Shown piece after piece: positions 1 to 64,000 of a DNA stretch of 64,000 nt (positions within the stretch are counted from its first letter, which is position 1; each line of letters starts with the position of its first letter). A program made the translations under genes and the position numbers. The notes below the pieces were generated by a model. It ran no database searches. It had not been told where the DNA came from and saw only the letters and a list, made by a program, of their open reading frames with translations. This DNA is from Marivirga tractuosa DSM 4126. GTDB lineage: Bacteria > Bacteroidota > Bacteroidia > Cytophagales > Cyclobacteriaceae. Location of the stretch: contig NC_014759.1 in the NCBI RefSeq assembly GCF_000183425.1, positions 2,077,001-2,141,000 of the forward strand, written 5' to 3'.

Positions 1-885
1 AATGAGCCATATTGCAACCTTGATCATATTGAGGAAAATCAAAAAGAGAAATTTAAAATCTTCAATTCCTTATTATCAGAATTTGGAGTTTTAGGTTTTG
101 AATACGGATATGCAATGGCCACACCAAATGCATTGGTGATTTGGGAAGCTCAATTTGGTGATTTTGCTAATGGAGCACAGGTTATGATTGATCAATTCAT
201 TACTTCAGCCGAAAGTAAATGGCAAAGAATGAATGGTTTAGTTATGCTATTGCCTCATGGCTATGAAGGACAAGGTCCAGAGCATTCAAATGCCAGACCT
301 GAAAGATTCCTTCAATTAGCCGCAGAGGAAAATTTAATTGTAACCAATATCACTACTCCTGCCAATCTATTTCACATGTTTAGAAGACAAGTGAAATGGG
401 AATTCAGAAAGCCTTTGGTTCAGTTTGCGCCTAAATCATTATTGCGTCATCCAAAAGTGATTTCTCCAATTAAAGAATTTACTGAAGGCAAATTCAGAGA
501 AATTTATGAAGATGATTTCGTAACCAACAAAAATGTAAAAAGAGTATTATTGTGTACTGGTAAAGTCTATTACGATTTATTAGAAAAGCAACAAGCTGAT
601 GAAAGAAAGGATGTTGCCATCATCAGAATCGAGCAGCTACATCCGTTCCCAATGAACCAAGTAGACAAAGCTTTAAAGAAATTCAAAGATCCGGAAGTTT
701 TCTGGGTACAAGAAGAGCCATCGAATATGGGATATTGGACCTATATGTTAAGAACAATAGCTAACAAGGCAGGCTTGCAATTGATTTCAAGAAAATCAAG
801 TGCTTCTCCAGCTACTGGTTATGCCAAAGTTCATAAAGCAGAACAAGAAGCATTAGTTGAAAAAGCTTTTGACACAAAGAAATAA
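1..885 (+). CDS. sucA: 2-oxoglutarate dehydrogenase E1 component, C-terminal part (5' end outside window)
   Basis: Reading frame 1 is open from the first base, so this is the last 294 residues of a longer protein (family members are about 900 residues). The visible part contains GYAMATPNALVIWEAQFGDF and the LLPHGYEGQGPEHSNARPE stretch typical of the thiamine-diphosphate-dependent E1 of the 2-oxoglutarate complex, followed by the transketolase C-terminal fold with RIEQLHPFP and VQEEPSNMGYW. E1 decarboxylates 2-oxoglutarate and transfers the succinyl group to lipoyl-E2. The first ATG at 115 lies inside the conserved domain and is not a start. It is 28 bp upstream of the E2 gene, and lpd follows, so the three complex subunits form one operon. 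Confidence 0.96.
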   Translation, partial: NEPYCNLDHIEENQKEKFKIFNSLLSEFGVLGFEYGYAMATPNALVIWEAQFGDFANGAQVMIDQFITSAESKWQRMNGLVMLLPHGYEGQGPEHSNARPERFLQLAAEENLIVTNITTPANLFHMFRRQVKWEFRKPLVQFAPKSLLRHPKVISPIKEFTEGKFREIYEDDFVTNKNVKRVLLCTGKVYYDLLEKQQADERKDVAIIRIEQLHPFPMNQVDKALKKFKDPEVFWVQEEPSNMGYWTYMLRTIANKAGLQLISRKSSASPATGYAKVHKAEQEALVEKAFDTKK

Positions 886-913
886 AATTTTTTAAGATAG
901 AATTCAGAGAAAC

Positions 914-2509
914 ATGAGTTTAGAAATAAAAGTACCGGAAGTAGGCGAATCAATCACCGAAGTAACCATTGCCTCATGGTTAAAAAAAGATGGCGATTTT
1001 GTTGAACAAGATGAAATCATCGCAGAACTGGAATCAGATAAAGCAACATTTGAATTGCCTGCTGAAGCTTCCGGTGTATTGACAATAAAAGCTCAAGAAG
1101 ACGAAACCATTGAAGTTGGCTCAGTCATTTGCGAAATAGACGAAGATGCCAAAGGAGGTGAATCTAAATCAGAAGAAAAATCTGAGGACAAGAAAGAAGA
1201 AAAATCCGAGCCAAAACAGGAGAAGAAAGAAAGCTCTTCTTCAAACAACGGACCAAAAAAGACTGGAGAAGTTCATGAAATGGTAGTTCCTACCGTTGGT
1301 GAATCTATCACAGAAGTGACCATAAGTTCTTGGTTGAAATCTGATGGCGACTATGTGGAAATGGACGAGGTTATTGCAGAAGTTGAATCAGACAAAGCAA
1401 CTTTTGAATTGCCTGCAGAGGCTAATGGTTTCTTACAAATAGTTGCACAAGAAGACGATACTATAGAGATCGGAGCTACAATCTGTAAGATTGAGGTTAC
1501 TGAAGGGGGAGCTCCTAGCGAATCTTCACCAGAGAAAAGTTCTTCTGAAAGTGATTCAAGCTCTGATTCCCAAGAAGAAGGAAAAGAAACTTATGCAACG
1601 GGACATGCTTCACCGGCCGCTGCTAAGATATTGAAGGAAAAAGGTATTGATCCTTCCAACATAAAAGGAAGCGGAAAAGATGGTAGAATTACAAAAGAGG
1701 ATGCTGAAAATGCAGAAAAGCAATCATCTAAAGCTCCAGAAAAAGAAAGCAAATCATCTGATTCAGGAATAGAAACAGACAAATTACCTTCTCCAGATGC
1801 AGGTGGAAATCGTGAGCAAAGAAAAGAAAAAATGTCGAGCTTGCGTAAAACTGTTGCCCGCAGATTAGTAAGCGTAAAAAATGAAACGGCTATGTTGACC
1901 ACTTTCAATGAAGTGGACATGAAGCCAATCATGGATTTACGTAAAAAATACAAAGAGCAATTTAAAGAGAAATATGAAGTTGGATTAGGCTTTATGTCAT
2001 TCTTCACAAAAGCTTGTACGATGGCATTGAAAGAGTGGCCAGCCGTTAATGCTCAAATTGATGGAAACGAAATGGTTTACAGTGATTTCGTAGATATGTC
2101 CATTGCTGTTTCCTCTCCAAAAGGCTTGGTAGTTCCAGTGATAAGAAATGCTGAGAAACTATCTTTTCATGAAATTGAAGGTGAAGTAATCAGATTAGCT
2201 AAAAAAGCTAGAGATGGAAAATTGAGTATAGATGAAATGAGTGGAGGAACATTTACTATCACCAATGGTGGTATATTTGGATCCATGCTTTCTACACCAA
2301 TAATCAATGCGCCACAATCGGCTATTTTAGGAATGCATAATATAGTAGAAAGACCAGTTGCCATTAACGGAGAAGTACAAATCAGACCGATTATGTATGT
2401 AGCCCTTAGCTATGACCACAGAATTATTGACGGTAAAGAATCAGTAAGCTTCTTGGTAAGAGTGAAAGAGTTATTGGAAGATCCAACTCGTTTACTTTTA
2501 GGCATATAA
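914..2509 (+). CDS. sucB: Dihydrolipoyllysine succinyltransferase (E2 of 2-oxoglutarate dehydrogenase) with two lipoyl domains
   Basis: 531 residues. Two tandem biotinyl/lipoyl domains (about 1-77 and 122-197) each carry the [13 protein letters not shown] motif; Lys43 and Lys161 are the predicted lipoylation sites. Long Ser/Glu/Lys-rich linkers separate them from an E3-binding domain ([20 protein letters not shown], about 232-268) and from the acyltransferase core, whose active site DHRIIDG lies near the C-terminus. It takes succinyl from E1 to CoA. Most succinyltransferase E2 proteins have only one lipoyl domain, while multiple domains are usual in the acetyltransferase of pyruvate dehydrogenase; the neighbouring E1 clearly being the 2-oxoglutarate type favours succinyltransferase. 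Confidence 0.94.
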
Positions 2510-2572
2510 ACAACACATTAAATAAATTGATGCACTTTAATAAAGGTGCTATAATTCATAAATATTAATAAA

Positions 2573-3976
2573 ATGAGCAAGTATGATGTTACAGTAATTG
2601 GTTCTGGTCCTGGTGGATATGTCGCAGCAATCCGTTGTGCCCAGCTAGGGATGAAAACAGCCATTATTGAAAAATACGATACACTTGGTGGAACTTGCCT
2701 AAATGTAGGCTGTATCCCATCAAAAGCTTTATTAGATTCTTCAGAGCACTATCACAATGCTGAAACTACTTTTAAAGAGCATGGAATTAATCTTAGTAAT
2801 TTAAAGGTGGACATCAAGCAGATGATCAACCGTAAAGCCGATGTGGTAAAGCAAAATGTAGATGGTATTGCTTACTTAATGAAGAAAAATAAGATTGATG
2901 TACACACTGGTGTTGGTTCATTTAAGGATAAAAACACGGTTGTGGTTACAAAATCGGATGGCAAAAAAGAAGAGTTAAGCACTGAAAAGGTAATCATTGC
3001 AACCGGTTCAAAGCCAGTAGAGCTTCCATTTGCAAAATTTGATAAGAAACGAGTAATCAGTAGCACTGAAGCTTTAGAATTAAAAGAAGTTCCAAAGCAT
3101 TTGATTTTGATTGGCGGTGGAGTTATCGGACTTGAATTAGGCTCTGTTTATAAAAGAATCGGTGCAGAAGTAACTGTAATTGAATTTATGGATAGCCTTA
3201 TTCCAACCATGGATAGCACGATGGGCAAGGAAATGAAAAAGAGCATGAAAAAGCTCGGCATGGACTTGAAACTGAAACATAAAGTGACCAAGGTTGAAAA
3301 TAAAGGTAAAGAAGTAGAAGTTACTTTTGAAACCGATAAAGGTAAGGAAGAAACCATCAAAGGTGATTATTGCTTAGTAGCCGTTGGTAGAAAACCCTAT
3401 ACAGAAGGTTTAAATCTTGAAGCAGCAGGACTTAAAGCCGATGAAAAAGGGAGAATTTCTGTTGATGATAATTTAAAAACAGAAGTTGATAATATTTATG
3501 CTATTGGAGATGTAGTAAGAGGTGCTATGTTAGCACACAAAGCGGAGGAAGAAGGCGTATTTGTAGCTGAAACAATGGCAGGTCAAAAACCACATATTCA
3601 TTACAAATTAATTCCCAACGTAGTGTACACTTGGCCTGAAGTAGCTGGAGTAGGATATACCGAAGAAGAGTTAAAAGACAAAGGAACTGAGTACAAAACA
3701 GGATCATTCCCTTACAAAGCACTAGGTAGAGCTAGAGCAAGTGGCGATATGGAAGGTTTAGTAAAAGTAATTGCTGATAAGACAACAGATGAGATTTTAG
3801 GCATCCATATCATTGGAGCTAGAGCTGCTGATATGATAGCAGCTGGAGTTACTGCCATGGAATATCGTGCTTCTGCTGAGGATGTATCTCGTATGTCTCA
3901 TGCTCACCCTACTTATATGGAAGCAGTAAAAGAGGCATGTTTGGCAGCTACTGATAATAGACCTATTCATATGTGA
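2573..3976 (+). CDS. lpd: Dihydrolipoyl dehydrogenase (E3)
   Basis: 467 residues, the usual length. An N-terminal FAD-binding GSGPGGYVAA motif (residues 10-19) is followed by the redox-active disulfide in GGTCLNVGCIPSK (Cys42 and Cys47). A second nucleotide-binding site (GGGVIGLELGS) is followed by the AIGDV motif of the FAD domain, and the dimerisation domain ends with HAHPTYMEAVKEA, containing the catalytic His-Glu pair. The enzyme reoxidises dihydrolipoamide with NAD+. It lies 63 bp after sucB in the same direction, and a strong terminator follows, so it is the last gene of the operon; it may also serve other lipoyl complexes. Confidence 0.96.
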   Translation: MSKYDVTVIGSGPGGYVAAIRCAQLGMKTAIIEKYDTLGGTCLNVGCIPSKALLDSSEHYHNAETTFKEHGINLSNLKVDIKQMINRKADVVKQNVDGIAYLMKKNKIDVHTGVGSFKDKNTVVVTKSDGKKEELSTEKVIIATGSKPVELPFAKFDKKRVISSTEALELKEVPKHLILIGGGVIGLELGSVYKRIGAEVTVIEFMDSLIPTMDSTMGKEMKKSMKKLGMDLKLKHKVTKVENKGKEVEVTFETDKGKEETIKGDYCLVAVGRKPYTEGLNLEAAGLKADEKGRISVDDNLKTEVDNIYAIGDVVRGAMLAHKAEEEGVFVAETMAGQKPHIHYKLIPNVVYTWPEVAGVGYTEEELKDKGTEYKTGSFPYKALGRARASGDMEGLVKVIADKTTDEILGIHIIGARAADMIAAGVTAMEYRASAEDVSRMSHAHPTYMEAVKEACLAATDNRPIHM

Positions 3977-4008
3977 TTGTGAGAATCAAGATTCAAGATA
4001 TAGTTTTG

Positions 4009-4039
4009 AGCCCGAGAGATTAAACTTTCGGGCTTTTTC
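4009..4039 (+). terminator. Intrinsic terminator after lpd
   Basis: Arms AGCCCGAGAG (4009-4018) and CTTTCGGGCT (4025-4034) pair fully with one G-U, with a six-base loop, and run into TTTTT. It closes the sucA-sucB-lpd operon and faces the convergent gene at 4062. Confidence 0.85.
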
Positions 4040-4061
4040 TATATTTGAGATTTAATAAAAT

Positions 4062-4667
4062 TTATGCTACTCCTTTCCCAACAGGAAAAGCTCTGTAGGC
4101 ATAATATTGCATAACAGCTTCTAAGGCTGTTTGAATGGCTTCGTTTATAGGGAGCATATCTTTTGCCAATCTAAAATCTATTTGCATCAGCTTTTGATAA
4201 TAATCAGCAAAAACCGGAACGGTAGATTTTGTTTTTAGCATTTCTACTGCTTTCTCGTAATTTTTAACTTGATTTTCCTTTATCAATTTGCAAGTAACCA
4301 TTCGTAGCTGACCATATTTATCTTTACCAGCGCCATAGCCAAATAACCTGCAAATTAATCCTCTGTACTGATATTCACCACAATGCCCATGATTGGGGTC
4401 ATCTAAAGAAAGAGGCTGATAAACCATGCAATTTAGGGATTGGTTTTCTTCCAGTTTTTGAAGCATTTCCTCTGCTTTACCTTGGGAAAACCAATGAAAG
4501 GCCAAGGGTAAAAATTCAAGCGGAGAAGCTTCTATATCTGGTTTATTACAGCATTTTCCGCATCCTGAAAAACAATAAATGCCAGATTCCTTTCTGAATT
4601 CAGTGATTTCCTTATCAAGGCGTTTGAATAATCTTTCAACCGCTAAAACCTTATTTTTGATTGTCAT
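4062..4667 (-). CDS. YkgJ-type cysteine-cluster protein
   Basis: 201 residues. The N-terminal third has YCFSGCGKCCNKPDI, a C-x3-C-x2-CC cluster, with a further cysteine in GLICRLFGYG and another in VTCKL. This pattern is that of the UPF0153/YkgJ family, described as zinc- or iron-binding, whose function is not established. No signal peptide is visible, so it is probably cytoplasmic. It lies 80 bp downstream of the M16-like gene on the same strand, at the end of the PorU-PorV group, but has a possible promoter of its own. The metal assignment is family knowledge; the role is unknown. Confidence 0.75.
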   Translation of the reverse strand: MTIKNKVLAVERLFKRLDKEITEFRKESGIYCFSGCGKCCNKPDIEASPLEFLPLAFHWFSQGKAEEMLQKLEENQSLNCMVYQPLSLDDPNHGHCGEYQYRGLICRLFGYGAGKDKYGQLRMVTCKLIKENQVKNYEKAVEMLKTKSTVPVFADYYQKLMQIDFRLAKDMLPINEAIQTALEAVMQYYAYRAFPVGKGVA

Positions 4668-4677
4668 ATTTTGGATG

Positions 4678-4685
4678 CAAATGTA
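4678..4685 (-). promoter_or_regulatory. Possible Bacteroidetes -7 box for the YkgJ-type gene
   Basis: On the minus strand the sequence reads TACATTTG, an exact match to TAnnTTTG. It ends 11 bp before the start codon at 4667, implying a very short leader. No convincing -33 element was found. Confidence 0.35.
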
Positions 4686-4747
4686 GATTGAAAATCAATC
4701 ATTCTATCTAGTTTGCCCCAAAATATTTTTACTGAAGGAAAAGGAAA

Positions 4748-6007
4748 TTATGCCACTTTTACGACACAATATTTCTCTGAAAAGTACTTCTTGCTGATCT
4801 CTAGAATACGCTCAGCTGTTATATTCCTAATACTATTAACATAAGCTTCAAAATAATCCAAATAATCAGCACCTTCTGAAAGTTTTACTTTATAATTTTC
4901 CGACTGATGAAAAACCGTATCTAAACTACTTGCTATTTTGCCGAGCATATAGTTTTTAATGGTTTTGATTTCTTCTTCAGGAACTAAATTGGTCTTTAGC
5001 TCCTCCATTTCCTTATAAACTTCTTGAACGGTATCCTCAACATGATCAATTTTCACATCTGCACCAATAATATGATAGTCCAAATGCCTATAATTTATCA
5101 AAACTGAATAAATACCATAAGTAAAACCTTTATCTTCTCTAAGATTTTTCATCAAGCGAGAACCAAAATATCCTCCCAGAATTTCATTTGTTATTGATAA
5201 GTCAAAATAATCAGGATGGTTACGAGGAATAGAAACAGACCCCATTCTGATGGAAGCTTGGACAGAACCCTCTCGTTTAATTAAATCCTCCTCAATTATT
5301 GGCGACAAGGTATTATCATACTCATCAGCAAATTTTGAGAATTCCAGCATACCAAAGTGCTCCTCGAAATAATTGAATATATCTTCATCAAAATCCCCTG
5401 CCACAATAATGGCTGGCTTCAATGTCAGAAATTGATCAAAATAATTTTCAATATCCTTTTTAGAAATCTCAGTTAAATGTTCTTCTTCTAATGTTTGGGA
5501 ATAGGGTGTGCCGTTTAGCAACTTCTTTCTGAGGCTTTTTGTGGCGATAAGAGCATTCTTCTGATTATTTACTCTTATTTTCTGTAATTGCTGCAGTTTG
5601 ATTTTCTCAAAATCTTGAGCTTCAAATAATGGTTCTGTGATAGCACTCTTCAATACCGGCAATAGCGGATTAATGTGCTCTTTAAGACATAATAATGTAA
5701 CTGTGGTATAATCATAGTCAACAGTTACATCCAGATGAGCTCCATAATGATCTAAAAGCTCCTGCAATTCACTTCCAGGATAACTTTTAGTCCCCTCAAC
5801 CATCACTTTAGCACAAATCAAAGATTGGCCAGGCTTTTCGTCATTAACTCTTCCTGCTTCAAAAAGCAGATCGATTTTCAATACTGGATTTGTATCGTCT
5901 TGTATGATATGAACAGACACTCCATTGCTTAAATCCTTTATTGCAGGTTTAGTTAATGACAAATCTTTTAACATAAAGGATTCGGGAGCCAATTGTCTAT
6001 TGAGCAT
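4748..6007 (-). CDS. M16 (pitrilysin/insulinase) family protein without the zinc-binding motif
   Basis: 419 residues with the two-lobed M16 architecture: an N-terminal lobe (SNGVSVHIIQDDTNPVLKIDLLFEAGRVNDE) and a C-terminal M16C lobe (SIRMGSVSIPRNHPDYFDLSITNEILGG, MKNLREDKGFTYGIYS). Where active members have HxxEH the protein reads ICAKVMVEGT, so the zinc ligands are missing. It resembles the inactive subunit of two-gene M16 peptidases, in which the other subunit carries the zinc, but no catalytic partner is adjacent. There is no signal peptide. It lies 40 bp after porV and is probably cotranscribed with it. Peptidase activity alone is not expected. Confidence 0.82.
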   Translation of the reverse strand: MLNRQLAPESFMLKDLSLTKPAIKDLSNGVSVHIIQDDTNPVLKIDLLFEAGRVNDEKPGQSLICAKVMVEGTKSYPGSELQELLDHYGAHLDVTVDYDYTTVTLLCLKEHINPLLPVLKSAITEPLFEAQDFEKIKLQQLQKIRVNNQKNALIATKSLRKKLLNGTPYSQTLEEEHLTEISKKDIENYFDQFLTLKPAIIVAGDFDEDIFNYFEEHFGMLEFSKFADEYDNTLSPIIEEDLIKREGSVQASIRMGSVSIPRNHPDYFDLSITNEILGGYFGSRLMKNLREDKGFTYGIYSVLINYRHLDYHIIGADVKIDHVEDTVQEVYKEMEELKTNLVPEEEIKTIKNYMLGKIASSLDTVFHQSENYKVKLSEGADYLDYFEAYVNSIRNITAERILEISKKYFSEKYCVVKVA

Positions 6008-6047
6008 ATAAAGTATTTAATAATTTAAATAAAATGAATCAGCAGTA

Positions 6048-7217
6048 TTATTCAGTAACAGAGGCTTTTGCTATGCCCATATCTTCAAATTTAAAGACTG
6101 CTGTGAACCTAAGCGTTTCTGCCAAAGGATTGTTTTGGGTTGTAGGGATTAGATAAGAAAAATCAAGACCTAAAACTTGATACCTGAACCCTAAGCCAGC
6201 TGTAAAATACTGTCGCCCACCTTTGGTAAAATGCTCATAAAAATAACCAGTTCTTACTGCGAAGACGTTATTGTATAAATATTCAATACCAGTAGAAATA
6301 GTGATCTCTCTCATTTCCTCCTGAAAACCTCCGGGAGCATCACCAAATGACCCAAACATTCCTTCTAATAAAGTTGCAGTAGTGGTATCACCCTCAACTG
6401 GTGTAGGCACCATCAATTTATTTAGATCAAGGGCAACTGTTAATTTATTATATGGATCTAAGGCAGTAGTAAATGCAGTCCCTAGTTTTAAATTAATTGG
6501 CAGGAATTGTTCATTATCATCACCGCTATAAGAAATCTTATTTGAAATATTGGCAATCTGTAAACCAGAAGAAAACTCTGAATCTTTACCGTTAAATAAA
6601 AGTTCTTTAGTGTAAAAAAGACCTAGATCCACTCCTATGGCTGTAGCAGGGCTAGGGGCTGCTGCGTTATTATTGGAGTAATTCCCAAATAGATTTGATC
6701 GAGCAAATTTACCTGTTAAAGATGCGCTTAAGTTATCACTTAATTTTCTCGCATAAGCAGCAGAAATCGAGAATTCTTTAGGGGCAAAATTAGTTCCAGT
6801 ACTACCATCATCTGTGAAGAATATATTACCTAAATCAAAGTATTTCATGGATACTCCTACCACCTGTTCTTTACTGATTTTATAATATCCACTTAAATAA
6901 GAGAGCGACATATCGTCCACATTAATACTTCTTAACCATGGAGAGTAAGAAAAAGAAGCACCAATTTCGTTTTCAACAAATGCTAATCTAGCGGCATTCC
7001 ATTGCATGGCATTGGCATCTGCCGAAAGTGCAGCACCCACATCTCCCATACCTGCTGCTCGTGAATCTGGTGAGATTAAAAGGAAAGGCATTGCTGTTGT
7101 GATTACATTTCTTTCAGGATCAGCTCCAGTTAATCCTGAGGGGTTTGCTATTTGTCCATGAACTAAACTGCTCATAAACATTGCTGCTGTGGTAAAAATA
7201 AGTTTTGCTGCTCGCAT
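6048..7217 (-). CDS. porV: Type IX secretion system outer membrane protein PorV
   Basis: 389 residues. An N-terminal signal peptide (MRAAKLIFTTAAMFMSSLVHG) precedes the PorV signature NVITTAMPFLLISPDSRAAGMG and ANAMQWNAARLAF, followed by a FadL-like beta-barrel with alternating aromatic strands to a terminal strand in LRFTAVFKFED. PorV (LptO) is the outer membrane protein that shuttles type IX cargo from the translocon to the attachment complex and works with the sortase PorU. It lies 26 bp downstream of porU on the same strand, the usual order. The family identification rests on the conserved N-terminal region and on the neighbour. Confidence 0.93.
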   Translation of the reverse strand: MRAAKLIFTTAAMFMSSLVHGQIANPSGLTGADPERNVITTAMPFLLISPDSRAAGMGDVGAALSADANAMQWNAARLAFVENEIGASFSYSPWLRSINVDDMSLSYLSGYYKISKEQVVGVSMKYFDLGNIFFTDDGSTGTNFAPKEFSISAAYARKLSDNLSASLTGKFARSNLFGNYSNNNAAAPSPATAIGVDLGLFYTKELLFNGKDSEFSSGLQIANISNKISYSGDDNEQFLPINLKLGTAFTTALDPYNKLTVALDLNKLMVPTPVEGDTTTATLLEGMFGSFGDAPGGFQEEMREITISTGIEYLYNNVFAVRTGYFYEHFTKGGRQYFTAGLGFRYQVLGLDFSYLIPTTQNNPLAETLRFTAVFKFEDMGIAKASVTE

Positions 7218-7243
7218 TTTATCTTGGTTTACTTCAAATATAC

Positions 7244-10200
7244 TTAATTGATTACAATTAGCTTTTTAAATTGGTCAGTTTTTGCATTATCTTCTACAGA
7301 ACGAAGAAAAACTCTGACAAAATATATTCCCGGTGAAAGTTTTTTGCCGTTATAGTCTTTCAAATTCCAAACATCTTTTCTCAAGTCATTAATGGTACTA
7401 TAGCTATGGGAATAAATTAATTTCCCTTGATTATTTAGAATCTGATAACTGAATTCTACCTCTTCATTCTTCCTGTTCTGCCGAAATTTAAAATTCACTT
7501 CTTCACTGGCCGGGTTCGGATACATTACAAAATCTAAAATGGATAATTGATCATTTCCAACTACTTCAAATTCAATGGTCGCTTTAGATTTATTATTAAA
7601 TACATCAAGCGCAGTAACAGTCAAAAAATGATCTCCCTCCTCTAAATTTGACACATTATAACTAATTGAACCTTCCTGATAGGAATCAAGATCATAATAG
7701 AAAAAATCATTTATATTAATAGCCTCATTTCCATCGATCGAAAACCTTATACCAGGGTTAATATTGCTATTCGCTACACTGATTCCATGTTCATCAAATA
7801 AATCAATTATTAGCTCCACATTAGAACCTGTTTTCCCTCCATTTACAAAATCTCTATCATTCAAAAACAAGCTGATATCAGGGCCTATATTGTCCTGATT
7901 AGCTAAAGGACTACTTCCGCCAATCAAGAAATCATCATTGAAACCACTAGCATCGCTCAATGCTCCTTCTTGCTTTGCATATAAACTAAATTTTCCATTA
8001 TCTACTTTGTAGTCAATTTCTTTAGGCACATAAAAAGTAAAATCAAATTCCCCATTCTCTACAAACGATTTTCCTCTGTAAATTACTTGATCGTAGGTTA
8101 AAAAATTAAACTCATTTTCAGAAGCATCAATTGTACTGCTTTCCCTTGGTTTATCGTAAAGCTCTGCTGTTAATATCCCATTAAAATTGCTAATTTTTTG
8201 ATTTGAAGAATTCTTAACTATCCCACTAACTGTAATTTTTGACATGCTATTGAGCGTATCTGTACTGCCATTTTCATTTACAACATTTTCAATTTTGAGA
8301 TTATTTTGAGGCTCAGCCAAGGTTACTGCAGGGTCACCCAAGAGGATAAAATTCCTGTTTTTAACTCCTACTATTCCTGAATTCTTAGTGCTTCTAATAA
8401 TGTCTCCAAGTTTTTGAGGCTTTCCATTCTCAGTTTTAAAAACATTTTCGAAAAATGCTCGATTTAGGGTTGCATTTGAACTTGACTCTACCGGACGAGA
8501 GGTTGTCAACAATGCAATAGCTCCACCATCTGCTTTCAATAACATTTCCTGGGCTCCTGATACTATAGTTGGATTATCAAATCTACCATATTCGCAGGTT
8601 GCTGTAACAAATAAGGGTAGTCGATCTAAATTATTCCAATCATCGACCATACTCTTGATAAGAATAGCTTCATTTGACCAACTATTTTCAGAACCATGGC
8701 CTATATAATTTACAATTAAAGCTCCCTTTTCCGCCATATTATTAATGGCCGCTCTCATCTTAGGAGAACGCTGAGTGCTTGCAAATACTTCCTGCTCAAA
8801 TGCCCCCAAATAAAGTTTGTTGATATTATAAAATCCAAAATTATCAATTACATATTCACTCAATACCTCGGAATCTCTATGATGCAAATTTCCATCTTCG
8901 TCATCTGCAATAAAATATAAATCATTTCTCCATTTATCAAATACCTGAGGGCTACTCTCATAATGAATAATTTTATTGATTACGTCTTTTGCTTCAGCTC
9001 TGCTTTTTACTGGAATTCTTCCAATGCCTATATCAACATCATCGATATTATTAGATACTTCCTCCCAAACACCTTCAGATTCATCCATAAAACCATAAAA
9101 GTCATCGGAAGCATAAGTAAAAACGGGATGCAAGGAATTTCTAGACTGATAGACAGGTACTAAATTAGTATTATCATTCACCCTGTTTTTATAGTCATAA
9201 GAAGATGCACCAAACATTAATACATATTTTAATTTAGTTGGATTCCTTTGATAGAAGTATTTTATATAATTCCTTATTGCTGCTACGTCTCTTCTCCCTG
9301 ATCCAAATTCATTAAATATTTTACTTACTTGCACCACTTCAACATCGTATCCATTGTGGGTTCTTCTATATTGAGCCAACTCATTTGCCTCTTGAAAAAA
9401 CTCATCATATGTAATAATCAAATAATCAGGACTATTGCTATTTTTAATGCTTTGTGGACTGATTTCATCGATAAAAGTAGGTATATGAGCAGTAGCTTGC
9501 TCAAAAACTACAAATTTACGTTCACCTAATGCATCTGACTGACTAAAATTAAAACTCTGATTTTCAAGATTTAGCTCTTTATAATTTATCAAATCAGTTA
9601 CATCCCATACTGAGTGCGATGAAGTAAGCCCCTCAAATTTTAATTCGTAAACACCATCAGTTTGAAATACTCTATTTCTTACAACAATCTGCTTATTGTT
9701 GATTTTAAGCTTTTCAGGCACAGTGAGGAATACATAATCTAAGTAACCATCTGATCTTCCTGAACCTAAAGCTTCATGTGTGATTTTAATAGACAGTTCA
9801 TTCCCAGATAAGAGCGATGTACTAATTGTAGAATTATTTTTGACAATCTCTCCTTTTTCCCTATATGGGAAAATAGTGAAGTCTGAAACCGTAGTCAGTC
9901 CTTCCGAAGCTAAATCAAAGTTATTCAGGCTTATATTCAGATTTGCAGGACTGTAAGTCTGAGCCACATACTGAGTAGTTAACCCCACTTCCTTTGACTG
10001 AGCTAGTTCATGCGAAATTGGAAATGAAAAAGTTTGGGATTTATTAACACTAAATGATTCTCCAAACCATTCCCTGCCAGATCTCAGTATATTGGTTTCA
10101 TCGATTTCGTGGTAATAAATTGCATCAAACCAATTAATAATTTTGTCAGCTTGGGTTGCATTCGAATTGAGGGTTTCTATTAAATTAATATCATTGCCAT

Positions 10201-10621
10201 TAAAATCTATAAAAAAATACAAGGAGTCACTGTACAGATTATTACTGTATTGATAAATCTCACTATCAAAATCATATTTAATATTTCTGACAGCATCAGC
10301 ATAGAAATACACTGATTCTCCTGCTTCAAAAGTGCTATTTTGATTAGCACTAATTTTCACAGGAATTGGCTGTGGATCAAAAGGATATTCAACTGCATTA
10401 GATTGAGGAATATGGCCACCTGGCATTCCATAAACTTGAATACGATTGGGATCAATTTCTTGAGCATTTAAACCACTTGATTCAATTAAAGACAAATCGA
10501 TCTTATGAACGCCCTCTTCCGTAGTTGCTACCTTTACAAGTCCTTCTTTTTGTAGAATAGATTGACTACTTAGGTGGTGAAAAGCAGAAATGGTCAATAT
10601 AATACTGAGAAAGTATTTCAA
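7244..10621 (-). CDS. porU: Type IX secretion system sortase PorU
   Basis: 1,125 residues. A signal peptide (about 1-19) and a long beta-rich N-terminal region precede a gingipain-type C25 peptidase domain (about 395-760). The catalytic dyad is visible as His in NYIGHGSENSW (about residue 642) and Cys in VTATCEYGRF (about 675). A beta-sandwich region follows, and the protein ends in a sorting-type C-terminal domain (FVMYPNPASEEVNFKF to KKLIVIN). PorU removes the C-terminal signals of secreted proteins and attaches them to lipopolysaccharide at the cell surface. It is the first gene of the porU-porV unit. Confidence 0.94.
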   Translation of the reverse strand: MKYFLSIILTISAFHHLSSQSILQKEGLVKVATTEEGVHKIDLSLIESSGLNAQEIDPNRIQVYGMPGGHIPQSNAVEYPFDPQPIPVKISANQNSTFEAGESVYFYADAVRNIKYDFDSEIYQYSNNLYSDSLYFFIDFNGNDINLIETLNSNATQADKIINWFDAIYYHEIDETNILRSGREWFGESFSVNKSQTFSFPISHELAQSKEVGLTTQYVAQTYSPANLNISLNNFDLASEGLTTVSDFTIFPYREKGEIVKNNSTISTSLLSGNELSIKITHEALGSGRSDGYLDYVFLTVPEKLKINNKQIVVRNRVFQTDGVYELKFEGLTSSHSVWDVTDLINYKELNLENQSFNFSQSDALGERKFVVFEQATAHIPTFIDEISPQSIKNSNSPDYLIITYDEFFQEANELAQYRRTHNGYDVEVVQVSKIFNEFGSGRRDVAAIRNYIKYFYQRNPTKLKYVLMFGASSYDYKNRVNDNTNLVPVYQSRNSLHPVFTYASDDFYGFMDESEGVWEEVSNNIDDVDIGIGRIPVKSRAEAKDVINKIIHYESSPQVFDKWRNDLYFIADDEDGNLHHRDSEVLSEYVIDNFGFYNINKLYLGAFEQEVFASTQRSPKMRAAINNMAEKGALIVNYIGHGSENSWSNEAILIKSMVDDWNNLDRLPLFVTATCEYGRFDNPTIVSGAQEMLLKADGGAIALLTTSRPVESSSNATLNRAFFENVFKTENGKPQKLGDIIRSTKNSGIVGVKNRNFILLGDPAVTLAEPQNNLKIENVVNENGSTDTLNSMSKITVSGIVKNSSNQKISNFNGILTAELYDKPRESSTIDASENEFNFLTYDQVIYRGKSFVENGEFDFTFYVPKEIDYKVDNGKFSLYAKQEGALSDASGFNDDFLIGGSSPLANQDNIGPDISLFLNDRDFVNGGKTGSNVELIIDLFDEHGISVANSNINPGIRFSIDGNEAININDFFYYDLDSYQEGSISYNVSNLEEGDHFLTVTALDVFNNKSKATIEFEVVGNDQLSILDFVMYPNPASEEVNFKFRQNRKNEEVEFSYQILNNQGKLIYSHSYSTINDLRKDVWNLKDYNGKKLSPGIYFVRVFLRSVEDNAKTDQFKKLIVIN

Positions 10622-10731
10622 GTGTTTTTTGTTGTTTTCAAAGGTCAGCCCTAATAAATCAATATGTTATAGAATTCACTTATTTTTTATGAACTACTGT
10701 GGATCAATAGCTTAACAGCTTATCACTAGAA

Positions 10732-11418
10732 TTAATTTCTAGGAAACAAAGTAAATTTGATCATCGATAATAGAATATAAAGCAGGATAACGACCGGTAT
10801 ACCAGAAAATTGAAAAATACTGATTAAAATTATAGCCATTAAAATAGTTAAGTACCTAAAAATATTATCCTTGATCTTAAAATTTTTAAATTTTAATGCA
10901 ATCATCGGTAATTCTGCCACCAACAATAATGAAAACACAACAGAGATAGTTAGCAAAGCGGGAATTTTAAATAAAAATTCTAGCATTTGCATATCTCCAA
11001 GATAAAACAGAAAGCCAACAAACAATGCATTAGCAGGCGTTGGCAAGCCTATAAATTCTTCTGATTGTCGAGTGTCAATATTGAATTTCGCCAAGCGGAT
11101 AGCAGAAAAAACTGCGATCAAAAATGCTGTAAAACTTAAGATACCCGCATCATTCATTTGTAAGAATTGGAAAAGAACGTAAGAAGGCAAAAACCCAAAC
11201 GTCACCATATCAGCCAAGGAGTCCAGTTGCTTCCCGATTTCGGAATGGACTTTTAGCAATCGTGCTAACATTCCATCTAAAAAATCAAAAAGTGCTGCCA
11301 AAACAATACAGAAAGCTACCCATTCAAACTCAAACTGACTCGCAAAATAAACACCAACAGCTCCTGTAAAAAGATTAGCTGATGTAATGATGTTCGGAAT
11401 ATTTTTTTTTATCATCAT
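10732..11418 (-). CDS. pssA: CDP-diacylglycerol--serine O-phosphatidyltransferase
   Basis: 228 residues. The CDP-alcohol phosphatidyltransferase signature is complete: Asp45, Asp48-Gly49, Ala52-Arg53, Gly62, Asp66 and Asp70 within DFLDGMLARLLK...GKQLDSLAD. About six to eight hydrophobic segments span the rest, as expected for an inner membrane enzyme. It makes phosphatidylserine, the precursor of phosphatidylethanolamine. The IPNIITSANLFTG start is typical of the serine-specific type rather than PgsA. It begins 3 bp after the metallo-hydrolase gene, so the two are cotranscribed. Confidence 0.92.
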   Translation of the reverse strand: MMIKKNIPNIITSANLFTGAVGVYFASQFEFEWVAFCIVLAALFDFLDGMLARLLKVHSEIGKQLDSLADMVTFGFLPSYVLFQFLQMNDAGILSFTAFLIAVFSAIRLAKFNIDTRQSEEFIGLPTPANALFVGFLFYLGDMQMLEFLFKIPALLTISVVFSLLLVAELPMIALKFKNFKIKDNIFRYLTILMAIILISIFQFSGIPVVILLYILLSMIKFTLFPRN

Positions 11419-11421
11419 CTT

Positions 11422-12066
11422 CTATTTTATGGCACAGAAAGGATTAGAGACTTTTTCTTTTCCTAAGGTGGTTTCCGGACCATGTCCGCAATAGACTTTC
11501 ACATCATCATGATATTTAAAAAGTTTATTTTGAATACTACTAATCAATGTATCATGGTCACCACCTGGTAAATCAGTTCTACCTATACTTCCATCAAATA
11601 ACACATCCCCTCCTATAAAAACCTTTTCTTTCTCATTCATAAATCCGATATGTCCAGGGGCATGCCCAGGCAGGAATAAAACTTCAAATTCGATATTACC
11701 AATTTTGTGAATATCACCCTCCTTTAAAAAATGATCAGGTTGTGAAGGTTGATAATTAGCAAACCCGTAAGCAGCAGAATAAGTTGGGACTGCTTCTAAA
11801 ATTGGCAGATCCTTTTCATGCATATATAAATCTACCCCAAACTTATCTTTCACAAAAGCATTACCCAAAACATGATCTATATGGCAATGTGTATTTATTA
11901 ATTGCTGAACATTCAAGCCTTCCGTTTTAATGAAATTCACCAACTCATCTTGTTCATACCCTTCATAACAGCCTGGGTCAATTATGGCTGCATTTTTGCT
12001 GTCATCGTATACCACATAGGTATTCTCCATGAAAGGATTAAAAACAAATTGCTTTATGTTTATCAT
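11422..12066 (-). CDS. Metallo-beta-lactamase-fold hydrolase, glyoxalase II-like
   Basis: 214 residues. All metal ligands of the fold are present: THCHIDH (His60, His62, Asp64, His65), His in PGHAPGHIGF, Asp in GGDVLFDGSIGR and His in YCGHGPETT. Length and motifs fit the short hydroxyacylglutathione hydrolase-like group common in Bacteroidota, where the substrate is usually unknown. It is first in a two-gene unit with pssA. No signal peptide is seen, so it is probably cytoplasmic. Confidence 0.88.
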   Translation of the reverse strand: MINIKQFVFNPFMENTYVVYDDSKNAAIIDPGCYEGYEQDELVNFIKTEGLNVQQLINTHCHIDHVLGNAFVKDKFGVDLYMHEKDLPILEAVPTYSAAYGFANYQPSQPDHFLKEGDIHKIGNIEFEVLFLPGHAPGHIGFMNEKEKVFIGGDVLFDGSIGRTDLPGGDHDTLISSIQNKLFKYHDDVKVYCGHGPETTLGKEKVSNPFCAIK

Positions 12067-12188
12067 ATCATTAAAGTTTGATGCAAATTTGCTGAAATTA
12101 AAACTGTTTGCCTAAAATAAGGATTACTAAATAGTGAGTTTTAAGCAAAATCAGGAAGAATTAACAAATATTATAAACCAATTAATGT

Positions 12189-13247
12189 ATGAAAGTTGAT
12201 TTCATAATAGTGGGGCATGGTTTAGCTTCAGTAGCTGTGATCGAACATCTCATCAAACAGGATGCATCTTTTATAGTTTTTTCGGACGAAAACCCTAATT
12301 CAAGCTCTAAAGTGGCAGCAGGATTATACAATCCAGTAACTGGCAGGAAAATGAAGCAAACCTGGATGGCGGAGCAACTTTTCCCTTATCTCGAAGAATT
12401 TTATGGCGGTTTGGAGAAATCACTTAAGGCTAAATTCCTACATAAAAAGGCTATTTACAGACCTTTCCTTTCATTAGAAGATCAAAATGATTGGATGGCT
12501 AAACAAAATACAAATAACCAATTTATTAAAGATACTTTCACAAATTCTCAATTTAGTGAATTTATCAGCGATGAATTTGGTGGCATTTTACTTAATCATA
12601 GTGGATTTTTAGATGTGAGCACAATGCTTGATCGGCACAAAGAAAAGCTAATAGATAATAAGCAATTGACAAAGGAGAAATTGGAATACGAGAAATTAAT
12701 AGTAAATGAAAGTCAAATCAATTATAAAGAAATAGAAAGCAAAAAGATCATTTTTTGTGATGGCCCTTTGAGCCGAAACCCTTTTTTTGAATGGCTCCCA
12801 ACCGCTCCCGTAAAAGGAGAAATTCTTCATATCAAGACAGAAAAGCCATTACCCGATGATCTGATTTTCAACAGAGGTGTTTTTTTAGTTAATAATCCAC
12901 ATCATGATTACTACAGAGTGGGAGCAACATATGAGTGGAAAAATCTAGACTATCAACCCACAGAGAAAGCTAGAAAGCAGTTAATTGACAAACTGGATGA
13001 TTTGCTCCAACTTAAATATCAAATTTTAGATCAAGTTGCCGGGATAAGACCAGCTAGTAAAGACAGACGTCCATTAATTGGGAACCATCCCGAAAGAAAG
13101 AACGTATTTATCTTCAACGGATTAGGCACAAAAGGAGTATCGCTAGCCCCCTATTTTGCTCGTCAGTTTGTAAATTCAATATTTAATTTCGAAAAATTGA
13201 ACGATGAAGTAAACATAAACCGTTATTATCCATTATATTCAAATTAG
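12189..13247 (+). CDS. FAD-dependent oxidoreductase of the DAO family
   Basis: 352 residues. It opens with the dinucleotide-binding fold VDFIIVGHGLASVAVIEHL and contains SSKVAAGLYNPVTGRKMKQTW. The C-terminal FAD motif is GIRPASKDRRPLIGNHPERKNVFIFNGLGTKG, whose R-P and FNGLGTKG elements are typical of D-amino acid oxidase/MnmC-like proteins. No methyltransferase or MnmC N-terminal domain is attached, and no neighbour defines the substrate. Its stop is 1 bp before the next start, so it is cotranscribed with the large outer membrane protein gene. Confidence 0.8.
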   Translation: MKVDFIIVGHGLASVAVIEHLIKQDASFIVFSDENPNSSSKVAAGLYNPVTGRKMKQTWMAEQLFPYLEEFYGGLEKSLKAKFLHKKAIYRPFLSLEDQNDWMAKQNTNNQFIKDTFTNSQFSEFISDEFGGILLNHSGFLDVSTMLDRHKEKLIDNKQLTKEKLEYEKLIVNESQINYKEIESKKIIFCDGPLSRNPFFEWLPTAPVKGEILHIKTEKPLPDDLIFNRGVFLVNNPHHDYYRVGATYEWKNLDYQPTEKARKQLIDKLDDLLQLKYQILDQVAGIRPASKDRRPLIGNHPERKNVFIFNGLGTKGVSLAPYFARQFVNSIFNFEKLNDEVNINRYYPLYSN

Positions 13248-13248
13248 T

Positions 13249-16200
13249 ATGAATTGGAGAATTATTAAATACACCACATTTTTTTTCAGCATCATTTTTT
13301 TGATGGTGTCTGGCTCATTATTTTCTCAAAATGCAGAAGAAGTTTATGGTAAAAGCAGAATACAATACCGCTTCTTTGAATGGAAGTATTACAGCACCCC
13401 TCATTTTGATGTTTATTACTACTATGGAGGCCAAAAGCTTGCTAAGCAAGTGGCCGAAAACATTGAAGAAGAATTCCTTAGAATTACTGACATAATGGGC
13501 TATGCTCCTTTTGACAAGACAAAAATATTTATCTTCAATAGTAATTTAGATCTCAATCAAAGTAATGTTGGATTGAATGAGGCTCAATTTAGTATTAGCG
13601 GGCAAACCAATTTTTTAAAGACCCATATAGAACTCGCTTTTGAAGGATCCTACAATGAATTCAATGAAGAATTGATATACAAAATATCAAAGCTTTATGT
13701 GAAAGACATGCTTTTTGGGGGCGGAATAGTCTCTGAAGTGTTTCAATCAAACTCATTATTTACAGTTCCTGATTGGTTTGTGGATGGAGTAGCCGCCTAT
13801 ATTGCTTATGGGTGGAGTGCAGAAATGGACGACTTTATACGTTCATTTTTAATAAGAAACCAAGCAGACAATATTGATAAACTAGATGGAAAGGAGGCGC
13901 AATTAGCCGGACAGTCCATTTGGAATTTTATTTCAGAAAAATACGGAAGGATCAATATTTCTAACACCTTAAACCTCACTAGGATTATTAGAAATGAGAA
14001 AAAAAGTATTACAAATACATTAGGCATGGATTACCGAGTGTTCTTAAATGAATACAGGTATTTCTACATTAACAATTTCTCAGATATAGAAACGGAACAA
14101 CCCTCAAATAAAAACCAACTCTCAAAACCTTGGAGGAAAGACCTAGTCTATAAATCCAAATTAAGTCCAAATGGTGAATTTTTAGCTTACTCAACAAATA
14201 ATAAAGGCAAGTACAAAGTTAAGATTAGAGATATAGAAAGTGGTAGCGAAAAGACGGTTCTCAGAGGTGGTCAAAAAAAATTAAAGGACAATTTTTATGT
14301 TGATGCACCTGTATTTGACTGGGGTGATAGCACCACACTCGGAATTGTCAATTATGAGAGAGGTATTAACATATTATATCTATACGACCCGTATACAAAC
14401 AAATTTCAAAAGAGAGATTTAAGAAGATTTGATCAGGTAAACCATATGGATATTTATCCAAACGGGAAAACAGCGGTTTTAAGTGCAAATGTCAACGCTC
14501 AATCAGATCTTTACTTAATCAGTACCGGAAGACCTAATATCAGAAGATTAACTAATGATGTATTTGATAATCTATACCCTTCTTTTATACCTTCTACCAA
14601 AAGAATAGTATTTGCCTCTAATAGAAAAAGTGATTCCCTTTCAACTGAATTCAAGTACGAGGATGTTACTGATAACTACAATCTATTTGAGTTAGACATT
14701 GATCAACCCTCTCAACTGAAACAATTAACCAACTACTTTGGGCAAATTACCCACATCACAATTCCTGACTCTTCTACTGCATTTTATTTGAGTGATAAAT
14801 CAGGGATTTTCAATTTATATAGACTGGATCTCAATAAAAACACATCCAAACAGATAACAGCATTTGGATCAGGGATAAAACAATATGACATCTTACCTGA
14901 ATTCAATTACTTTACCTATGTTATGGATTTTAATGGTGAAGAGAAGTTTTACTTGGAAAAGAATTTCAATTCAAATGAAGGTAAATTTCTACCCTCAACA
15001 TTAAGAAAACAAGTCCAACTAAGTAGAAATATTAACAGTCCATCGAATAAGGAAGAAAATAAGAGCCCTGAAATTGAAATATCCAGTAGACCAATCAACG
15101 TTTCTGACTCAATAGAAATGGAGGCCAATGAAAAAATTAATGCTGACATTAAGGATACTGGCAAGCTAAACGCAGATGACTTTGAATTTCAAAAACAGAT
15201 GTTTGAGGCAAGACCAGAAGAAAGTTCATTGATGAAAAATCTTAACAAATTAAGAAGCAAGGCCGGTACTATGGGGCCTTTTGATTATGAGCCGACATTT
15301 ACAACCGATAATGTAACAGCCTCATGGTTAATAGACCCACTTGTTGGTCTATCTATTTATTCAAGATATCAAATGAATGATTTAAGGGAAAACAATAAAT
15401 TCAATGGTGGATTTAATTTCTCTTTACGAGATTTTAAAAGTGGATTGGTTTTCGGTGAGTATCACTATCTTGAAAGATTAGTAGATTATAGCGTTCGTTT
15501 TGAAAGAGAAGTATATGCTAAAAATTTAAACAATAGAGAGACCGAACAAATTTACTCTTTAAATACATTGAGTTTTGGAGGATCATTCCCACTTTCCAAC
15601 ACTTCTAACATAAGTTTTAAGCCCCATTTTGCATTCAAACAATTTTCTGAAACCAGCACATTTGTACTAAACCAAAGAGGTAGCTTAAAAAAAGACCCGC
15701 TTCAAAACGAATTTCTGTTTGGCGGAAAAATTGAATACGTTTTTGATAACTCTGAGCCCATTGGATTAAATATGAGACAAGGGTTAAGAGGGAAAGTAGC
15801 CATTGAGAATTATACCAGCGGTTTTGGAGAAGGAGAATCTTTTAGCAAGCTCTATTTAGACTTTAGAAATTATCAAAAAGTATTTAGGGAAATCACTTTT
15901 GCAAGTCGACTCTATGCTGGAGCTTTTTTCGGTAAAAATTCTCCATACTTCATGCTAGGAGGAGTAGACAACTGGGTTTTCCAGAAAATAAATGAACCTG
16001 GCCCTAATGAGGAGTTAGCCCCTGAAGAAAACCCTCTAGCACTTACTACTGCGGAAAATCCTATATTTAACTCCAACATATTGTTTCATGAATTTGTAAC
16101 GGGTTTAAGAGGATTTCAATTAAATGAATTTAGTGGTAAAAACGTTATACTATTAAGTAATGAGCTTAGACTCCCCATTTTCAGAGTGTTAAGCAATAAT

Positions 16201-16497
16201 ACAATGACATCTGATTTTGCTAAAAACTTCCAATTTATTGGTTTTTATGATATCGGTACTGCTTGGCTGGGTGGAAGTCCATGGGATCAGGACAACAGCA
16301 TCAATCGCCAAAATATTGAAAAAGATAATTTTAAGGCTGTCATTAGAAATTATAAAAACCCATGGTTATCTTCGCTTGGCTTAGGTATACGTACTACAGT
16401 TTTGGGCTATTATATAAGACTTGATTACGCTTATCCGATTGAAGATTACATAGTTCAGGATCCAAAATTAAGTTTAAGCATCGGCTACGACTTCTAA
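13249..16497 (+). CDS. Large surface/outer membrane protein: degenerate peptidase-MA-like domain, TolB-like propeller and C-terminal barrel
   Basis: 1,082 residues. A signal peptide (about 1-26) is followed by a region starting YSTPHFDVYYYYGG that resembles the peptidase MA-like (gluzincin) domain, including PDWFVDGVAAYIAYG where a metallopeptidase has its WLSEG element, but no HExxH is visible. Residues about 290-570 hold repeated PD40/TolB-like blades (SPNGEFLAYSTNN, YPSFIPSTKRIVFASNR). After a charged linker, the last 400 residues look like an Omp85/BamA-type barrel with a terminal aromatic strand (PKLSLSIGYDF). The function is unknown; surface assembly or sensing is an inference. Translationally close to the upstream oxidoreductase. 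Confidence 0.75.
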   Translation: MNWRIIKYTTFFFSIIFLMVSGSLFSQNAEEVYGKSRIQYRFFEWKYYSTPHFDVYYYYGGQKLAKQVAENIEEEFLRITDIMGYAPFDKTKIFIFNSNLDLNQSNVGLNEAQFSISGQTNFLKTHIELAFEGSYNEFNEELIYKISKLYVKDMLFGGGIVSEVFQSNSLFTVPDWFVDGVAAYIAYGWSAEMDDFIRSFLIRNQADNIDKLDGKEAQLAGQSIWNFISEKYGRINISNTLNLTRIIRNEKKSITNTLGMDYRVFLNEYRYFYINNFSDIETEQPSNKNQLSKPWRKDLVYKSKLSPNGEFLAYSTNNKGKYKVKIRDIESGSEKTVLRGGQKKLKDNFYVDAPVFDWGDSTTLGIVNYERGINILYLYDPYTNKFQKRDLRRFDQVNHMDIYPNGKTAVLSANVNAQSDLYLISTGRPNIRRLTNDVFDNLYPSFIPSTKRIVFASNRKSDSLSTEFKYEDVTDNYNLFELDIDQPSQLKQLTNYFGQITHITIPDSSTAFYLSDKSGIFNLYRLDLNKNTSKQITAFGSGIKQYDILPEFNYFTYVMDFNGEEKFYLEKNFNSNEGKFLPSTLRKQVQLSRNINSPSNKEENKSPEIEISSRPINVSDSIEMEANEKINADIKDTGKLNADDFEFQKQMFEARPEESSLMKNLNKLRSKAGTMGPFDYEPTFTTDNVTASWLIDPLVGLSIYSRYQMNDLRENNKFNGGFNFSLRDFKSGLVFGEYHYLERLVDYSVRFEREVYAKNLNNRETEQIYSLNTLSFGGSFPLSNTSNISFKPHFAFKQFSETSTFVLNQRGSLKKDPLQNEFLFGGKIEYVFDNSEPIGLNMRQGLRGKVAIENYTSGFGEGESFSKLYLDFRNYQKVFREITFASRLYAGAFFGKNSPYFMLGGVDNWVFQKINEPGPNEELAPEENPLALTTAENPIFNSNILFHEFVTGLRGFQLNEFSGKNVILLSNELRLPIFRVLSNNTMTSDFAKNFQFIGFYDIGTAWLGGSPWDQDNSINRQNIEKDNFKAVIRNYKNPWLSSLGLGIRTTVLGYYIRLDYAYPIEDYIVQDPKLSLSIGYDF

Positions 16498-16531
16498 TCC
16501 ATATTTTTTTAATAAATTTCGACTGTTTAAT

Positions 16532-16561
16532 AATCATTTCGAGATTCGACTCGAAATGATT
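16532..16561. terminator. Perfect 12-bp hairpin after the large outer membrane gene
   Basis: AATCATTTCGAG (16532-16543) and CTCGAAATGATT (16550-16561) pair perfectly around a six-base loop. There is no long T run on either side, so it is a weak terminator or an RNA-end stabiliser rather than a textbook terminator. Confidence 0.5.
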
Positions 16562-16595
16562 TGAGTGAATATCTAACTATAGATTTTAATAATCC

Positions 16596-17474
16596 ATGAT
16601 TAAATCAATGACTGGCTTTGGCATTGCTGAAGCACAAAACGATAGCATTACTATTGAGGTAGAAATTAAAACGCTTAATTCTAAATTTTTAGACTTATCC
16701 TTAAAACTTCCTAAAATTTTAAATGCCAAAGAAATTGAGGTCAGAAATTTAATTACAAAAATGCTAATCCGCGGAAAAGCATCAGTATCTATTAATATTT
16801 CCAAAAAGAACAAGCAGCTAGCCCTTCCTAATATCGACCAAGAACTTTTTGCAGCATACTTAGAGAAGCTTTCGGAGTTAGAAGAGCTAAATGGAAGAAA
16901 ATTTCATGATATCATGAAAATGTCATTGGATGCTCCAGAGATTATTAACTATGAAAATGATCAACTTAGTGAAGAAGATCAACTTTTGATCATTGATACA
17001 CTAAAAGGTGCATTAGAGAAATGCAACGAATTCAGGGAAGCAGAAGGCAAAACAGTTAGCGATATTTTGGCTGGCTACATCAATACCATTTCCGAAAAAT
17101 TAGAAAAAGCAAAAGATATTGAGCCTAAAAGAATGGAGAAAATCCGCACACGACTGCAGAACAATATTAAAGAATTAACGCTATCTGTGGATTATGATCA
17201 AGAAAGACTAGAACAAGAATTAATTTACTATTCTGAAAAATTGGATGTAAATGAAGAAATTGAACGCTTATCCATTCACCTGAAATATTTCTTGGAAACG
17301 CTTAAAAGCAATGCAGAATCCCATGGTAAGAAATTGGGCTTTATCAGTCAAGAAATTGGAAGGGAAATCAACACTTTGGGCTCAAAAGCAAATGATTCTG
17401 ATTTGCAAGAGCAGGTAATTCAAATGAAAGAAGAACTGGAAAAAATTAAAGAGCAGAGTTTGAATGTTCTTTAA
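16596..17474 (+). CDS. yicC: YicC family endoribonuclease-like protein
   Basis: 292 residues. The start MIKSMTGFGIAE is the family hallmark, and the C-terminal DUF1732 region contains KSNAESHGKKLGFISQEIGREINTLGSKAND, also strongly conserved. YicC proteins are reported as ribonucleases involved in small-RNA turnover in Escherichia coli; whether that holds here is unknown. In many genomes gmk follows yicC, but here the next genes are unrelated. Cytoplasmic, no signal peptide. Confidence 0.9.
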   Translation: MIKSMTGFGIAEAQNDSITIEVEIKTLNSKFLDLSLKLPKILNAKEIEVRNLITKMLIRGKASVSINISKKNKQLALPNIDQELFAAYLEKLSELEELNGRKFHDIMKMSLDAPEIINYENDQLSEEDQLLIIDTLKGALEKCNEFREAEGKTVSDILAGYINTISEKLEKAKDIEPKRMEKIRTRLQNNIKELTLSVDYDQERLEQELIYYSEKLDVNEEIERLSIHLKYFLETLKSNAESHGKKLGFISQEIGREINTLGSKANDSDLQEQVIQMKEELEKIKEQSLNVL

Positions 17475-17621
17475 GTAGGGCTTGCTTAAAAACAGCTAAC
17501 TTAAAAAATAAATTGAATATAGTGTCCTCGAGAGGATTATTATGAAATAGTTTTTAAGCATGTGCAAGACTTTTAAGGGAATTAATCATTTCTTTTAAAG
17601 CAGGTTCTAAGTAAAACACTA

Positions 17622-17658
17622 AATTGGAAATTGCCGTATAAGTTCGCAATTTCCAATT
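17622..17658. terminator. 13-bp inverted repeat between yicC and the DUF6702 gene
   Basis: AATTGGAAATTGC (17622-17634) and GCAATTTCCAATT (17646-17658) are perfect complements around an 11-base loop, between two convergent genes. The T run is poor on both sides. Probable bidirectional transcript end; a small repeat is the alternative. Confidence 0.45.
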
Positions 17659-17688
17659 CCATAATTCGTAATTATAAATTCGTAATTT

Positions 17689-18189
17689 TTAATAAACCTC
17701 AAACTCCACTTCCTGAGTTCCGTCACCTTCTGTCAATCTTAAGGTTTTGATTTTACCGCCTAAATCGGTGTGGACAAGATTAGATTGGGTATCAAACTCA
17801 TCAAATAAAACCGTATTGGTGATTCTGAATTTTTCAGGCTTCCTTACTTTATAAATCTCCTGATATATCCATAGTACATTTTCCTCCAATTCGCTTCCGA
17901 TGTAGGTGATCTCCTGTTCTTTTCCATCTATCTCAACTGCAAATCTTTTGGAATAATAATCCTTTAACATGTCATCAATCTCTGCAGTGCTTTCCATTGC
18001 CAAAATATCAAGATTGACATTGTAATGCTTATTCAAGGTTTGCTCAAAATCATCCACAAACACTTTGTGCATGATTTGAACTGACTTTGTATCTTCTTTA
18101 TAAACCAAATCAGTAATGGAAACATAAAAGGGATGTAGCATTCCACTAAGCATCAGGAAAAAGCCGATAATAAAATTACTGTATAACAT
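17689..18189 (-). CDS. DUF6702 family protein
   Basis: 166 residues. A hydrophobic N-terminus (MLYSNFIIGFFLMLSGM) acts as signal peptide or anchor and is followed directly by HPFYVSITDLVYKEDTKSVQIMHKVFVDDFE, the conserved start of this family. The rest is predicted beta-rich and secreted. Function unknown. It is divergent from the HupE/UreJ gene only 84 bp away, and paired occurrence of these two families suggests a shared, possibly metal-related, role; that is inference. Confidence 0.75.
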   Translation of the reverse strand: MLYSNFIIGFFLMLSGMLHPFYVSITDLVYKEDTKSVQIMHKVFVDDFEQTLNKHYNVNLDILAMESTAEIDDMLKDYYSKRFAVEIDGKEQEITYIGSELEENVLWIYQEIYKVRKPEKFRITNTVLFDEFDTQSNLVHTDLGGKIKTLRLTEGDGTQEVEFEVY

Positions 18190-18214
18190 TTTTAGTAGTC
18201 TCGTGTCTGTTTTA

Positions 18215-18222
18215 CAAAATTA
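18215..18222 (-). promoter_or_regulatory. Possible -7 box for the DUF6702 gene
   Basis: Minus-strand TAATTTTG matches TAnnTTTG, 25 bp before the start at 18189, inside the divergent 84-bp region shared with the HupE gene. Confidence 0.35.
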
Positions 18223-18273
18223 TGGTAATATTATGTTTTGTTACCATAAAACTCAAAAATTACTTAAAAGGAT

Positions 18274-18861
18274 ATGTCAACTTTTAAAGCCTACTTTCTT
18301 GAAGGACTTGATCACATACTGGACATTAACGGATACGATCACATTTTATTCGTCTTGGCACTAGCTGCCATTTATTTAATGCGCGACTGGAGAAAGGTTC
18401 TGATTTTAATAACAGCCTTTACAATTGGTCATTCCATAACCCTAGCACTCTCCACGCTAAATTATGTAGTGATTAAACCAGAGTTAATTGAGTTTTTAAT
18501 TCCTGTCACCATTTTCATAACTGCATTTGCTAATCTGTTCAAAAAGGAAAGAGATTTGAAAAGCACCGGAAGTATGCAATTAAATTATATTTTCGCATTA
18601 CTTTTTGGTTTGATTCATGGCTTAGGTTTCAGTAATTATCTAAAAGCAATCCTAGGCAAAAACAGTTCTATAGTCATGGAATTATTGGCTTTCAATATAG
18701 GCTTGGAAGTAGGCCAAATCATTATAGTACTGGTCTTCTTGGTTTTATCTTTTATCTTTATAGATCTTTTTGGTTTAAAAAGAAGAGATTGGGTGCTAAT
18801 TGTCTCAAGTGCCATTGCAGGAATCGCTGTGACAATTATGATGGAAACAAAATTTTGGTAA
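18274..18861 (+). CDS. HupE/UreJ family membrane protein
   Basis: 195 residues, with about six hydrophobic segments. Conserved family features visible are GLDHILDINGYDHILFVLALA at the N-terminus, TIGHSITLALS and LIHGLGFSNYL, with several histidines that could bind metal. Family members are linked to nickel or cobalt uptake near hydrogenase and urease genes, but no such enzyme is in this window. Its last codons precede the M1 peptidase start by 26 bp, so both may be cotranscribed. Confidence 0.8.
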   Translation: MSTFKAYFLEGLDHILDINGYDHILFVLALAAIYLMRDWRKVLILITAFTIGHSITLALSTLNYVVIKPELIEFLIPVTIFITAFANLFKKERDLKSTGSMQLNYIFALLFGLIHGLGFSNYLKAILGKNSSIVMELLAFNIGLEVGQIIIVLVFLVLSFIFIDLFGLKRRDWVLIVSSAIAGIAVTIMMETKFW

Positions 18862-18887
18862 GTAGTACATTAAAAATTAAAATAGAT

Positions 18888-21197
18888 ATGAAAAGAATAT
18901 TTACCGCCTTTATGGCATTTTTTACTATTGCAGCAACTGCTCAAGAGTATAAAAACCAGGGCAAATTTGAGCAATTGGATTACATGTTGAGGTCACCGAA
19001 TGTTTACAGGACAGCTTCAGGTGCCCCAGGACACATGTATTGGCAACAAAAAGCCGATTACAAAATTGATGTAACCTTGGATGAAGGAAAGAATCAGATC
19101 ATAGGTTCTGAAACCATCACTTACACCAACAATTCACCAGATCAATTGACTTATTTATGGGTACAGCTGGATCAGAATATGCGTGCAAAAAACAGTATGA
19201 CCTATGATGTGTCTGAAACAAGTGTTCCAGACAGAGCAAGCGAAGGACAAATTGACCGCATGATGGGATACCCTGATTATGATGGTGGACACAAAATTCA
19301 AAAATTAGTGGATGCGGATGGAAATGATATGCAATACACCATCAACAACACCATGATGAGAATTGATTTGGATGAGCCTTTAAAAGCAGGTGAAGAAATT
19401 TCGTTCTCTATTGATTGGTATTATAACATTAACGACAGAGCTAGAATGGGCGGTCGTGGTGGATTTGACCATTTTGAAGAGGATGATAACACAGTTTACA
19501 CTATCACACAATGGTTCCCTAGAATGGCGGTTTACAATGATTTCGAAGGATGGCAAAACAAGCAATTCATCGGAAGTGGTGAGTTTGCATTGCCTTTCGG
19601 AGATTATGAGGTGAATATCACCGTTCCAGAAGATCATATAGTAGCTTCAACTGGTGAATTACAGAATGCTGATGCAGTATTAACTGCTGATCAATTAGAA
19701 AGATGGGAGAAATCTAAAACAGCGGATGATCCTGTTTTGATCGTCACTAAAAAAGAAGCTGAAAAAGCAGAGAAAAGTAAAGCTAAAGGCACTAAAACCT
19801 GGACGTATCATGCAGAAAACGTTCGTGACTTTGCATTTGGTTCTTCTCGTAAATTTATTTGGGATGCAATGGGCGTTGACATTGAAGGCAAAACCGTAAT
19901 GGCCATGTCTTATTACCCTAAAGAAGCTTGGGGATTATGGGATAAATATTCTACTAGAGTAGTTGCTCACACATTGGAAGTTTATTCTAGAATGACTATT
20001 CCTTATCCATATCCGGTAGCTATTTCAGTTGAAGCGGCAAATGGAATGGAATATCCGATGATTTGCTTCAACTACGGAAGACCGGCTCCAGATGGCACTT
20101 ATTCAGCCAGAACTAAATACGGAATGATTGGCGTAATCATTCATGAAGTGGGGCACAACTTCTTCCCGATGATTGTAAACTCCGATGAGCGTCAATGGAC
20201 TTGGATGGACGAAGGATTGAACAGCTTTGTACAGTTTGTTGCAGAACAGGAATGGGAACCTAATTATCCAAGTAGAAGAGGTCCAGCCGGAAATATTGTC
20301 TCTTACATGAAAGGAGACAAAGATAATATCCGTCCGATAATGACTAATTCAGAAAATATTATTCAGTTTGGAAATAATGCTTACGGGAAACCTGCGACAG
20401 CACTCAATATTTTAAGAGAAACTGTAATGGGCAGAGACCTTTTTGATAAAGCATTCAAAACTTTCTCTGAAAGATGGGCATTCAAACACCCTACACCAAC
20501 TGACTTTTTCCGCACTATGGAAGATGCATCAGCAGTTGATTTAGATTGGTTCTGGAGAGGTTGGTTCTATTCAGTTGATCATGTGGATATTGCAATTAAA
20601 GATGTGGAATGGTACAAATTGGATTCTAAAAATCCTGATGTAGAAAACAAAATCAAAAAGGAAAGAGCAGAAGAAGAAAGCTATCATGTCACTCCCGATA
20701 AAAATAAGGAAGAAGGCATTAAAACAGTAGTAGAAAAGCATCCTGAATTGAAAGATTTCTACAACAGTTATGACCCTTTTGAAGTGGATAGCGATGATAG
20801 AAAAGCTTATAAATCATTCAGAGCTTCATTGTCTCCAAAAGAAGAGGAATTACTAGATGGAGGATATAATTTCTATGAAGTAAAATATGAAAACAAAGGT
20901 GGATTAGTAATGCCAATCATTGTGGAAGTTACCTATAAAGACGGAAGCAAAGAAACCTTAAAATATCCTGCTGAAATCTGGAGAAAGCGAGAAAACACCG
21001 CTACCAAGGTGATTATTTCTCAAAAGGAAATCGTTCAATTTCAGGTGGATCCTAAAAGAGAAACGGCTGATGTAGATGAAGAAAACAACTACTGGCCGCC
21101 AAGAAGCATTCCTAACAAATTTGAATTATATCAAAGAAGGAATTCTACGCCAAGAGGTCAATCGCCAGCTGACAATGAAATGAGCAGAAATAAATAA
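18888..21197 (+). CDS. M1 family metallopeptidase (secreted aminopeptidase)
   Basis: 769 residues from the ATG at 18888. This start is preferred to an earlier in-frame one at 18789 because it is followed by a clean signal peptide (MKRIFTAFMAFFTIAATAQ) and does not overlap the HupE gene. The zinc site HEVGHNFFP (about residue 419) with the downstream DEGLNSF supplies His, His and Glu, and NGMEYPMICF replaces the GAMEN substrate motif. Acts on N-termini of peptides outside the cytoplasm. A long Lys/Glu-rich C-terminal region follows the catalytic domain. A strong terminator lies just downstream. Confidence 0.9.
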   Translation: MKRIFTAFMAFFTIAATAQEYKNQGKFEQLDYMLRSPNVYRTASGAPGHMYWQQKADYKIDVTLDEGKNQIIGSETITYTNNSPDQLTYLWVQLDQNMRAKNSMTYDVSETSVPDRASEGQIDRMMGYPDYDGGHKIQKLVDADGNDMQYTINNTMMRIDLDEPLKAGEEISFSIDWYYNINDRARMGGRGGFDHFEEDDNTVYTITQWFPRMAVYNDFEGWQNKQFIGSGEFALPFGDYEVNITVPEDHIVASTGELQNADAVLTADQLERWEKSKTADDPVLIVTKKEAEKAEKSKAKGTKTWTYHAENVRDFAFGSSRKFIWDAMGVDIEGKTVMAMSYYPKEAWGLWDKYSTRVVAHTLEVYSRMTIPYPYPVAISVEAANGMEYPMICFNYGRPAPDGTYSARTKYGMIGVIIHEVGHNFFPMIVNSDERQWTWMDEGLNSFVQFVAEQEWEPNYPSRRGPAGNIVSYMKGDKDNIRPIMTNSENIIQFGNNAYGKPATALNILRETVMGRDLFDKAFKTFSERWAFKHPTPTDFFRTMEDASAVDLDWFWRGWFYSVDHVDIAIKDVEWYKLDSKNPDVENKIKKERAEEESYHVTPDKNKEEGIKTVVEKHPELKDFYNSYDPFEVDSDDRKAYKSFRASLSPKEEELLDGGYNFYEVKYENKGGLVMPIIVEVTYKDGSKETLKYPAEIWRKRENTATKVIISQKEIVQFQVDPKRETADVDEENNYWPPRSIPNKFELYQRRNSTPRGQSPADNEMSRNK

Positions 21198-21223
21198 AGT
21201 AGTTTAACTACAAATACTATTTT

Positions 21224-21285
21224 AACCACAAAAGAGTCAACAGAAAACAAATGTTAGTTTTAATTGATTCTTTTGTGGTTTTTTA
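21224..21285 (+). terminator. Terminator after the M1 peptidase gene
   Basis: A 17-bp stem (21224-21240 with 21264-21280, one G-U pair) encloses a 23-base loop and ends in TTTTTT. The left arm begins AACCACAAAAGA and the right arm ends TCTTTTGTGGTT. Confidence 0.75.
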
Positions 21286-21404
21286 TTCAAAATAAAAATT
21301 GATCAAGTTTAATATCCTTTGTGCCCGCATATGCAGACAGGTGCTTAGTGGATTTCTTAGAGAGACTCGTATTTTTATGTCATAAAAATAAATATAGCGT
21401 GCTT

Positions 21405-21586
21405 ATGTCCGACATTTGAAATGTCGGACATTAATCAATTGGATTATCACAAAATATCTCGAATTTTCTAACGGTGTGAATAAAGTGTCCCACATAGGCT
21501 AATTTTATCAATAAGTCATACTGTTTGAGACCAGAAAAAGAACAATACAAAATTGGTTGGTTAAGTAGAATGTCTGACATGGGCTA
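21405..21586. repeat. Cluster of 11-bp palindromes ATGTCNGACAT in a gene-free region
   Basis: The 538-bp gap 21198-21735 holds no gene. It contains ATGTCCGACAT (21405-21415) and ATGTCGGACAT (21421-21431), which together make a perfect 27-bp inverted repeat, a degenerate copy GTGTCCCACAT (21485-21495) and another exact one, ATGTCTGACAT (21570-21580). The last two are each followed by A/GGGCTA, giving a 17-bp direct repeat (21485-21501 and 21570-21586). Operator-like sites or decayed transposon ends are both possible. Confidence 0.5.
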
Positions 21587-21664
21587 CCCCTCATTGTGAA
21601 GCTTTTAGGTTAACTTTGAGGTTCTTAGTGGTTAAAGAAACCAGCTTTTAGGCTGTAGAAAGAC

Positions 21665-21694
21665 AAAGGCAGGGAACCACCCCTGCCTTTTTTG
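21665..21694. terminator. Bidirectional terminator hairpin
   Basis: AAAGGCAGGG (21665-21674) and CCCTGCCTTT (21681-21690) form a perfect 10-bp stem with a six-base loop, followed by a T run on the plus strand. It is 45 bp past the stop of the minus-strand gene at 21736. Confidence 0.75.
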
Positions 21695-21735
21695 TTAACC
21701 TAAACTAAACTATTCCCTATTTAACAAGAAATATC

Positions 21736-22125
21736 TTATGCTTTCAACCACGCTTTGGCATCCTCCAAGTTGTTGAAATATTGAAAATTCAATTTTCCTT
21801 TTTGTTTATCTAAAATATTTTTAGCAGCAAATTTTCTAAATACATCCTTTGAAACTACTACCGCGATCTTCTCTACTTCCTGAGCTGCTTTAGGTATCAG
21901 GTTTTCTGAAACCCACTTTTGATCATCTAATGACAATACTCCAGCGTCAGTATTATTTTGCAGCCAATTTTTAATATGTGGTTGCTGACACAAATCATAA
22001 TTTGATAACATTGCAGCACGGTATTCTTCACTTTTTAAACTACCGTGAAAGGTAATCATGGCTGCTTGAACATCAGTTTGTTCCTTAATGGTTACTTTCT
22101 CTGCTTGAGATACTACAGTTGACAT
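21736..22125 (-). CDS. Small STAS/SpoIIAA-like protein of unknown function
   Basis: 129 residues, no signal peptide or membrane segment. The C-terminal half (KIAVVVSKDVFRKFAAKNILDKQKGKLNFQYFNNLEDAKAWL) resembles the SpoIIAA-like/STAS fold common in Bacteroidota, in which the ending FxxxEDAxxWL is frequent. A regulatory or binding role is inferred from the fold only. Stands alone between a terminator and a divergent cytochrome b5-like gene. Confidence 0.6.
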   Translation of the reverse strand: MSTVVSQAEKVTIKEQTDVQAAMITFHGSLKSEEYRAAMLSNYDLCQQPHIKNWLQNNTDAGVLSLDDQKWVSENLIPKAAQEVEKIAVVVSKDVFRKFAAKNILDKQKGKLNFQYFNNLEDAKAWLKA

Positions 22126-22149
22126 ATTTTTATATTATTTTATACAATG

Positions 22150-22157
22150 CAAAAGTA
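22150..22157 (-). promoter_or_regulatory. Possible -7 box for the STAS-like gene
   Basis: Minus-strand TACTTTTG fits TAnnTTTG, 24 bp before the start at 22125. The 278-bp divergent region 22126-22403 shows nothing else distinct. Confidence 0.4.
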
Positions 22158-22403
22158 GCAGGCTGATTTAAAAGTGTTTTATTTAGCTAATTCATAAAGT
22201 TACAGAGGTAGTTCTTTAGAATATTTTCAATTATTTCAAGTGATGAATTTTGAGTTTAAAAATACTACTTGTACGGATAAAGAGAAATAGACTATTTTAT
22301 TTCAAAATATCACCTTATTTCGATTTTTTATTCTGAAATTTGAATATAATTGAGATGTAATAAAATTATATATTGATTTAAATTACTTGAAAAAACATAA
22401 TTA

Positions 22404-22634
22404 ATGAAGAAATACAGCCCTCAACAGCTTGCATTACGCAATGGACAGGACAAGGAAGAAATCTGGATCGCTTATAAGGGAATTATATATGATGTAACCA
22501 ATTCAAAGCTATGGAAAAATGGCACGCATTACGAACATTGGTCTGGACAAGATCTAACTGAGGAGTTAAAAGATGCCCCACACACGGAAATGGTGTTCGA
22601 AAGATTAAATATAATAGGAGAATTAATCCAATGA
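22404..22634 (+). CDS. Cytochrome b5-like heme/steroid-binding domain protein
   Basis: 76 residues, a single small domain: KYSPQQLALRNGQDKEEIWIAYKGIIYDVTNS, then LWKNGTHYEHWSGQDLTEEL and DAPHTEMV. His42 or His45 and His60 sit where the heme ligands of cytochrome b5-like domains lie. No membrane segment or signal peptide, so a soluble cytoplasmic form is expected. Its stop overlaps the end of the convergent Na/Pi transporter by 12 bp. Confidence 0.8.
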   Translation: MKKYSPQQLALRNGQDKEEIWIAYKGIIYDVTNSKLWKNGTHYEHWSGQDLTEELKDAPHTEMVFERLNIIGELIQ

Positions 22635-23819
22635 ATCAGTCGGATTGACAGACTTATTGATACTTTCCTCTATTTTATCATCTGTCTCTTTTTCATTTCC
22701 CTCCTCTTTATTAAAGGAAATCAAAACAAAAGGGATCAAAAAGAATGTGAATATAATATAAGCAAAACCAGCAATCCTAAACTTCATAGCCAAACGCCCG
22801 AAGGACTTAGCCATTTGAACCGGAATATTTCTTATAATTGGAAAAGGGAGAAAGATCAACACTCCTATCAAATTAAAAAACAAGTGCACCAAGGCAATGC
22901 TTACTGCAGCTTCTGACTTAAATAGGGCTGCAACTAGTGCAGTAATGGTAGTCCCGATATTTGCCCCCAAAATAAAAGTAAAACTTTGTTTTAAGCTGAT
23001 CTTTCGAGTAGCTACAAAAGGAACGATTACCGAGGTGGTTACCGAGCTGCTTTGAACACCAGCCGTAAAAACTATACCCCAGAAAAAGGATCTGTAAGGA
23101 CTGCCGAAGAAATATTTTTGTAAAAATTCCCGTGAACCACCTGTAATGGATTTATATAATGTTCTAGATAAAAATTTAACTGTTACAGCCAATAATACGA
23201 AGGAAGAAATAGCAAGAACAACAGGATAAGGTACTAATTCACCAATAAACAACACTATCGGTTTAGTAAAAAGGAAATATCTGAATTCCGAATTCTGCGC
23301 AACATAATCAGCCCCCAAAATAAAATTAGAGGCCGAAGAGGATAGATGTGTTAATAATCCATACTTATACTCCAACGGAAATAGTATAGCAACAACCAGT
23401 ATATTGAAGAAGTCATGGACTACACCTGCCCCAATAGCTTTTCTGAATTCATCTCTATTTGTAATGAAACTTAATGAAACCAAAGTACTGGTTAGCGTAG
23501 TTCCAATATTTGCACCCATAATCATAGGGATTGCATCAGAGAACTCAATAGAGCCAGAGGCCACTATTGCTACAATCATGGAAGTACTAGTGCTGCTGCT
23601 TTGGATGATGGCTGTAATCAAGAGCCCAATAAAAAGACTTATAAAAGGATTTGCTGTAAGGTTTATAATAGAATTAGCTATATCCTTATTCAATAATCGG
23701 AATGAATAACCTATAAAATCTATTGCCAACAAAAATAGAAAAATGTTGAATGCAATCAGTATCAGCCTTTTTAAGGTTGATTGCCATTTCTGCTCACTAT
23801 TTAAAACTGGATTGCTAAT
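22623..23819 (-). CDS. Na/Pi cotransporter (NptA/PNaS family)
   Basis: The protein has the duplicated QSSS signature of the family: ITAIIQSSSTSTSMIVAI and TAGVQSSSVTTSVIVPF, each followed by GANIGTTxT, with about eight or nine membrane segments. Exports or imports phosphate with sodium. A TTG at 23732 would give 369 residues but cuts off the first membrane helix: the frame stays open upstream to a stop at 23832-23834 and encodes SEQKWQSTLKRLILIAFNIF, which fits family N-termini. That extension contains no ATG, GTG or TTG; the most plausible start is ATT at 23819 (398 residues). A frameshift or sequencing error is the alternative. Divergent from a second phosphate transporter. Confidence 0.85.
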   Translation of the reverse strand: MSNPVLNSEQKWQSTLKRLILIAFNIFLFLLAIDFIGYSFRLLNKDIANSIINLTANPFISLFIGLLITAIIQSSSTSTSMIVAIVASGSIEFSDAIPMIMGANIGTTLTSTLVSLSFITNRDEFRKAIGAGVVHDFFNILVVAILFPLEYKYGLLTHLSSSASNFILGADYVAQNSEFRYFLFTKPIVLFIGELVPYPVVLAISSFVLLAVTVKFLSRTLYKSITGGSREFLQKYFFGSPYRSFFWGIVFTAGVQSSSVTTSVIVPFVATRKISLKQSFTFILGANIGTTITALVAALFKSEAAVSIALVHLFFNLIGVLIFLPFPIIRNIPVQMAKSFGRLAMKFRIAGFAYIIFTFFLIPFVLISFNKEEGNEKETDDKIEESINKSVNPTDSLD

Positions 23820-24043
23820 GATTTGATATTTTTACGATTATTAAAATGCAAAATTAACTGCAAAATTCTTAGTAATAGCAATTGCAAAGTAAAGCAATTG
23901 TTAAGAATTAAATATTACCTCAGTTAACTTAAACTTAATATTATTTCTGCCCTGCAGCATAAAATTTTAAGTATTAGGAATATGATTAACATTGAAGTAA
24001 TATTGTTAACAATTTTTTAACTCAATGTTTCACTAAGATTAAT

Positions 24044-24051
24044 TAGCTTTG
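24044..24051 (+). promoter_or_regulatory. Possible -7 box for the PiT-like transporter gene
   Basis: TAGCTTTG matches TAnnTTTG, 49 bp before the start at 24101, in the 281-bp divergent region between the two phosphate transporter genes. No clear -33 partner. Confidence 0.35.
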
Positions 24052-24100
24052 TGCTTGAAACATAATTTTGCTAAAAAAGCAGTATTGAATCACATTTTTT

Positions 24101-25240
24101 ATGGCTAAAAAACCATTCCTTAAGTATAACAGAAGCACGGTTTCTGAAGTAACTTATAAAACCTTTGAAATAGCAAAGAAGGAAAAAGCTTTCATTACCA
24201 TGATTGCTATTTTTACTTTTGTTTGCGGACTCATCACACCATATCCTCAAATTGCCATGTGGGTTGGTTTTGGTTTGGCGGCCTATTCTGCCATTGCCAA
24301 TGATAGTATTCAGACCATTGGAACATTTATAGCTTCGAACAGTAAAAAGCCCTGGTGGATTTTATGGCTATTTATGGGGTTGATTTTCCTTGCAACAGTA
24401 GGTTATAGTTGGGTGGTTTTTGATGGAGACGTAAGTAGTCAAAGGCTATTGACAAAAGGATTTGACAAAGCACCTACTTCATTTAGCTTTTTACAACTGG
24501 CCGCACCAATTTTACTATTAGTATTAACTCGCTTTAGAATGCCGGTTTCTACTACCTTTTTACTTCTAAGTGCCTTTTCAACTCAAGCATCATCAATAGG
24601 TGCAATGCTAGGAAAAAGTTTAACTGGTTATTTGTTGGCATTTGTTACGGCCATATTTGTTTGGTTTATCGTTTCAAAATTTGTCTCAAAGTATTTCAAA
24701 AGTAAAAAACCAGCCAAATTCTGGACACCAGTACAGTGGATCATCAGTGGAGCTTTATGGTCCGTTTGGGTGTCTCAAGATGCAGCAAACATTGCCGTAT
24801 TCCTTCCCAGAAGTCTTAATATTTACGAATTTATAGGTTTTGCTGGTTTTATATTTATTGGCATGGGGCTTCTATTTTTTCTTAAAGGAGATAAAATACA
24901 AAGTATTGTAAATGAAAAAGCAGGAGTAACCGATGTTAGGGCAGCCACTATAGTAGATTTCGTTTATGCAATCCTCCTTTATTATTTCAAAGTTATAAGT
25001 ACTGTTCCAATTAGTACAACCTGGGTTTTCATAGGACTACTAGGCGGTAGAGAAGTAGCCATTGCCATCAGTAAAAAGCGCTATAAAAAGAGAATAAAAA
25101 ATATTAGAAGAGCTAGTAAAATTGTTGGTAGAGATTTCCTTTACGCTACAATCGGATTAGTTTTATCTGTACTTCTAGCCATTGGGGTAAACAAAAAATT
25201 CCAGGATCAGATTGTGAACGAAATCATGAATTTCTTTTAG
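24101..25240 (+). CDS. Divergent PiT-family (PHO4) inorganic phosphate transporter
   Basis: 379 residues with about ten membrane segments. The two inverted family repeats are recognisable: AAYSAIANDSIQTIGTFIAS in the first half and SQDAANIAVFLPR in the second, matching the GAND-type signatures of PiT proteins, with FRMPVSTTFLLLSAF and VPISTTWVFIGLLGG as the paired STT elements. This supports cation-coupled phosphate uptake across the inner membrane, although the divergence from typical PiT proteins leaves the substrate less than certain. Divergent from the NptA-like gene and followed by a terminator. Confidence 0.75.
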   Translation: MAKKPFLKYNRSTVSEVTYKTFEIAKKEKAFITMIAIFTFVCGLITPYPQIAMWVGFGLAAYSAIANDSIQTIGTFIASNSKKPWWILWLFMGLIFLATVGYSWVVFDGDVSSQRLLTKGFDKAPTSFSFLQLAAPILLLVLTRFRMPVSTTFLLLSAFSTQASSIGAMLGKSLTGYLLAFVTAIFVWFIVSKFVSKYFKSKKPAKFWTPVQWIISGALWSVWVSQDAANIAVFLPRSLNIYEFIGFAGFIFIGMGLLFFLKGDKIQSIVNEKAGVTDVRAATIVDFVYAILLYYFKVISTVPISTTWVFIGLLGGREVAIAISKKRYKKRIKNIRRASKIVGRDFLYATIGLVLSVLLAIGVNKKFQDQIVNEIMNFF

Positions 25241-25248
25241 GAGAATTT

Positions 25249-25287
25249 AAAAAAGCCTGTCTTCAATAGTTGAATTCGGGCTTTTTA
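25249..25287 (+). terminator. Terminator after the PiT-like gene
   Basis: AAAAAGCC...TTCAA / TTGAA...GGGCTTTTT form an interrupted stem (about 25250-25285) with a T run, 10 bp after the stop codon. Confidence 0.65.
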
Positions 25288-25334
25288 TTGATTTAAAGAC
25301 TAAAATCATAAGATCAAATTAGGGAATATTAATA

Positions 25335-25640
25335 AACGCCTGTACAAAACCCGTTTGCCATACTAGGCTATGAAATACTTAAAGTAGTAACTTAGACCTT
25401 CTTCTCAAACTGCCCCCTATATAAATTGCAAAACATAAGAAAAATTAACTCCAGTCAATGCACAAAAAAATATCTTTAGATGCAAGCTGTGAAAAGCAAT
25501 CATAAATTACGTATTATTTAGCAATCTTCTATCTAAAAGGTATTGAGCAAACACTTCACTTATTAACATGATTCATGCTTAGCTTAGTGTTATTAATCCT
25601 CCTGACTTTTCAAGTTAATTCATAACTTAAAAAAGGCGTT
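25335..25640 (-). repeat. attC-like intercassette repeat, site A (degenerate)
   Basis: Gene-free region between the PiT-like gene and the first accessory gene. It is bounded by AACGCC (25335-25340) and GGCGTT (25635-25640), an inverted pair; the outer end lies 12 bp past the stop of the lipoprotein gene. Its segment 25339-25527 aligns along about 190 bp with 26371-26560 (site B), sharing GGCTATGAAATACT, AAAGTAGT, ATATCTTT, TGAAAAGCAA and ATTTAGCAA. Together with sites C and D it shares GTAYAAAA..CGT followed by GGCT. Interpreted as a decayed recombination site. Confidence 0.5.
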
Positions 25641-25652
25641 GCGAACCACTTT

Positions 25653-26336
25653 TCAGAAAAATACAAAAGTTGATTTCCCCTTTCCATTTTTTATTTTTAA
25701 TTCATCTTGATTTGAATTTAAGGCTAAGCATTTAAATGAATAATATACCGCAACTTGTTGTAATGGGCGTTCAATTACCCTTATGCTATCAATACTAAAA
25801 TCAAAGTCTTCAGCTGTAATTTGTTGATCGAAAGAAAATGAACTGTATCCAAGCTTTGCTTCGTTCGTAGCTTGATCAGTTAAATAGTACCCTATTTTAA
25901 CATTGTGTAAATTAGAAGCTGGCTGTACAGCTTGACTATAAACAAATTCACTTCTATCAAAAAAATCTATAAAGTCAGAAAAATTTGAGTACCTAGGAAA
26001 AGTTGCGGTTAATTTATCATTTGATTCTAAAGTCCCAAATGTCACGAAAATATTTATGTCATTATTGGTTTGTGTAGATTTATAACCTATTTGCATATCT
26101 ATATAAGTAGAATCTACATTTTGTCCATTCGTATTTGCGGAATTTGATTTCCCAGAAACATCTGTTGTTACTAAAAATTCTTCACCAAAATCACCGAGGA
26201 TATAATCATCATAAGACTGCAAAGTATCTAAAGCGACTGCATAATAATTATTGACAATAGGTTTAACATCTTCTGGTTCATTACCACAAGAGGTGAAAAA
26301 TATTAGTAGCGATGTTAAAAATAGTATGTTTTTCAT
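25653..26336 (-). CDS. Hypothetical lipoprotein (putative cassette gene)
   Basis: 227 residues. A lipoprotein signal peptide ends in FFTSCGNEPED, so the mature protein is lipid-anchored. The remainder is predicted beta-rich with no cysteine cluster or catalytic motif that I recognise (ANTNGQNVDSTYIDMQIGYKS). No known family. It sits between attC-like sites A and B, with its start 30 bp or so from B and its stop 12 bp from A, the layout of an integron cassette. Confidence 0.65.
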   Translation of the reverse strand: MKNILFLTSLLIFFTSCGNEPEDVKPIVNNYYAVALDTLQSYDDYILGDFGEEFLVTTDVSGKSNSANTNGQNVDSTYIDMQIGYKSTQTNNDINIFVTFGTLESNDKLTATFPRYSNFSDFIDFFDRSEFVYSQAVQPASNLHNVKIGYYLTDQATNEAKLGYSSFSFDQQITAEDFDFSIDSIRVIERPLQQVAVYYSFKCLALNSNQDELKIKNGKGKSTFVFF

Positions 26337-26366
26337 TGGTTCAATAGTTTTTTTAAGCTGGTTGAT

Positions 26367-26560
26367 AAAGCCGGTATAAAATCCGTTTATTATAAATGGC
26401 TATGAAATACTGAAAGTAGTGATTTATGTATTCTCCGCAAACTAAACTAATTGATTAGTTGCAAACGATTAGGATAATTAAGCACTATACTTACCAAAGC
26501 AATATCTTTGCTGTCGAGCCATGAAAAGCAAGGATAAAATATGAGTGATTTAGCAAAGGG
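26367..26560 (-). repeat. attC-like intercassette repeat, site B
   Basis: Within the gene-free 26337-26596. It begins AAAGCCGGTATAAAATCCGT at the low-coordinate end and contains ATGGCTATGAAATACTGAAAG; a partner CATGGCT-type segment occurs inverted around 26518-26526. It is a diverged copy of site A over about 190 bp. Lies between the stop of the PH-like gene and the start of the lipoprotein gene. Confidence 0.5.
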
Positions 26561-26596
26561 GCTGCAAAGTGGAAAGCGAATGGGTTATATATGAAA

Positions 26597-27022
26597 TTAG
26601 GTGTTTTTTATTCTACTTCTCAGTTTTTGGACTGCTGGGTGATCTGAATAAAATAGAAAAAACTCTGTATAACCAATAAAAACTATTCGTTTCCCAAATT
26701 CACACTTTTCTTCAAGAGTAATGAAAATAATCCTTGGAAACATTATTATATGTGATACACTTTTCATATTTGAAAGTGGAATCTTAGCCGATTTGAAAAA
26801 ATTGTCCGCATAGAGATATTGATTATCCATGTAAAGATTTTTAGTCCGGATAAAGAAAAAATACAGAACTGATATGAGAAGAAAAACAGCAAAAAGTGTA
26901 GGTAATAATTCTAACTCATTTTCTCTTATTTCCTTAATCACAAAAGTTAAAAATCCCCCGATTAAAATTAAAGGAAATACAAATTTCCAAAACAAAGTCA
27001 ATGTGGTAGATAGTCTGATCAT
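26597..27022 (-). CDS. Hypothetical membrane protein with PH-like C-terminal region (putative cassette gene)
   Basis: 141 residues. Two membrane segments (about 10-28 and 40-57) are followed by a soluble beta-rich part (TKNLYMDNQYLYADNFFKSAKIPLSNMKSV) that resembles bacterial PH-like domains. No further motif. Its start codon is only 5 bp from attC-like site C, leaving no room for a promoter of its own, which fits a promoterless cassette gene. Confidence 0.6.
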   Translation of the reverse strand: MIRLSTTLTLFWKFVFPLILIGGFLTFVIKEIRENELELLPTLFAVFLLISVLYFFFIRTKNLYMDNQYLYADNFFKSAKIPLSNMKSVSHIIMFPRIIFITLEEKCEFGKRIVFIGYTEFFLFYSDHPAVQKLRSRIKNT

Positions 27023-27026
27023 CTTT

Positions 27027-27222
27027 ATGCAACGCCACTGTATAAAATTCGTGGCTGATTAAAAGTATAAAAATTTGCGTTAACTACCGAGGCAATCCGC
27101 AGGATTGGCTTATTAAATTAAGTCTCACCAATAAGTCAATCCTGCGGATTGCCGGACTATCTACGAAGAGCAGAAGGAACAATAACCTACTAACAGCCAT
27201 GATTTATGACAGAATGTTAGGC
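27027..27222 (-). repeat. attC-like intercassette repeat, site C, with nested long inverted repeat
   Basis: Between the start of the PH-like gene and the stop of mazF. Read on the minus strand it starts with GCCTAAC (27222-27216) and ends near GTTGCAT (27033-27027), one base off the GTTRRRY consensus. Outer arms at 27038-27057 and 27194-27212 are inverted repeats (CTGTATAAAATTCGTGGCTG against CTGTCATAAATCATGGCTG) with extrahelical bases. Nested inside are arms 27091-27114 and 27130-27153, 24 bp complementary with one G-U, each arm itself a CAATCC-NNN-GGATTG hairpin. Confidence 0.6.
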
Positions 27223-27229
27223 TTAGTTA

Positions 27230-27553
27230 TTAATCTACAAAAGTTTCCTTTATTATGCTTTTAACTTCTTTTATCTCTGGTTTTGACAGCCGATCGAGAG
27301 TTTTTATAATTCTTTGCTTATCAACAGTTCTGATCTGATCGAGCACAATCCAACCCATTTTGTTATCGTGTTTTACTTCTACTCGTGTGGGATAATTTTT
27401 TGAGCTCGTTGTCATGGGAGCAATCACGATCGTCCTTAGGTATTTATTCATCTCGTTTGGAGAAATCACAACGCAAGGTCTAGTTTTTTGGATTTCACTG
27501 CCGATTGTAGGATTTAAATTGACTAAAACGATTTCGTACTGATTTATTTCCAT
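27230..27553 (-). CDS. mazF: MazF/PemK-type endoribonuclease toxin
   Basis: 107 residues. The fold-defining start YEIVLVNLNPTIGSEIQKTRPCVVISPNEMN, then TIVIAPMTTSSKNYPTRVEV, GWIVLDQIRTVDKQRI and the ending LSKPEIKEVKSIIKETF are all typical of PemK/MazF toxins, with Arg in KTRPCVV and Thr/Ser in MTTSS at the active site. It cleaves mRNA when freed from antitoxin. It overlaps mazE by 10 bp, so the pair is translationally coupled. Its stop is 8 bp from attC-like site C. Confidence 0.92.
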   Translation of the reverse strand: MEINQYEIVLVNLNPTIGSEIQKTRPCVVISPNEMNKYLRTIVIAPMTTSSKNYPTRVEVKHDNKMGWIVLDQIRTVDKQRIIKTLDRLSKPEIKEVKSIIKETFVD

Positions 27554-27789
27554 TCGTTTAGGTTTTCATCCTCGAACACATCGTTAAATAGTAAACTGTC
27601 ATCCTTATTGTCAGACATTTCCTTAAATGCCTTTTCCCACCCTTTTCGAGGTTTTGAAAGAGGCTTTATGATGATTTGGCCTTTTTCTAGAATCAGATCA
27701 ACCTTATCTTTAATATTATATTTCTCTAAAATAGTCTTACTAAATCTTATTCCTTTAGAATTTCCTATCTGTACAACCGAAACTTCCAT
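27544..27789 (-). CDS. mazE: MazE/AbrB-type antitoxin
   Basis: 81 residues. The AbrB/SpoVT DNA-binding fold is visible in EVSVVQIGNSKGIRFSKTILEKYNIKDKVDLILEKGQIIIKPL; the acidic tail (DNKDDSLLFNDVFEDENLNEW) is the usual toxin-binding part. It neutralises the adjacent MazF and probably represses the operon by binding near its promoter. It is preceded by a good -7 box, so unlike its neighbours it has its own promoter. Confidence 0.9.
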   Translation of the reverse strand: MEVSVVQIGNSKGIRFSKTILEKYNIKDKVDLILEKGQIIIKPLSKPRKGWEKAFKEMSDNKDDSLLFNDVFEDENLNEWK

Positions 27790-27814
27790 AATTCCTCTTT
27801 AATTAATGTAATTA

Positions 27815-27822
27815 CAAAGTTA
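27815..27822 (-). promoter_or_regulatory. Possible mazEF promoter -7 box
   Basis: Minus-strand TAACTTTG matches TAnnTTTG, 25 bp before the mazE start. Autoregulation by MazE at this site would be expected from the family. Confidence 0.45.
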
Positions 27823-27898
27823 CTACTTTCTGCTGGAAATAAGAAGATGAAGGTGAATTATTTTTAGGATTACAAGATTCGAATGGAGCAGAAATTAA

Positions 27899-28023
27899 GT
27901 CTAACGTTAGGTATAAGAAACGTAGGGCTATGCAAAATTTATAAAAGGATGGTGAAGTTGCATTCCACCTTACAAATTATCAAATAACCACAAAGCCCTA
28001 TGTTTTCTTATATGGTGTTAGGC
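27899..28023 (-). repeat. attC-like intercassette repeat, site D (best example)
   Basis: 125 bp. On the minus strand it starts GCCTAAC (28023-28017), matching RYYYAAC, and ends GTTAGAC (27905-27899), matching GTTRRRY. The inner arms 27912-27929 and 27994-28012 are complementary over 18 bp apart from C/T differences and one extra base in one arm, the kind of extrahelical base that gives attC sites their strand choice. Size and boxes fit integron attC sites. Lies between the stop of the 28066 gene and mazE. Confidence 0.65.
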
Positions 28024-28065
28024 ACTTTTATCTTTTTCTTCAAAATATTGCCATCCCACTAATTA

Positions 28066-28449
28066 CTATCCATTTGTTTTCTTAATAAAATAATTTGAAA
28101 TATAGACTAATAATGGTGTGGTTATCAACAAAGTTATGACTGTAATCCATTTAAAATTTTTGATAAAAGAGCCTTCTAGAATAAATGGAGAGTAAACTCC
28201 AATGAAAACAAGAACCATCAGCGAAAAAGCTATTATCCAATTATTCATTCTGGTCTTTTTTATCAAAAAAATGTGAAGAAGAGTTAAAGAAAAATAAACC
28301 CAATAAAAAGTAAGGAACATAAGAAAAGGATTCATCCAATTTATGCCGTTTCTATCTATAAAACTAGTATAAAATACACCGAACAAATAGTGACATAAAA
28401 AAATTATTAAACTACTAAAAAAGGCTACTTTAAGATTTTTCATGATCAT
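28066..28449 (-). CDS. Hypothetical four-helix membrane protein (putative cassette gene)
   Basis: 127 residues. Four hydrophobic segments (about 7-29, 38-62, 72-92 and 100-121) occupy almost the whole protein; no charged catalytic motif or known family is recognisable. It starts 5 bp after the stop of the large lipoprotein gene, so the two are one transcription unit and would form one cassette between attC-like site D and the half-site at 30275. Confidence 0.55.
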   Translation of the reverse strand: MIMKNLKVAFFSSLIIFLCHYLFGVFYTSFIDRNGINWMNPFLMFLTFYWVYFSLTLLHIFLIKKTRMNNWIIAFSLMVLVFIGVYSPFILEGSFIKNFKWITVITLLITTPLLVYISNYFIKKTNG

Positions 28450-28454
28450 TTTTT

Positions 28455-30242
28455 TTAATTACAGCCTAAGTCTGAAACTGATTTAGTTCCATTTAAAACA
28501 GCTTCTAATTCTTCTATATCAATTCTTTCTATTGATGATTCACCCACAGTTGCTGTACCTCCATTCTCAGTATCATTAATAAAATTTTTCAAGTTATTTT
28601 GCAAGCTTGACCAAATTTCTTCACCTCCTTCAAAAGCTCCTGCTGTATTCGGTAGTTCAGAAACTAATTCATCAAATGATTCAGCCACTCTGTCAACTCC
28701 CGCTGTATAAAATGTGTATGTGCCATCAGGATTTGCTGTTAATCCAAATTGACGATTACCACTTACCGGATGACTGTGGTCTTGAGAAGTATAAATAGTA
28801 GAAAATATCCATGACTGATTTTGCTGATCTGTGCAAAGTACAGAGCCGTCTTGTTGGCCGGGGAATATACCAAATAAGGAAACTGCAATATCAAACCTCA
28901 TCACAGTGCCTAAGTAATTAGTGCTATTCCACCTTTGAGCCTCTGTCTGATTGTAAGGCCCAAAGCTTGTATTGTCATTAAAGCAGATGTCCGCAAAGTT
29001 TTCTCTTATGTAATTGAAGAACTCCCGTCCTGTAAATGTTTCACCAGTTGCTGGATTTTCTGGTAATTGAGTAATTTCTACTGGAAAATAATCCATATTT
29101 ACTATTGCACCAGATGCATCTTCAATATACTGCATTTCAATATCATAGCTTTCTTGGTTTAACTGCTGAACTCTGTCTTTTACAGCTTGATTAGGTTTAT
29201 GTTCGGCAAGATCTTTCCAAGCCTGACTCAATTCTTCGCATGGTATATCAATTAAAGCGAAGGGGTCTTCTTCTAAAATTGATTTAAGAATCGCAGTTCT
29301 TACCTCAACTTCATCAACACATACTCCATCAATTCTTACTTCTCCATCACCGCACTCTGGCAATGGTGTTGGTCCGTTAAGGGGAGGCTCTAATCCAATA
29401 AGGTCATCTTCTGCTTCTCCTGGGTCTGAAGGACTGCCACCATCATCGTCTGGTGAACTGGGATCTCCAGAACTACCTCCTCCTGGACTAGTACCTCCAC
29501 CTGTCTCGGTATCTGGAAATGGGGTGCCCCAATCTGATCCGTCACTATCACCCCCACCTTCATCGCAATCTCCCGAGGTAATTTCAATGACATAGACTTC
29601 CTCTGCATCATCGCAGGGACGACCAAGATTTGAATTCCAACAATCATATTCTACAATAACTTCAACATCTTCTACGCAGTCTTGACTGGAGGATCTTCGA
29701 TTGAATTGATTGCCGAAAGAATATCTTAATAATGGCTCTCCCGATAAATTGTATTTATTTACTTCTTGAAGAGCGTTAGTTGGACTGCTATCTGTATCGG
29801 TTTGATATTCATATTTAAATAGAGCGGCATAAAACCCATCAGATTTTTCTTTCAACACTAAATTAAGAAAGTTATTTTCATCTTGTTGCGCTATGGAAAA
29901 GGTATAATTGGAATAGTTACCATTACCTTTTTGAACAATTTGAAGTACTCGACTTTGATCTACCATGTCCCAACTGAATTGAAAGGGAAAGTTGGTTCTA
30001 TGGTTAGGTCGGTTCATAAACTCTTTTGCCTGCATAAAGGCTTCATTTAGTTTTTCTGAATCTTCTAGCCTAATATAGCCATTTTTTGCCACTTCAGCAG
30101 GTAAATCAGCTTCCACATTATTCTCTTGGCAAGAGAATATAAAAGCCAAAAAGAAAATTAGGCCTAGTGAAGCAAGTTTGTAGAGTTTAAGAATATTGAT
30201 TGACTTGTAAACACAGCTGTGTTTGGGGAAATTTGGTTTCAT
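28455..30242 (-). CDS. Large hypothetical lipoprotein with Asp/Gly/Ser/Pro-rich linker (putative cassette gene)
   Basis: 595 residues. A lipoprotein signal ends at FIFSCQENN (Cys about 38). The N-terminal domain (residues about 55-220) is followed by a low-complexity linker of D, G, S and P (about 225-280), then a short Cys-containing segment ECGDGEVRIDGVCVDE, and a C-terminal domain (about 300-595) with QDGSVLCTDQQNQSWIFSTIYTSQDHSHPVSGNRQFGLTANPDGTYTFYTAGVDR. The C-terminal part looks like a self-contained globular, possibly enzymatic or toxin-like, module but I recognise no active site. The function is unknown. Start is 33 bp from a GCCTAAC box. Confidence 0.6.
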   Translation of the reverse strand: MKPNFPKHSCVYKSINILKLYKLASLGLIFFLAFIFSCQENNVEADLPAEVAKNGYIRLEDSEKLNEAFMQAKEFMNRPNHRTNFPFQFSWDMVDQSRVLQIVQKGNGNYSNYTFSIAQQDENNFLNLVLKEKSDGFYAALFKYEYQTDTDSSPTNALQEVNKYNLSGEPLLRYSFGNQFNRRSSSQDCVEDVEVIVEYDCWNSNLGRPCDDAEEVYVIEITSGDCDEGGGDSDGSDWGTPFPDTETGGGTSPGGGSSGDPSSPDDDGGSPSDPGEAEDDLIGLEPPLNGPTPLPECGDGEVRIDGVCVDEVEVRTAILKSILEEDPFALIDIPCEELSQAWKDLAEHKPNQAVKDRVQQLNQESYDIEMQYIEDASGAIVNMDYFPVEITQLPENPATGETFTGREFFNYIRENFADICFNDNTSFGPYNQTEAQRWNSTNYLGTVMRFDIAVSLFGIFPGQQDGSVLCTDQQNQSWIFSTIYTSQDHSHPVSGNRQFGLTANPDGTYTFYTAGVDRVAESFDELVSELPNTAGAFEGGEEIWSSLQNNLKNFINDTENGGTATVGESSIERIDIEELEAVLNGTKSVSDLGCN

Positions 30243-30274
30243 ATTTTTTATTTAAATGGTTTTGTGGCAATTGT

Positions 30275-30314
30275 GCCTAACAATTAAATATAGTCACCCC
30301 CCAGGTGACTATAT
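30275..30314. repeat. attC-like half-site and adjacent perfect hairpin
   Basis: GCCTAAC (30275-30281) is the box found in sites C and D, here without a recognisable partner, as at the edge of an array. Directly beside it ATATAGTCACC (30288-30298) and GGTGACTATAT (30304-30314) form a perfect 11-bp stem with a CCCCA loop. The rest of the 212-bp gap 30243-30454 shows nothing clear. Confidence 0.4.
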
Positions 30315-30454
30315 ATCTATTATGTCAGTCTAAACTTAATGATAATTATAATGGAAGCAAAAGCTGTACAAATTGACCTAAAGCAACAATTCTATCATTA
30401 ACCGTAAAATTAAACGTATAATTCTACGCTAGAAATCAACCTAGTCTCTTATGA

Positions 30455-31648
30455 TTATTTGCTTTCCAACTCTTTAATTGCCAGCCAAGCCATTAATCCC
30501 ATTCCAGTTTCCAACGCAAGTGGATCAATATCAAAAGTTGGGGTATGTACAGAGGAGTTGATTCCTTTCGCTTCGTTTCGAACTCCTAATCGATAAAAGC
30601 AGGCATCGGTAGCCTGAGAAAAGTAGGCAAAGTCTTCAGCAGCCATCCACAAATCCAAGTCCTCCACATTTTCCTCTCCTAAAAATTCTATGGCATTGGC
30701 TTTGGCTCTTTCGGTCAATTCGGGCTCATTCACCAAAAATGGATAGCCTTTTCTGATTTCGAATTCGCATTTAGCACCCATGCTTTCTGCCATTCCCTCT
30801 GCCATTTTTCTCATCTTCTTTTGAGCAGAAGCTCTCCATTCCTCATCCATGGTGCGGAAAGTACCTTCTAAATAGACCTCATTCGGAATTACATTGGTAG
30901 CTCCCTCGGCAATTACTTTCCCAAAAGATAATACAGATGGGATTTTAGGACTGGCATGTCGGCTTACAATTTGCTGCAAAGCGACTAAGATATGGGCTGT
31001 GATAATGACAGGATCAACATTCAATTCTGGCATAGCACCATGACCGCCTTTTCCAATGACTTTCATGTATAATTCATCCGTGCTGGCCATATACATGCCG
31101 CTTCGGAATCCTACTTTACCAGCATCTATTAAAGGCATTACATGCTGACCTATGATATTATTCACATCAGGTTTTGTCAAAACGCCTTCCTTAATCATTT
31201 TAGATGCGCCACCCGGAACTCTTTCCTCTCCTGGTTGAAAAATCACCTTGATCGTGCCTTCGAAATGTTCTTTTAATTGATTTAAGATTTTTACTGTGCC
31301 CAGCATGGAAGAGGTATGGACATCATGCCCACAAGCGTGCATGACCCCCACATTCTGGCTTTTATAAGGAACCTCATTTTGCTCTGTAATAGGAAGGGCG
31401 TCAATATCAGCTCTAAGCGCAGTTACTTTTTTATCTGGATTTTTCCCTTTGATTAAAACCACGGTGCCGGTATCTGCCACTCCTGTTTGATGCTCAATTC
31501 CCCATTCTGTTAAGGTTTTACTGATGAATTTAGCGGTTTCAAACTCTTCGAATGAGAGTTCTGGATTGCGGTGCAGATGTTCTCGTAATCCTTTAATTTC
31601 TTCGAACTGTGACTTTGCCAGTGATTGAATCTCTGATTTTAAATCCAT
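30455..31648 (-). CDS. M20 family amidohydrolase/aminoacylase
   Basis: 397 residues. It has the M20D features: HLHRNPELSFEEFETAKF, ALRADIDALPI, HACGHDVHTSSMLG (metal ligands), QPGEERVPGGASKM and the C-terminal MAAEDFAYFSQ. The lid domain (GKGGHGAMPE) contains the bridging His. Such enzymes hydrolyse N-acyl amino acids or related amides; the exact substrate cannot be read. No signal peptide, so cytoplasmic. Monocistronic as far as the sequence shows. Confidence 0.9.
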   Translation of the reverse strand: MDLKSEIQSLAKSQFEEIKGLREHLHRNPELSFEEFETAKFISKTLTEWGIEHQTGVADTGTVVLIKGKNPDKKVTALRADIDALPITEQNEVPYKSQNVGVMHACGHDVHTSSMLGTVKILNQLKEHFEGTIKVIFQPGEERVPGGASKMIKEGVLTKPDVNNIIGQHVMPLIDAGKVGFRSGMYMASTDELYMKVIGKGGHGAMPELNVDPVIITAHILVALQQIVSRHASPKIPSVLSFGKVIAEGATNVIPNEVYLEGTFRTMDEEWRASAQKKMRKMAEGMAESMGAKCEFEIRKGYPFLVNEPELTERAKANAIEFLGEENVEDLDLWMAAEDFAYFSQATDACFYRLGVRNEAKGINSSVHTPTFDIDPLALETGMGLMAWLAIKELESK

Positions 31649-31726
31649 TTTATGTTTTGATTTTAAGTCTTTGGCTAGTAGTCTTTATTGAATAATTGGC
31701 GACAAAGAATCATTTGCAGTCCTATT

Positions 31727-31840
31727 ATCCAGCGCCAGAGGCGCTAGTAATCATCACCATCCAGAGGATAGCGTTAGAGATAAAGTAATTTCCTTCCGCT
31801 AGCGTCTCGCTAGTGGAAATTACTAACGTCTCTGGCGGAT
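31727..31840. repeat. Structured inverted repeat of about 114 bp, MITE-like
   Basis: The 258-bp gap 31649-31906 contains outer arms with ATCC...CGCCAGAG (31727-31740) against CTCTGGCG-GAT (about 31830-31840), an inner long stem AGTAATTT...CCGCTAGC against GCTAGTGG-AAATTACT (31784-31823), and two small hairpins with an AGA loop, AGCGCC-aga-GGCGCT (31731-31745) and ATCC-aga-GGAT (31759-31769). Small nonautonomous element or structured RNA; no protein. Confidence 0.55.
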
Positions 31841-31906
31841 TTTATTTATTATTAATAACCTATTAACCTACTATGCCAGGGCATTAGTAAAAATCACATG
31901 CCCCAA

Positions 31907-32416
31907 TTAATTAATATAAATCCTTTGCGGAACGGAGATAGCACTTGGAAACTTTGGTTTCAGTTTTAATAGGGTTCTTTGCACTTCCAGTCTTTCTGTA
32001 AATCTTCCAACCCTCACTTTGTAAATTGGCTGTTTGTATTCCACATCTGTTCTTATTTCTGGAAGAACAACTCTTGCTGTATCTCTGGCAGCATAAGCTT
32101 CAGAACTACTACTACCACTATAAACCTGAATTGAGTACCCATTTACATAGCGAATCTCCTTATTGTTCTCTGCTAAGGTATCTAGCTTTTTATTCAGTAA
32201 TTCGGTGACATCAGCATTGGGCTCGAAGTTTTCACTTGTCGTTCTAAAAGCGCTTTCCTCTTCTACCATTTTATAGCTAGTATCAACTTCAGGTCGATAT
32301 TGGCTTAAATCTTCACTGTATGATTTACTTGCAGTTGAAGTAGGTTGAGTTGTTACACAACCTATAATTAAAAACCCAACTAAAAAAAACGCTATATAGG
32401 CTCCAAATTTATTCAT
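31907..32416 (-). CDS. SPOR-domain lipoprotein
   Basis: 169 residues. The signal peptide ends in VGFLIIGCVTTQ, a lipobox with Cys about 20. The C-terminal half (RYVNGYSIQVYSGSSSSEAYAARDTARVVLP...YKVRVGRFTERLEVQRTLLKLKPKFPSA) is a SPOR domain, which binds denuded glycan strands of peptidoglycan. It probably acts at the cell envelope during division or wall remodelling. It overlaps the end of secA by 8 bp and is cotranscribed downstream of it. Confidence 0.8.
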   Translation of the reverse strand: MNKFGAYIAFFLVGFLIIGCVTTQPTSTASKSYSEDLSQYRPEVDTSYKMVEEESAFRTTSENFEPNADVTELLNKKLDTLAENNKEIRYVNGYSIQVYSGSSSSEAYAARDTARVVLPEIRTDVEYKQPIYKVRVGRFTERLEVQRTLLKLKPKFPSAISVPQRIYIN

Positions 32417-35400
32417 CTAATAAAACACATTTATTGCTTTTAACATCCTCTTCCACCGTCTTGAACTTGACGTCTTTCTTTACACTTCCGTCTTGATACT
32501 GAACAGAAACTCTGTCATTTCTCCCTACTACCTTTTCAGATTTTGCTGGCATCTGCTTCTCTACTGGTGGTCTGTTTTTATTTTGACCTCCACTTAATAC
32601 AGAACCTGACTCTTCTTTACTTTCTTTATAATTCTGCTGCTGTTTTCTTTGAGCAGCCGTCTGAACCTGAGAACTATCTTGAACTGGTAAATCAAGTTTC
32701 ATCATAAATGAACTAGTATCTTCATTCAATTTACCGATAAATCTTTTGAATAGCTCAAAACCTTCAAATTTATAAATCAATAAAGGGTCTTTCTGCTCGT
32801 ATACAGCATTTTGAACGGACTGCTTTAAGTCATCCATTTCTCTCAAATGCTCTTTCCAGTTTTCATCAATGATGGCTAGCGTAGAGATTTTCTCCATGGA
32901 AAGTATCAATTCCTGACCTTCAGTATCCAGATTTTTCTGTAGATCAGTGACTACCCCAATTTGCTTTTTACCATCTGTAAATGGAACCATGATTTCTTTC
33001 ACGGTTGCCCCTTTGGTTTTAGAAATATCTTTTAGAATAGGGAACGCCTTTTCTCTTATTTTATCATTTTTAGCTTTATAAGAAGAATACACATGATTGT
33101 ACAATTTCTCAGTCAGCTCGTTTGGCTTCATTGCTTCGTAATCTTCTTTGCTGATTTCAAAATCAATTCCGAAAGTACCTAGAATGCTTAATCTGAAGTC
33201 ATCAAATGCATCCATTGCTTTGGAGTTATTCACGATATCTTCGCAAGTATCAAAAAGCATATTCATGATATCCAACTGCAATCGCTCGCCATAAAGCGCA
33301 TTCTTCCTTCTCTTGTAAATCACTTCACGCTGAGAATTCATAACATCATCATACTCCAATAATCGCTTACGTGTACCGAAGTTATTTTCCTCTACTTTCT
33401 TCTGCGCTCGCTCAATGGATTTTGAAATCATAGAATGCTGAATTACTTCACCTTCTTCTAATCCCATTCTATCCATTAGTTTGGCGATTCTGTCTGAACC
33501 AAACATACGCATCAAGTTATCTTCAAGGGAAACAAAGAACTGAGAAGAACCAGTATCACCCTGACGACCGGCACGACCTCTTAGCTGTCTATCAACCCTT
33601 CTTGATTCGTGTCTTTCTGTACCAATGATTGCAAGACCACCAGCTTCTTTCGATTCCTTAGCCAATTTAATATCCGTACCACGACCCGCCATGTTGGTAG
33701 CAATGGTAACTGTTCCTGGTTTTCCAGCTTCAGCTACCACATCTGCTTCTTTTGCGTGTTGTTTTGCGTTCAATACTTGGTGTTTGATCTTACGCATGTT
33801 CAACATACGACTCAGAATCTCAGAAATTTCCACGGAAGTTGTACCCACTAAAACAGGTCTTCCGGCTTTACTCATTTCTTCAATTTCAGCAGCAACGGCA
33901 TTAAATTTCTCTCTTACTGTTTTATAAACTTTGTCTTGACGGTCATCCCTAACAATTGGCTTATTGGTAGGAATCACTACCACATCCAATTCGTAAATAT
34001 CCCAGAACTCTCCTGCCTCAGTTTCAGCAGTACCGGTCATACCCGCTAATTTGTGGTACATTCTAAAGTAGTTCTGCAATGTGATAGTAGCATAAGTCTG
34101 CGTGGCATCCTCTACTTTCACATTCTCTTTTGCTTCAATCGCTTGGTGGAGACCATCAGAATATCTTCTTCCTTCCATCACTCGACCTGTCTGCTCATCC
34201 ACAATCTTCACTTTCCCATCTACCAAAATATACTCAGTATCCTTTTCGAAAAGTGTATAAGCTTTCAATAGCTGGTTTACAGAATGAATACGTTCCGCTT
34301 TCTCTGCATAATCTTTGATTAAAGTATCTTTCTTCTCCAGCATTTCCTCATCAGAATAAGACTCGTCTTTTTCCAAATTGGCAATTTCTACTCCTATATC
34401 TGGTAGAATAAAGAAATTAGGATCCTCTCCATCTCTTGTGATTAAGTCAATCCCTTTTTCCGTAAGGTCAATATTATTGTTTTTCTCTTCTATAGTGAAC
34501 AATAAAGGCTCATCTGCCTCTGGCATTAATTTAGAATTATCAGCCAGGTAGATGTTTTCCGTCTTTTGCAAAATTTGACGAATACCCTGCTCACTCAAAT
34601 ATTTAATTAAAGGCTTATGTTTCGGCAAACCTCTAAATGCTCTGAACAATGCCAAGCCACCTTCATCTTCCTTACCTTCTTTGATGAGCTTTTTGGCTTC
34701 TAAAAGAAAGTCTGAAGTTAATTTTCTTTGCTCTTGTACTAGTTTTTCAATTCTTGGCTTAAGGGAATCAAATTCATGAACATCTCCTTTGGGAACTGGC
34801 CCTGAAATAATTAATGGAGTTCTGGCCTCATCAATCAAAACAGAATCCACCTCATCAATCATGGCAAAATGGTGTTTTCCTTGAACCAATTCTTTGGTTT
34901 CACGCGTCATATTGTCACGCAAATAATCAAAGCCGAATTCATTATTGGTTCCGTAAACTATATCCGATTGATAAGCTTTTCTTCTTTCTTCTGAGTTAGG
35001 TTTAAAATTATCGATACAATCCACCGAAATTCCGTGGAACTGAAATATAGGCGCCATCCACTCAGCATCACGTTTTGCTAAGTAATCGTTTACGGTAACA
35101 ATATGAACACCTCTTTTCGCTAAAGCATTTAAGAAAGCTGGTAAGGTGGCCACTAAAGTTTTACCTTCACCTGTTGCCATCTCAGCAATTTTACCTTTAT
35201 GGAGCACAATACCACCTATCAACTGCACATCATAATGCATCATGTCCCAGGTCACATCATTTCCAGCAGCTTTCCATGTATTATTCCAAACAGCTTTATC
35301 ACCCTTCAAATTTACATGCTCAGCCTTGCCAGACATTTCTTTATCGAACATAGAAGCAGTCACTTCCAATTGTTCGTTTTCCATAAACCTGCGGGCAGTA

Positions 35401-35762
35401 TCTTTAACGATAGCAAAAGTTTCAGGCAATACTTCTAAAAGCACTTCCTCCAACTTTTCATTTCGCTTCTCTTCCAGGGCATCAATTTCATTGAAGACAT
35501 CCTCTTTAGTATGTAAATCCATATCAGGATTTTCATCTACCTTGGTATGAAGAGCCGCTATTTCATCATCAATTTCTTTTAAATATTGATTGATTCTTGC
35601 TAAAACATCAGCAGTTTTAGCTCTTAATTCATCATGTGATAAGTCCTTCAACTTGGCAAATTCTTTATTAATCTGCTCCACCAAGGGGAGAACTTCTTTT
35701 ATATCTCTATCAGACTTAGTTCCGAAAACTTTTGTTAGTCCTTTTGCTAAAAAATCAAACAT
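32409..35762 (-). CDS. secA: Preprotein translocase ATPase SecA
   Basis: 1,117 residues, longer than the roughly 900 of Escherichia coli but usual for Bacteroidota. Motor motifs are clear: ATGEGKTLVATLP (Walker A), IDEVDSVLIDEARTPLIISG (Walker B and preprotein crosslinking region), GTNNEFGFDYLRDNM, TNMAGRGTDIKL and RRVDRQLRGRAGRQGD. An insertion of about 120 residues in the first nucleotide-binding domain accounts for the size. The C-terminus (KFKTVEEDVKSNKCVLLDE) lacks the CxCxSG...CHC zinc motif. Drives Sec-dependent export, including PorU and PorV. Confidence 0.97.
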   Translation of the reverse strand: MFDFLAKGLTKVFGTKSDRDIKEVLPLVEQINKEFAKLKDLSHDELRAKTADVLARINQYLKEIDDEIAALHTKVDENPDMDLHTKEDVFNEIDALEEKRNEKLEEVLLEVLPETFAIVKDTARRFMENEQLEVTASMFDKEMSGKAEHVNLKGDKAVWNNTWKAAGNDVTWDMMHYDVQLIGGIVLHKGKIAEMATGEGKTLVATLPAFLNALAKRGVHIVTVNDYLAKRDAEWMAPIFQFHGISVDCIDNFKPNSEERRKAYQSDIVYGTNNEFGFDYLRDNMTRETKELVQGKHHFAMIDEVDSVLIDEARTPLIISGPVPKGDVHEFDSLKPRIEKLVQEQRKLTSDFLLEAKKLIKEGKEDEGGLALFRAFRGLPKHKPLIKYLSEQGIRQILQKTENIYLADNSKLMPEADEPLLFTIEEKNNNIDLTEKGIDLITRDGEDPNFFILPDIGVEIANLEKDESYSDEEMLEKKDTLIKDYAEKAERIHSVNQLLKAYTLFEKDTEYILVDGKVKIVDEQTGRVMEGRRYSDGLHQAIEAKENVKVEDATQTYATITLQNYFRMYHKLAGMTGTAETEAGEFWDIYELDVVVIPTNKPIVRDDRQDKVYKTVREKFNAVAAEIEEMSKAGRPVLVGTTSVEISEILSRMLNMRKIKHQVLNAKQHAKEADVVAEAGKPGTVTIATNMAGRGTDIKLAKESKEAGGLAIIGTERHESRRVDRQLRGRAGRQGDTGSSQFFVSLEDNLMRMFGSDRIAKLMDRMGLEEGEVIQHSMISKSIERAQKKVEENNFGTRKRLLEYDDVMNSQREVIYKRRKNALYGERLQLDIMNMLFDTCEDIVNNSKAMDAFDDFRLSILGTFGIDFEISKEDYEAMKPNELTEKLYNHVYSSYKAKNDKIREKAFPILKDISKTKGATVKEIMVPFTDGKKQIGVVTDLQKNLDTEGQELILSMEKISTLAIIDENWKEHLREMDDLKQSVQNAVYEQKDPLLIYKFEGFELFKRFIGKLNEDTSSFMMKLDLPVQDSSQVQTAAQRKQQQNYKESKEESGSVLSGGQNKNRPPVEKQMPAKSEKVVGRNDRVSVQYQDGSVKKDVKFKTVEEDVKSNKCVLLDE

Positions 35763-35829
35763 GTTTTTTTGCTATAATAATTTTAAATGTGCGCTAATTT
35801 ACACGCTTTTTTATGATTTATTTCAATTT

Positions 35830-36609
35830 TTAAAGTTCGATTTCACCTTTAAAAACATTCTTTGCCGGTCCTGTTAACCAAACATTTCTGGCAGATCCTT
35901 CATCCAACTCAAATTCAACAACCAATTGTCCTCCTAAGGTTTCAATTTGAACTGGAGAAACACCACCATGCAATACATTCGCAATAGCGCAAGCCGTTAC
36001 TCCAGTGCCACATGACAAGGTTTCATCTTCTACTCCTCTTTCATAAGTCCTCACTGAGATTTTATTCTCAGAAAGCTTCTCTACAAAATTAACATTGATA
36101 CCTTCAGCTGCAAACTCTTCATTATAACGAATAGATGCACCTTCTTCTTTTACGTCTTTATTTTTTATGTTGCTGGCAAAAATAACATAATGAGGAGATC
36201 CTGTATTAATCGTGAAGTGCTCTGGAAAAGTATTAATTTCTGACTGGGCAACATCGTGCATGCTCAAGCGAACAATATCGCCTTCTATTGTGGCTTCATG
36301 TACCCCATCTGTTGAAAGAAAAGTAGTTTCACCCTTAATTATACCTAAAAATTGAGCAAATTTCACTGCGCATCGGCTTCCATTCCCGCACATACTTTGC
36401 GAGCCATCAGGATTAAAAAATATCATTTCAAAATCATACTCGTCATGATTTTCAATTAATATTAGACCATCAGAACCCACTCCGAATTTACGGTTACATA
36501 ATTTTTGGGCAATCGTTTTGTCCGTTTTATCCAGCTTTAGGGAGCGGTTATCCACCACCACAAAATCATTGCCTGTGCCCTGATATTTATAAAATTCAAA
36601 TCTTGCCAT
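35830..36609 (-). CDS. dapF: Diaminopimelate epimerase
   Basis: 259 residues from the ATG at 36609; a second ATG three codons upstream at 36618 is possible, but the family begins near MARFEFYKYQGTGNDFVVVDNR. Both catalytic cysteines are present, in MCGNGSRCAVKF and SCGTGVTAC. The enzyme interconverts LL- and meso-diaminopimelate for lysine and peptidoglycan synthesis. Same strand as secA, 67 bp upstream of it, so cotranscription is possible. Confidence 0.94.
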   Translation of the reverse strand: MARFEFYKYQGTGNDFVVVDNRSLKLDKTDKTIAQKLCNRKFGVGSDGLILIENHDEYDFEMIFFNPDGSQSMCGNGSRCAVKFAQFLGIIKGETTFLSTDGVHEATIEGDIVRLSMHDVAQSEINTFPEHFTINTGSPHYVIFASNIKNKDVKEEGASIRYNEEFAAEGINVNFVEKLSENKISVRTYERGVEDETLSCGTGVTACAIANVLHGGVSPVQIETLGGQLVVEFELDEGSARNVWLTGPAKNVFKGEIEL

Positions 36610-36748
36610 GTGCTCCATGAAGCGAAAATAACACCAAATAATTTCTTATGCCAGAATGGCACTTTGGAAATAGATTTAGTTCAAATTCAGAGTTGAAAAA
36701 AATCTCAAACTATTCAAATTTAGAGTGAATATTTTAAAATATAAACAC

Positions 36749-36788
36749 TAAATTTGTAACCATTGTGTAACGTTTACTAAGATGGTTA
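36749..36788 (+). promoter_or_regulatory. Promoter and putative operator of the methyltransferase gene
   Basis: TAAATTTG (36749-36756) is an exact TAnnTTTG -7 box. Just downstream, TAACCAT (36757-36763) and ATGGTTA (36782-36788) form an inverted repeat that ends 1 bp before the start codon, and GTAAC is repeated at 36756-36760 and 36767-36771. The position over the transcript start suits repression by the DNA-binding domain of the methyltransferase. Confidence 0.5.
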
Positions 36789-36789
36789 T

Positions 36790-38028
36790 ATGAAAGAATA
36801 CTTATCATTATCAGAAACATCGGAATTAGTCGGTAAAAGTAAGGAAACTTTAAGAAGGTGGGACAAAGAAGGAATATTAAATGCCGTTAGAGAACCGGTT
36901 TCAAATTATCGTGTTTATAAAAAATCTGATGTTCAAACTTTTTTAAAACCCTTATTTGATAATAATATAGAGGATGAGGTTTCTAATTTCGAAAAACCTG
37001 ATAATGAATATGCAGTATTAGAATTATTTGCTGGAGCCGGTGGATTAGCTGTTGGCTTAGAAAAAGCTGGATTAAAATGCCAAGCATTAAATGAAATTGA
37101 TAAATGGGCCTGTCAAACATTACGGAATAATAGACCTCATTGGAATGTTCTTGAAGGTGATATAAAAGATTTTGATTTCAAAGAACTTGAAAATCAAATA
37201 GATGTAGTAACAGGAGGCTTTCCTTGTCAGGCATTCAGTTATGCAGGAAAAAAACTGGGGTTAAAGGATGCAAGAGGCACTTTGTTTTATGAATTTGCAA
37301 GAGTAGTTACAGAAGTGAAACCAGCAATTTGCATAGGTGAAAATGTAAGAGGTCTTTTAAGCCATGACAATGGAAATACATTGCAAGGCATGATTTCCAT
37401 TTTAGATGAAATAGGTTATAAAGTTGTTCCTGTTAAAGTCTTGAAAGCTATACAATACAGGGTGCCTCAAAAACGTGAAAGATTAATTTTGGTGGGCATC
37501 AGAAAAGATATTGATATTGAATTTCTATACCCAAAACCTCACAAAAAAATCTATAATTTAAAAGATGCCCTGAAGAAAGGACCATTATTTAATTCCGATG
37601 TTCCTAAATCATTAGGTGCCAAATATCCTGAATACAAAAAAACAATTTTGGACTTAATTCCTCCTAAGGGATATTGGAGAGACTTGCCTATAGAGCTTCA
37701 GAAAGAATATATGGGCGGTAGTTTTTATTTGGGCGGAGGGAAAACCGGAATGGCTCGAAGAATTGGTTGGGATGAACCTTCCCTTACTTTAACTTGTAGT
37801 CCGGCACAAAAACAAACTGAAAGATGTCATCCTGATGAAACCCGCCCTTTTACGGTCAGGGAATATGCAAGAATTCAAACCTTTCCAGATGAATGGGAAT
37901 TTGCTGGCTCAATAGCTCAACAATACAAACAAATTGGTAATGCTGTCCCTGTAAATTTAGGTCAGGAATTAGGTTATTCCATTATAAAATTTTTGAATCA
38001 ATATTACAGCCTTTCAAAACCTAGATAG
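36790..38028 (+). CDS. DNA cytosine-5 methyltransferase with N-terminal MerR-like helix-turn-helix
   Basis: 412 residues. Residues 1-55 (YLSLSETSELVGKSKETLRRWDKEGIL...YRVYKKSDVQTFL) form a MerR/excisionase-type DNA-binding domain. The methyltransferase follows: motif I VLELFAGAGGLAVGLEKAG (about 76-94), motif IV GGFPCQAFSYAG with the catalytic Cys (about 145), motif VI GENVRGLLSHDNG, motif VIII PQKRERLILVGIR and motif X QIGNAVP. It protects the host site of the adjacent restriction enzyme; by comparison with Eco47II-type systems the site may be GGWCC or GGNCC (inference). A fused DNA-binding domain suggests autoregulation. Confidence 0.93.
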   Translation: MKEYLSLSETSELVGKSKETLRRWDKEGILNAVREPVSNYRVYKKSDVQTFLKPLFDNNIEDEVSNFEKPDNEYAVLELFAGAGGLAVGLEKAGLKCQALNEIDKWACQTLRNNRPHWNVLEGDIKDFDFKELENQIDVVTGGFPCQAFSYAGKKLGLKDARGTLFYEFARVVTEVKPAICIGENVRGLLSHDNGNTLQGMISILDEIGYKVVPVKVLKAIQYRVPQKRERLILVGIRKDIDIEFLYPKPHKKIYNLKDALKKGPLFNSDVPKSLGAKYPEYKKTILDLIPPKGYWRDLPIELQKEYMGGSFYLGGGKTGMARRIGWDEPSLTLTCSPAQKQTERCHPDETRPFTVREYARIQTFPDEWEFAGSIAQQYKQIGNAVPVNLGQELGYSIIKFLNQYYSLSKPR

Positions 38029-38768
38029 TAACTATAATTTTCAAAAGTAATTTGATCAAAAATTGAGCGCTGAGATTCTGAAATCGATTCTTGTATCTCA
38101 GTTAAAGCTGAGTTTTCTTGAATTTCATTCTCAGATTTGATGGAGCCTAAATAATCGGAAATTGCTAAAGGAAGGTTTTTATAAAGTTTAAAAAAGGCAT
38201 CCTCTTGACCGGTTAATAATGAATAGAATTGATCCCCGGAAATTTTATAAACACGACTGTGACTGTATTCTTTACCATTTATCTCTGCAAACCACTTTTC
38301 GTTAAAACTCTTCTTAGCCAAAATCTGAACCCAATAGCATTTTGCTTGCTTATAATCATCAGCATATCTTGCTAATTTCTGGAACAAGCTTTCCGAAGAG
38401 CTACTGTTCATGGTATTATGCTTATTTTTAATATCAGCAAATAGTGTGTCATCTTCGGCCTTTATATCAAATCCGCTTAAATCCCCTTTTTCATAGCCAT
38501 CAATCCCTCCCAGCAATTCTTCATGAAATGTACCTATTGAATTATTGATAGATTTATCTATTTGTCTTAACACTTCAGTTTCAATTATTTCTTCCTCATC
38601 CAGATTATTAAATTTTGAATCAAAGATTAGTTTTATGGTATCTACCTTATTTTTATAAAAAGTCTTTTTGGAAATATTTTCTTTCGCCTTCAAATATGAA
38701 TTATGAAGATTTTCGACACATTTTAATAAATGCTCATCCGCCACAAAATCAAGGTATTTATTTGCCAT
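38004..38768 (-). CDS. Type II restriction endonuclease, Eco47II-like
   Basis: 254 residues. The region FHEELLGGIDGYEKGDLSGFDIKAEDDTLFADIKNKHNTMNSSS carries the acidic and D-x-K residues of a PD-(D/E)XK nuclease, and its pattern, with YADDYKQAKCYWVQILAK after it, resembles the Eco47II family (PF09553), whose members cut GGNCC-type sites. It is convergent with its methyltransferase, and the two coding ends overlap by 25 bp. Together they form a compact type II restriction-modification system. Confidence 0.85.
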   Translation of the reverse strand: MANKYLDFVADEHLLKCVENLHNSYLKAKENISKKTFYKNKVDTIKLIFDSKFNNLDEEEIIETEVLRQIDKSINNSIGTFHEELLGGIDGYEKGDLSGFDIKAEDDTLFADIKNKHNTMNSSSSESLFQKLARYADDYKQAKCYWVQILAKKSFNEKWFAEINGKEYSHSRVYKISGDQFYSLLTGQEDAFFKLYKNLPLAISDYLGSIKSENEIQENSALTEIQESISESQRSIFDQITFENYSYYLGFERL

Positions 38769-38803
38769 AGATAATTCTTTGATTTAAAGTTATTAAAATA
38801 AAT

Positions 38804-40627
38804 TTACCCCACCATCAAATGCGCCCTAGGATATTTGTGTGTCGTGCTTGTAGCTCTATTGCTGAGGGCTAAAGCAAAAGTTAAAGTACCTACTCTACCA
38901 ATAAACATTGATAAAATAATGATAATTCTACCGCCAAGTGATAAATCAGCAGTAATCCCAGTACTTAAGCCTACCGTACCGAAAGCTGAAACTTGTTCAA
39001 AAATCAATCTTTCCAGCGTAATATCACCATCCGTTATGGTCAAAGCAAAAATAGCCATCAAATTCATAGTTGCGGCAAAGAAAAAGACTGACAAGGCTTT
39101 ATAAAGTAATTCTTTAGGTATGAATTTTCTATCGATCTCAATTTTAGCCCTATTATTTAAAGTTGCAACCACTGATTTAATCAACAAATAAAAAGTTGAG
39201 GTTTTAATCCCTCCACCCACAGAACCTGATGACGCCCCGACAAACATTAAGAAAGAGATTAGCACCAAGGCCGGGATTTTCAAGGCACTAAAGTCCACAG
39301 TGTTAAATCCTGCCGTTCTTGCAGTTGCAGATTGAAAAAAGCTGGTGATCAAAGCTTCCATAAAATTCATATCAGCCAAAGTGTTGTCTCTTTCTATAAA
39401 ATAAAAGGCTATCATGCCTGTGATGAGCAATACTAAGGAAGTATATACTGCTATTTTGGTACTCAATTTCCATTCCTTCCAAGGGTTTCTAAATCTATCC
39501 CTAAGATTGGAAAGTGAAAACAAATCCTGTAGTGAAGAAAACCCTATCCCTCCTAAAATCAGAGTTATGGCAATAATAATATGTAAAATATAACTGGTGG
39601 CTACTCCTTGTTCAAATAGGCCATTGGTAAATAAACTAAAACCTGCATTACAAAATGCACTGATAGAATGAAAGGCTGAAAAGAAAACCTTCTGCCCCAC
39701 GGTATTAAAATGAACATCCTGCCCCCAAGAGAAGAATATTAAAACAAAGGCAATAAACTCCACTAAAAAAGTGATAAAAAAGATTTTGCTCAATAAGCCT
39801 TTGGCGGAGAATAAAGAATCACTTTCAAGGAAATCTTGAAGCATTAGTTGTTGCTTGATCCCTACTCCTGTCTTTAAAAGTGAAGCTAAAAAAGAAGCAA
39901 ATGTAATGATGCCCAAGCCACCAAACTGCATTAAAATCATAATGACAAATTGCCCTTTCAACGAAAAGTAAGTAGCCGTATCTACAACAATCAAACCTGT
40001 CACGCAACTTGCACTTACAGCAGTAAACAATGCATCCATGAAAGGCATGGTTTCGTTTTCCACTGACATTTCAGGAAACATTAAAACACCAGTCCCAAAA
40101 AAGATCAAGATTATAAAACTAATGATAAAGGTTCTGGCAGGTTTCGTTTTGAGTTGAGATAAAATTACACTCGCTTTTACTCCTTCATATGAAATTAAAA
40201 TAATAAAATAAAAAGCCAGCAAAGTTTGATAGGCGTCCGCATAACTATTGAATTCAAAAAAGTCCTGTAAAAAATATACTATTCTATTATCAAAAGCATA
40301 ATAACTAATAGAATTTACGAGGATAATGATGACTAATATAAATTCTAGTTTATGAGATTGTAAAAATTCCAGTCTTCTAAAAGAGTAAAGCCATCGAATG
40401 AGGAAACTTAAAAAATAAAAAAACAGGATTATATCCAATGCCAGAAACACCTGTTCTAACTCCTCTTTATTTACATCAAATCCAAATTCATATAGTAATA
40501 TGACCGAAGCAGCTATCCATAAAAACACTTTAACAGAGCGAACCGTGGTGAGGACGGGCTTTTTACTCTTATAAATTGCGTTATTCAGCAATTCAATTAT
40601 TGTATTTTTAAATCTAGAGATTTTCAT
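38804..40627 (-). CDS. TrkH/KtrB family potassium uptake protein, copy 2
   Basis: 607 residues. After an N-terminal extension of about 170 residues with four or so membrane segments, the four pore loops of the superfamily are seen: SASCVTGLIVVDTAT, SAFCNAGFSLFTNG, TARTAGFNTVDFS and SAFGTVGLSTGIT, each with the filter glycine. Mediates K+ uptake across the inner membrane with a TrkA/KtrA-type regulator, which is not found in this window. It begins 23 bp after the paralogous gene upstream and is very similar to it along its whole length. Confidence 0.9.
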   Translation of the reverse strand: MKISRFKNTIIELLNNAIYKSKKPVLTTVRSVKVFLWIAASVILLYEFGFDVNKEELEQVFLALDIILFFYFLSFLIRWLYSFRRLEFLQSHKLEFILVIIILVNSISYYAFDNRIVYFLQDFFEFNSYADAYQTLLAFYFIILISYEGVKASVILSQLKTKPARTFIISFIILIFFGTGVLMFPEMSVENETMPFMDALFTAVSASCVTGLIVVDTATYFSLKGQFVIMILMQFGGLGIITFASFLASLLKTGVGIKQQLMLQDFLESDSLFSAKGLLSKIFFITFLVEFIAFVLIFFSWGQDVHFNTVGQKVFFSAFHSISAFCNAGFSLFTNGLFEQGVATSYILHIIIAITLILGGIGFSSLQDLFSLSNLRDRFRNPWKEWKLSTKIAVYTSLVLLITGMIAFYFIERDNTLADMNFMEALITSFFQSATARTAGFNTVDFSALKIPALVLISFLMFVGASSGSVGGGIKTSTFYLLIKSVVATLNNRAKIEIDRKFIPKELLYKALSVFFFAATMNLMAIFALTITDGDITLERLIFEQVSAFGTVGLSTGITADLSLGGRIIIILSMFIGRVGTLTFALALSNRATSTTHKYPRAHLMVG

Positions 40628-40650
40628 TTAATACTTTATACATCATAATA

Positions 40651-42471
40651 TCAGCCCACCATCAAATGCGCTTTAGGATATTTATAGTTTTGTGTAGTCT
40701 GCCTGCTACTTAATGCAAAAGCAAATGTAAGCGTCCCAACCCTTCCAACAAACATAGAAAGAATTATAACCGTCCTACCAGCAGTAGATAATTCAGAAGT
40801 AATACCAGTACTTAAACCTACTGTTCCAAATGCCGAAACTTGTTCAAAAATAATTTGAACGAATGAGAAATTACTATCTGTTAATGTTAAAATAAATACC
40901 CCGATCAAATTAATGGAGGCGGCAAAGAAAAAGATAGACAATGCCTTAAACAGTAATTCTTTTGGAATAAATCTTTTGTCAATTTCGATTTTTAACCGCC
41001 CCCTAATCGTGGCAAATACCGAAACCAGAATTAAATAAAAAGTAGAAGTTTTAATTCCGCCACCTACTGAGCCCGAGGACGCACCAATAAACATGAGAAA
41101 TGCCAGCAATATTAGTGTTGGGGTTCTTAAAGCTCCTATATCCACTGTATTGAAACCCGCGGTTCTGGTTACGGATTGAAAAAAGCTAGTAATTGTAGCT
41201 TCGATAAAGTTCTTATCTGACAAGATATAATCTCTTTCCAATAGATAAAATACCAACATCCCAAAAACAATTAAGAAAGCAGTGGTGTAAACTGCTACTT
41301 TGGTGCTTAAATTCCAATCTTTCCAAGGGTTTTGATAACGGTCTCTTAATCGTTGAACATTAAAAATATCCTGAATAGTAGAAAAACCGATAGTTCCAAA
41401 TATCATGGAAACAGCTACAACAATATGAAGGATATAACTAGTGGCAACTCCATGTTCGGCCAAGCCATTTGTAAAAAGGCTAAAGCCTGCATTACAGAAA
41501 GCACTGACTGCATGAAAAGCCGTAAAAAAAAGTTTTTGAGCTTGTGAATTGAAGACCACCCCATCTCCCCAGGTAAAATAAATCAATACAAAGGTGATAA
41601 GCTCCAATGAAATGGTGATGAAAATGATTTTCCGCAATAAGCCCTTTGCAGAAAAAAGAGATTCACTGATCAGGTAATCCTGCAAAAACAATTGCTGTTT
41701 AATGCCTACTCCGCTTTTCATAATATTAGCAAAAAAGGCCGCAAAAGAGATTATCCCTAGAGCACCAATTTGCACTAACATCATAATTACGATTTGCCCC
41801 TTTAGAGTAAAGAAAGTAGCTGTATCTACCACTATCAATCCTGTAACACAACATGCACTCACAGAAGTAAATAAGGCATCCATAAATTTCATCGAACCCT
41901 CTTGAACTGTCATGGCGGGCAACATCAGCATTCCTGTTCCGAAAAGTATCAATATAATAAAGCTGACTATGAATGAATGAGAAGGGCTTGCTTTAAGGCG
42001 AGAAAATATATCAGATGCGTTGACCAGTTCATAAAGAATCAGGATAATGAAGAAGAAAGTGATTAAAGCCAAATAAGCATCTTCGTAGCTTTCAAACTCA
42101 AAATTCTCGATAAAAAAACCCATTATCTTATTATCAAGAAACAGATGACTAATGGTATTAACGATGATAATCAATACCAAAAAAGTCTCTAATTTATTAT
42201 TTTTAATAAATTCGGTACGTCTAAACTCATAAAGTAAACGAATAAGAAAAGTGCTGAAATAAATGATAAGCACTACATCCAAACCCAAGAAAACTTGCTC
42301 TAATTCATCCTGTTCGGTTTCAAAACCAAAAACATATAAAAGAAGAATAGTTGCGGTAAGCCAAATAAATGCTTTTAAAGAAACCAGTGTATTCAAAACT
42401 TGCGTTCTGCTACTGTAAAGCAAGTTATTCAGCCATTCTGCAAAAGCATTTTTGAGTTTTGAAAATTTCAT
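40651..42471 (-). CDS. TrkH/KtrB family potassium uptake protein, copy 1
   Basis: 606 residues, a full-length paralogue of the next gene. Pore loops are SACCVTGLIVVDTAT, SAFCNAGFSLFTNG, VTRTAGFNTVDIG and SAFGTVGLSTGIT. The same N-terminal membrane extension and the identical end KAHLMVG / RAHLMVG show a tandem duplication. Which of the two is the main transporter, and whether they pair with each other, cannot be read from sequence. A TrkA-like partner must be elsewhere. Confidence 0.9.
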   Translation of the reverse strand: MKFSKLKNAFAEWLNNLLYSSRTQVLNTLVSLKAFIWLTATILLLYVFGFETEQDELEQVFLGLDVVLIIYFSTFLIRLLYEFRRTEFIKNNKLETFLVLIIIVNTISHLFLDNKIMGFFIENFEFESYEDAYLALITFFFIILILYELVNASDIFSRLKASPSHSFIVSFIILILFGTGMLMLPAMTVQEGSMKFMDALFTSVSACCVTGLIVVDTATFFTLKGQIVIMMLVQIGALGIISFAAFFANIMKSGVGIKQQLFLQDYLISESLFSAKGLLRKIIFITISLELITFVLIYFTWGDGVVFNSQAQKLFFTAFHAVSAFCNAGFSLFTNGLAEHGVATSYILHIVVAVSMIFGTIGFSTIQDIFNVQRLRDRYQNPWKDWNLSTKVAVYTTAFLIVFGMLVFYLLERDYILSDKNFIEATITSFFQSVTRTAGFNTVDIGALRTPTLILLAFLMFIGASSGSVGGGIKTSTFYLILVSVFATIRGRLKIEIDKRFIPKELLFKALSIFFFAASINLIGVFILTLTDSNFSFVQIIFEQVSAFGTVGLSTGITSELSTAGRTVIILSMFVGRVGTLTFAFALSSRQTTQNYKYPKAHLMVG

Positions 42472-42511
42472 TCCGTAAGAAACACTTGGCTTTTAAGTTT
42501 AATGCCTCAAT

Positions 42512-43507
42512 TTATAACTGTAAATTATGCTTTATTGCCTCTACTTCCAACTTTTTGGCATCAATTGGCACTACACCTAATTCTTCGCATACAATTCCTC
42601 CTCCTAAATTTGATAATGTGGCTACAAAATCTGCCTTTAAATTCAAGGCCATGCAAAGAGCTGCAATGCTAATTACTGTATCGCCCGCTCCCGAAACATC
42701 CGAAATACTTCTTTTGTAAGCCGGAATCAAAAAATCCTCTTGTTCGGATTGTATATAAACTCCTTTTTCCGATAAAGTAGTCATCACCATTTTGCATGAT
42801 AGGCGTTCTCGAAGTAATTGAGTTTGTGATTTTAACACTTCCTGATTTGAATGCTCAAAATTCACATTCATCCCCTCTTTCAGTTCTTTCAGATTAGGTT
42901 TAAATAAATCCACTCCTTTGTAATAAAAGAAGTTATTTTTCTTAGGATCTACCACTACTGGTTTACCTAACTCCTGAGCTCTTTCAACAGTATCTTGAAT
43001 AATTTGAGCATTGATGGTGCCTTTATCGTAATCCTCAAAAACCACTACATCCACTTCTGGTATCAGCTCCAAAATTTTTTGCGATAGTAAATTTTCTTCT
43101 GAAGAGTTTAGGGGCTCAAGGCTTTCCGAATCAACCCTTAAAAGATGTTGAGAACCGGACAAAACCCGCTCTTTAATGGTGGTTATTCTGTCTTTACTTC
43201 GAATAATCCCTTTAGCTGTAATATTTCTTTTCTTTAGTAAATCTTCAAAAATATTGGCTTCCTCATCATCTCCTAAAACAGCGCATAAAATGGGTTCTGC
43301 ACCTAATGATTGAAGATTTAGGGCAACATTGGCCGCCCCACCCATTCTTTTTTCACGGTTTTTCACATTTACGACTGGCACGGGTGCTTCAGGAGAAATC
43401 CTGGAAACAGTGCCCCAGATATAAGCATCAATCATCACATCACCAATGACTAATACTTTTAGTTTTTGAAATGCTTTAAAAAGGTCAGGAATATTTTGAA
43501 CAGGCAT
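42512..43507 (-). CDS. RfaE/HldE-type sugar kinase (PfkB family)
   Basis: 331 residues. The kinase domain of bifunctional HldE is matched by VLVIGDVMIDAYIWGTVSRISPEAPVPVV, then RMGGAANVALNLQSLGA, VDPKKNNFFYYKGVDLFKPN and the catalytic DVSGAGDTVIS. It phosphorylates heptose 7-phosphate in ADP-heptose synthesis. The C-terminal nucleotidyltransferase domain of HldE is absent, as in organisms with separate RfaE1 and RfaE2. It starts 1 bp after the aminotransferase stop and so shares its transcript. Confidence 0.88.
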   Translation of the reverse strand: MPVQNIPDLFKAFQKLKVLVIGDVMIDAYIWGTVSRISPEAPVPVVNVKNREKRMGGAANVALNLQSLGAEPILCAVLGDDEEANIFEDLLKKRNITAKGIIRSKDRITTIKERVLSGSQHLLRVDSESLEPLNSSEENLLSQKILELIPEVDVVVFEDYDKGTINAQIIQDTVERAQELGKPVVVDPKKNNFFYYKGVDLFKPNLKELKEGMNVNFEHSNQEVLKSQTQLLRERLSCKMVMTTLSEKGVYIQSEQEDFLIPAYKRSISDVSGAGDTVISIAALCMALNLKADFVATLSNLGGGIVCEELGVVPIDAKKLEVEAIKHNLQL

Positions 43508-43508
43508 A

Positions 43509-44711
43509 TTATTTTAATTCTGCCAATACTTTTTTCAATCGAGCCATTGCTTCTTTCAATTCATCATCGGAAGCCGCATAAGAAATCCTTATACAATTAG
43601 GCGCACCAAAGGCTGTTCCCGTCACCACTGAAACATTGGCTTTCTTCAGAATGTAAATTGCCAATTCATCAGCATTTTTCACTTTAGTTTCTCCATCAGA
43701 TTTTCCAAAGAAATTGCTGATATCAGGGAAAATATAAAAAGCTCCTTTTGGCACATTAGTCACCACCCCTGGCATTTCTTTCAATAAATCGAGCATCATA
43801 TCCCTGCGCTTATGGTATGTTTTGGTCATATCCATCGTTGGCTTTAAATCTTCTGTAATGGCAGCCAAGGCCGCTCTTTGTGCAATAGAAGAATTACCTG
43901 AAGTAATTTGCCCTTGAATTTTAGTGGCCGCTTTTGCTATTGGCAATGGAGCAGAAATATAACCTACTCTCCAGCCTGTCATGGCAAATCCTTTGGAGAA
44001 ACCATTTATGGTAATGGTTCTCTCTGCCATTCCTGGTAAAGATGCCATACTCACATGACCTTCATTTCCGAAGTTGATGTGCTCATAAATTTCATCAGAC
44101 ATTACAACTATATTGTCATATTGCCTTAAAACCATTGCCAATTTCTCTAATTCTTCTTTGGAGAATACGCTTCCTGTAGGGTTGCATGGAGAAGAATAAA
44201 GTACAGCTTTTGTATTATCGGTAATAGCATCTTTTAATTGCTCTGCAGTGGGCTTGAAATCGTTTTCCAAAGTCCCTGTTACATAAACAGGTGTTGCCCC
44301 CGCTAGCTTAACTAACTCAGTGTAACTCACCCAAAATGGTGCAAATACAATAACCTCATCCCCTGGGTTTAATAGAGACAACATTAAATTGGCTATGGAT
44401 TGTTTAGCACCATTTGATACTACTATTTGGTCGGGAGAACTTGGAATTCCATTTTCCTTTTCCAATTTATTAGCAATCGCTTCACGTAAATCTTGATAAC
44501 CTGAAACAGGTGGATATGCAAAATATTTCTCGCTATCAATTGCCTTTTTAGCTGCTTCTTGAATATGCTTAGGCGTTTTAAAGTCAGGTTCTCCCAAACT
44601 CAAACTAATAATATCAATCCCTTGAGATTTTAATTCTCTCGCTTTAGCCGCCATCGCTAAAGTTGCAGATTCAGACATATTCTTGATGCGATCGCTTATT
44701 GGATAGTTCAT
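43509..44711 (-). CDS. Aspartate aminotransferase-like PLP-dependent enzyme
   Basis: 400 residues, fold type I, class I. Recognised by LSLGEPDFKTPKHIQEAA, YPPVSGYQDLREAIANKL, SSPCNPTGSVFSKEEL, MSDEIYEH and the PLP lysine in NGFSKGFAMTGWRVGY; IRISYAAS holds the carboxylate-binding arginine. Likely transfers amino groups between aspartate or similar amino acids and 2-oxoglutarate; prephenate specificity cannot be excluded. Cytoplasmic. Confidence 0.92.
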   Translation of the reverse strand: MNYPISDRIKNMSESATLAMAAKARELKSQGIDIISLSLGEPDFKTPKHIQEAAKKAIDSEKYFAYPPVSGYQDLREAIANKLEKENGIPSSPDQIVVSNGAKQSIANLMLSLLNPGDEVIVFAPFWVSYTELVKLAGATPVYVTGTLENDFKPTAEQLKDAITDNTKAVLYSSPCNPTGSVFSKEELEKLAMVLRQYDNIVVMSDEIYEHINFGNEGHVSMASLPGMAERTITINGFSKGFAMTGWRVGYISAPLPIAKAATKIQGQITSGNSSIAQRAALAAITEDLKPTMDMTKTYHKRRDMMLDLLKEMPGVVTNVPKGAFYIFPDISNFFGKSDGETKVKNADELAIYILKKANVSVVTGTAFGAPNCIRISYAASDDELKEAMARLKKVLAELK

Positions 44712-44891
44712 AATGTATATGTTATTACTTTATTGCATGAAATTCAGAGGTAAATTGGATAACAGGCTAATTTCACCACCAATTTCATTGATTTTTTAAT
44801 TCAGCGCTAAAATTAAGTAATTAGCTATTGATGTGCTAATTTTTCAATTGACAAATCATTAGATCAATTGACAATTAATGCTTACTAACTA

Positions 44892-45165
44892 CGAGCTGGG
44901 AAGCTAGTACCAGCTCGGGTACTATAAGGTCGTTCCTACGGAACTTAAGGGAGTACATTGATTAGAGTTACCATAAGTCCGTCCCGCTGGGACATGTAAA
45001 AGCACCCTGAAGTTTTAGTTTAATAATATGAAATCAGATGTTTAGCAACGTAATATTCATTTCACAATTGTATATAGTCTTGAGAGCCACAGTATTTCAG
45101 GCTCCATAGGGGCTGAATAACGGTAATTATCACCTAAAAACTGCCTCTCCAAGCTCCGTAGGAGC
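44892..45165. repeat. Cluster of small GC-rich hairpins in a gene-free region
   Basis: The 543-bp gap 44712-45254 has no gene. It contains CGAGCTGG / CCAGCTCG (44892-44899, 44910-44917) and four hairpins of one design, a 5-bp stem with a three-base loop and a CC-NNN-GG apex: GTTCC-tac-GGAAC (44932-44944), GTCCC-gct-GGGAC (44981-44993), GCTCC-ata-GGGGC (45101-45113) and GCTCC-gta-GGAGC (45153-45165). They stand out from the AT-rich background and look like fragments of a dispersed repeat family. Confidence 0.55.
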
Positions 45166-45189
45166 GACCTTAATTGATCTGCTTTGGTT

Positions 45190-45233
45190 TTAAATAAAAA
45201 AATAGCCTGCAATTTCTCCATCGCAGGCTATTT
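45190..45233 (-). terminator. Terminator after the lipoprotein gene at 45255
   Basis: Perfect 11-bp stem AAATAGCCTGC (45200-45210) / GCAGGCTATTT (45223-45233), with A7 on its low side, read as a T run on the minus strand. Confidence 0.85.
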
Positions 45234-45254
45234 AATCAATAATTAATCTCTATT

Positions 45255-46085
45255 TCAAGAAGCGTCTCCTGCTTCTAAAGTAACTGTTCTTTCAACAGGA
45301 TTAAATGGACTAGGAATTAATTCTCCTTTTGCATCTAATAATTCTAACTTAATAGACATTTCGCCCATTTCCGCTCCTTCTATGAAATATGGCTGCCATT
45401 TATCGAGCATAAATTCTTCACCATTGATAGTGGCTCTTACTTTATTTCCTTCTTCAGAAAGCTCAGTATTCAATAAGTAGAAGTCTAACAATACTTTTTG
45501 AGCATCTTTTCCAGTATAAGTTCCTTTCGGACGGCTATAAAACATATGAGGGTCTGATAAATCAGCTATTTCCTGACCGCTTGGTTCTTTACCTACAGTA
45601 AACTGACGAATATTCGCTGCTCCATAACTCTTAACACTTTCGTGATATGAGCGAGACAAGAAAGATAAAGCTACATAATGACCTTCTTCCAAATTTTTGG
45701 TGAATTCTGATTCGTAATGTGCTGAATACGGTTGGTTATTCAATATCAAGTGAATATGCTGACCTTTTGGTGAATTCGCACAATTTTTAACATCAGCATC
45801 AATTGTCTGGGTTGCTAATTCATAATTCTTTACATTGTAAGAAAACTTAACAGCACCGGGCTCTAAATTGGTTTCATTTTCCATTGGAGACAACATCTCC
45901 AACATAGAATCATCAAATTCTGGGGATTCTACCGGTGTCAAACTAATAGAAGAAACTGATTCTTCTGTTTTTTCTTCCATTGATTTATCTTCTGTTTCGG
46001 CTTTTTCTTCTTTATTTCCGGTGCTACAAGCAAAAATTGCCGTCATCGCAAATAAAATACTAAATCTTATAGTGGCTTTTTTCAT
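45255..46085 (-). CDS. Hypothetical lipoprotein
   Basis: 276 residues. The signal peptide ends in MTAIFACSTGNKEEK, a lipobox with Cys about 20, followed by an acidic low-complexity linker (EEKAETEDKSMEEKTEE). The main domain contains NCANSPKGQHIHLILNNQPYSAHYESEF and HYVALSFLSRSYHESVKS, with many histidines, and two later beta-rich segments. No known function; periplasmic-side or surface location is expected. Followed by a strong terminator. Confidence 0.7.
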   Translation of the reverse strand: MKKATIRFSILFAMTAIFACSTGNKEEKAETEDKSMEEKTEESVSSISLTPVESPEFDDSMLEMLSPMENETNLEPGAVKFSYNVKNYELATQTIDADVKNCANSPKGQHIHLILNNQPYSAHYESEFTKNLEEGHYVALSFLSRSYHESVKSYGAANIRQFTVGKEPSGQEIADLSDPHMFYSRPKGTYTGKDAQKVLLDFYLLNTELSEEGNKVRATINGEEFMLDKWQPYFIEGAEMGEMSIKLELLDAKGELIPSPFNPVERTVTLEAGDAS

Positions 46086-46179
46086 GGTTTTATGTTTTTT
46101 GTTTTATTTTACTTTACTAAAGTGTACTAAGGTAGTGTGAATATGTTACACTATCAACTCAATAAACCTCGATACTGTT

Positions 46180-47154
46180 ATGAGCAAAAAATTATATGAT
46201 GAAATCCCTTCCTTAAATTTGGAAGATTTCACAAATGGAACGGAAGAAACTAAAGCGCAATTTGTAAAAGAATTAGGTGAAGCTTACAATAACATAGGAT
46301 TTGTAGCCATAAAAGGACATTACCTTAGTAATGAGTTAAGCCAGAAACTTTATGCAGCTGTTGAGAAATTCTTCAACTTAAGCACAGAGCAGAAGAAAGC
46401 TTACGAAAAAGAAGAGCTCGCCGGGCAAAGAGGGTATACAAGTAAAGGAAAAGAGCAGGCAAAGGGCCATAAAGTACCCGATTTAAAAGAATTTTATCAA
46501 GTAGGGCAATTTGTCCCAGATGATCATGAGTTGAAGAAAGAGTATCCCGACAACTTATGGCCTTCAGAAGTGCCAGAATTAGCCGAATTAGCCAAAGACG
46601 CTTATCAAAAACTAGAAAAAACTGGTTTTGAAATGTTAAGAGCCATTGCGATTTACTTAGGCCTAGACGAGAATTATTTTGATTCTGAAGTGACCTACGG
46701 AAACAGTATTTTACGTGCAATCCACTATCCACCGATTGAAAATCCCGAAGATTTGCCAGAAGATGCAGTAAGGGCAGCTCAGCATGGTGATATTAATTTG
46801 ATTACATTGTTGATGGGAGCTAGTGCTGATGGATTACAGGTTTTAAGAAGAGATGGTGAATGGATTCCAATTACTGCATTACCTAATCAATTGGTGGTGA
46901 ATGTAGGTGATATGTTGGCAAGATTGACCAATGACAAATTGAAATCTACAATACACAGGGTGGTGAATCCGGCTAAAGAGCAAATGAAGTCTTCTCGATA
47001 CAGTATTCCATTTTTTATGCATCCTAAATCGAGTATGGACTTAACTTGTTTAGATAGTTGCGTAGATACCGATAACCCTAAAAAATATGAAGATATGTCA
47101 GCAGGAGAGTTTTTAGCGGAAAGATTAGCAGAAATTGGGTTGCTGAAAAAATAA
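46180..47154 (+). CDS. Isopenicillin N synthase-like 2-oxoglutarate/Fe(II) oxygenase
   Basis: 324 residues. The DIOX N-terminal region (IPSLNLEDF, GFVAIKGHYLS) precedes the catalytic barrel with iron ligands His and Asp in AQHGDINLITLL and the distal His in KSTIHRVVNP; RYSIPFF provides the Arg-x-Ser that binds the 2-oxoglutarate carboxylate. The substrate is unknown; related bacterial proteins are generally uncharacterised. The chromate-type transporter gene starts 3 bp after its stop. Confidence 0.85.
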   Translation: MSKKLYDEIPSLNLEDFTNGTEETKAQFVKELGEAYNNIGFVAIKGHYLSNELSQKLYAAVEKFFNLSTEQKKAYEKEELAGQRGYTSKGKEQAKGHKVPDLKEFYQVGQFVPDDHELKKEYPDNLWPSEVPELAELAKDAYQKLEKTGFEMLRAIAIYLGLDENYFDSEVTYGNSILRAIHYPPIENPEDLPEDAVRAAQHGDINLITLLMGASADGLQVLRRDGEWIPITALPNQLVVNVGDMLARLTNDKLKSTIHRVVNPAKEQMKSSRYSIPFFMHPKSSMDLTCLDSCVDTDNPKKYEDMSAGEFLAERLAEIGLLKK

Positions 47155-47157
47155 TTA

Positions 47158-48336
47158 GTGGTTAGAAATATTCGATATCTAATCTACTTAAAGGATATTT
47201 TAATCCTGTCTCTCACCACATTTGGGGGTGCTACTGCTCATTTTGCGTATTTTTTAGATCATTTGGTTTATAAAAGAGGCTATTTAACTGAAAAAGAATT
47301 GATAGAAATGAATGCCCTGTGTCAAATGTTGCCGGGGCCTTCTTCTACCCAAATCTTAACCGGTTTAGCAGTAAAAATTGGAGGAGCACCTTTTGCTTTT
47401 TTAACCTTATTTGTCTGGGCCATTCCAGGAGTTGCTTTAATGACTGGTTTTGGGATTTTAATGTCGAATATAGATGAAAAAGAATTATCTACCCACTTTT
47501 TAACCTTTGTACAACCTATAGCCGTTGGTTTTGTGGCCGCTGCAGCATATCGGATTGTAAAAAAGGTTATTCATACTAAAACAAGCGTGATTTTATTGGT
47601 AATATCTGCAGCTATATCGGTTTGGATTAATTCACCATATTTATTTCCTGCATTGATTTTAGCAGGTGGCTTTATTACCGCTTTTAAATATAAATCCCAA
47701 CCAATAGAAGAAAAAGAGAAAATCAAAATTAGATGGACTGCTTTAATCATTTGGATTAGCGCTTTGATTTTAATTGCCTTAATTGGTTTATATACTCAAT
47801 CTTTACCTATCCGACTACTAGAGAATTTCTACAGGAACGGAAGTTTGATTTTTGGCGGAGGTCAGGTATTGATCCCATTTTTATATACAGAGTTTGTTGA
47901 TTTTAAAGACTATCTCTCTTCATCAGAATTTTTGAGCGGTTTTGCTATTGCACAAGCTATTCCTGGCCCTACTTTTTCATTCGCCAGCTATATTGGGGCA
48001 CTCTCAATGCGGGAATATGGCGTTTGGGGCGAAATCTTAGGTGGCTTTTTAGCAGCGGTAGGAATATTTGTACCAGGTACTTTAATGATGATTTTCTTAA
48101 TCAGGTTCTGGGATCAGCTGAAAAAATTCAGAATCATCAAAGCCTCCTTGGAAGGGATTACGGCAGTCAGTTCTGGGATGGTGGTTGCCGCAATATTCTT
48201 ATTATTTGAACCTGTACAAGCAAACTTATTAAATTTTAGCTTGATAATTGGAACGCTAGCCATCTTGCTTTTTACGAAGATTCCAGCTCCTTATGTGGTA
48301 TTGATTGGGTTGCTAGCTGGGTTTTTGTTGGGGTGA
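47158..48336 (+). CDS. Chromate transporter (CHR) family protein
   Basis: 392 residues, GTG start at 47158. Two homologous halves each carry the family signature: TTFGGATAHFAYFLDHLV with LCQMLPGPSSTQI, and SLIFGGGQVLIPFLYTEFV with IAQAIPGPTFSFASYIG. About ten to twelve membrane segments. The family exports chromate or related anions; actual chromate resistance is not shown. Immediate coupling to an Fe(II) oxygenase gene is unusual and may hint at another substrate. Confidence 0.88.
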   Translation: MVRNIRYLIYLKDILILSLTTFGGATAHFAYFLDHLVYKRGYLTEKELIEMNALCQMLPGPSSTQILTGLAVKIGGAPFAFLTLFVWAIPGVALMTGFGILMSNIDEKELSTHFLTFVQPIAVGFVAAAAYRIVKKVIHTKTSVILLVISAAISVWINSPYLFPALILAGGFITAFKYKSQPIEEKEKIKIRWTALIIWISALILIALIGLYTQSLPIRLLENFYRNGSLIFGGGQVLIPFLYTEFVDFKDYLSSSEFLSGFAIAQAIPGPTFSFASYIGALSMREYGVWGEILGGFLAAVGIFVPGTLMMIFLIRFWDQLKKFRIIKASLEGITAVSSGMVVAAIFLLFEPVQANLLNFSLIIGTLAILLFTKIPAPYVVLIGLLAGFLLG

Positions 48337-48408
48337 AATAAATATTTGAGATTTTATATCTTAATAATGATAGTAAACCCCAAAAATATTTATAAGTACT
48401 TTTTAGAT

Positions 48409-49593
48409 CTATTTAGCTTTTGAATCTTTATTATCACGATTAATCAACTCTAATTCCTCTGGGCTGAGTGAGACATGAGATGCATTTTTCCAAAACTCGC
48501 TTTGATAGTCAGTTCCATTTTTAGCAATAGATTTTTTTCGATATCTATCACCCCAACTAATGCTCTCTTGATTTTCGGATGGTTTTAGGATACTTAGGTC
48601 ATTGATAAAAGTATTGGTTTGATCTATTTTCTTATCATTAAAAAGCCTCATTTCGACATTCATCCTCACATAATCCAACATTAAATTATCCTCAATCGCC
48701 CTATATTTTACTGTAACTCGATAATCCTTTATTTTTGATTTCATAATTACAGCATTTACAACCTTCATATTTTCTATGGAAATAGGATGCAACTGAAACT
48801 GAAGGTAAGAAATCGTGGAATCACCCTTATTCACTAAAATCTTACCATTACTATAAGTGTCACTATCGGGTTTCTTTGGGCTAGCCAGAATAGTAATAAA
48901 AGACTCTCCATCTTTAATGGAATAATTATAGTTGTCAAACTTATTTACGTTTAGAAAACGACTAACCCTGCTAGGATCAGTATAAGAAAGTGCACTTTCA
49001 AAACCTATAGGTGCTACTAGAGATAAATCAATTTCTTCACTCGTTTCTAAATTTACAGCTCTACTTTCCAGTAAGCTTGCTTCTATATTTAAATCACCCC
49101 TTTTCTCCTCCAGATAAAACTGCATAGAACCATCTGCAAATGAAATATACTTGTCATTCTCTAAAGTAAACTCCTTATAGTAAGCATCATATTTGACAGG
49201 CAACTTTAATTTCCTTTCTGTATTGACCACAATATCTTTTAAAAATTGTTCTACTGTCGTTTCTGCATAGACCACCACCTCATCTAACACAAAATCTTGC
49301 GGCTTGATATATACCGTGTCTTTTAAATCTTTGGAGATTGAAAAAGCTGTGGTTTCATAATTCACATGATGGACAAATAGAGAGTCATTTTTTTGCCATG
49401 ATTGTGGTATTTCAAATAATCCATTACTATTACTTATGGCATTTGTATATTGTAATGCACTATTTAATATTAATGCACTTTCAATTGGCTGCTTGTTTTC
49501 ATTATCCCAAAGAATAAGCGTTCTATTTTGACCATTCGATTCTTGAACTAAAACTGAAAAGCAAATAATTAAGATTATTGTAATTGGTTTCAT
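48409..49593 (-). CDS. Secreted protein with carboxypeptidase-regulatory-like domain
   Basis: 394 residues. Signal peptide (about 1-21) followed by a CarboxypepD_reg-like domain (LILWDNENKQPIESALILNSALQYTNAISNSNGLFEIP), then a long beta-rich region beginning DFVLDEVVVYAETTVEQFLKDIVVNTERKL. This layout is found in many Bacteroidota envelope proteins without the TonB-dependent barrel. No catalytic motif seen; function unknown. Confidence 0.65.
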   Translation of the reverse strand: MKPITIILIICFSVLVQESNGQNRTLILWDNENKQPIESALILNSALQYTNAISNSNGLFEIPQSWQKNDSLFVHHVNYETTAFSISKDLKDTVYIKPQDFVLDEVVVYAETTVEQFLKDIVVNTERKLKLPVKYDAYYKEFTLENDKYISFADGSMQFYLEEKRGDLNIEASLLESRAVNLETSEEIDLSLVAPIGFESALSYTDPSRVSRFLNVNKFDNYNYSIKDGESFITILASPKKPDSDTYSNGKILVNKGDSTISYLQFQLHPISIENMKVVNAVIMKSKIKDYRVTVKYRAIEDNLMLDYVRMNVEMRLFNDKKIDQTNTFINDLSILKPSENQESISWGDRYRKKSIAKNGTDYQSEFWKNASHVSLSPEELELINRDNKDSKAK

Positions 49594-49650
49594 TTGGGTT
49601 AATAGTTAGTTAATAAAGTTCAGCTAATAAACTTACAAAAGTTTAGATTA

Positions 49651-50577
49651 TTATATTGGTAAGTTACTTTCTGCATGATTAATTAGATATTTCAAATTAG
49701 CTTCCCTTCCGTTCACTTCAAAATCTACATCAGCCCCATGAACTAACGGCACAATATCATCACCATGCCCAAAAGGAAAATTAAACCCAATCGGGTAATC
49801 ATAATCTTGACAATGAAACACAAGTATTTCCTCCACTGATTGCCCATAAATGGATTTATCTTCAGATAGATTCGTGAATTGACCAACTACTAGTCCAGCT
49901 AAATCCTTTAATTTACAAGCCCTTTTTAATTGCAGGAGCATTCGGTCAATATGATATAATGGTTCCGCTACTTCTTCTAAAAAAAGAACTTTACCAGCAT
50001 AATCTAATTCTGTTGGCGTTCCAATTTGATGAACCAATAGGGATAAGTTCCCTCCTATTAACTGCCCACTTGCTTTTCCCGGCTTATGAAAAGTACTTTC
50101 AGCCTGTAAATTACTAATATCACCAGATAAAGATTCAATTAATTTGTTCTGATAAGCTCCTGACAGTTTTGGAAATCCTTGCAGTACACTGGCATGTAAA
50201 GAAGAAAATCCATTTTGAAATGCGGCATTTAAAAGTGCCGTGATATCGCTAAAGCCAATTATCCATTTTGGATTTTCCTTAAACTGTGTCCAGTCCAAAG
50301 CATCAATGATATGAGTAATACCAAAACCACCTCTGGCACAATATATGGCTTTTGCTTCAGTATGATCTAAAGCAAATTGCAAATCAGAAAGTCGCTCTTG
50401 ATGTCTTGCTCCAAATTTGAAATGAGCATTAAAGGTATTGGGTGTGAATTCAATTCTATAACCTGCTCTTTTTAAACCATTTGCTCCTCCTACGACCAAA
50501 GCTTCGTCCACTACTCCAGACGGGCTAATTACTAGAATTAAATCATTCTTTTTTAGAAAAGTTGGTTTTAAACTCAT
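49651..50577 (-). CDS. Muramoyltetrapeptide LD-carboxypeptidase (S66 family)
   Basis: 308 residues. The catalytic serine is in IGFSDITALLNA, the Glu in LFLEEVAEPLYHID and the His in NFPFGHGDDIVPL; IYCARGGFGITHIID is another conserved element. It removes the terminal D-alanine from cytoplasmic muropeptides during wall recycling. No signal peptide, consistent with a cytoplasmic role. Separated from the ompH genes upstream by a terminator. Confidence 0.9.
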   Translation of the reverse strand: MSLKPTFLKKNDLILVISPSGVVDEALVVGGANGLKRAGYRIEFTPNTFNAHFKFGARHQERLSDLQFALDHTEAKAIYCARGGFGITHIIDALDWTQFKENPKWIIGFSDITALLNAAFQNGFSSLHASVLQGFPKLSGAYQNKLIESLSGDISNLQAESTFHKPGKASGQLIGGNLSLLVHQIGTPTELDYAGKVLFLEEVAEPLYHIDRMLLQLKRACKLKDLAGLVVGQFTNLSEDKSIYGQSVEEILVFHCQDYDYPIGFNFPFGHGDDIVPLVHGADVDFEVNGREANLKYLINHAESNLPI

Positions 50578-50589
50578 ATTGTTGGAAAT

Positions 50590-50616
50590 AAAAAAGCCCC
50601 GAATAAATTCGAGGCT
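50590..50616 (-). terminator. Terminator closing the envelope-biogenesis operon
   Basis: AGCCCCGAA (50595-50603) and TTCGAGGCT (50608-50616) form a nine-base stem with one G-U and a short loop; the minus strand continues into TTTTTT. Confidence 0.8.
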
Positions 50617-50667
50617 AATTTCACTAAATTTCTTCTAAATAGAAATTTAAAATATGTTCAATGATGA

Positions 50668-51198
50668 TTATTCATCAGTTGCTGAGGCATCTGGTGCTTC
50701 AACGCCTAATTTATTTAAAACTAACTCTGAAATATCACCAGCATCTTCGTCAGAAATATATAATAAAGCTTCTGCTCTTAATACATGAGTGTAGCCATTC
50801 TCTTCTGCAACTTTGTCAATTGCATTTTGAATTTTCTCATATAAAGGCTGATACAATTCTTGCTGTTTACGTGCAATAGATTGCTCGGCATCTTGCTGAA
50901 ACTTTTGCAGAGATTGCTGCAACCCTTGTAATTCCTGCTCTTTTTGCGCTCTAACCTGTTCGGTCATCGTTGGTGCATTTTGCTGATATTCAGCTACTTG
51001 AGCCTGAAAATCTTGGTATTTCTGCTGAATTGAATTTGAAAATTGCTTTTCATATGCTTCAACTTGAGATTGTACCTCTTTAGATTCTGGCATTAAGCTC
51101 AAAACATAATCAGCATTTGTAAATCCTATTTTCGTCTCTTGGGCACTTGCTGTATAAAATAAGCCCAAAGCTAAAATTAATATTAATCCCTTTTTCAT
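50668..51198 (-). CDS. OmpH/Skp family periplasmic chaperone, second copy
   Basis: 176 residues. Signal peptide (about 1-19, ending TASAQ), then KIGFTNADYVLSLMPESKEVQSQVEAYEKQFS and a long Gln/Glu-rich coiled coil, as in Skp. It probably keeps outer membrane proteins soluble on the way to BamA. It follows the first ompH copy by 18 bp. Confidence 0.88.
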   Translation of the reverse strand: MKKGLILILALGLFYTASAQETKIGFTNADYVLSLMPESKEVQSQVEAYEKQFSNSIQQKYQDFQAQVAEYQQNAPTMTEQVRAQKEQELQGLQQSLQKFQQDAEQSIARKQQELYQPLYEKIQNAIDKVAEENGYTHVLRAEALLYISDEDAGDISELVLNKLGVEAPDASATDE

Positions 51199-51216
51199 CT
51201 GTCTATTTTTACTTTA

Positions 51217-51759
51217 CTAATTTTTATTTAAATCGTTTTCGTCAATTAATCCAAGTTCTTCTAAAACCAAGTCTGTATAATCATGCACTGGGTCCGTATA
51301 AATCATTATAAGTTCCCCTGCCTTATCAAATACAATTTGTAATCTTTCCTTTTTTGCGACAACTTCAACTGCTTCAAAGACTTTATCTTGCACAGGTTTC
51401 ACCAATTCTTTCTTTTTCAGAAAAAGCAAGCCATCAAATCCAAAAACTTTGTTCTGGTATTCCTCCACTTCCTTTTCTTTCTTTTCGATTTCGGCTAAGC
51501 GTTCATCTTTCAATTCCTTTGTCAAAAGAACTTCCTCAGCTTTTAATTCCGCATACATTGACTCTATTTCTTTCCGCATGGTTTTTATTTCATTTTGCCA
51601 TGCTGAGGTCAATGCATTAATTTCTTCTTTAGCCTCTTTATATTCTGGCATTTTGCTCAGAATGAATTTTGAATCAACATATCCAAACTTTTGAGCAGCC
51701 GCAATTTGCGAAACCAAACTTAAAATTACAATTGTTATAATGACATTAACAAATCTCAT
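51217..51759 (-). CDS. OmpH/Skp family periplasmic chaperone, first copy
   Basis: 180 residues. Signal peptide (about 1-22), then KFGYVDSKFILSKMPEYKEAKEEINALTSAW and a charged coiled coil (about 55-120). It is paralogous to the next gene but clearly diverged, with Lys/Glu in place of Gln-rich helices. Lies 6 bp after bamA and is cotranscribed with it. Confidence 0.88.
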   Translation of the reverse strand: MRFVNVIITIVILSLVSQIAAAQKFGYVDSKFILSKMPEYKEAKEEINALTSAWQNEIKTMRKEIESMYAELKAEEVLLTKELKDERLAEIEKKEKEVEEYQNKVFGFDGLLFLKKKELVKPVQDKVFEAVEVVAKKERLQIVFDKAGELIMIYTDPVHDYTDLVLEELGLIDENDLNKN

Positions 51760-51765
51760 ACCAAT

Positions 51766-54432
51766 TTATCTTTGTTGATTACCAATTGTAAAGTGAATTT
51801 GTCCACCGCTTGCTGTATTGGTACCTGGTGCGTTATCAAATCCATAACCCCAGTCGATACCGATTGTACCAAATGCAGGCATGAAAATTCTAGCTCCTAC
51901 ACCAGCGGATCTCTTTAAATCATATGGATTATAATCATCAAAACCAGTCCATGTATTTCCTGCTTCCCCAAAGCCTAGAACATAAATTGTTGCAGAAGGA
52001 TTTAAGGAAATTGGATACCGCATCTCCATAACAAATTTGTTGTATATAGTTCCTCCAGAAACTGGTCGCACATCCACTTGACCATCTTCAAAGCTTCGTA
52101 CTAATTCAGTAGGACGTAGTGAATTATCCTCATACCCCCTTAGAGCTATGATATCACTACCTAAAATAAAGCCTTGGCCACCTGCCAAACCAGAGCCACC
52201 CAAAATAAATCTTTCAAAAGGGCCAACTCCAACCTTATCACCATAACTAGCTATAATTCCGAAATTAGCTCTAGTATTAATAACCAAATCACCAACAACT
52301 TGATTAAAGAAGGAGGCATCAAACATCCACTTATTGAATTCTAAGAAATTGATACTTTGCTCGAATGAAAGCTTACTATAATCTTTATCGCTCAACAAAC
52401 TATATGGTGGAGTTAAAGAAACTGCCAGACTAATATTTGAACCACTTCTTGGGAAAATAGGATTATCAATACTATTACGAGCAATAGTGGTCTTGAAATT
52501 AAAATTATTGGACTCACAATTAGAACACCCAATTTGACCTCCAAATCTTAAAGAGTTATTCAACGAATACCGCGAATACTCTAAGGAATTGGCTAAAGTA
52601 AAATAGTTATCTGGCCATTTAAGTCTTCTAGACAAACTAACAAATCCTCTAAAGATTTTGAAAGAACCGGATATTCCTGACCTTGGATTTCTAAAGTCTA
52701 CAAACTCTCCTTGGTTAGAAAAACTACCCCCAATGGTTAAGGCATTAGGCTTTTTACCTCCAAGCCATGGCTCAGTAAAAGATGCATTATAACTTTGATA
52801 TTGCCTTCCGTTAGCCTGGAATTGCAATGAAAGCACCTGGCCATCTCCCACAGGAAGTGGATCCCAGTTTCCAAAATCTAAGAAGTTATTTATAGAGAAA
52901 TTATTAAAAGTTACTCCGAGGCTACCAACGAAACCGATGAATCCACCCCAACCACCTGAAAGTTGAATTTGATCATTTGAAACTTCCTCTAATTCCCAAT
53001 TGATATCAACTGTTCCATCATTAGGATTCGGCACTGGAGTAGGATTTACTGTTTCAGGGTTGAAATAGCCCAATTGAGATAACTCTCTTTGTGTTCTAAT
53101 TAATTTTTGACGACTAAATTTTTCACCCGGTATAGTTCTTAACTCCCTTAACACCACGTGATCATTAGTTCTGGTATTACCTGAAATCGTAACCTTGTTG
53201 ATAGTAGCTTGCGCACCTTCGTAAATTCTTAATTCTAAATCAATAGAGTCTTGATCCACATTAACCTCAACAGGAGTCACATTAAAGAATAAATATCCAT
53301 TGTCCATATACAATGAACTTATGTCATTACCGCTGGGGTCGTAATTAAGCTTACGATTAATTTTCTCTAAATTATAAACATCGCCTTTATCGATATTCAA
53401 CACAGTACTTAATACCTCATCGTTGTAAGTGAAATTTCCTGTCCAATTGATATCTCTGAAATAATATCTTTGTCCTTCATGTATACCAATTTCAATGGAG
53501 ATATTGTTTCCTTCATCAAAAATACTATCGTAAGTGATTTCAGCATCACGATAACCTTTGCTGTTATAAAAATCAATAATTGAGTTTTTGTCCCCCTCAT
53601 AATCAGCTCTTACTAGTTTAGATGACTTAAAGAAATTAATATTTACGTGCTCTCCAAAGTAATCTAATGCTCTTGATAACCCTACTGAATCTTGCTTTGC
53701 AAAAAACCTGAACCAATGCTTAGGTTTGGAATGGATAGCCCTACTAACAATATCTTCAAATAATGTAAATCGTAACCTTTCTCTAGTATTTTTAAGTTTA
53801 CCTTTAATTCTTCGGTCACCAAAAGCAGAATTTCCAACAATATATAAGTCTTCAATTTTCACTTTTTTCTTTTTGTCAATATTGAAAACGAGTTCTACAC
53901 CATTGGACACCAGCTCGTCTGTTTCTTGAACTGAAGAAACTTCCACATTTAAATACCCCTTACCTCTAAAATATTTTTTTATATTCAGCTCTGCATTTTT
54001 AATAGATGCATCAGTTAAAATTCTGCCTTTTACCAGGCTGAGCTCATCAGAAATTTCAGATTCTTTGGATTTTTTTATTCCATTGAACCTATACCTAGTA
54101 AGCCTAGGTCTTTCTGTCAATTCTAAGATTAGTTTGATTTTACCTTCAGAAACAATTTCGTAATTCACTTCGATGTTTGCAAACAACCCCTGCTTCCACA
54201 TCTTTTTTATTGCAAAAGAAATCTCATCTCCTGGAATATTAATTCGATCCCCTACTCTGATTCCGGTTATAGCAATTACTGCCCCTTCATCAAGGTATTG
54301 CAACCCATTAGTCACCACTTCGGTAACTTCATATTTCCTAGGTTTACTGTAATCAAGAGATGGATTGATTTGCGCCACCATTACCTGCGATGTGAGCAGG
54401 AATATAATTAACATTAATAAATTTCGTATCAT
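51766..54432 (-). CDS. bamA: Outer membrane protein assembly factor BamA
   Basis: 888 residues. Signal peptide (about 1-21), five POTRA-like repeats (for example SLVKGRILTDASIKNAELNIKKYFRGKGY), and an Omp85 barrel from about residue 470. The loop-6 signature appears as GGQGFILGSDIIALRGYEDN, and the barrel ends IHFTIGNQQR. It inserts outer membrane proteins such as PorV and the DUF6089 barrels. It overlaps uppS by 4 bp. Confidence 0.96.
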   Translation of the reverse strand: MIRNLLMLIIFLLTSQVMVAQINPSLDYSKPRKYEVTEVVTNGLQYLDEGAVIAITGIRVGDRINIPGDEISFAIKKMWKQGLFANIEVNYEIVSEGKIKLILELTERPRLTRYRFNGIKKSKESEISDELSLVKGRILTDASIKNAELNIKKYFRGKGYLNVEVSSVQETDELVSNGVELVFNIDKKKKVKIEDLYIVGNSAFGDRRIKGKLKNTRERLRFTLFEDIVSRAIHSKPKHWFRFFAKQDSVGLSRALDYFGEHVNINFFKSSKLVRADYEGDKNSIIDFYNSKGYRDAEITYDSIFDEGNNISIEIGIHEGQRYYFRDINWTGNFTYNDEVLSTVLNIDKGDVYNLEKINRKLNYDPSGNDISSLYMDNGYLFFNVTPVEVNVDQDSIDLELRIYEGAQATINKVTISGNTRTNDHVVLRELRTIPGEKFSRQKLIRTQRELSQLGYFNPETVNPTPVPNPNDGTVDINWELEEVSNDQIQLSGGWGGFIGFVGSLGVTFNNFSINNFLDFGNWDPLPVGDGQVLSLQFQANGRQYQSYNASFTEPWLGGKKPNALTIGGSFSNQGEFVDFRNPRSGISGSFKIFRGFVSLSRRLKWPDNYFTLANSLEYSRYSLNNSLRFGGQIGCSNCESNNFNFKTTIARNSIDNPIFPRSGSNISLAVSLTPPYSLLSDKDYSKLSFEQSINFLEFNKWMFDASFFNQVVGDLVINTRANFGIIASYGDKVGVGPFERFILGGSGLAGGQGFILGSDIIALRGYEDNSLRPTELVRSFEDGQVDVRPVSGGTIYNKFVMEMRYPISLNPSATIYVLGFGEAGNTWTGFDDYNPYDLKRSAGVGARIFMPAFGTIGIDWGYGFDNAPGTNTASGGQIHFTIGNQQR

Positions 54433-55157
54433 TCACTTATTACTTTTCCGAATCTTCTTTCTCTAGTTTGATAGTTGCGCAATGCGTTTATTAAATGTTC
54501 TTTTCTGAAATCCGGCCAAAGGACTTCGGTAATATAAATTTCGCTGTAAGCTAATTGCCATAGCATGAAATTACTGATTCTAAATTCACCACTAGTCCTT
54601 ATTAATAACTCAGGATCAGGTATACCAGCTGTTGATAAAAAACTTTCAAAGTTTGAATCTGTCAAATCTTTATCTGACATCTCACCATTCTTGCAAGCGA
54701 CTAAAGCTTTTTTACATGCTTGGGTTATATCCCATTTACCGCTGTAATTCAATGCCAAAATCAAATTTAGCCCCTTGTTTTGAGCAGTTTGTTCTTTAGC
54801 TGCTTTTAACTCATTAAAGCATTTACCTGGTAAATTCTCTATATCGCCAATGGAAGATAACTTTACATCATTTTTCATCAGCGTTTTCATTTCACTTTTG
54901 ATAGTAGAAACCAACAATTGCATCAAAGCATCTACTTCATTTTTCGGTCTTCCCCAATTTTCAGTAGAGAAAGCATAAAGACTTAAATGAGAAATTCCTA
55001 GTTCAGCACAGCCTTCAACAGTATCACGAACTGCTTTAATAGCATTTTTATGACCAAACACTCTTGCCGCACCTTGCTTTTTAGCCCATCGCCCATTACC
55101 GTCCATGATAACGGACACATGCTTTGGTAAATTGTTTTTATCCAAATTTTTTTCCAT
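54429..55157 (-). CDS. uppS: Isoprenyl transferase (undecaprenyl diphosphate synthase)
   Basis: 242 residues. HVSVIMDGNGRWAKKQG contains the catalytic Asp and the start of the active site; LYAFSTENWGRPKNEV and the C-terminal PDPELLIRTSGEFRISNFMLWQLAYSEIYIT complete the signature. It makes the lipid carrier for peptidoglycan and O-antigen. It is translationally coupled to bamA. Confidence 0.95.
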   Translation of the reverse strand: MEKNLDKNNLPKHVSVIMDGNGRWAKKQGAARVFGHKNAIKAVRDTVEGCAELGISHLSLYAFSTENWGRPKNEVDALMQLLVSTIKSEMKTLMKNDVKLSSIGDIENLPGKCFNELKAAKEQTAQNKGLNLILALNYSGKWDITQACKKALVACKNGEMSDKDLTDSNFESFLSTAGIPDPELLIRTSGEFRISNFMLWQLAYSEIYITEVLWPDFRKEHLINALRNYQTRERRFGKVISE

Positions 55158-55235
55158 CTACAATCTGCTGCTCGAAATAAGAGCGCAAGGTACAAAATTC
55201 ATTGTTATTACTAAACCTATGAGGAAAATCAAGCG

Positions 55236-55952
55236 TTATTTTTTTAAAGGAACTGGGCAATCCACTCCCCAAAAAGTGTAGCTTAGCGTAAGACCAGTAA
55301 AATAATACCAATCATTATCATTCCAATCACCATACTGAAAATTAGAATTTCTTTTATCGGTGATTTCCTGCCGGGAAATATTATCTAAGTAATCAAAAAA
55401 CAATTTCCTGGCAGAAAACTCAAAATTAATAGTCCAAAGTGGACTTAAACTATATTTAATACCACCACCAAATGGGATCATCAATTGGATGTCACTATAA
55501 GTAGCATTTTTCTCTGCTCTGTTAATTAATAAGAAGCCAGCACCTACTGAAAGATAAGGGGTGAAATCAACCAAGGCTTTGTCTGATCTGAAATCTAAGA
55601 ACTCATAATTAGCCTGACCTGAAATCTCAGTCAAAAAGTCTCTGAAAGCAGCATTTCTTACTTGGGCTTGCGGATCAATAGGATTTTGATCACTCCCCTT
55701 TATTCTGCCGGCAGCAAAATTTAACTTGGCACTCCACCCATCTTTGAAATTCCGGACATAAAATAAGTTCCCTGCTATCGTTTGATTTGTGATATTATAG
55801 GTACGGATAAGATCTCCAGTGTAATTAAAACTAGCTATGCCTCCTCCAAATTCCTTCGATTGGGAAAAAGCATCTTGGCCAAAGCTGAAGATCATTATAA
55901 CTAAAAAAGGAAAGCTTAAATGCTTTCCTTTACGGAAAAACATTTTCATCAT
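55236..55952 (-). CDS. DUF6089/PorG-like outer membrane beta-barrel protein, copy 2
   Basis: 238 residues. A signal peptide (about 1-31, ending FSFGQDAFSQ) precedes SKEFGGGIASFNYTGDLIRTYN and an eight-strand-type barrel with regular aromatic alternation ending YYFTGLTLSYTFWG. The family includes PorG of the type IX system. It follows the larger paralogue by 3 bp and precedes uppS by 78 bp. Assignment to type IX is by family only. Confidence 0.75.
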   Translation of the reverse strand: MMKMFFRKGKHLSFPFLVIMIFSFGQDAFSQSKEFGGGIASFNYTGDLIRTYNITNQTIAGNLFYVRNFKDGWSAKLNFAAGRIKGSDQNPIDPQAQVRNAAFRDFLTEISGQANYEFLDFRSDKALVDFTPYLSVGAGFLLINRAEKNATYSDIQLMIPFGGGIKYSLSPLWTINFEFSARKLFFDYLDNISRQEITDKRNSNFQYGDWNDNDWYYFTGLTLSYTFWGVDCPVPLKK

Positions 55953-55955
55953 AAA

Positions 55956-57188
55956 TTATCTAAACTTTGCACCTCTAACGAATCCACCGCCCATAATGTA
56001 TGTAACAGAGATATTTGTTACAATATAAATATCGTTGTCATTTTGATTTCCTCTATTATTCCTTCTAACATCATCATTTCCAATTCCAGCTGCTTTTCCG
56101 TATCCAGCAGCACGACTCCAAGTAAAGTCTGGGTTTAAAGCAGTATTGTAGGTGGAAATTCTTGAAGTATAAATTGCTGGCAATATATTTTCGTTGAAGG
56201 TTTGAGCATCAAACTGATTCGACTTATCGGACATTGCCATTGCTAAGGCCGCATTCGGATCAGTAGACGGATCGCCAAAACCAGAAAGGTCTACATATTC
56301 ACCACTAACATCATCAAGGTAATCAGTGAAAGTATGTCTATAACCTATTTCTAAAGCAATATCTAGATTATTAGTAAGCTTATATCTTGCACCAATCCCT
56401 ACTGGTAAAACGATTTGTATTCGGCTGTAAGGTTGAGGTAATTCCTTTTCGTATAAATCTTGATACTCCGCTCTAGTTTCAGCATCAAAAAATTGTCCTT
56501 CTGTTCCTAAATCTCGCAAGCTTACCCATTGCCCAGCTTGTTCCAATTCATAGTAGCGCGGTGAACTCCCCCCAAGGAAATCAATTGGGTTATCAACCAG
56601 GTATGGGTCTCTTGTGAAATACTGAGGGGCAAGTCCCTTTGGATTATGATAGATTACACCAACACCAAAAAAAGCATATATATTTAATGGAGGTCTTGAA
56701 GAAAATCTTCCACCATGCTTAAACAAATCTAATTGACCTTGGAACGAAAGTTCAAAAATATCATTTCTAAAATCTAAATTTCTTAAATATCGATTCGCAT
56801 TTTCTGCTGTAAAGTTGCTTGTACCTACTGTTTCTGTATCAGAAGCATTCAGCCTACCCCACATGAAATTCACTTTCCAGCTGTATCTATCTCCAAATTT
56901 TTGCTTTAAAAACAAATTCACACCTGGGCGAGTAAAGGAAATATCAGTACTTAATGTGGTAGGTCTTGGTGCAATTTCACCAAAATAATTTAAGGCATTA
57001 ATCCCACCTCCGAAGGCGAAGTATGATATTTCAGGATTGAAAAGTCTTTTAGATCCTGAAAAAGAACCTATTTTCCGATTGCCTCTTCTCCTTTTATTCT
57101 TACCTCCGAAAAGCTGGGCATCGGCAAAATCTGGCATTATCATCATTGCCGACATCACGATTGAAAAGCTAAGTATTAGTTTTTTCAT
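55956..57188 (-). CDS. DUF6089/PorG-like outer membrane beta-barrel protein, copy 1
   Basis: 410 residues. Signal peptide (about 1-24, ending DFADAQ), a basic stretch KNKRRRGNRKIG, then the family features ISYFAFGGGINALNYFGEIAPR, GVNLFLKQKFGDRYSWKVNFMWGRLNASD and DIALEIGYRHTFTDYLDDVSG. It is longer than copy 2 through inserted loops. PorG-type proteins associate with the type IX machinery in related bacteria. Confidence 0.78.
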   Translation of the reverse strand: MKKLILSFSIVMSAMMIMPDFADAQLFGGKNKRRRGNRKIGSFSGSKRLFNPEISYFAFGGGINALNYFGEIAPRPTTLSTDISFTRPGVNLFLKQKFGDRYSWKVNFMWGRLNASDTETVGTSNFTAENANRYLRNLDFRNDIFELSFQGQLDLFKHGGRFSSRPPLNIYAFFGVGVIYHNPKGLAPQYFTRDPYLVDNPIDFLGGSSPRYYELEQAGQWVSLRDLGTEGQFFDAETRAEYQDLYEKELPQPYSRIQIVLPVGIGARYKLTNNLDIALEIGYRHTFTDYLDDVSGEYVDLSGFGDPSTDPNAALAMAMSDKSNQFDAQTFNENILPAIYTSRISTYNTALNPDFTWSRAAGYGKAAGIGNDDVRRNNRGNQNDNDIYIVTNISVTYIMGGGFVRGAKFR

Positions 57189-57215
57189 ATATACTTCAGT
57201 TCTTTACTTAAAGAG

Positions 57216-57223
57216 CAAAAATA
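57216..57223 (-). promoter_or_regulatory. Possible -7 box before the DUF6089 pair
   Basis: Minus-strand TATTTTTG matches TAnnTTTG, 28 bp before the start at 57188, inside the 61-bp gap after nadK. It could give an internal promoter for the DUF6089-uppS-bamA genes. Confidence 0.4.
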
Positions 57224-57249
57224 ACACAAATAATTTAAATATATGGTAC

Positions 57250-58137
57250 TCAATTCCTTAAATCTAAGCCCCAATTTAATTTTTGCCTAAGTGTATCAAA
57301 ATAGTTCAACTGATCAAACGTAATCAATTTGGCTTTAAAATCCCCTTTTCTCACTGACATTTTGATGGAAGAATCGACAGAATGGGATTTTGAATCGAGG
57401 GACACCAAGAATTTGTTGCTGCGACCTTCAATTTTAAACGAAATCACGCTTTGATCTGAAACAATTAAGGGCCTAACATTCAGGTTGTGAGCACTTACTG
57501 GCGTAATCACAAAATTATTGGAATGAGGGAGAATTATTGGCCCACCACAACTCAAGGAATATCCCGTTGATCCGGTAGGAGTTGCCACAATTAGCCCATC
57601 TGCCCAATAAGAATTTAAATATTCTCCATCTACATACGTATGAACTGTAATCATGGATGAGGAATCCGTTTTCAGAATTGCTAATTCATTTAAGGCAAAT
57701 GGCTTTTCGCCAAATACTTTTGAGTCTGTTTCTAAATGTATTAATGCTCGGCTGTCAATCTTATAGTTTTTATTTAATAAATCTGACAAAGCCTTATCTA
57801 TTTTATCTTTTGGTGTGGTAGCTAAAAACCCTAGTCTACCGGTATTAATTCCTAAAATTGGGGTTTCTAATTCCCCAACATAATTTACTGCCTCCAGCAG
57901 TGTACCATCTCCTCCCAAACTAATGAGGTAATCCACATTGTCAGAGGCCTGGAGTTTATTGAACTGATCAAAATTAGAATATTGTGGAAAAGCTTCTTTA
58001 AATTTTTTAGCAAAAAGTTGAGAAACAATAAGTTCGGTATTTGAAGCTTCTAGGTAATCCACAACTTTTTTGATATGCGGCTTCACCTCATCGTTAAATA
58101 CTTTGCCGTGAAGTGCAATTTTAACTGGATTAGGCAT
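57250..58137 (-). CDS. nadK: NAD kinase
   Basis: 295 residues. The GGDGT motif (LISLGGDGTLLEAVNYV), NTGRLGFLATTPKD, the catalytic region DGLIVATPTGSTGYSLSCGGPIILP and the NVRPLIV stretch identify it. It makes NADP from NAD and ATP. It overlaps the CBS-domain gene by 8 bp, so the two are translationally coupled. Confidence 0.94.
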   Translation of the reverse strand: MPNPVKIALHGKVFNDEVKPHIKKVVDYLEASNTELIVSQLFAKKFKEAFPQYSNFDQFNKLQASDNVDYLISLGGDGTLLEAVNYVGELETPILGINTGRLGFLATTPKDKIDKALSDLLNKNYKIDSRALIHLETDSKVFGEKPFALNELAILKTDSSSMITVHTYVDGEYLNSYWADGLIVATPTGSTGYSLSCGGPIILPHSNNFVITPVSAHNLNVRPLIVSDQSVISFKIEGRSNKFLVSLDSKSHSVDSSIKMSVRKGDFKAKLITFDQLNYFDTLRQKLNWGLDLRN

Positions 58138-58792
58138 CTAAATATCTCATTAACATATCCAAGCGTTCTTTCTCGTTGGATACTGATTTCACTTCCTGAT
58201 ATTTGGCTATTACTTTATAGCCAAAACGCTCTAAAGTGGCGATTATATGTGTTAGATCTACTTTATTGATTTTTAAGGTCAATCTAAATTTAGTCGGTTC
58301 ATTCTTATCAATATTCAAGCTAGAACCCATTATCTGAGCCTCATTTGATTCAATTAAACGACTTATTTCACTCAGGGAATAATCTGATTGATTCATCGAC
58401 AAAACAATCACACCACCCTCGCTTTGAATAGATGCAGACTGTGAAAAAATGGATAATGCATCCGACAACACTACCACACCCAAATATTCATTTTCGGAAT
58501 TAAGGACTACTACGCACTCAAAATCAAAATCAGTTGCTTTTTTTACGGCTTGATAAGCATGCTGATAATCAAAAACGAAGCAATCATCTCCTTTTAACAT
58601 AAAGTCAGCTGCTTTAGCATCAACATTGTTATGATCAATTATCATATCTTCCGTCAAGAAACCCAAGAATTTCTTATCCTGAATAACAGGAAGCGCATGA
58701 AGCCTCAATTCTTCCATCCAAACCAATGCTTTGGCTGCATCATCAGTCACCTTAAGAGGTGGGATCATATCGTTTATCAAATCTATTGTCAT
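58130..58792 (-). CDS. CBS-domain protein
   Basis: 220 residues. Two CBS repeats are visible: about 1-60 (MIPPLKVTDDAAKALVWMEELRLHALPVI) and 65-130 (VKKATDFDFECVVVLNSENEYLGVVVLSD). The C-terminal part (SLSEISRLIESNEAQIMGSSL) resembles an ACT-like fold. It probably senses an adenine nucleotide and may regulate its coupled neighbour NAD kinase; this is inference. It overlaps both flanking genes. Confidence 0.82.
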   Translation of the reverse strand: MTIDLINDMIPPLKVTDDAAKALVWMEELRLHALPVIQDKKFLGFLTEDMIIDHNNVDAKAADFMLKGDDCFVFDYQHAYQAVKKATDFDFECVVVLNSENEYLGVVVLSDALSIFSQSASIQSEGGVIVLSMNQSDYSLSEISRLIESNEAQIMGSSLNIDKNEPTKFRLTLKINKVDLTHIIATLERFGYKVIAKYQEVKSVSNEKERLDMLMRYLDA

Positions 58793-59556
58793 GCTGTTGT
58801 TACAAGTTCAGTATTTTTCAACCAATCATCCAAATAATTGTTAAAAATCTCCGGATGTTCCATCATGGGAGCATGGCAACATTTATCAATAAATTTCAAA
58901 GTAGTATTAGGGATCAATTTATCAAATTCATGCGCAACCATCGGTGGGGTTATGGTATCATTTAAGCCCCACACCAATAAAGTTGGTGCAGTAATTTTCT
59001 TGATTTCTTCTCGCATGTTATGTCTTTGAGCCGATTTGGCGATAGCAACAATCCGCATACATTTCGGGATACTTTTAGTTGTTTCAAAAACTTCATCTAC
59101 TAATTCCTTTGTTGCTGTTTTAGGATCGTAAAAGGTGTAAGCAACTCGTTCTTGAATATAATCATAACTTCCTCTTTTAGGAAATGACCCGCCCATTGTA
59201 TTCTCAAAAAGACCAGAACTGCCTGTCAATACCAAGCGCCTAATTTGTTCTGGATGTCTCAAAGTATAGATCAGTGCCACGTGTCCACCCAATGAATTCC
59301 CTATTAAGGTCATTTGATCCAAGCCTTGTTGCTCTACAAAACCTTCCACGAAATCAGTTAACGCACCTAGTCCTGCTTGTTTGATTGGCATATCATAAAT
59401 AGGCAATAGAGGAATTAAAACTCTATACTCTTGAGAAAATCTATTTACCACAGCTTCCCAATTACTTAAAGCTCCGAATAACCCATGCAAAAGAACCAAT
59501 GGCTCTCCCGATCCTTCATCTATATAACTATATTCTCCTTTTTTATGTATTTCCAT
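58789..59556 (-). CDS. Alpha/beta hydrolase
   Basis: 255 residues. GEPLVLLHGLFGALSNW gives the oxyanion-hole HG, TLIGNSLGGHVALIY the nucleophile serine, and DKCCHAPMMEHPE the catalytic His; Asp lies in VWGLNDTITPP. The fold is that of small esterases or C-C hydrolases; the substrate is not determinable. No signal peptide. It overlaps the CBS gene by 4 bp and is first in the envelope cluster. Confidence 0.85.
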   Translation of the reverse strand: MEIHKKGEYSYIDEGSGEPLVLLHGLFGALSNWEAVVNRFSQEYRVLIPLLPIYDMPIKQAGLGALTDFVEGFVEQQGLDQMTLIGNSLGGHVALIYTLRHPEQIRRLVLTGSSGLFENTMGGSFPKRGSYDYIQERVAYTFYDPKTATKELVDEVFETTKSIPKCMRIVAIAKSAQRHNMREEIKKITAPTLLVWGLNDTITPPMVAHEFDKLIPNTTLKFIDKCCHAPMMEHPEIFNNYLDDWLKNTELVTTA

Positions 59557-59689
59557 AATCTATTTTAATTCTCTTATAATATATAATCTCCCTTGATGAA
59601 AAAAAGCACTTTTCATAAAAAACAACTTCAATTTTCATTAAACGCTAGAAGATTTATTTGGGTTAAATATATCAATTTCATTTAAACTA

Positions 59690-60286
59690 CTACAATTTAT
59701 TCTCTATTGCTTGACTTTTTTGCTTAACTAAAGAATTCCAGTTTGATAAAATTTTTAATCCATGCTCAGTAAGTGCTGCTTCAGGATGATACTGAATACC
59801 ATAGATTGGAAGCAATTGATGTTTAAAAATCATGTTTTCATTTTCTTGAGTGTTCGCCAAAGGAAGCAAGATAGTATCTTCCAAACTTCCCACCACCAAG
59901 GAATGATATCTCACTGCTTGAAAGTTTTGATTTATTCCTTGAAATAATTCATCATCTAATAAAAGATGAACCCTAGATAGTTTGCCATGCATAGGTCTTA
60001 TGGCTTTTATCACATCAATACCATGATGTTTGGCAATCGCCTGATGTCCTAGACATATACCAAGAATTGGTAGCTCATTTTCAAAACTCTCAATGTAGTC
60101 CATTAAAAAACCAGCTTCTTCAGGTTTTCCTGGACCGGGAGATAAAACTACTGCCGAATATTTCCTTTTATTAAGCTTTTCAGGTGCAACATCATTTCTG
60201 ATAACTTCGCATTCCTCTCCCAACTGATTAAAATAATCAACCAAATTGTAGGTGAATGAATCGAAATTATCAACAATTAAAATCAT
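59690..60286 (-). CDS. pabA: Glutamine amidotransferase, aminodeoxychorismate/anthranilate synthase component II
   Basis: 198 residues. The class I amidotransferase triad is clear: Cys in GICLGHQAIAKHHG, His and Glu in YHPEAAL; VLSPGPGKPEEAG and DNFDSFTYNLVDYF are typical of PabA/TrpG. It supplies ammonia from glutamine for p-aminobenzoate or anthranilate. No component I gene or trp gene is adjacent, so PabA and TrpG cannot be told apart; one protein may serve both. It overlaps cvpA by 4 bp. Confidence 0.88.
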   Translation of the reverse strand: MILIVDNFDSFTYNLVDYFNQLGEECEVIRNDVAPEKLNKRKYSAVVLSPGPGKPEEAGFLMDYIESFENELPILGICLGHQAIAKHHGIDVIKAIRPMHGKLSRVHLLLDDELFQGINQNFQAVRYHSLVVGSLEDTILLPLANTQENENMIFKHQLLPIYGIQYHPEAALTEHGLKILSNWNSLVKQKSQAIENKL

Positions 60287-60816
60287 GATTGATCGAATAA
60301 GAATTGAGACTTCAATTGATTGAAAACATCCTGAATAAATGGCATATAATTAGAAATTAAATCTACCACAAATGGAGCAATAGAAGCCACGATAGGATAA
60401 ATATAAGTTCCTTCAGCCATTTCAGCAGAAACACTTATTTCAATTGATTCTCCCAACCAAAGTACTAAACTGACTCCAAAAGCCCATTTCAATAAGCCTA
60501 TTACTGCTCCAGCAAAATTATCTAAGCCGCCTAACAAGGTCATATCCAAAATCTTTTTGACAATCTTCCCTACCAAATTCACTATCAGCAAAATTGCTAT
60601 AAAAAGTAAGATAAAGGAGATAATAGGCAGGGCTTGCTCCCAATTTTGGAAATAAGGTTGTAACACTTCCATGCCAAAGTCCAATAATTTGAAAGCCCCT
60701 AGTATGGCTAAAATCAGTGCGACCAAGGAAACAATTTCCAATAACAATCCTTTTTTGAAGCCCAAATAAGCTCCAAAAAACAATGGTATCAGCAAAATAA
60801 TATCGAGGGTCTTCAA
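60283..60816 (-). CDS. cvpA: CvpA family membrane protein
   Basis: 177 residues. Four membrane segments (about 1-18, 24-46, 62-84 and 100-122) with the conserved DIILLIPLFFGAYLGFKKGLLLEI start and LDNFAGAVIGLLKWAFG. The family is linked to colicin V production and to envelope homeostasis, with no defined biochemical activity. Start overlaps the yqeY stop by 4 bp. Confidence 0.88.
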   Translation of the reverse strand: MKTLDIILLIPLFFGAYLGFKKGLLLEIVSLVALILAILGAFKLLDFGMEVLQPYFQNWEQALPIISFILLFIAILLIVNLVGKIVKKILDMTLLGGLDNFAGAVIGLLKWAFGVSLVLWLGESIEISVSAEMAEGTYIYPIVASIAPFVVDLISNYMPFIQDVFNQLKSQFLFDQS

Positions 60817-61265
60817 GAAGCCAAGATTTCTTTAACTAATTGGGAAATCATCTTTCCATCAGCTTTACCAGCTAATTCCTTAGTAGCAACTCCCATTACT
60901 TTACCCATATCTTGTGGGCCAGAAGCACCTAACTTGGAAATAATATCTTCTAATTTTGATCTCAACTCCTGCTCAGACATTTGCTTTGGCAAATACCTTT
61001 CAATTACATCTAATTCAAATAATTCTGCTTGAGCCAGTTCCTCTCTACCATTACTCTTATAAGTGTCTGCTGATTCTCTTCTCTGTTTAGCTGCTTTCAT
61101 TAATAATTTCATTTCAGCATCTTCAGTAAGGTTTTCTTCTGCGCCTTTTTCTGATTCTGCTAATAAAATCATAGACTTTACAGAACGCAATGCTTGAAGC
61201 TCTTCTTTATTTTTAGCTTTCATTGCATTTTTAATATCCGTATCAATTTGTTGTTTTAAGCTCAT
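60813..61265 (-). CDS. GatB/YqeY domain protein
   Basis: 150 residues. SLKQQIDTDIKNAMKAKNKEELQALRSVKSMILLAE is the typical start, with YLPKQMSEQELRSKLEDII and the ending LAGKADGKMISQLVKEIL. The fold is shared with the tail of the GatB amidotransferase subunit and suggests tRNA binding; the function is not established. First gene of the yqeY-cvpA-pabA operon. Confidence 0.9.
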   Translation of the reverse strand: MSLKQQIDTDIKNAMKAKNKEELQALRSVKSMILLAESEKGAEENLTEDAEMKLLMKAAKQRRESADTYKSNGREELAQAELFELDVIERYLPKQMSEQELRSKLEDIISKLGASGPQDMGKVMGVATKELAGKADGKMISQLVKEILAS

Positions 61266-61284
61266 AGTAAATTTTTAAAATCAT

Positions 61285-61303
61285 TAACTTGCCGACAAAG
61301 TTA
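61285..61303. promoter_or_regulatory. Possible overlapping divergent promoters of yqeY and pdxJ
   Basis: CAAAGTTA (61296-61303) reads TAACTTTG on the minus strand, an exact TAnnTTTG box 31 bp before yqeY. TAACTTGC (61285-61292) on the plus strand is a near match 30 bp before pdxJ. The two genes are only 56 bp apart. Confidence 0.4.
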
Positions 61304-61321
61304 TCATATAAAAATAAAATT

Positions 61322-62041
61322 ATGACAAGCTTAAGCGTCAATATCAATAAGATTGCCACTTTGCGGAATGCAAGAGGCGGTGAAAACCCAAATGTAGTCA
61401 ATGTTGCCAAAGATTGCGAACGTTTCGGTGCACAAGGTATTACTATTCATCCACGACCTGATGAACGACATATCACCACAAAAGATGTCTATGATTTAGC
61501 ACCAATTGTGACTACTGAATTTAATATTGAAGGCTATCCTGATGAGCGATTTTTAGAATTGGTGAAGAACAATAATCCTGCTCAGGCTACTTTGGTCCCT
61601 GATCCACCAGGTGTTTTAACATCTAATGCGGGTTGGGATACAGTCAAACATCAAGATTTTTTGAAAGATGTAATTTCACAATTAAAAAATATGGGAGTAC
61701 GAACTTCTATTTTTACTGGCACTGATCTTAAGCATATTGAAGCAGCTGCAAAATTAGGTACTGACAGAATTGAACTGTATACAGAACCTTATGCTGCGAA
61801 TTACGCTAAGGATAGAGAAAAAGCAGTAGAACCTTTTGTTTTGGCTGCCAAAAAAGCTCAGGAAGTAGGCTTAGGGATTAATGCCGGTCATGATTTAAGC
61901 TTAGAAAACTTGAAATTCTTAAAAGAAAAAATTCCTTTTTTGGATGAAGTTAGCATTGGCCATGCTTTAATTTGCGATGCGCTTTATTTTGGGTTGGAGA
62001 ATACGATTCAGTTGTATTTGAGAGAGCTCAGAGAAGATTGA
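61322..62041 (+). CDS. pdxJ: Pyridoxine 5'-phosphate synthase
   Basis: 239 residues from the ATG at 61322. A TTG 33 bp upstream is in frame but not needed: family members begin near [18 protein letters not shown]. Active-site features include [17 protein letters not shown] and GINAGHDLS with HAL near the end. It condenses deoxyxylulose 5-phosphate with 3-amino-2-oxopropyl phosphate to make pyridoxine 5'-phosphate. Confidence 0.95.
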
Positions 62042-62142
62042 AGACCCCTAATCCCTAATGGGGGAATGAAGTAGGGAGCTTGAAGTAGGAAGTGGGGTGA
62101 ATGTACGTCTCTGGTATAGGTTGACCATATAAGTCAATATAT

Positions 62143-62541
62143 ATGAAAGCGAAGGTAAAATTAATTGAGAAGTACCGTAAGTATTCGGAAGGCTTTAAAA
62201 AATCTATTGTCGATGATTTTGAAAGTGGTAAATTTAGTGTGAGCCAATTGGAGCGCATACACAAGATTTCTAATCAGAGTATCTATAAATGGATTTATAA
62301 ATACTCGAACCATAATGAACGTGGTCAACGCATAGTAGAGATGAAAGACAGTAGTACAGAAAAATTGAAAGCTTTGGAGCAACGCATCAAGGAGTTAGAG
62401 CAAACAGTTGGTCAGAAGCAGATACAGATTGATTATTTTGAAAAGATGATTGATGTAGCCAAGACTGAATTAGATATCGACATCAAAAAAAACTCCAACA
62501 CCCCACAATCGAGTGGTTCAGCAACAACCAGAAGAAAATAA
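62143..62541 (+). CDS. IS3-family transposase OrfA
   Basis: 132 residues. A helix-turn-helix of the transposase 8 type (YSEGFKKSIVDDFESGKFSVSQLERIHKISNQSIYKWIYKY) is followed by a leucine-zipper-like coiled coil (KLKALEQRIKELEQTVGQKQ). It recognises the element ends and regulates transposition. The frame crosses an A8 run (62485-62492) near its end, where a -1 shift leads into OrfB. Confidence 0.92.
   Translation: MKAKVKLIEKYRKYSEGFKKSIVDDFESGKFSVSQLERIHKISNQSIYKWIYKYSNHNERGQRIVEMKDSSTEKLKALEQRIKELEQTVGQKQIQIDYFEKMIDVAKTELDIDIKKNSNTPQSSGSATTRRK
62485..62492 (+). other. Programmed -1 frameshift site of the IS element
   Basis: A run of eight A in the OrfA frame (AAA AAA AAC). The OrfB frame is open upstream of its first ATG at 62550 from this point, coding KLQHPTIEWFSNNQKKINFS before MNQLYE. 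A -1 shift here would give the OrfAB fusion that acts as transposase in this family. Confidence 0.75.
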
Positions 62542-62549
62542 ACTTTTCC

Positions 62550-63386
62550 ATGAACCAGTTGTATGAAACCATAGGCATTAGCAAGCAGGCTGTACATCAG
62601 TATGCAAAGCGTCAAGCTATCTTTGATAAGAAAGTAGCAGATTTAGTTATGGAGGCTGATCAGTTAAGAGAAGCCCATCCCGGTTGTGGGGTTGAGAAAA
62701 TGTATGACACACTACGTCCTGATTTCATTGGAAGAGATCGCTTTGTATCTCTGTTCATGGCACTAGGCTACCGTTTAAAAGCTAAAAGAAATTACAGAAG
62801 GACTACTTATTCCTCAGATGTGTATTATCCTAACCTCATCAAAGGAATGAAGATAAAAGGTCCTTCTCTGATTTGGCAATCTGACATCACTTATATCCGC
62901 ATAGGTGAAAAGTTTTATTATGCTGTATTTATCATTGATGTTTATACAAAGAAAATAGTCGGCTATCATGTAGGTGATCATATGCGAGCGACTGCCAATA
63001 TTAAGGCGCTTAAAATGGCATTTAAAGATCATAAACCACCTAAGATCCATCATTCAGATCGAGGTAGCCAGTATATCTATCATCAGTATATTGATCTTCT
63101 AAGAAGTGAAAATTGTGAAATAAGTATGGCTAAAACTGCACAGGATAATGCTTATGCAGAGCGAATCAATCGAACAATCAAAAATGATTATATCGAATTA
63201 TGGCAGCCCTCCAGCTTTGATGAGTTAAAAAGGAAAATGAAAAAAGCAGTACAGCACTACAATAATGTAAGACCACATAACCATATTGGAAAAATGAGTC
63301 CAGAAGAATTTGAGAAAAAATTGTTGATGAAAAGTACTTTTCATCAACAATCAATCACTATATTCAATAATGAAATAAATGTTTAA
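62550..63386 (+). CDS. IS3-family transposase OrfB (DDE integrase core)
   Basis: 278 residues from the ATG at 62550, although the natural product is probably the OrfAB fusion. The HTH_21 region (REAHPGCGVEKMYDTLRP) precedes the rve core with the catalytic residues Asp in WQSDITYIRI, Asp in HHSDRGSQYI and Glu in DNAYAERINRTIKNDY. All three are intact, and the frame is uninterrupted, so the element is potentially active. Confidence 0.93.
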   Translation: MNQLYETIGISKQAVHQYAKRQAIFDKKVADLVMEADQLREAHPGCGVEKMYDTLRPDFIGRDRFVSLFMALGYRLKAKRNYRRTTYSSDVYYPNLIKGMKIKGPSLIWQSDITYIRIGEKFYYAVFIIDVYTKKIVGYHVGDHMRATANIKALKMAFKDHKPPKIHHSDRGSQYIYHQYIDLLRSENCEISMAKTAQDNAYAERINRTIKNDYIELWQPSSFDELKRKMKKAVQHYNNVRPHNHIGKMSPEEFEKKLLMKSTFHQQSITIFNNEINV

Positions 63387-63600
63387 AAACGGTCAACTCT
63401 ATTCAGGGAAGTGCAGAATTTCTGTGACGAGGTCAGTACCGAAGGTTAGACCGAAAATAGAATTAGAGGTGGAAATAAGATTGTAATAAAGCTGAATTAA
63501 GGTAGTTGGTAATAAATTCTGCATTTTAACTTATTACTTAAAACTTATAACTAAAAGTAAATGGTTGGATGCATGGTAAAACCTGAATTATAAAATTTGT

Positions 63601-63618
63601 CTAGATTCTAGTATCTAG
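63601..63618. repeat. Small inverted repeat upstream of the second hydrolase gene
   Basis: CTAGAT (63601-63606) and ATCTAG (63613-63618) around TCTAGT, 20 bp before the start codon. Possible operator; the rest of the gap 63406-63637 shows nothing distinct. Confidence 0.3.
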
Positions 63619-63637
63619 GCTCTAAAAATCTAAAAAA

Positions 63638-64000
63638 ATGAAATTAAATTATAAAGAATTAGGAGATGGCGGACAGCCGCTAATTATTTTACACGGACTT
63701 TTTGGTTCTTCTGATAATTGGATGACAATTGGACGAAAGTTGTCAGAGCAATTCCATGTTTATTTAGTAGATCAGCGAAACCATGGTGATTCACCTCATG
63801 ATGATGTGCACAATTATGAGGTGATGGCTGAAGATTTGGAAGAATTTATTGAATCCAACAATATTGAAAATCCTCATATTATTGGTCATTCAATGGGCGG
63901 AAAAACAGCTATGTATTTTGCCGTTCAGCATCCAGATTTATATGATAAATTAGTAGTGGTCGATATTGCACCAAAAGCATATCCCGTTCATCATGATACT
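63638..64000 (+). CDS. Alpha/beta hydrolase, N-terminal part (3' end outside window)
   Basis: The ATG at 63638 opens a frame of 121 codons that runs off the window. It codes MKLNYKELGDGGQPLIILHG (HG oxyanion element), VDQRNHGDSPHDD and IIGHSMGGKTAMYFA with the nucleophile serine. This is the YbfF-like esterase group. It has the same fold as the hydrolase at 58789 but a different motif set. The IS element separates it from pdxJ. Confidence 0.88.
   Translation, partial: MKLNYKELGDGGQPLIILHGLFGSSDNWMTIGRKLSEQFHVYLVDQRNHGDSPHDDVHNYEVMAEDLEEFIESNNIENPHIIGHSMGGKTAMYFAVQHPDLYDKLVVVDIAPKAYPVHHDT

Follow-up and report, generated by a model that had tools for sequence, protein, structure and literature searches.

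An attI-headed gene cassette array in Marivirga tractuosa DSM 4126, probably part of an integron variant with patch-less tyrosine recombinases

The window analysed here is a stretch of 64,000 nucleotides from the genome of Marivirga tractuosa DSM 4126. Judged from its sequence organisation, the stretch 25327-30326 of the window is an integron-type cassette array. Very probably, this array is anchored at an attI, has no integrase of its own and belongs to an integron-type system whose gene cassettes are moved by patch-less tyrosine recombinases; we read it as a patch-less integron variant of Bacteroidia. Behind an attI-like site come four units of gene and repeat, all on the minus strand; the cores are intact in two of them (sites D and C), and the other two are decayed (sites B and A). 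The features of the array and its flanks are:

30455-31648, minus strand: M20 peptidase gene (PF01546), high-coordinate flank, by synteny
30273-30326, minus strand: attI-like site, palindrome ATATAGTCACC..GGTGACTATAT, then core GTTAGGCAC (30273-30281)
27905-30280, minus strand: cassette 1, 595-aa and 127-aa genes plus site D, GTT cores at both ends
28455-30242, minus strand: 595-aa protein gene, open reading frame of cassette 1
28066-28449, minus strand: 127-aa protein gene, open reading frame of cassette 1, probably membrane (by eye)
27897-28025, minus strand: site D, attC-like, intact, R'' GTGCCTAAC (28017-28025), R' GTTAGACTT (27897-27905)
27033-27904, minus strand: cassette 2, mazEF-type toxin-antitoxin pair plus site C
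27544-27789, minus strand: mazE-like antitoxin gene, 81 aa, no Pfam match
27230-27553, minus strand: PemK/MazF toxin gene, 107 aa, Pfam PF02452 (E 1.3e-31)
27025-27224, minus strand: site C, attC-like, R'' AAGCCTAAC (27216-27224), R' GTTGCATAA (27025-27033)
26597-27022, minus strand: cassette 3 gene, 141 aa, ATG 2 nt after the GTTGCATAA core
26364-26603, minus strand: site B, attC-like repeat of about 240 bp, cores decayed
25653-26336, minus strand: cassette 4 gene, 227 aa, open reading frame
25327-25570, minus strand: site A, attC-like repeat of about 240 bp, right core GTTTATTAA kept, left box decayed
24101-25240, plus strand: low-coordinate flank gene, weak PHO4 match under the Pfam cut-off; adjoins the M20 peptidase gene in relatives with an empty site

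The antitoxin gene is called mazE-like because it is placed before the toxin gene and was so named in the initial annotation. For the 595-aa and 127-aa genes of cassette 1, no Pfam family was found at E <= 1e-3. By eye, the 595-aa protein has a hydrophobic N-terminal stretch that ends in Cys and resembles a lipoprotein signal. Sites A and B are inverted repeats related to each other (75% and 73% identity in two stretches); in site B the right box (GGCTTTATC) has no GTT and the left box is not complementary to the preceding core. The initial annotation had described minus-strand genes with blocks A to D directly 3' of them, and all of these elements were recovered; the boxes are AAGCCTAAC and GTTGCATAA in C, GTGCCTAAC and GTTAGACTT in D. 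Its reading of an integron-type array with divergent, long attC-like sites in a Bacteroidota chromosome was supported. The outlined array reaches on to the attI-like site, which was absent from the earlier list, and A and B stand as attC-like blocks in which a usable pair of cores is no longer present.

The window repeats go beyond chance: a search of the 4.5-Mb genome with site B matched 12 places at E <= 1e-3, two of which are sites A and B themselves. Related sites occur in clusters in the genome, and the type of site C (about 189 bp) recurs at C2:2333515, 2346338 and 4061044. In the site scan, skipped bases were penalised and [CT]AAC/GTT[AG] was required. There were 134 sites in 883 kb of integrase/array loci, against 25 in reversed and 8 in shuffled sequence; the rest of the window, 58.8 kb beyond the array, had 1 site in the same scan. 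At a slightly higher cut-off one site, D, was found in the whole window, and A, B and C fell short.

Complementarity was measured between the left core box of a site and the right box of the preceding site. In the window, the attI core is complementary to the left box of site D at 9/9 positions, and R'' of site C to R' of site D at 8/9; box complementarity is absent from the C-B and B-A pairs. Among neighbouring sites at most 4 kb apart (65 loci), 49 of 89 pairs were complementary at 5/5 free bases and 3 more at 4/5 (the forced base was left out of this final statistic), whereas the two boxes of one site were complementary in 4 of 124 cases and a random box of the same locus in 12.7%. When the forced base was still counted, a smaller set of loci had given 30/54 pairs, against 2/69 for a site's own boxes and a null of 13%. 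Reversed and shuffled sequence each yielded 2 pairs, none of them 5/5, and six loci with true IntI, used as a positive control, yielded 6 complementary pairs out of 9. The four intact attI-like sites detected in this genome match the first left box at 9/9, a fifth, degenerate one at 8/8, and the attI at the window's locus in congener G358 at 9/9. As in integrons, RYYYAAC/GTTRRRY cores were found, with a left box complementary to the front core of its cassette. By these comparisons the cassettes are units bounded by GTT cores, and for most intact neighbouring sites the terminal box of a cassette is complementary to the core with which that cassette begins.

Alternatively, the long inverted repeats behind genes could be terminal repeats of MITE-like elements or transposons, or transcription terminators that simply happen to be intergenic, and an IS91-type element is present in the genome. 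This explanation is extremely improbable: the facing boxes of neighbouring sites pair and a site's own boxes mostly do not, and the shared units are a gene plus one site with ends at GTT. No Pfam transposase, as would mark an IS91- or MITE-type element, was found among the six array genes of the window, and the Rfam search of the window gave no family over threshold.

The cassette sites have a folded hairpin and a polarity, the conserved mark of which is an A.C mismatch. Validated sites were 59-237 bp long; an isolated A/G arm mismatch was present in 76 of 80 of them, AT/GT in 68 (15 when reversed), and the bottom strand was the more stable one in 61. For site D, folding of the stretch 27894-28025 gave z -2.98 on the plus (bottom) strand, with the core boxes paired, and z -2.37 on the minus strand.

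Sister arrays are present elsewhere in the genome, two of them directly behind tyrosine recombinase genes. Integrase 1 (C2:133136-134272) is an open frame with an attI nearly identical to that of the window, and the second integrase gene (C2:2331698-2332810) adjoins a sister array. None of the 10 matches over the cut-off in a PF00589 profile search of the genome falls in the window, which had been described as free of integrases. The attI pattern (at most 3 mismatches) occurs at 3 places in the genome and at 0 when read backwards: 3' of integrase 1 (C2:133091-133112), in the window, and at C2:3616425 behind a remnant of an integrase C-terminus. A palindrome with a GTT core lies directly 3' of both integrases, as attI adjoins the integrase in integrons; going by this layout, the arrays of this genome start at an attI-like palindrome that comes immediately after the 3' end of an integrase gene, in line with it. 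An inverted repeat with GTT was found 3' of the gene at 18 of 36 integrase ends and in 8 of 137 controls (after removal of 3 loci at contig ends and 2 in which no gene was parsed). A small divergent Cys-rich gene adjoins both integrases and, by eye, the homologues at 11 of 20 loci (one partial).

The cassette logic could be real and the mover another recombinase of the cell (e.g. XerC/D), the neighbouring integrases being coincidental; the genome does have further tyrosine recombinases among its 10 PF00589 matches. This is quite improbable given the recurrence of the attI-type arrangement at 18/36 integrase ends against 8/137 controls, and given arrays at most 20 kb from the integrase genes inspected in congeners G356, G358, G360 and G361.

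With TIGR02249 (cut-off 265 bits), the two integrases scored 206 and 188 bits; a canonical IntI in this genome was rejected, all matches being sub-threshold. NF040815 was matched over its cut-off by the integrases. The top Foldseek match was XerA, and the closest solved relative by sequence was IntI4 (2a3v), whose alignment passes over chain residues 179-242. The gap between the KG..K/R motif and H.LRH was 58-59 residues in 28 of 30 parsed ORFs (from overlapping loci, therefore fewer distinct genes than 30, and including a few IS91-linked or short recombinases that are not array integrases) and 100 residues in 7 of 7 true IntI (the motif parse covered 7 of 30 IntI loci, with 23 not parsed). 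The two exceptions, L061 and L089, are the same gene; its motif was mis-anchored (333), and its alignment shows no patch. On these alignments, the integrases are without the IntI patch of about 42 residues. They lie outside the IntI clade. Their N-terminal domain weakly resembles the HARP/XPB DNA-recognition domains. An IntI with the patch in its catalytic domain, by which an integron sensu stricto is recognised, was not found here: the search for such an integrase, proposed in the initial annotation, led to integrases beside the sister arrays that lack the patch.

A canonical integron or CALIN, in which a normal IntI with the patch put the cassettes in place and afterwards disappeared, would have the same core boxes and cassette logic (compare the 6/9 pairs at true IntI loci), and true IntI is common in the phylum (84 of 296 genomes over the TIGR02249 cut-off). 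It is nevertheless very improbable. Among the matches listed, G096 is the only genome of the same class over that cut-off; the recombinases adjoining the sister arrays are patch-less and outside the IntI clade; the A.C mismatch signature (AT/GT) occurs in 1 of 14 scan matches at true IntI loci; and the validated sites reach 237 bp.

Eight congeners were compared at the window locus. It is empty in three (G055, G360, G355) and holds attI plus other cassettes in two (G358 and G356, the latter with the mazEF cassette in common); in G354, G361 and G357 the locus was not resolved. Cassette 2 recurs at this locus in G356 among other neighbours (92% identity, against 79-83% in the flanks), and in G360 the array beside the integrase has it at 87% identity over 76% of its length. 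One 741-bp cassette in G055 corresponds to one in array 2 of the M. tractuosa genome (90.6%), ends 1 nt from both cores and has an upstream site of another type; G361 and G357 have an identical 644-bp cassette, each in its own context. As far as these alignments go, cassettes are common to different arrays and different species, homology stops at the cores, and the shared cassettes and the locus polymorphism point to gain, loss and exchange of cassettes as units. The cassette reading had been made to depend on the block not being one conserved unit in related genomes and on the repeats being tied to gene boundaries elsewhere, and it held on both counts: congeners have an empty locus or other cassettes, and the repeats mark gene boundaries in the rest of the genome and in relatives. 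The integrase profile matched 146 of 295 sampled Bacteroidia genomes at E <= 1e-80. Viral contigs searched for the integrase gave 80 loci with at most 46% identity in the best segment; plasmid matches came to 33 records, all below 60% identity and including partial catalytic-domain matches on Acinetobacter plasmids.

It is possible, though on the whole unlikely, that the window array was mobile in the past through such a system and is inert today. The decay of sites A and B, the lack of an integrase in the window and a sister array with only about 16 integrase codons left before attI are consistent with a relic. They are offset by the intact site D and attI (boxes 9/9), by the open frame of integrase 1 with its nearly identical attI, and by contents that vary among close relatives, one cassette being 92% identical against 79-83% in the flanks. 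By their appearance, cassettes 1 and 2 could be moved, and decay of the sites seems to have fixed cassettes 3 and 4.

If patch-less recombinases move the cassettes, as we prefer to read the array, the two integrases (C2:133136-134272 and 2331698-2332810) would act on it in trans, integrase 1 being the likelier actor because its attI is nearly the same as that of the window. These enzymes would cut one folded single strand of the site, probably the bottom one, between G and TT, and would insert a circular cassette at attI. Polarity may be read from the conserved A.C mismatch (T.G on the bottom strand) and not from bulged bases, and the N-terminal domain, weakly like branched-DNA recognition domains, may replace the role of the patch in IntI.

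The system resembles integrons with IntI in that a cassette is a gene plus a site, the RYYYAAC..GTTRRRY-like cores have cassette-specific complementarity, attI adjoins the integrase, a toxin-antitoxin pair and unknown genes are the cargo, and the tyrosine recombinase is nearest IntI4 among solved structures. It differs in an integrase without the patch of about 42 residues, with an extra N-terminal domain and outside the IntI clade, in an attI that is a palindrome 3' of the integrase, and in sites of 59-237 bp with the A.C mismatch as polarity mark. Integrons with IntI range to sedentary chromosomal integrons and to the Treponema type, in which the integrase points into the array. The label CALIN-like, given earlier, fits in so far as the window has several attC-like sites and cassettes and lacks an integrase; the array is not a CALIN in the strict sense, since an attI-like site heads it. 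Elsewhere in the chromosome there is also an integrase whose attI is nearly the same. IS91-associated and XerA-type tyrosine recombinases have the same patch-less catalytic core as the integrases here; to our knowledge they do not head cassette arrays. An 'integron-like subgroup' of tyrosine recombinases was defined by Smyshlyaev et al. 2021 (PMC8138268), the available portions of which call the insertion essential for integron function and describe no cassette arrays for patch-less members. Integron surveys targeted IntI, and the patch is named as a criterion in the accessible parts of PMC2426708 and PMC9668308. No title among open-licence texts concerned cassette arrays with patch-less integrases, and publication elsewhere is possible.

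A large cassette reservoir in Bacteroidota may have gone overlooked; for only part of the 146 profile matches is it shown that they head arrays. The chances are about even that Bacteroidia have a widespread second kind of integron, with a patch-less tyrosine recombinase lineage, an attI behind the integrase gene, and folded single-stranded sites recognised via a HARP/XPB-like N-terminal domain and the A.C mismatch. A testable question follows: does recombination of folded single-stranded sites require the patch, or is another domain sufficient? If such a second kind exists, either cassette capture through folded DNA would have two separate solutions or the patch would not be essential to it.

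In integrons, an attC site pairs through its left box (RYYYAAC-like) with the core that opens its own cassette, which is the right box (GTTRRRY-like) of the site before it. The window contains a genuine cassette array of integron type, headed by attI and made up of two intact and two decayed units. The array and its flanking genes are delimited by the following features (window positions).

24101-25240, gene with a weak PHO4 match, low-coordinate flank
30273-30326, attI-like palindrome and core, start of the array
30455-31648, M20 peptidase, high-coordinate flank

The six minus-strand genes and the four intervening repeat blocks (A-D) described in the initial annotation were present in the sequence; the attI-like site at which the array starts and the decayed cores of A and B had been overlooked. 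Only one of the six genes gave a Pfam family at E <= 1e-3 (PemK/MazF toxin). Box complementarity was 9/9 between the attI-like core and site D and 8/9 between D and C, and failed for C-B and B-A. Inverted repeats of very similar sequence (..AATCCGCAGGATTG.CTTA..) occupy the middle of site C (window 27091-27153) and a position in the second array of this genome (L015:18592-18655), and have the look of a small repeat element lying within sites.

Box pairing was scanned in 65 loci (883 kb) from this genome, its congeners, the family and further loci, mostly of Bacteroidota. Pairs of [CT]AAC..GTT[AG] with pairing arms were collected and scored on five further bases not forced by the scan. Neighbouring sites were complementary at 5/5 in 49 of 89 pairs and at 4/5 in 3; the 37 pairs at 3/5 or fewer may reflect missed sites, decay or array ends. 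The two boxes of a single site matched at 5/5 in 4/124 cases, and a random box from the same locus matched in 12.7%. Control scans gave 25 sites and 2 pairs in reversed sequence and 8 sites with 2 pairs after shuffling, no pair reaching 5/5; in six true IntI loci, used as positive control, 6/9 pairs matched.

The genome comprised 4,516,490 bases in two contigs (published chromosome, 4,511,574 bp; PMC3111994), and the window spans C2:2077001-2141000. Block B, used as query, was found at 12 places, itself and block A included. These were mostly clustered, and two clusters lay directly behind tyrosine recombinase genes in the same orientation (chromosome contig C2).

C2:133136-134272, minus strand, integrase 1
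C2:2331698-2332810, plus strand, second integrase, heading the second array

The attI palindrome of the window recurred directly 3' of integrase 1 and at C2:3616425, where it follows what remains (about 16 codons) of a recombinase C-terminus; the second integrase had a palindrome and core of its own. The four intact attI-like cores found in the genome were each complementary at 9/9 to the first left box in the array that they head, and a fifth, degenerate copy at 8/8. At the locus of the window, the attI sites of the congeners G358 and G356 scored 9/9 and 7/9 with the first left box; the core at the G358 integrase did not match the first detected site, 5 kb away.

Other elements were also found in the arrays. 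Group IIC introns use attC sites as targets.

L013:12118-13628 (C2:127117-128627), plus strand, group II intron (Rfam RF02001, RF01998) with a reverse transcriptase/maturase ORF (PF00078, PF08388), within the array adjoining integrase 1, on the strand opposite to the cassettes
L015:8531-10503 (C2:2343530-2345502), IS91-type element inserted in the second array, with a Y2 transposase (PF04986) and its own tyrosine recombinase (C-terminal SPLEKL)
L015:19317-19898, zeta-toxin-like gene (PF06414) among the second-array genes

A 573-bp cassette type occurred several times within one array of another genome (G028, L075) at 86-98% identity, which suggests repeated cassette duplication.

For cassette mobility, 92 cassettes were compared against the array loci. 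One of them, 741 bp long and from G055, matched a cassette in the second array of this genome at 90.6% identity and ended 1 nt from both GTT cores; the preceding sites were of different types. A 644-bp cassette was identical in G361 (two copies) and G357, with differing sequence on either side. Other shared cassettes were less neat: the end of the homology lay as much as some hundred bases away from a core, or the match extended into a like neighbouring site. Presence or absence of cassettes was polymorphic at the locus of the window: it was empty in G055, G360 and G355 (aligned flanks 77-109 bp apart), held attI with other cassettes in G358, and held attI with the mazEF cassette of the window (92%; flanks 79-83% identical) in G356. 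The flanks were 1.1 kb apart in G354, with no site found between them; in G361 and G357 a search over 12 kb did not recover the low-coordinate flank. G360, whose window locus is empty, also carried the mazEF cassette, in the array adjoining its integrase (87%, 76% covered).

The window array would most likely be moved by patch-less integrases whose genes lie at other places in the chromosome. The initial annotation had proposed searching for an integrase with the IntI patch (an extra segment of about 42 residues); the recombinases beside the sister arrays lack it, the distance from the KG..K/R motif to H.LRH being 58-59 residues, versus 100 in true IntI. In the close group these proteins are about 373-398 aa as called. 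Catalytic residues were invariant in an alignment of 19; among solved structures, IntI4 (2a3v) is the nearest in sequence, in an alignment that skips the patch. In a tree of 53 proteins, rooted at the midpoint, so that the direction of change is not readable from it, the 12 IntI rows formed a clade (100/100 support) free of array integrases. Its nearest neighbours were alphaproteobacterial recombinases and two IS91-linked ones from array loci; 17 array integrases formed a close group (98/98) with an open base. The array integrases carry an additional N-terminal domain (model pLDDT 85.7), for which the nearest rows were CASTOR1, then XPB damage-recognition domains and, lower, HARP, scores that prove nothing alone. 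A small Cys-rich gene, which may be a regulator or partner, was divergently placed beside both integrases (L013:19367-19747, with a weak treble-clef DUF2116 match, and L035:13206-13595) and at 11/20 homologue loci (by eye, one partial).

Site structure was compared in 80 sites from 18 loci, validated by box match with a neighbour and oriented as the integrase or, where none was at hand (such as L018, L019 and L225), by the fetched strand. An isolated A/G difference between the arms (an A.C mismatch when folded) was present in 76/80, the AT/GT form in 68 and the reverse form in 15; in true IntI loci the AT/GT mismatch occurred in 1/14 scan hits, in the reverse sense. DNA folding favoured the bottom strand in 61/80 sites (mean -24.1 versus -22.2 kcal/mol), and that of site D gave z -2.98 with the core boxes paired. 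Sites with a matching left box (n=52) measured 59-237 bp from AAC to GTT, most commonly 120-126.

At E <= 1e-80 the integrase profile matched 146 of the 295 genomes sampled in the class, and a single integrase protein matched 35/60 genomes of the family at E <= 1e-60. An attI-type repeat with GTT was found 3' of 18/36 tested integrases versus 8/137 other ORFs (3 contig-end loci and 2 loci with no parsed gene were left out), so not all integrase matches head arrays. Array-type integrases occurred in named hosts such as Aequorivita sinensis, Winogradskyella ursingii and Psychroflexus gondwanensis; in the first two, site-like repeats lay downstream of the integrase, with no box match between neighbours. 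True IntI was over the cut-off in 84/296 sampled genomes of the phylum and was frequent in other classes (families f12-f47); among the matches listed, G096 was the only genome of the same class.

Judged from sequence, the system works like an integron. Since it fails the defining IntI test, it is classed as a variant, outside the integrons in the strict sense. The N-terminal domain and the A.C mismatch are hypothesized to have roles in the system.
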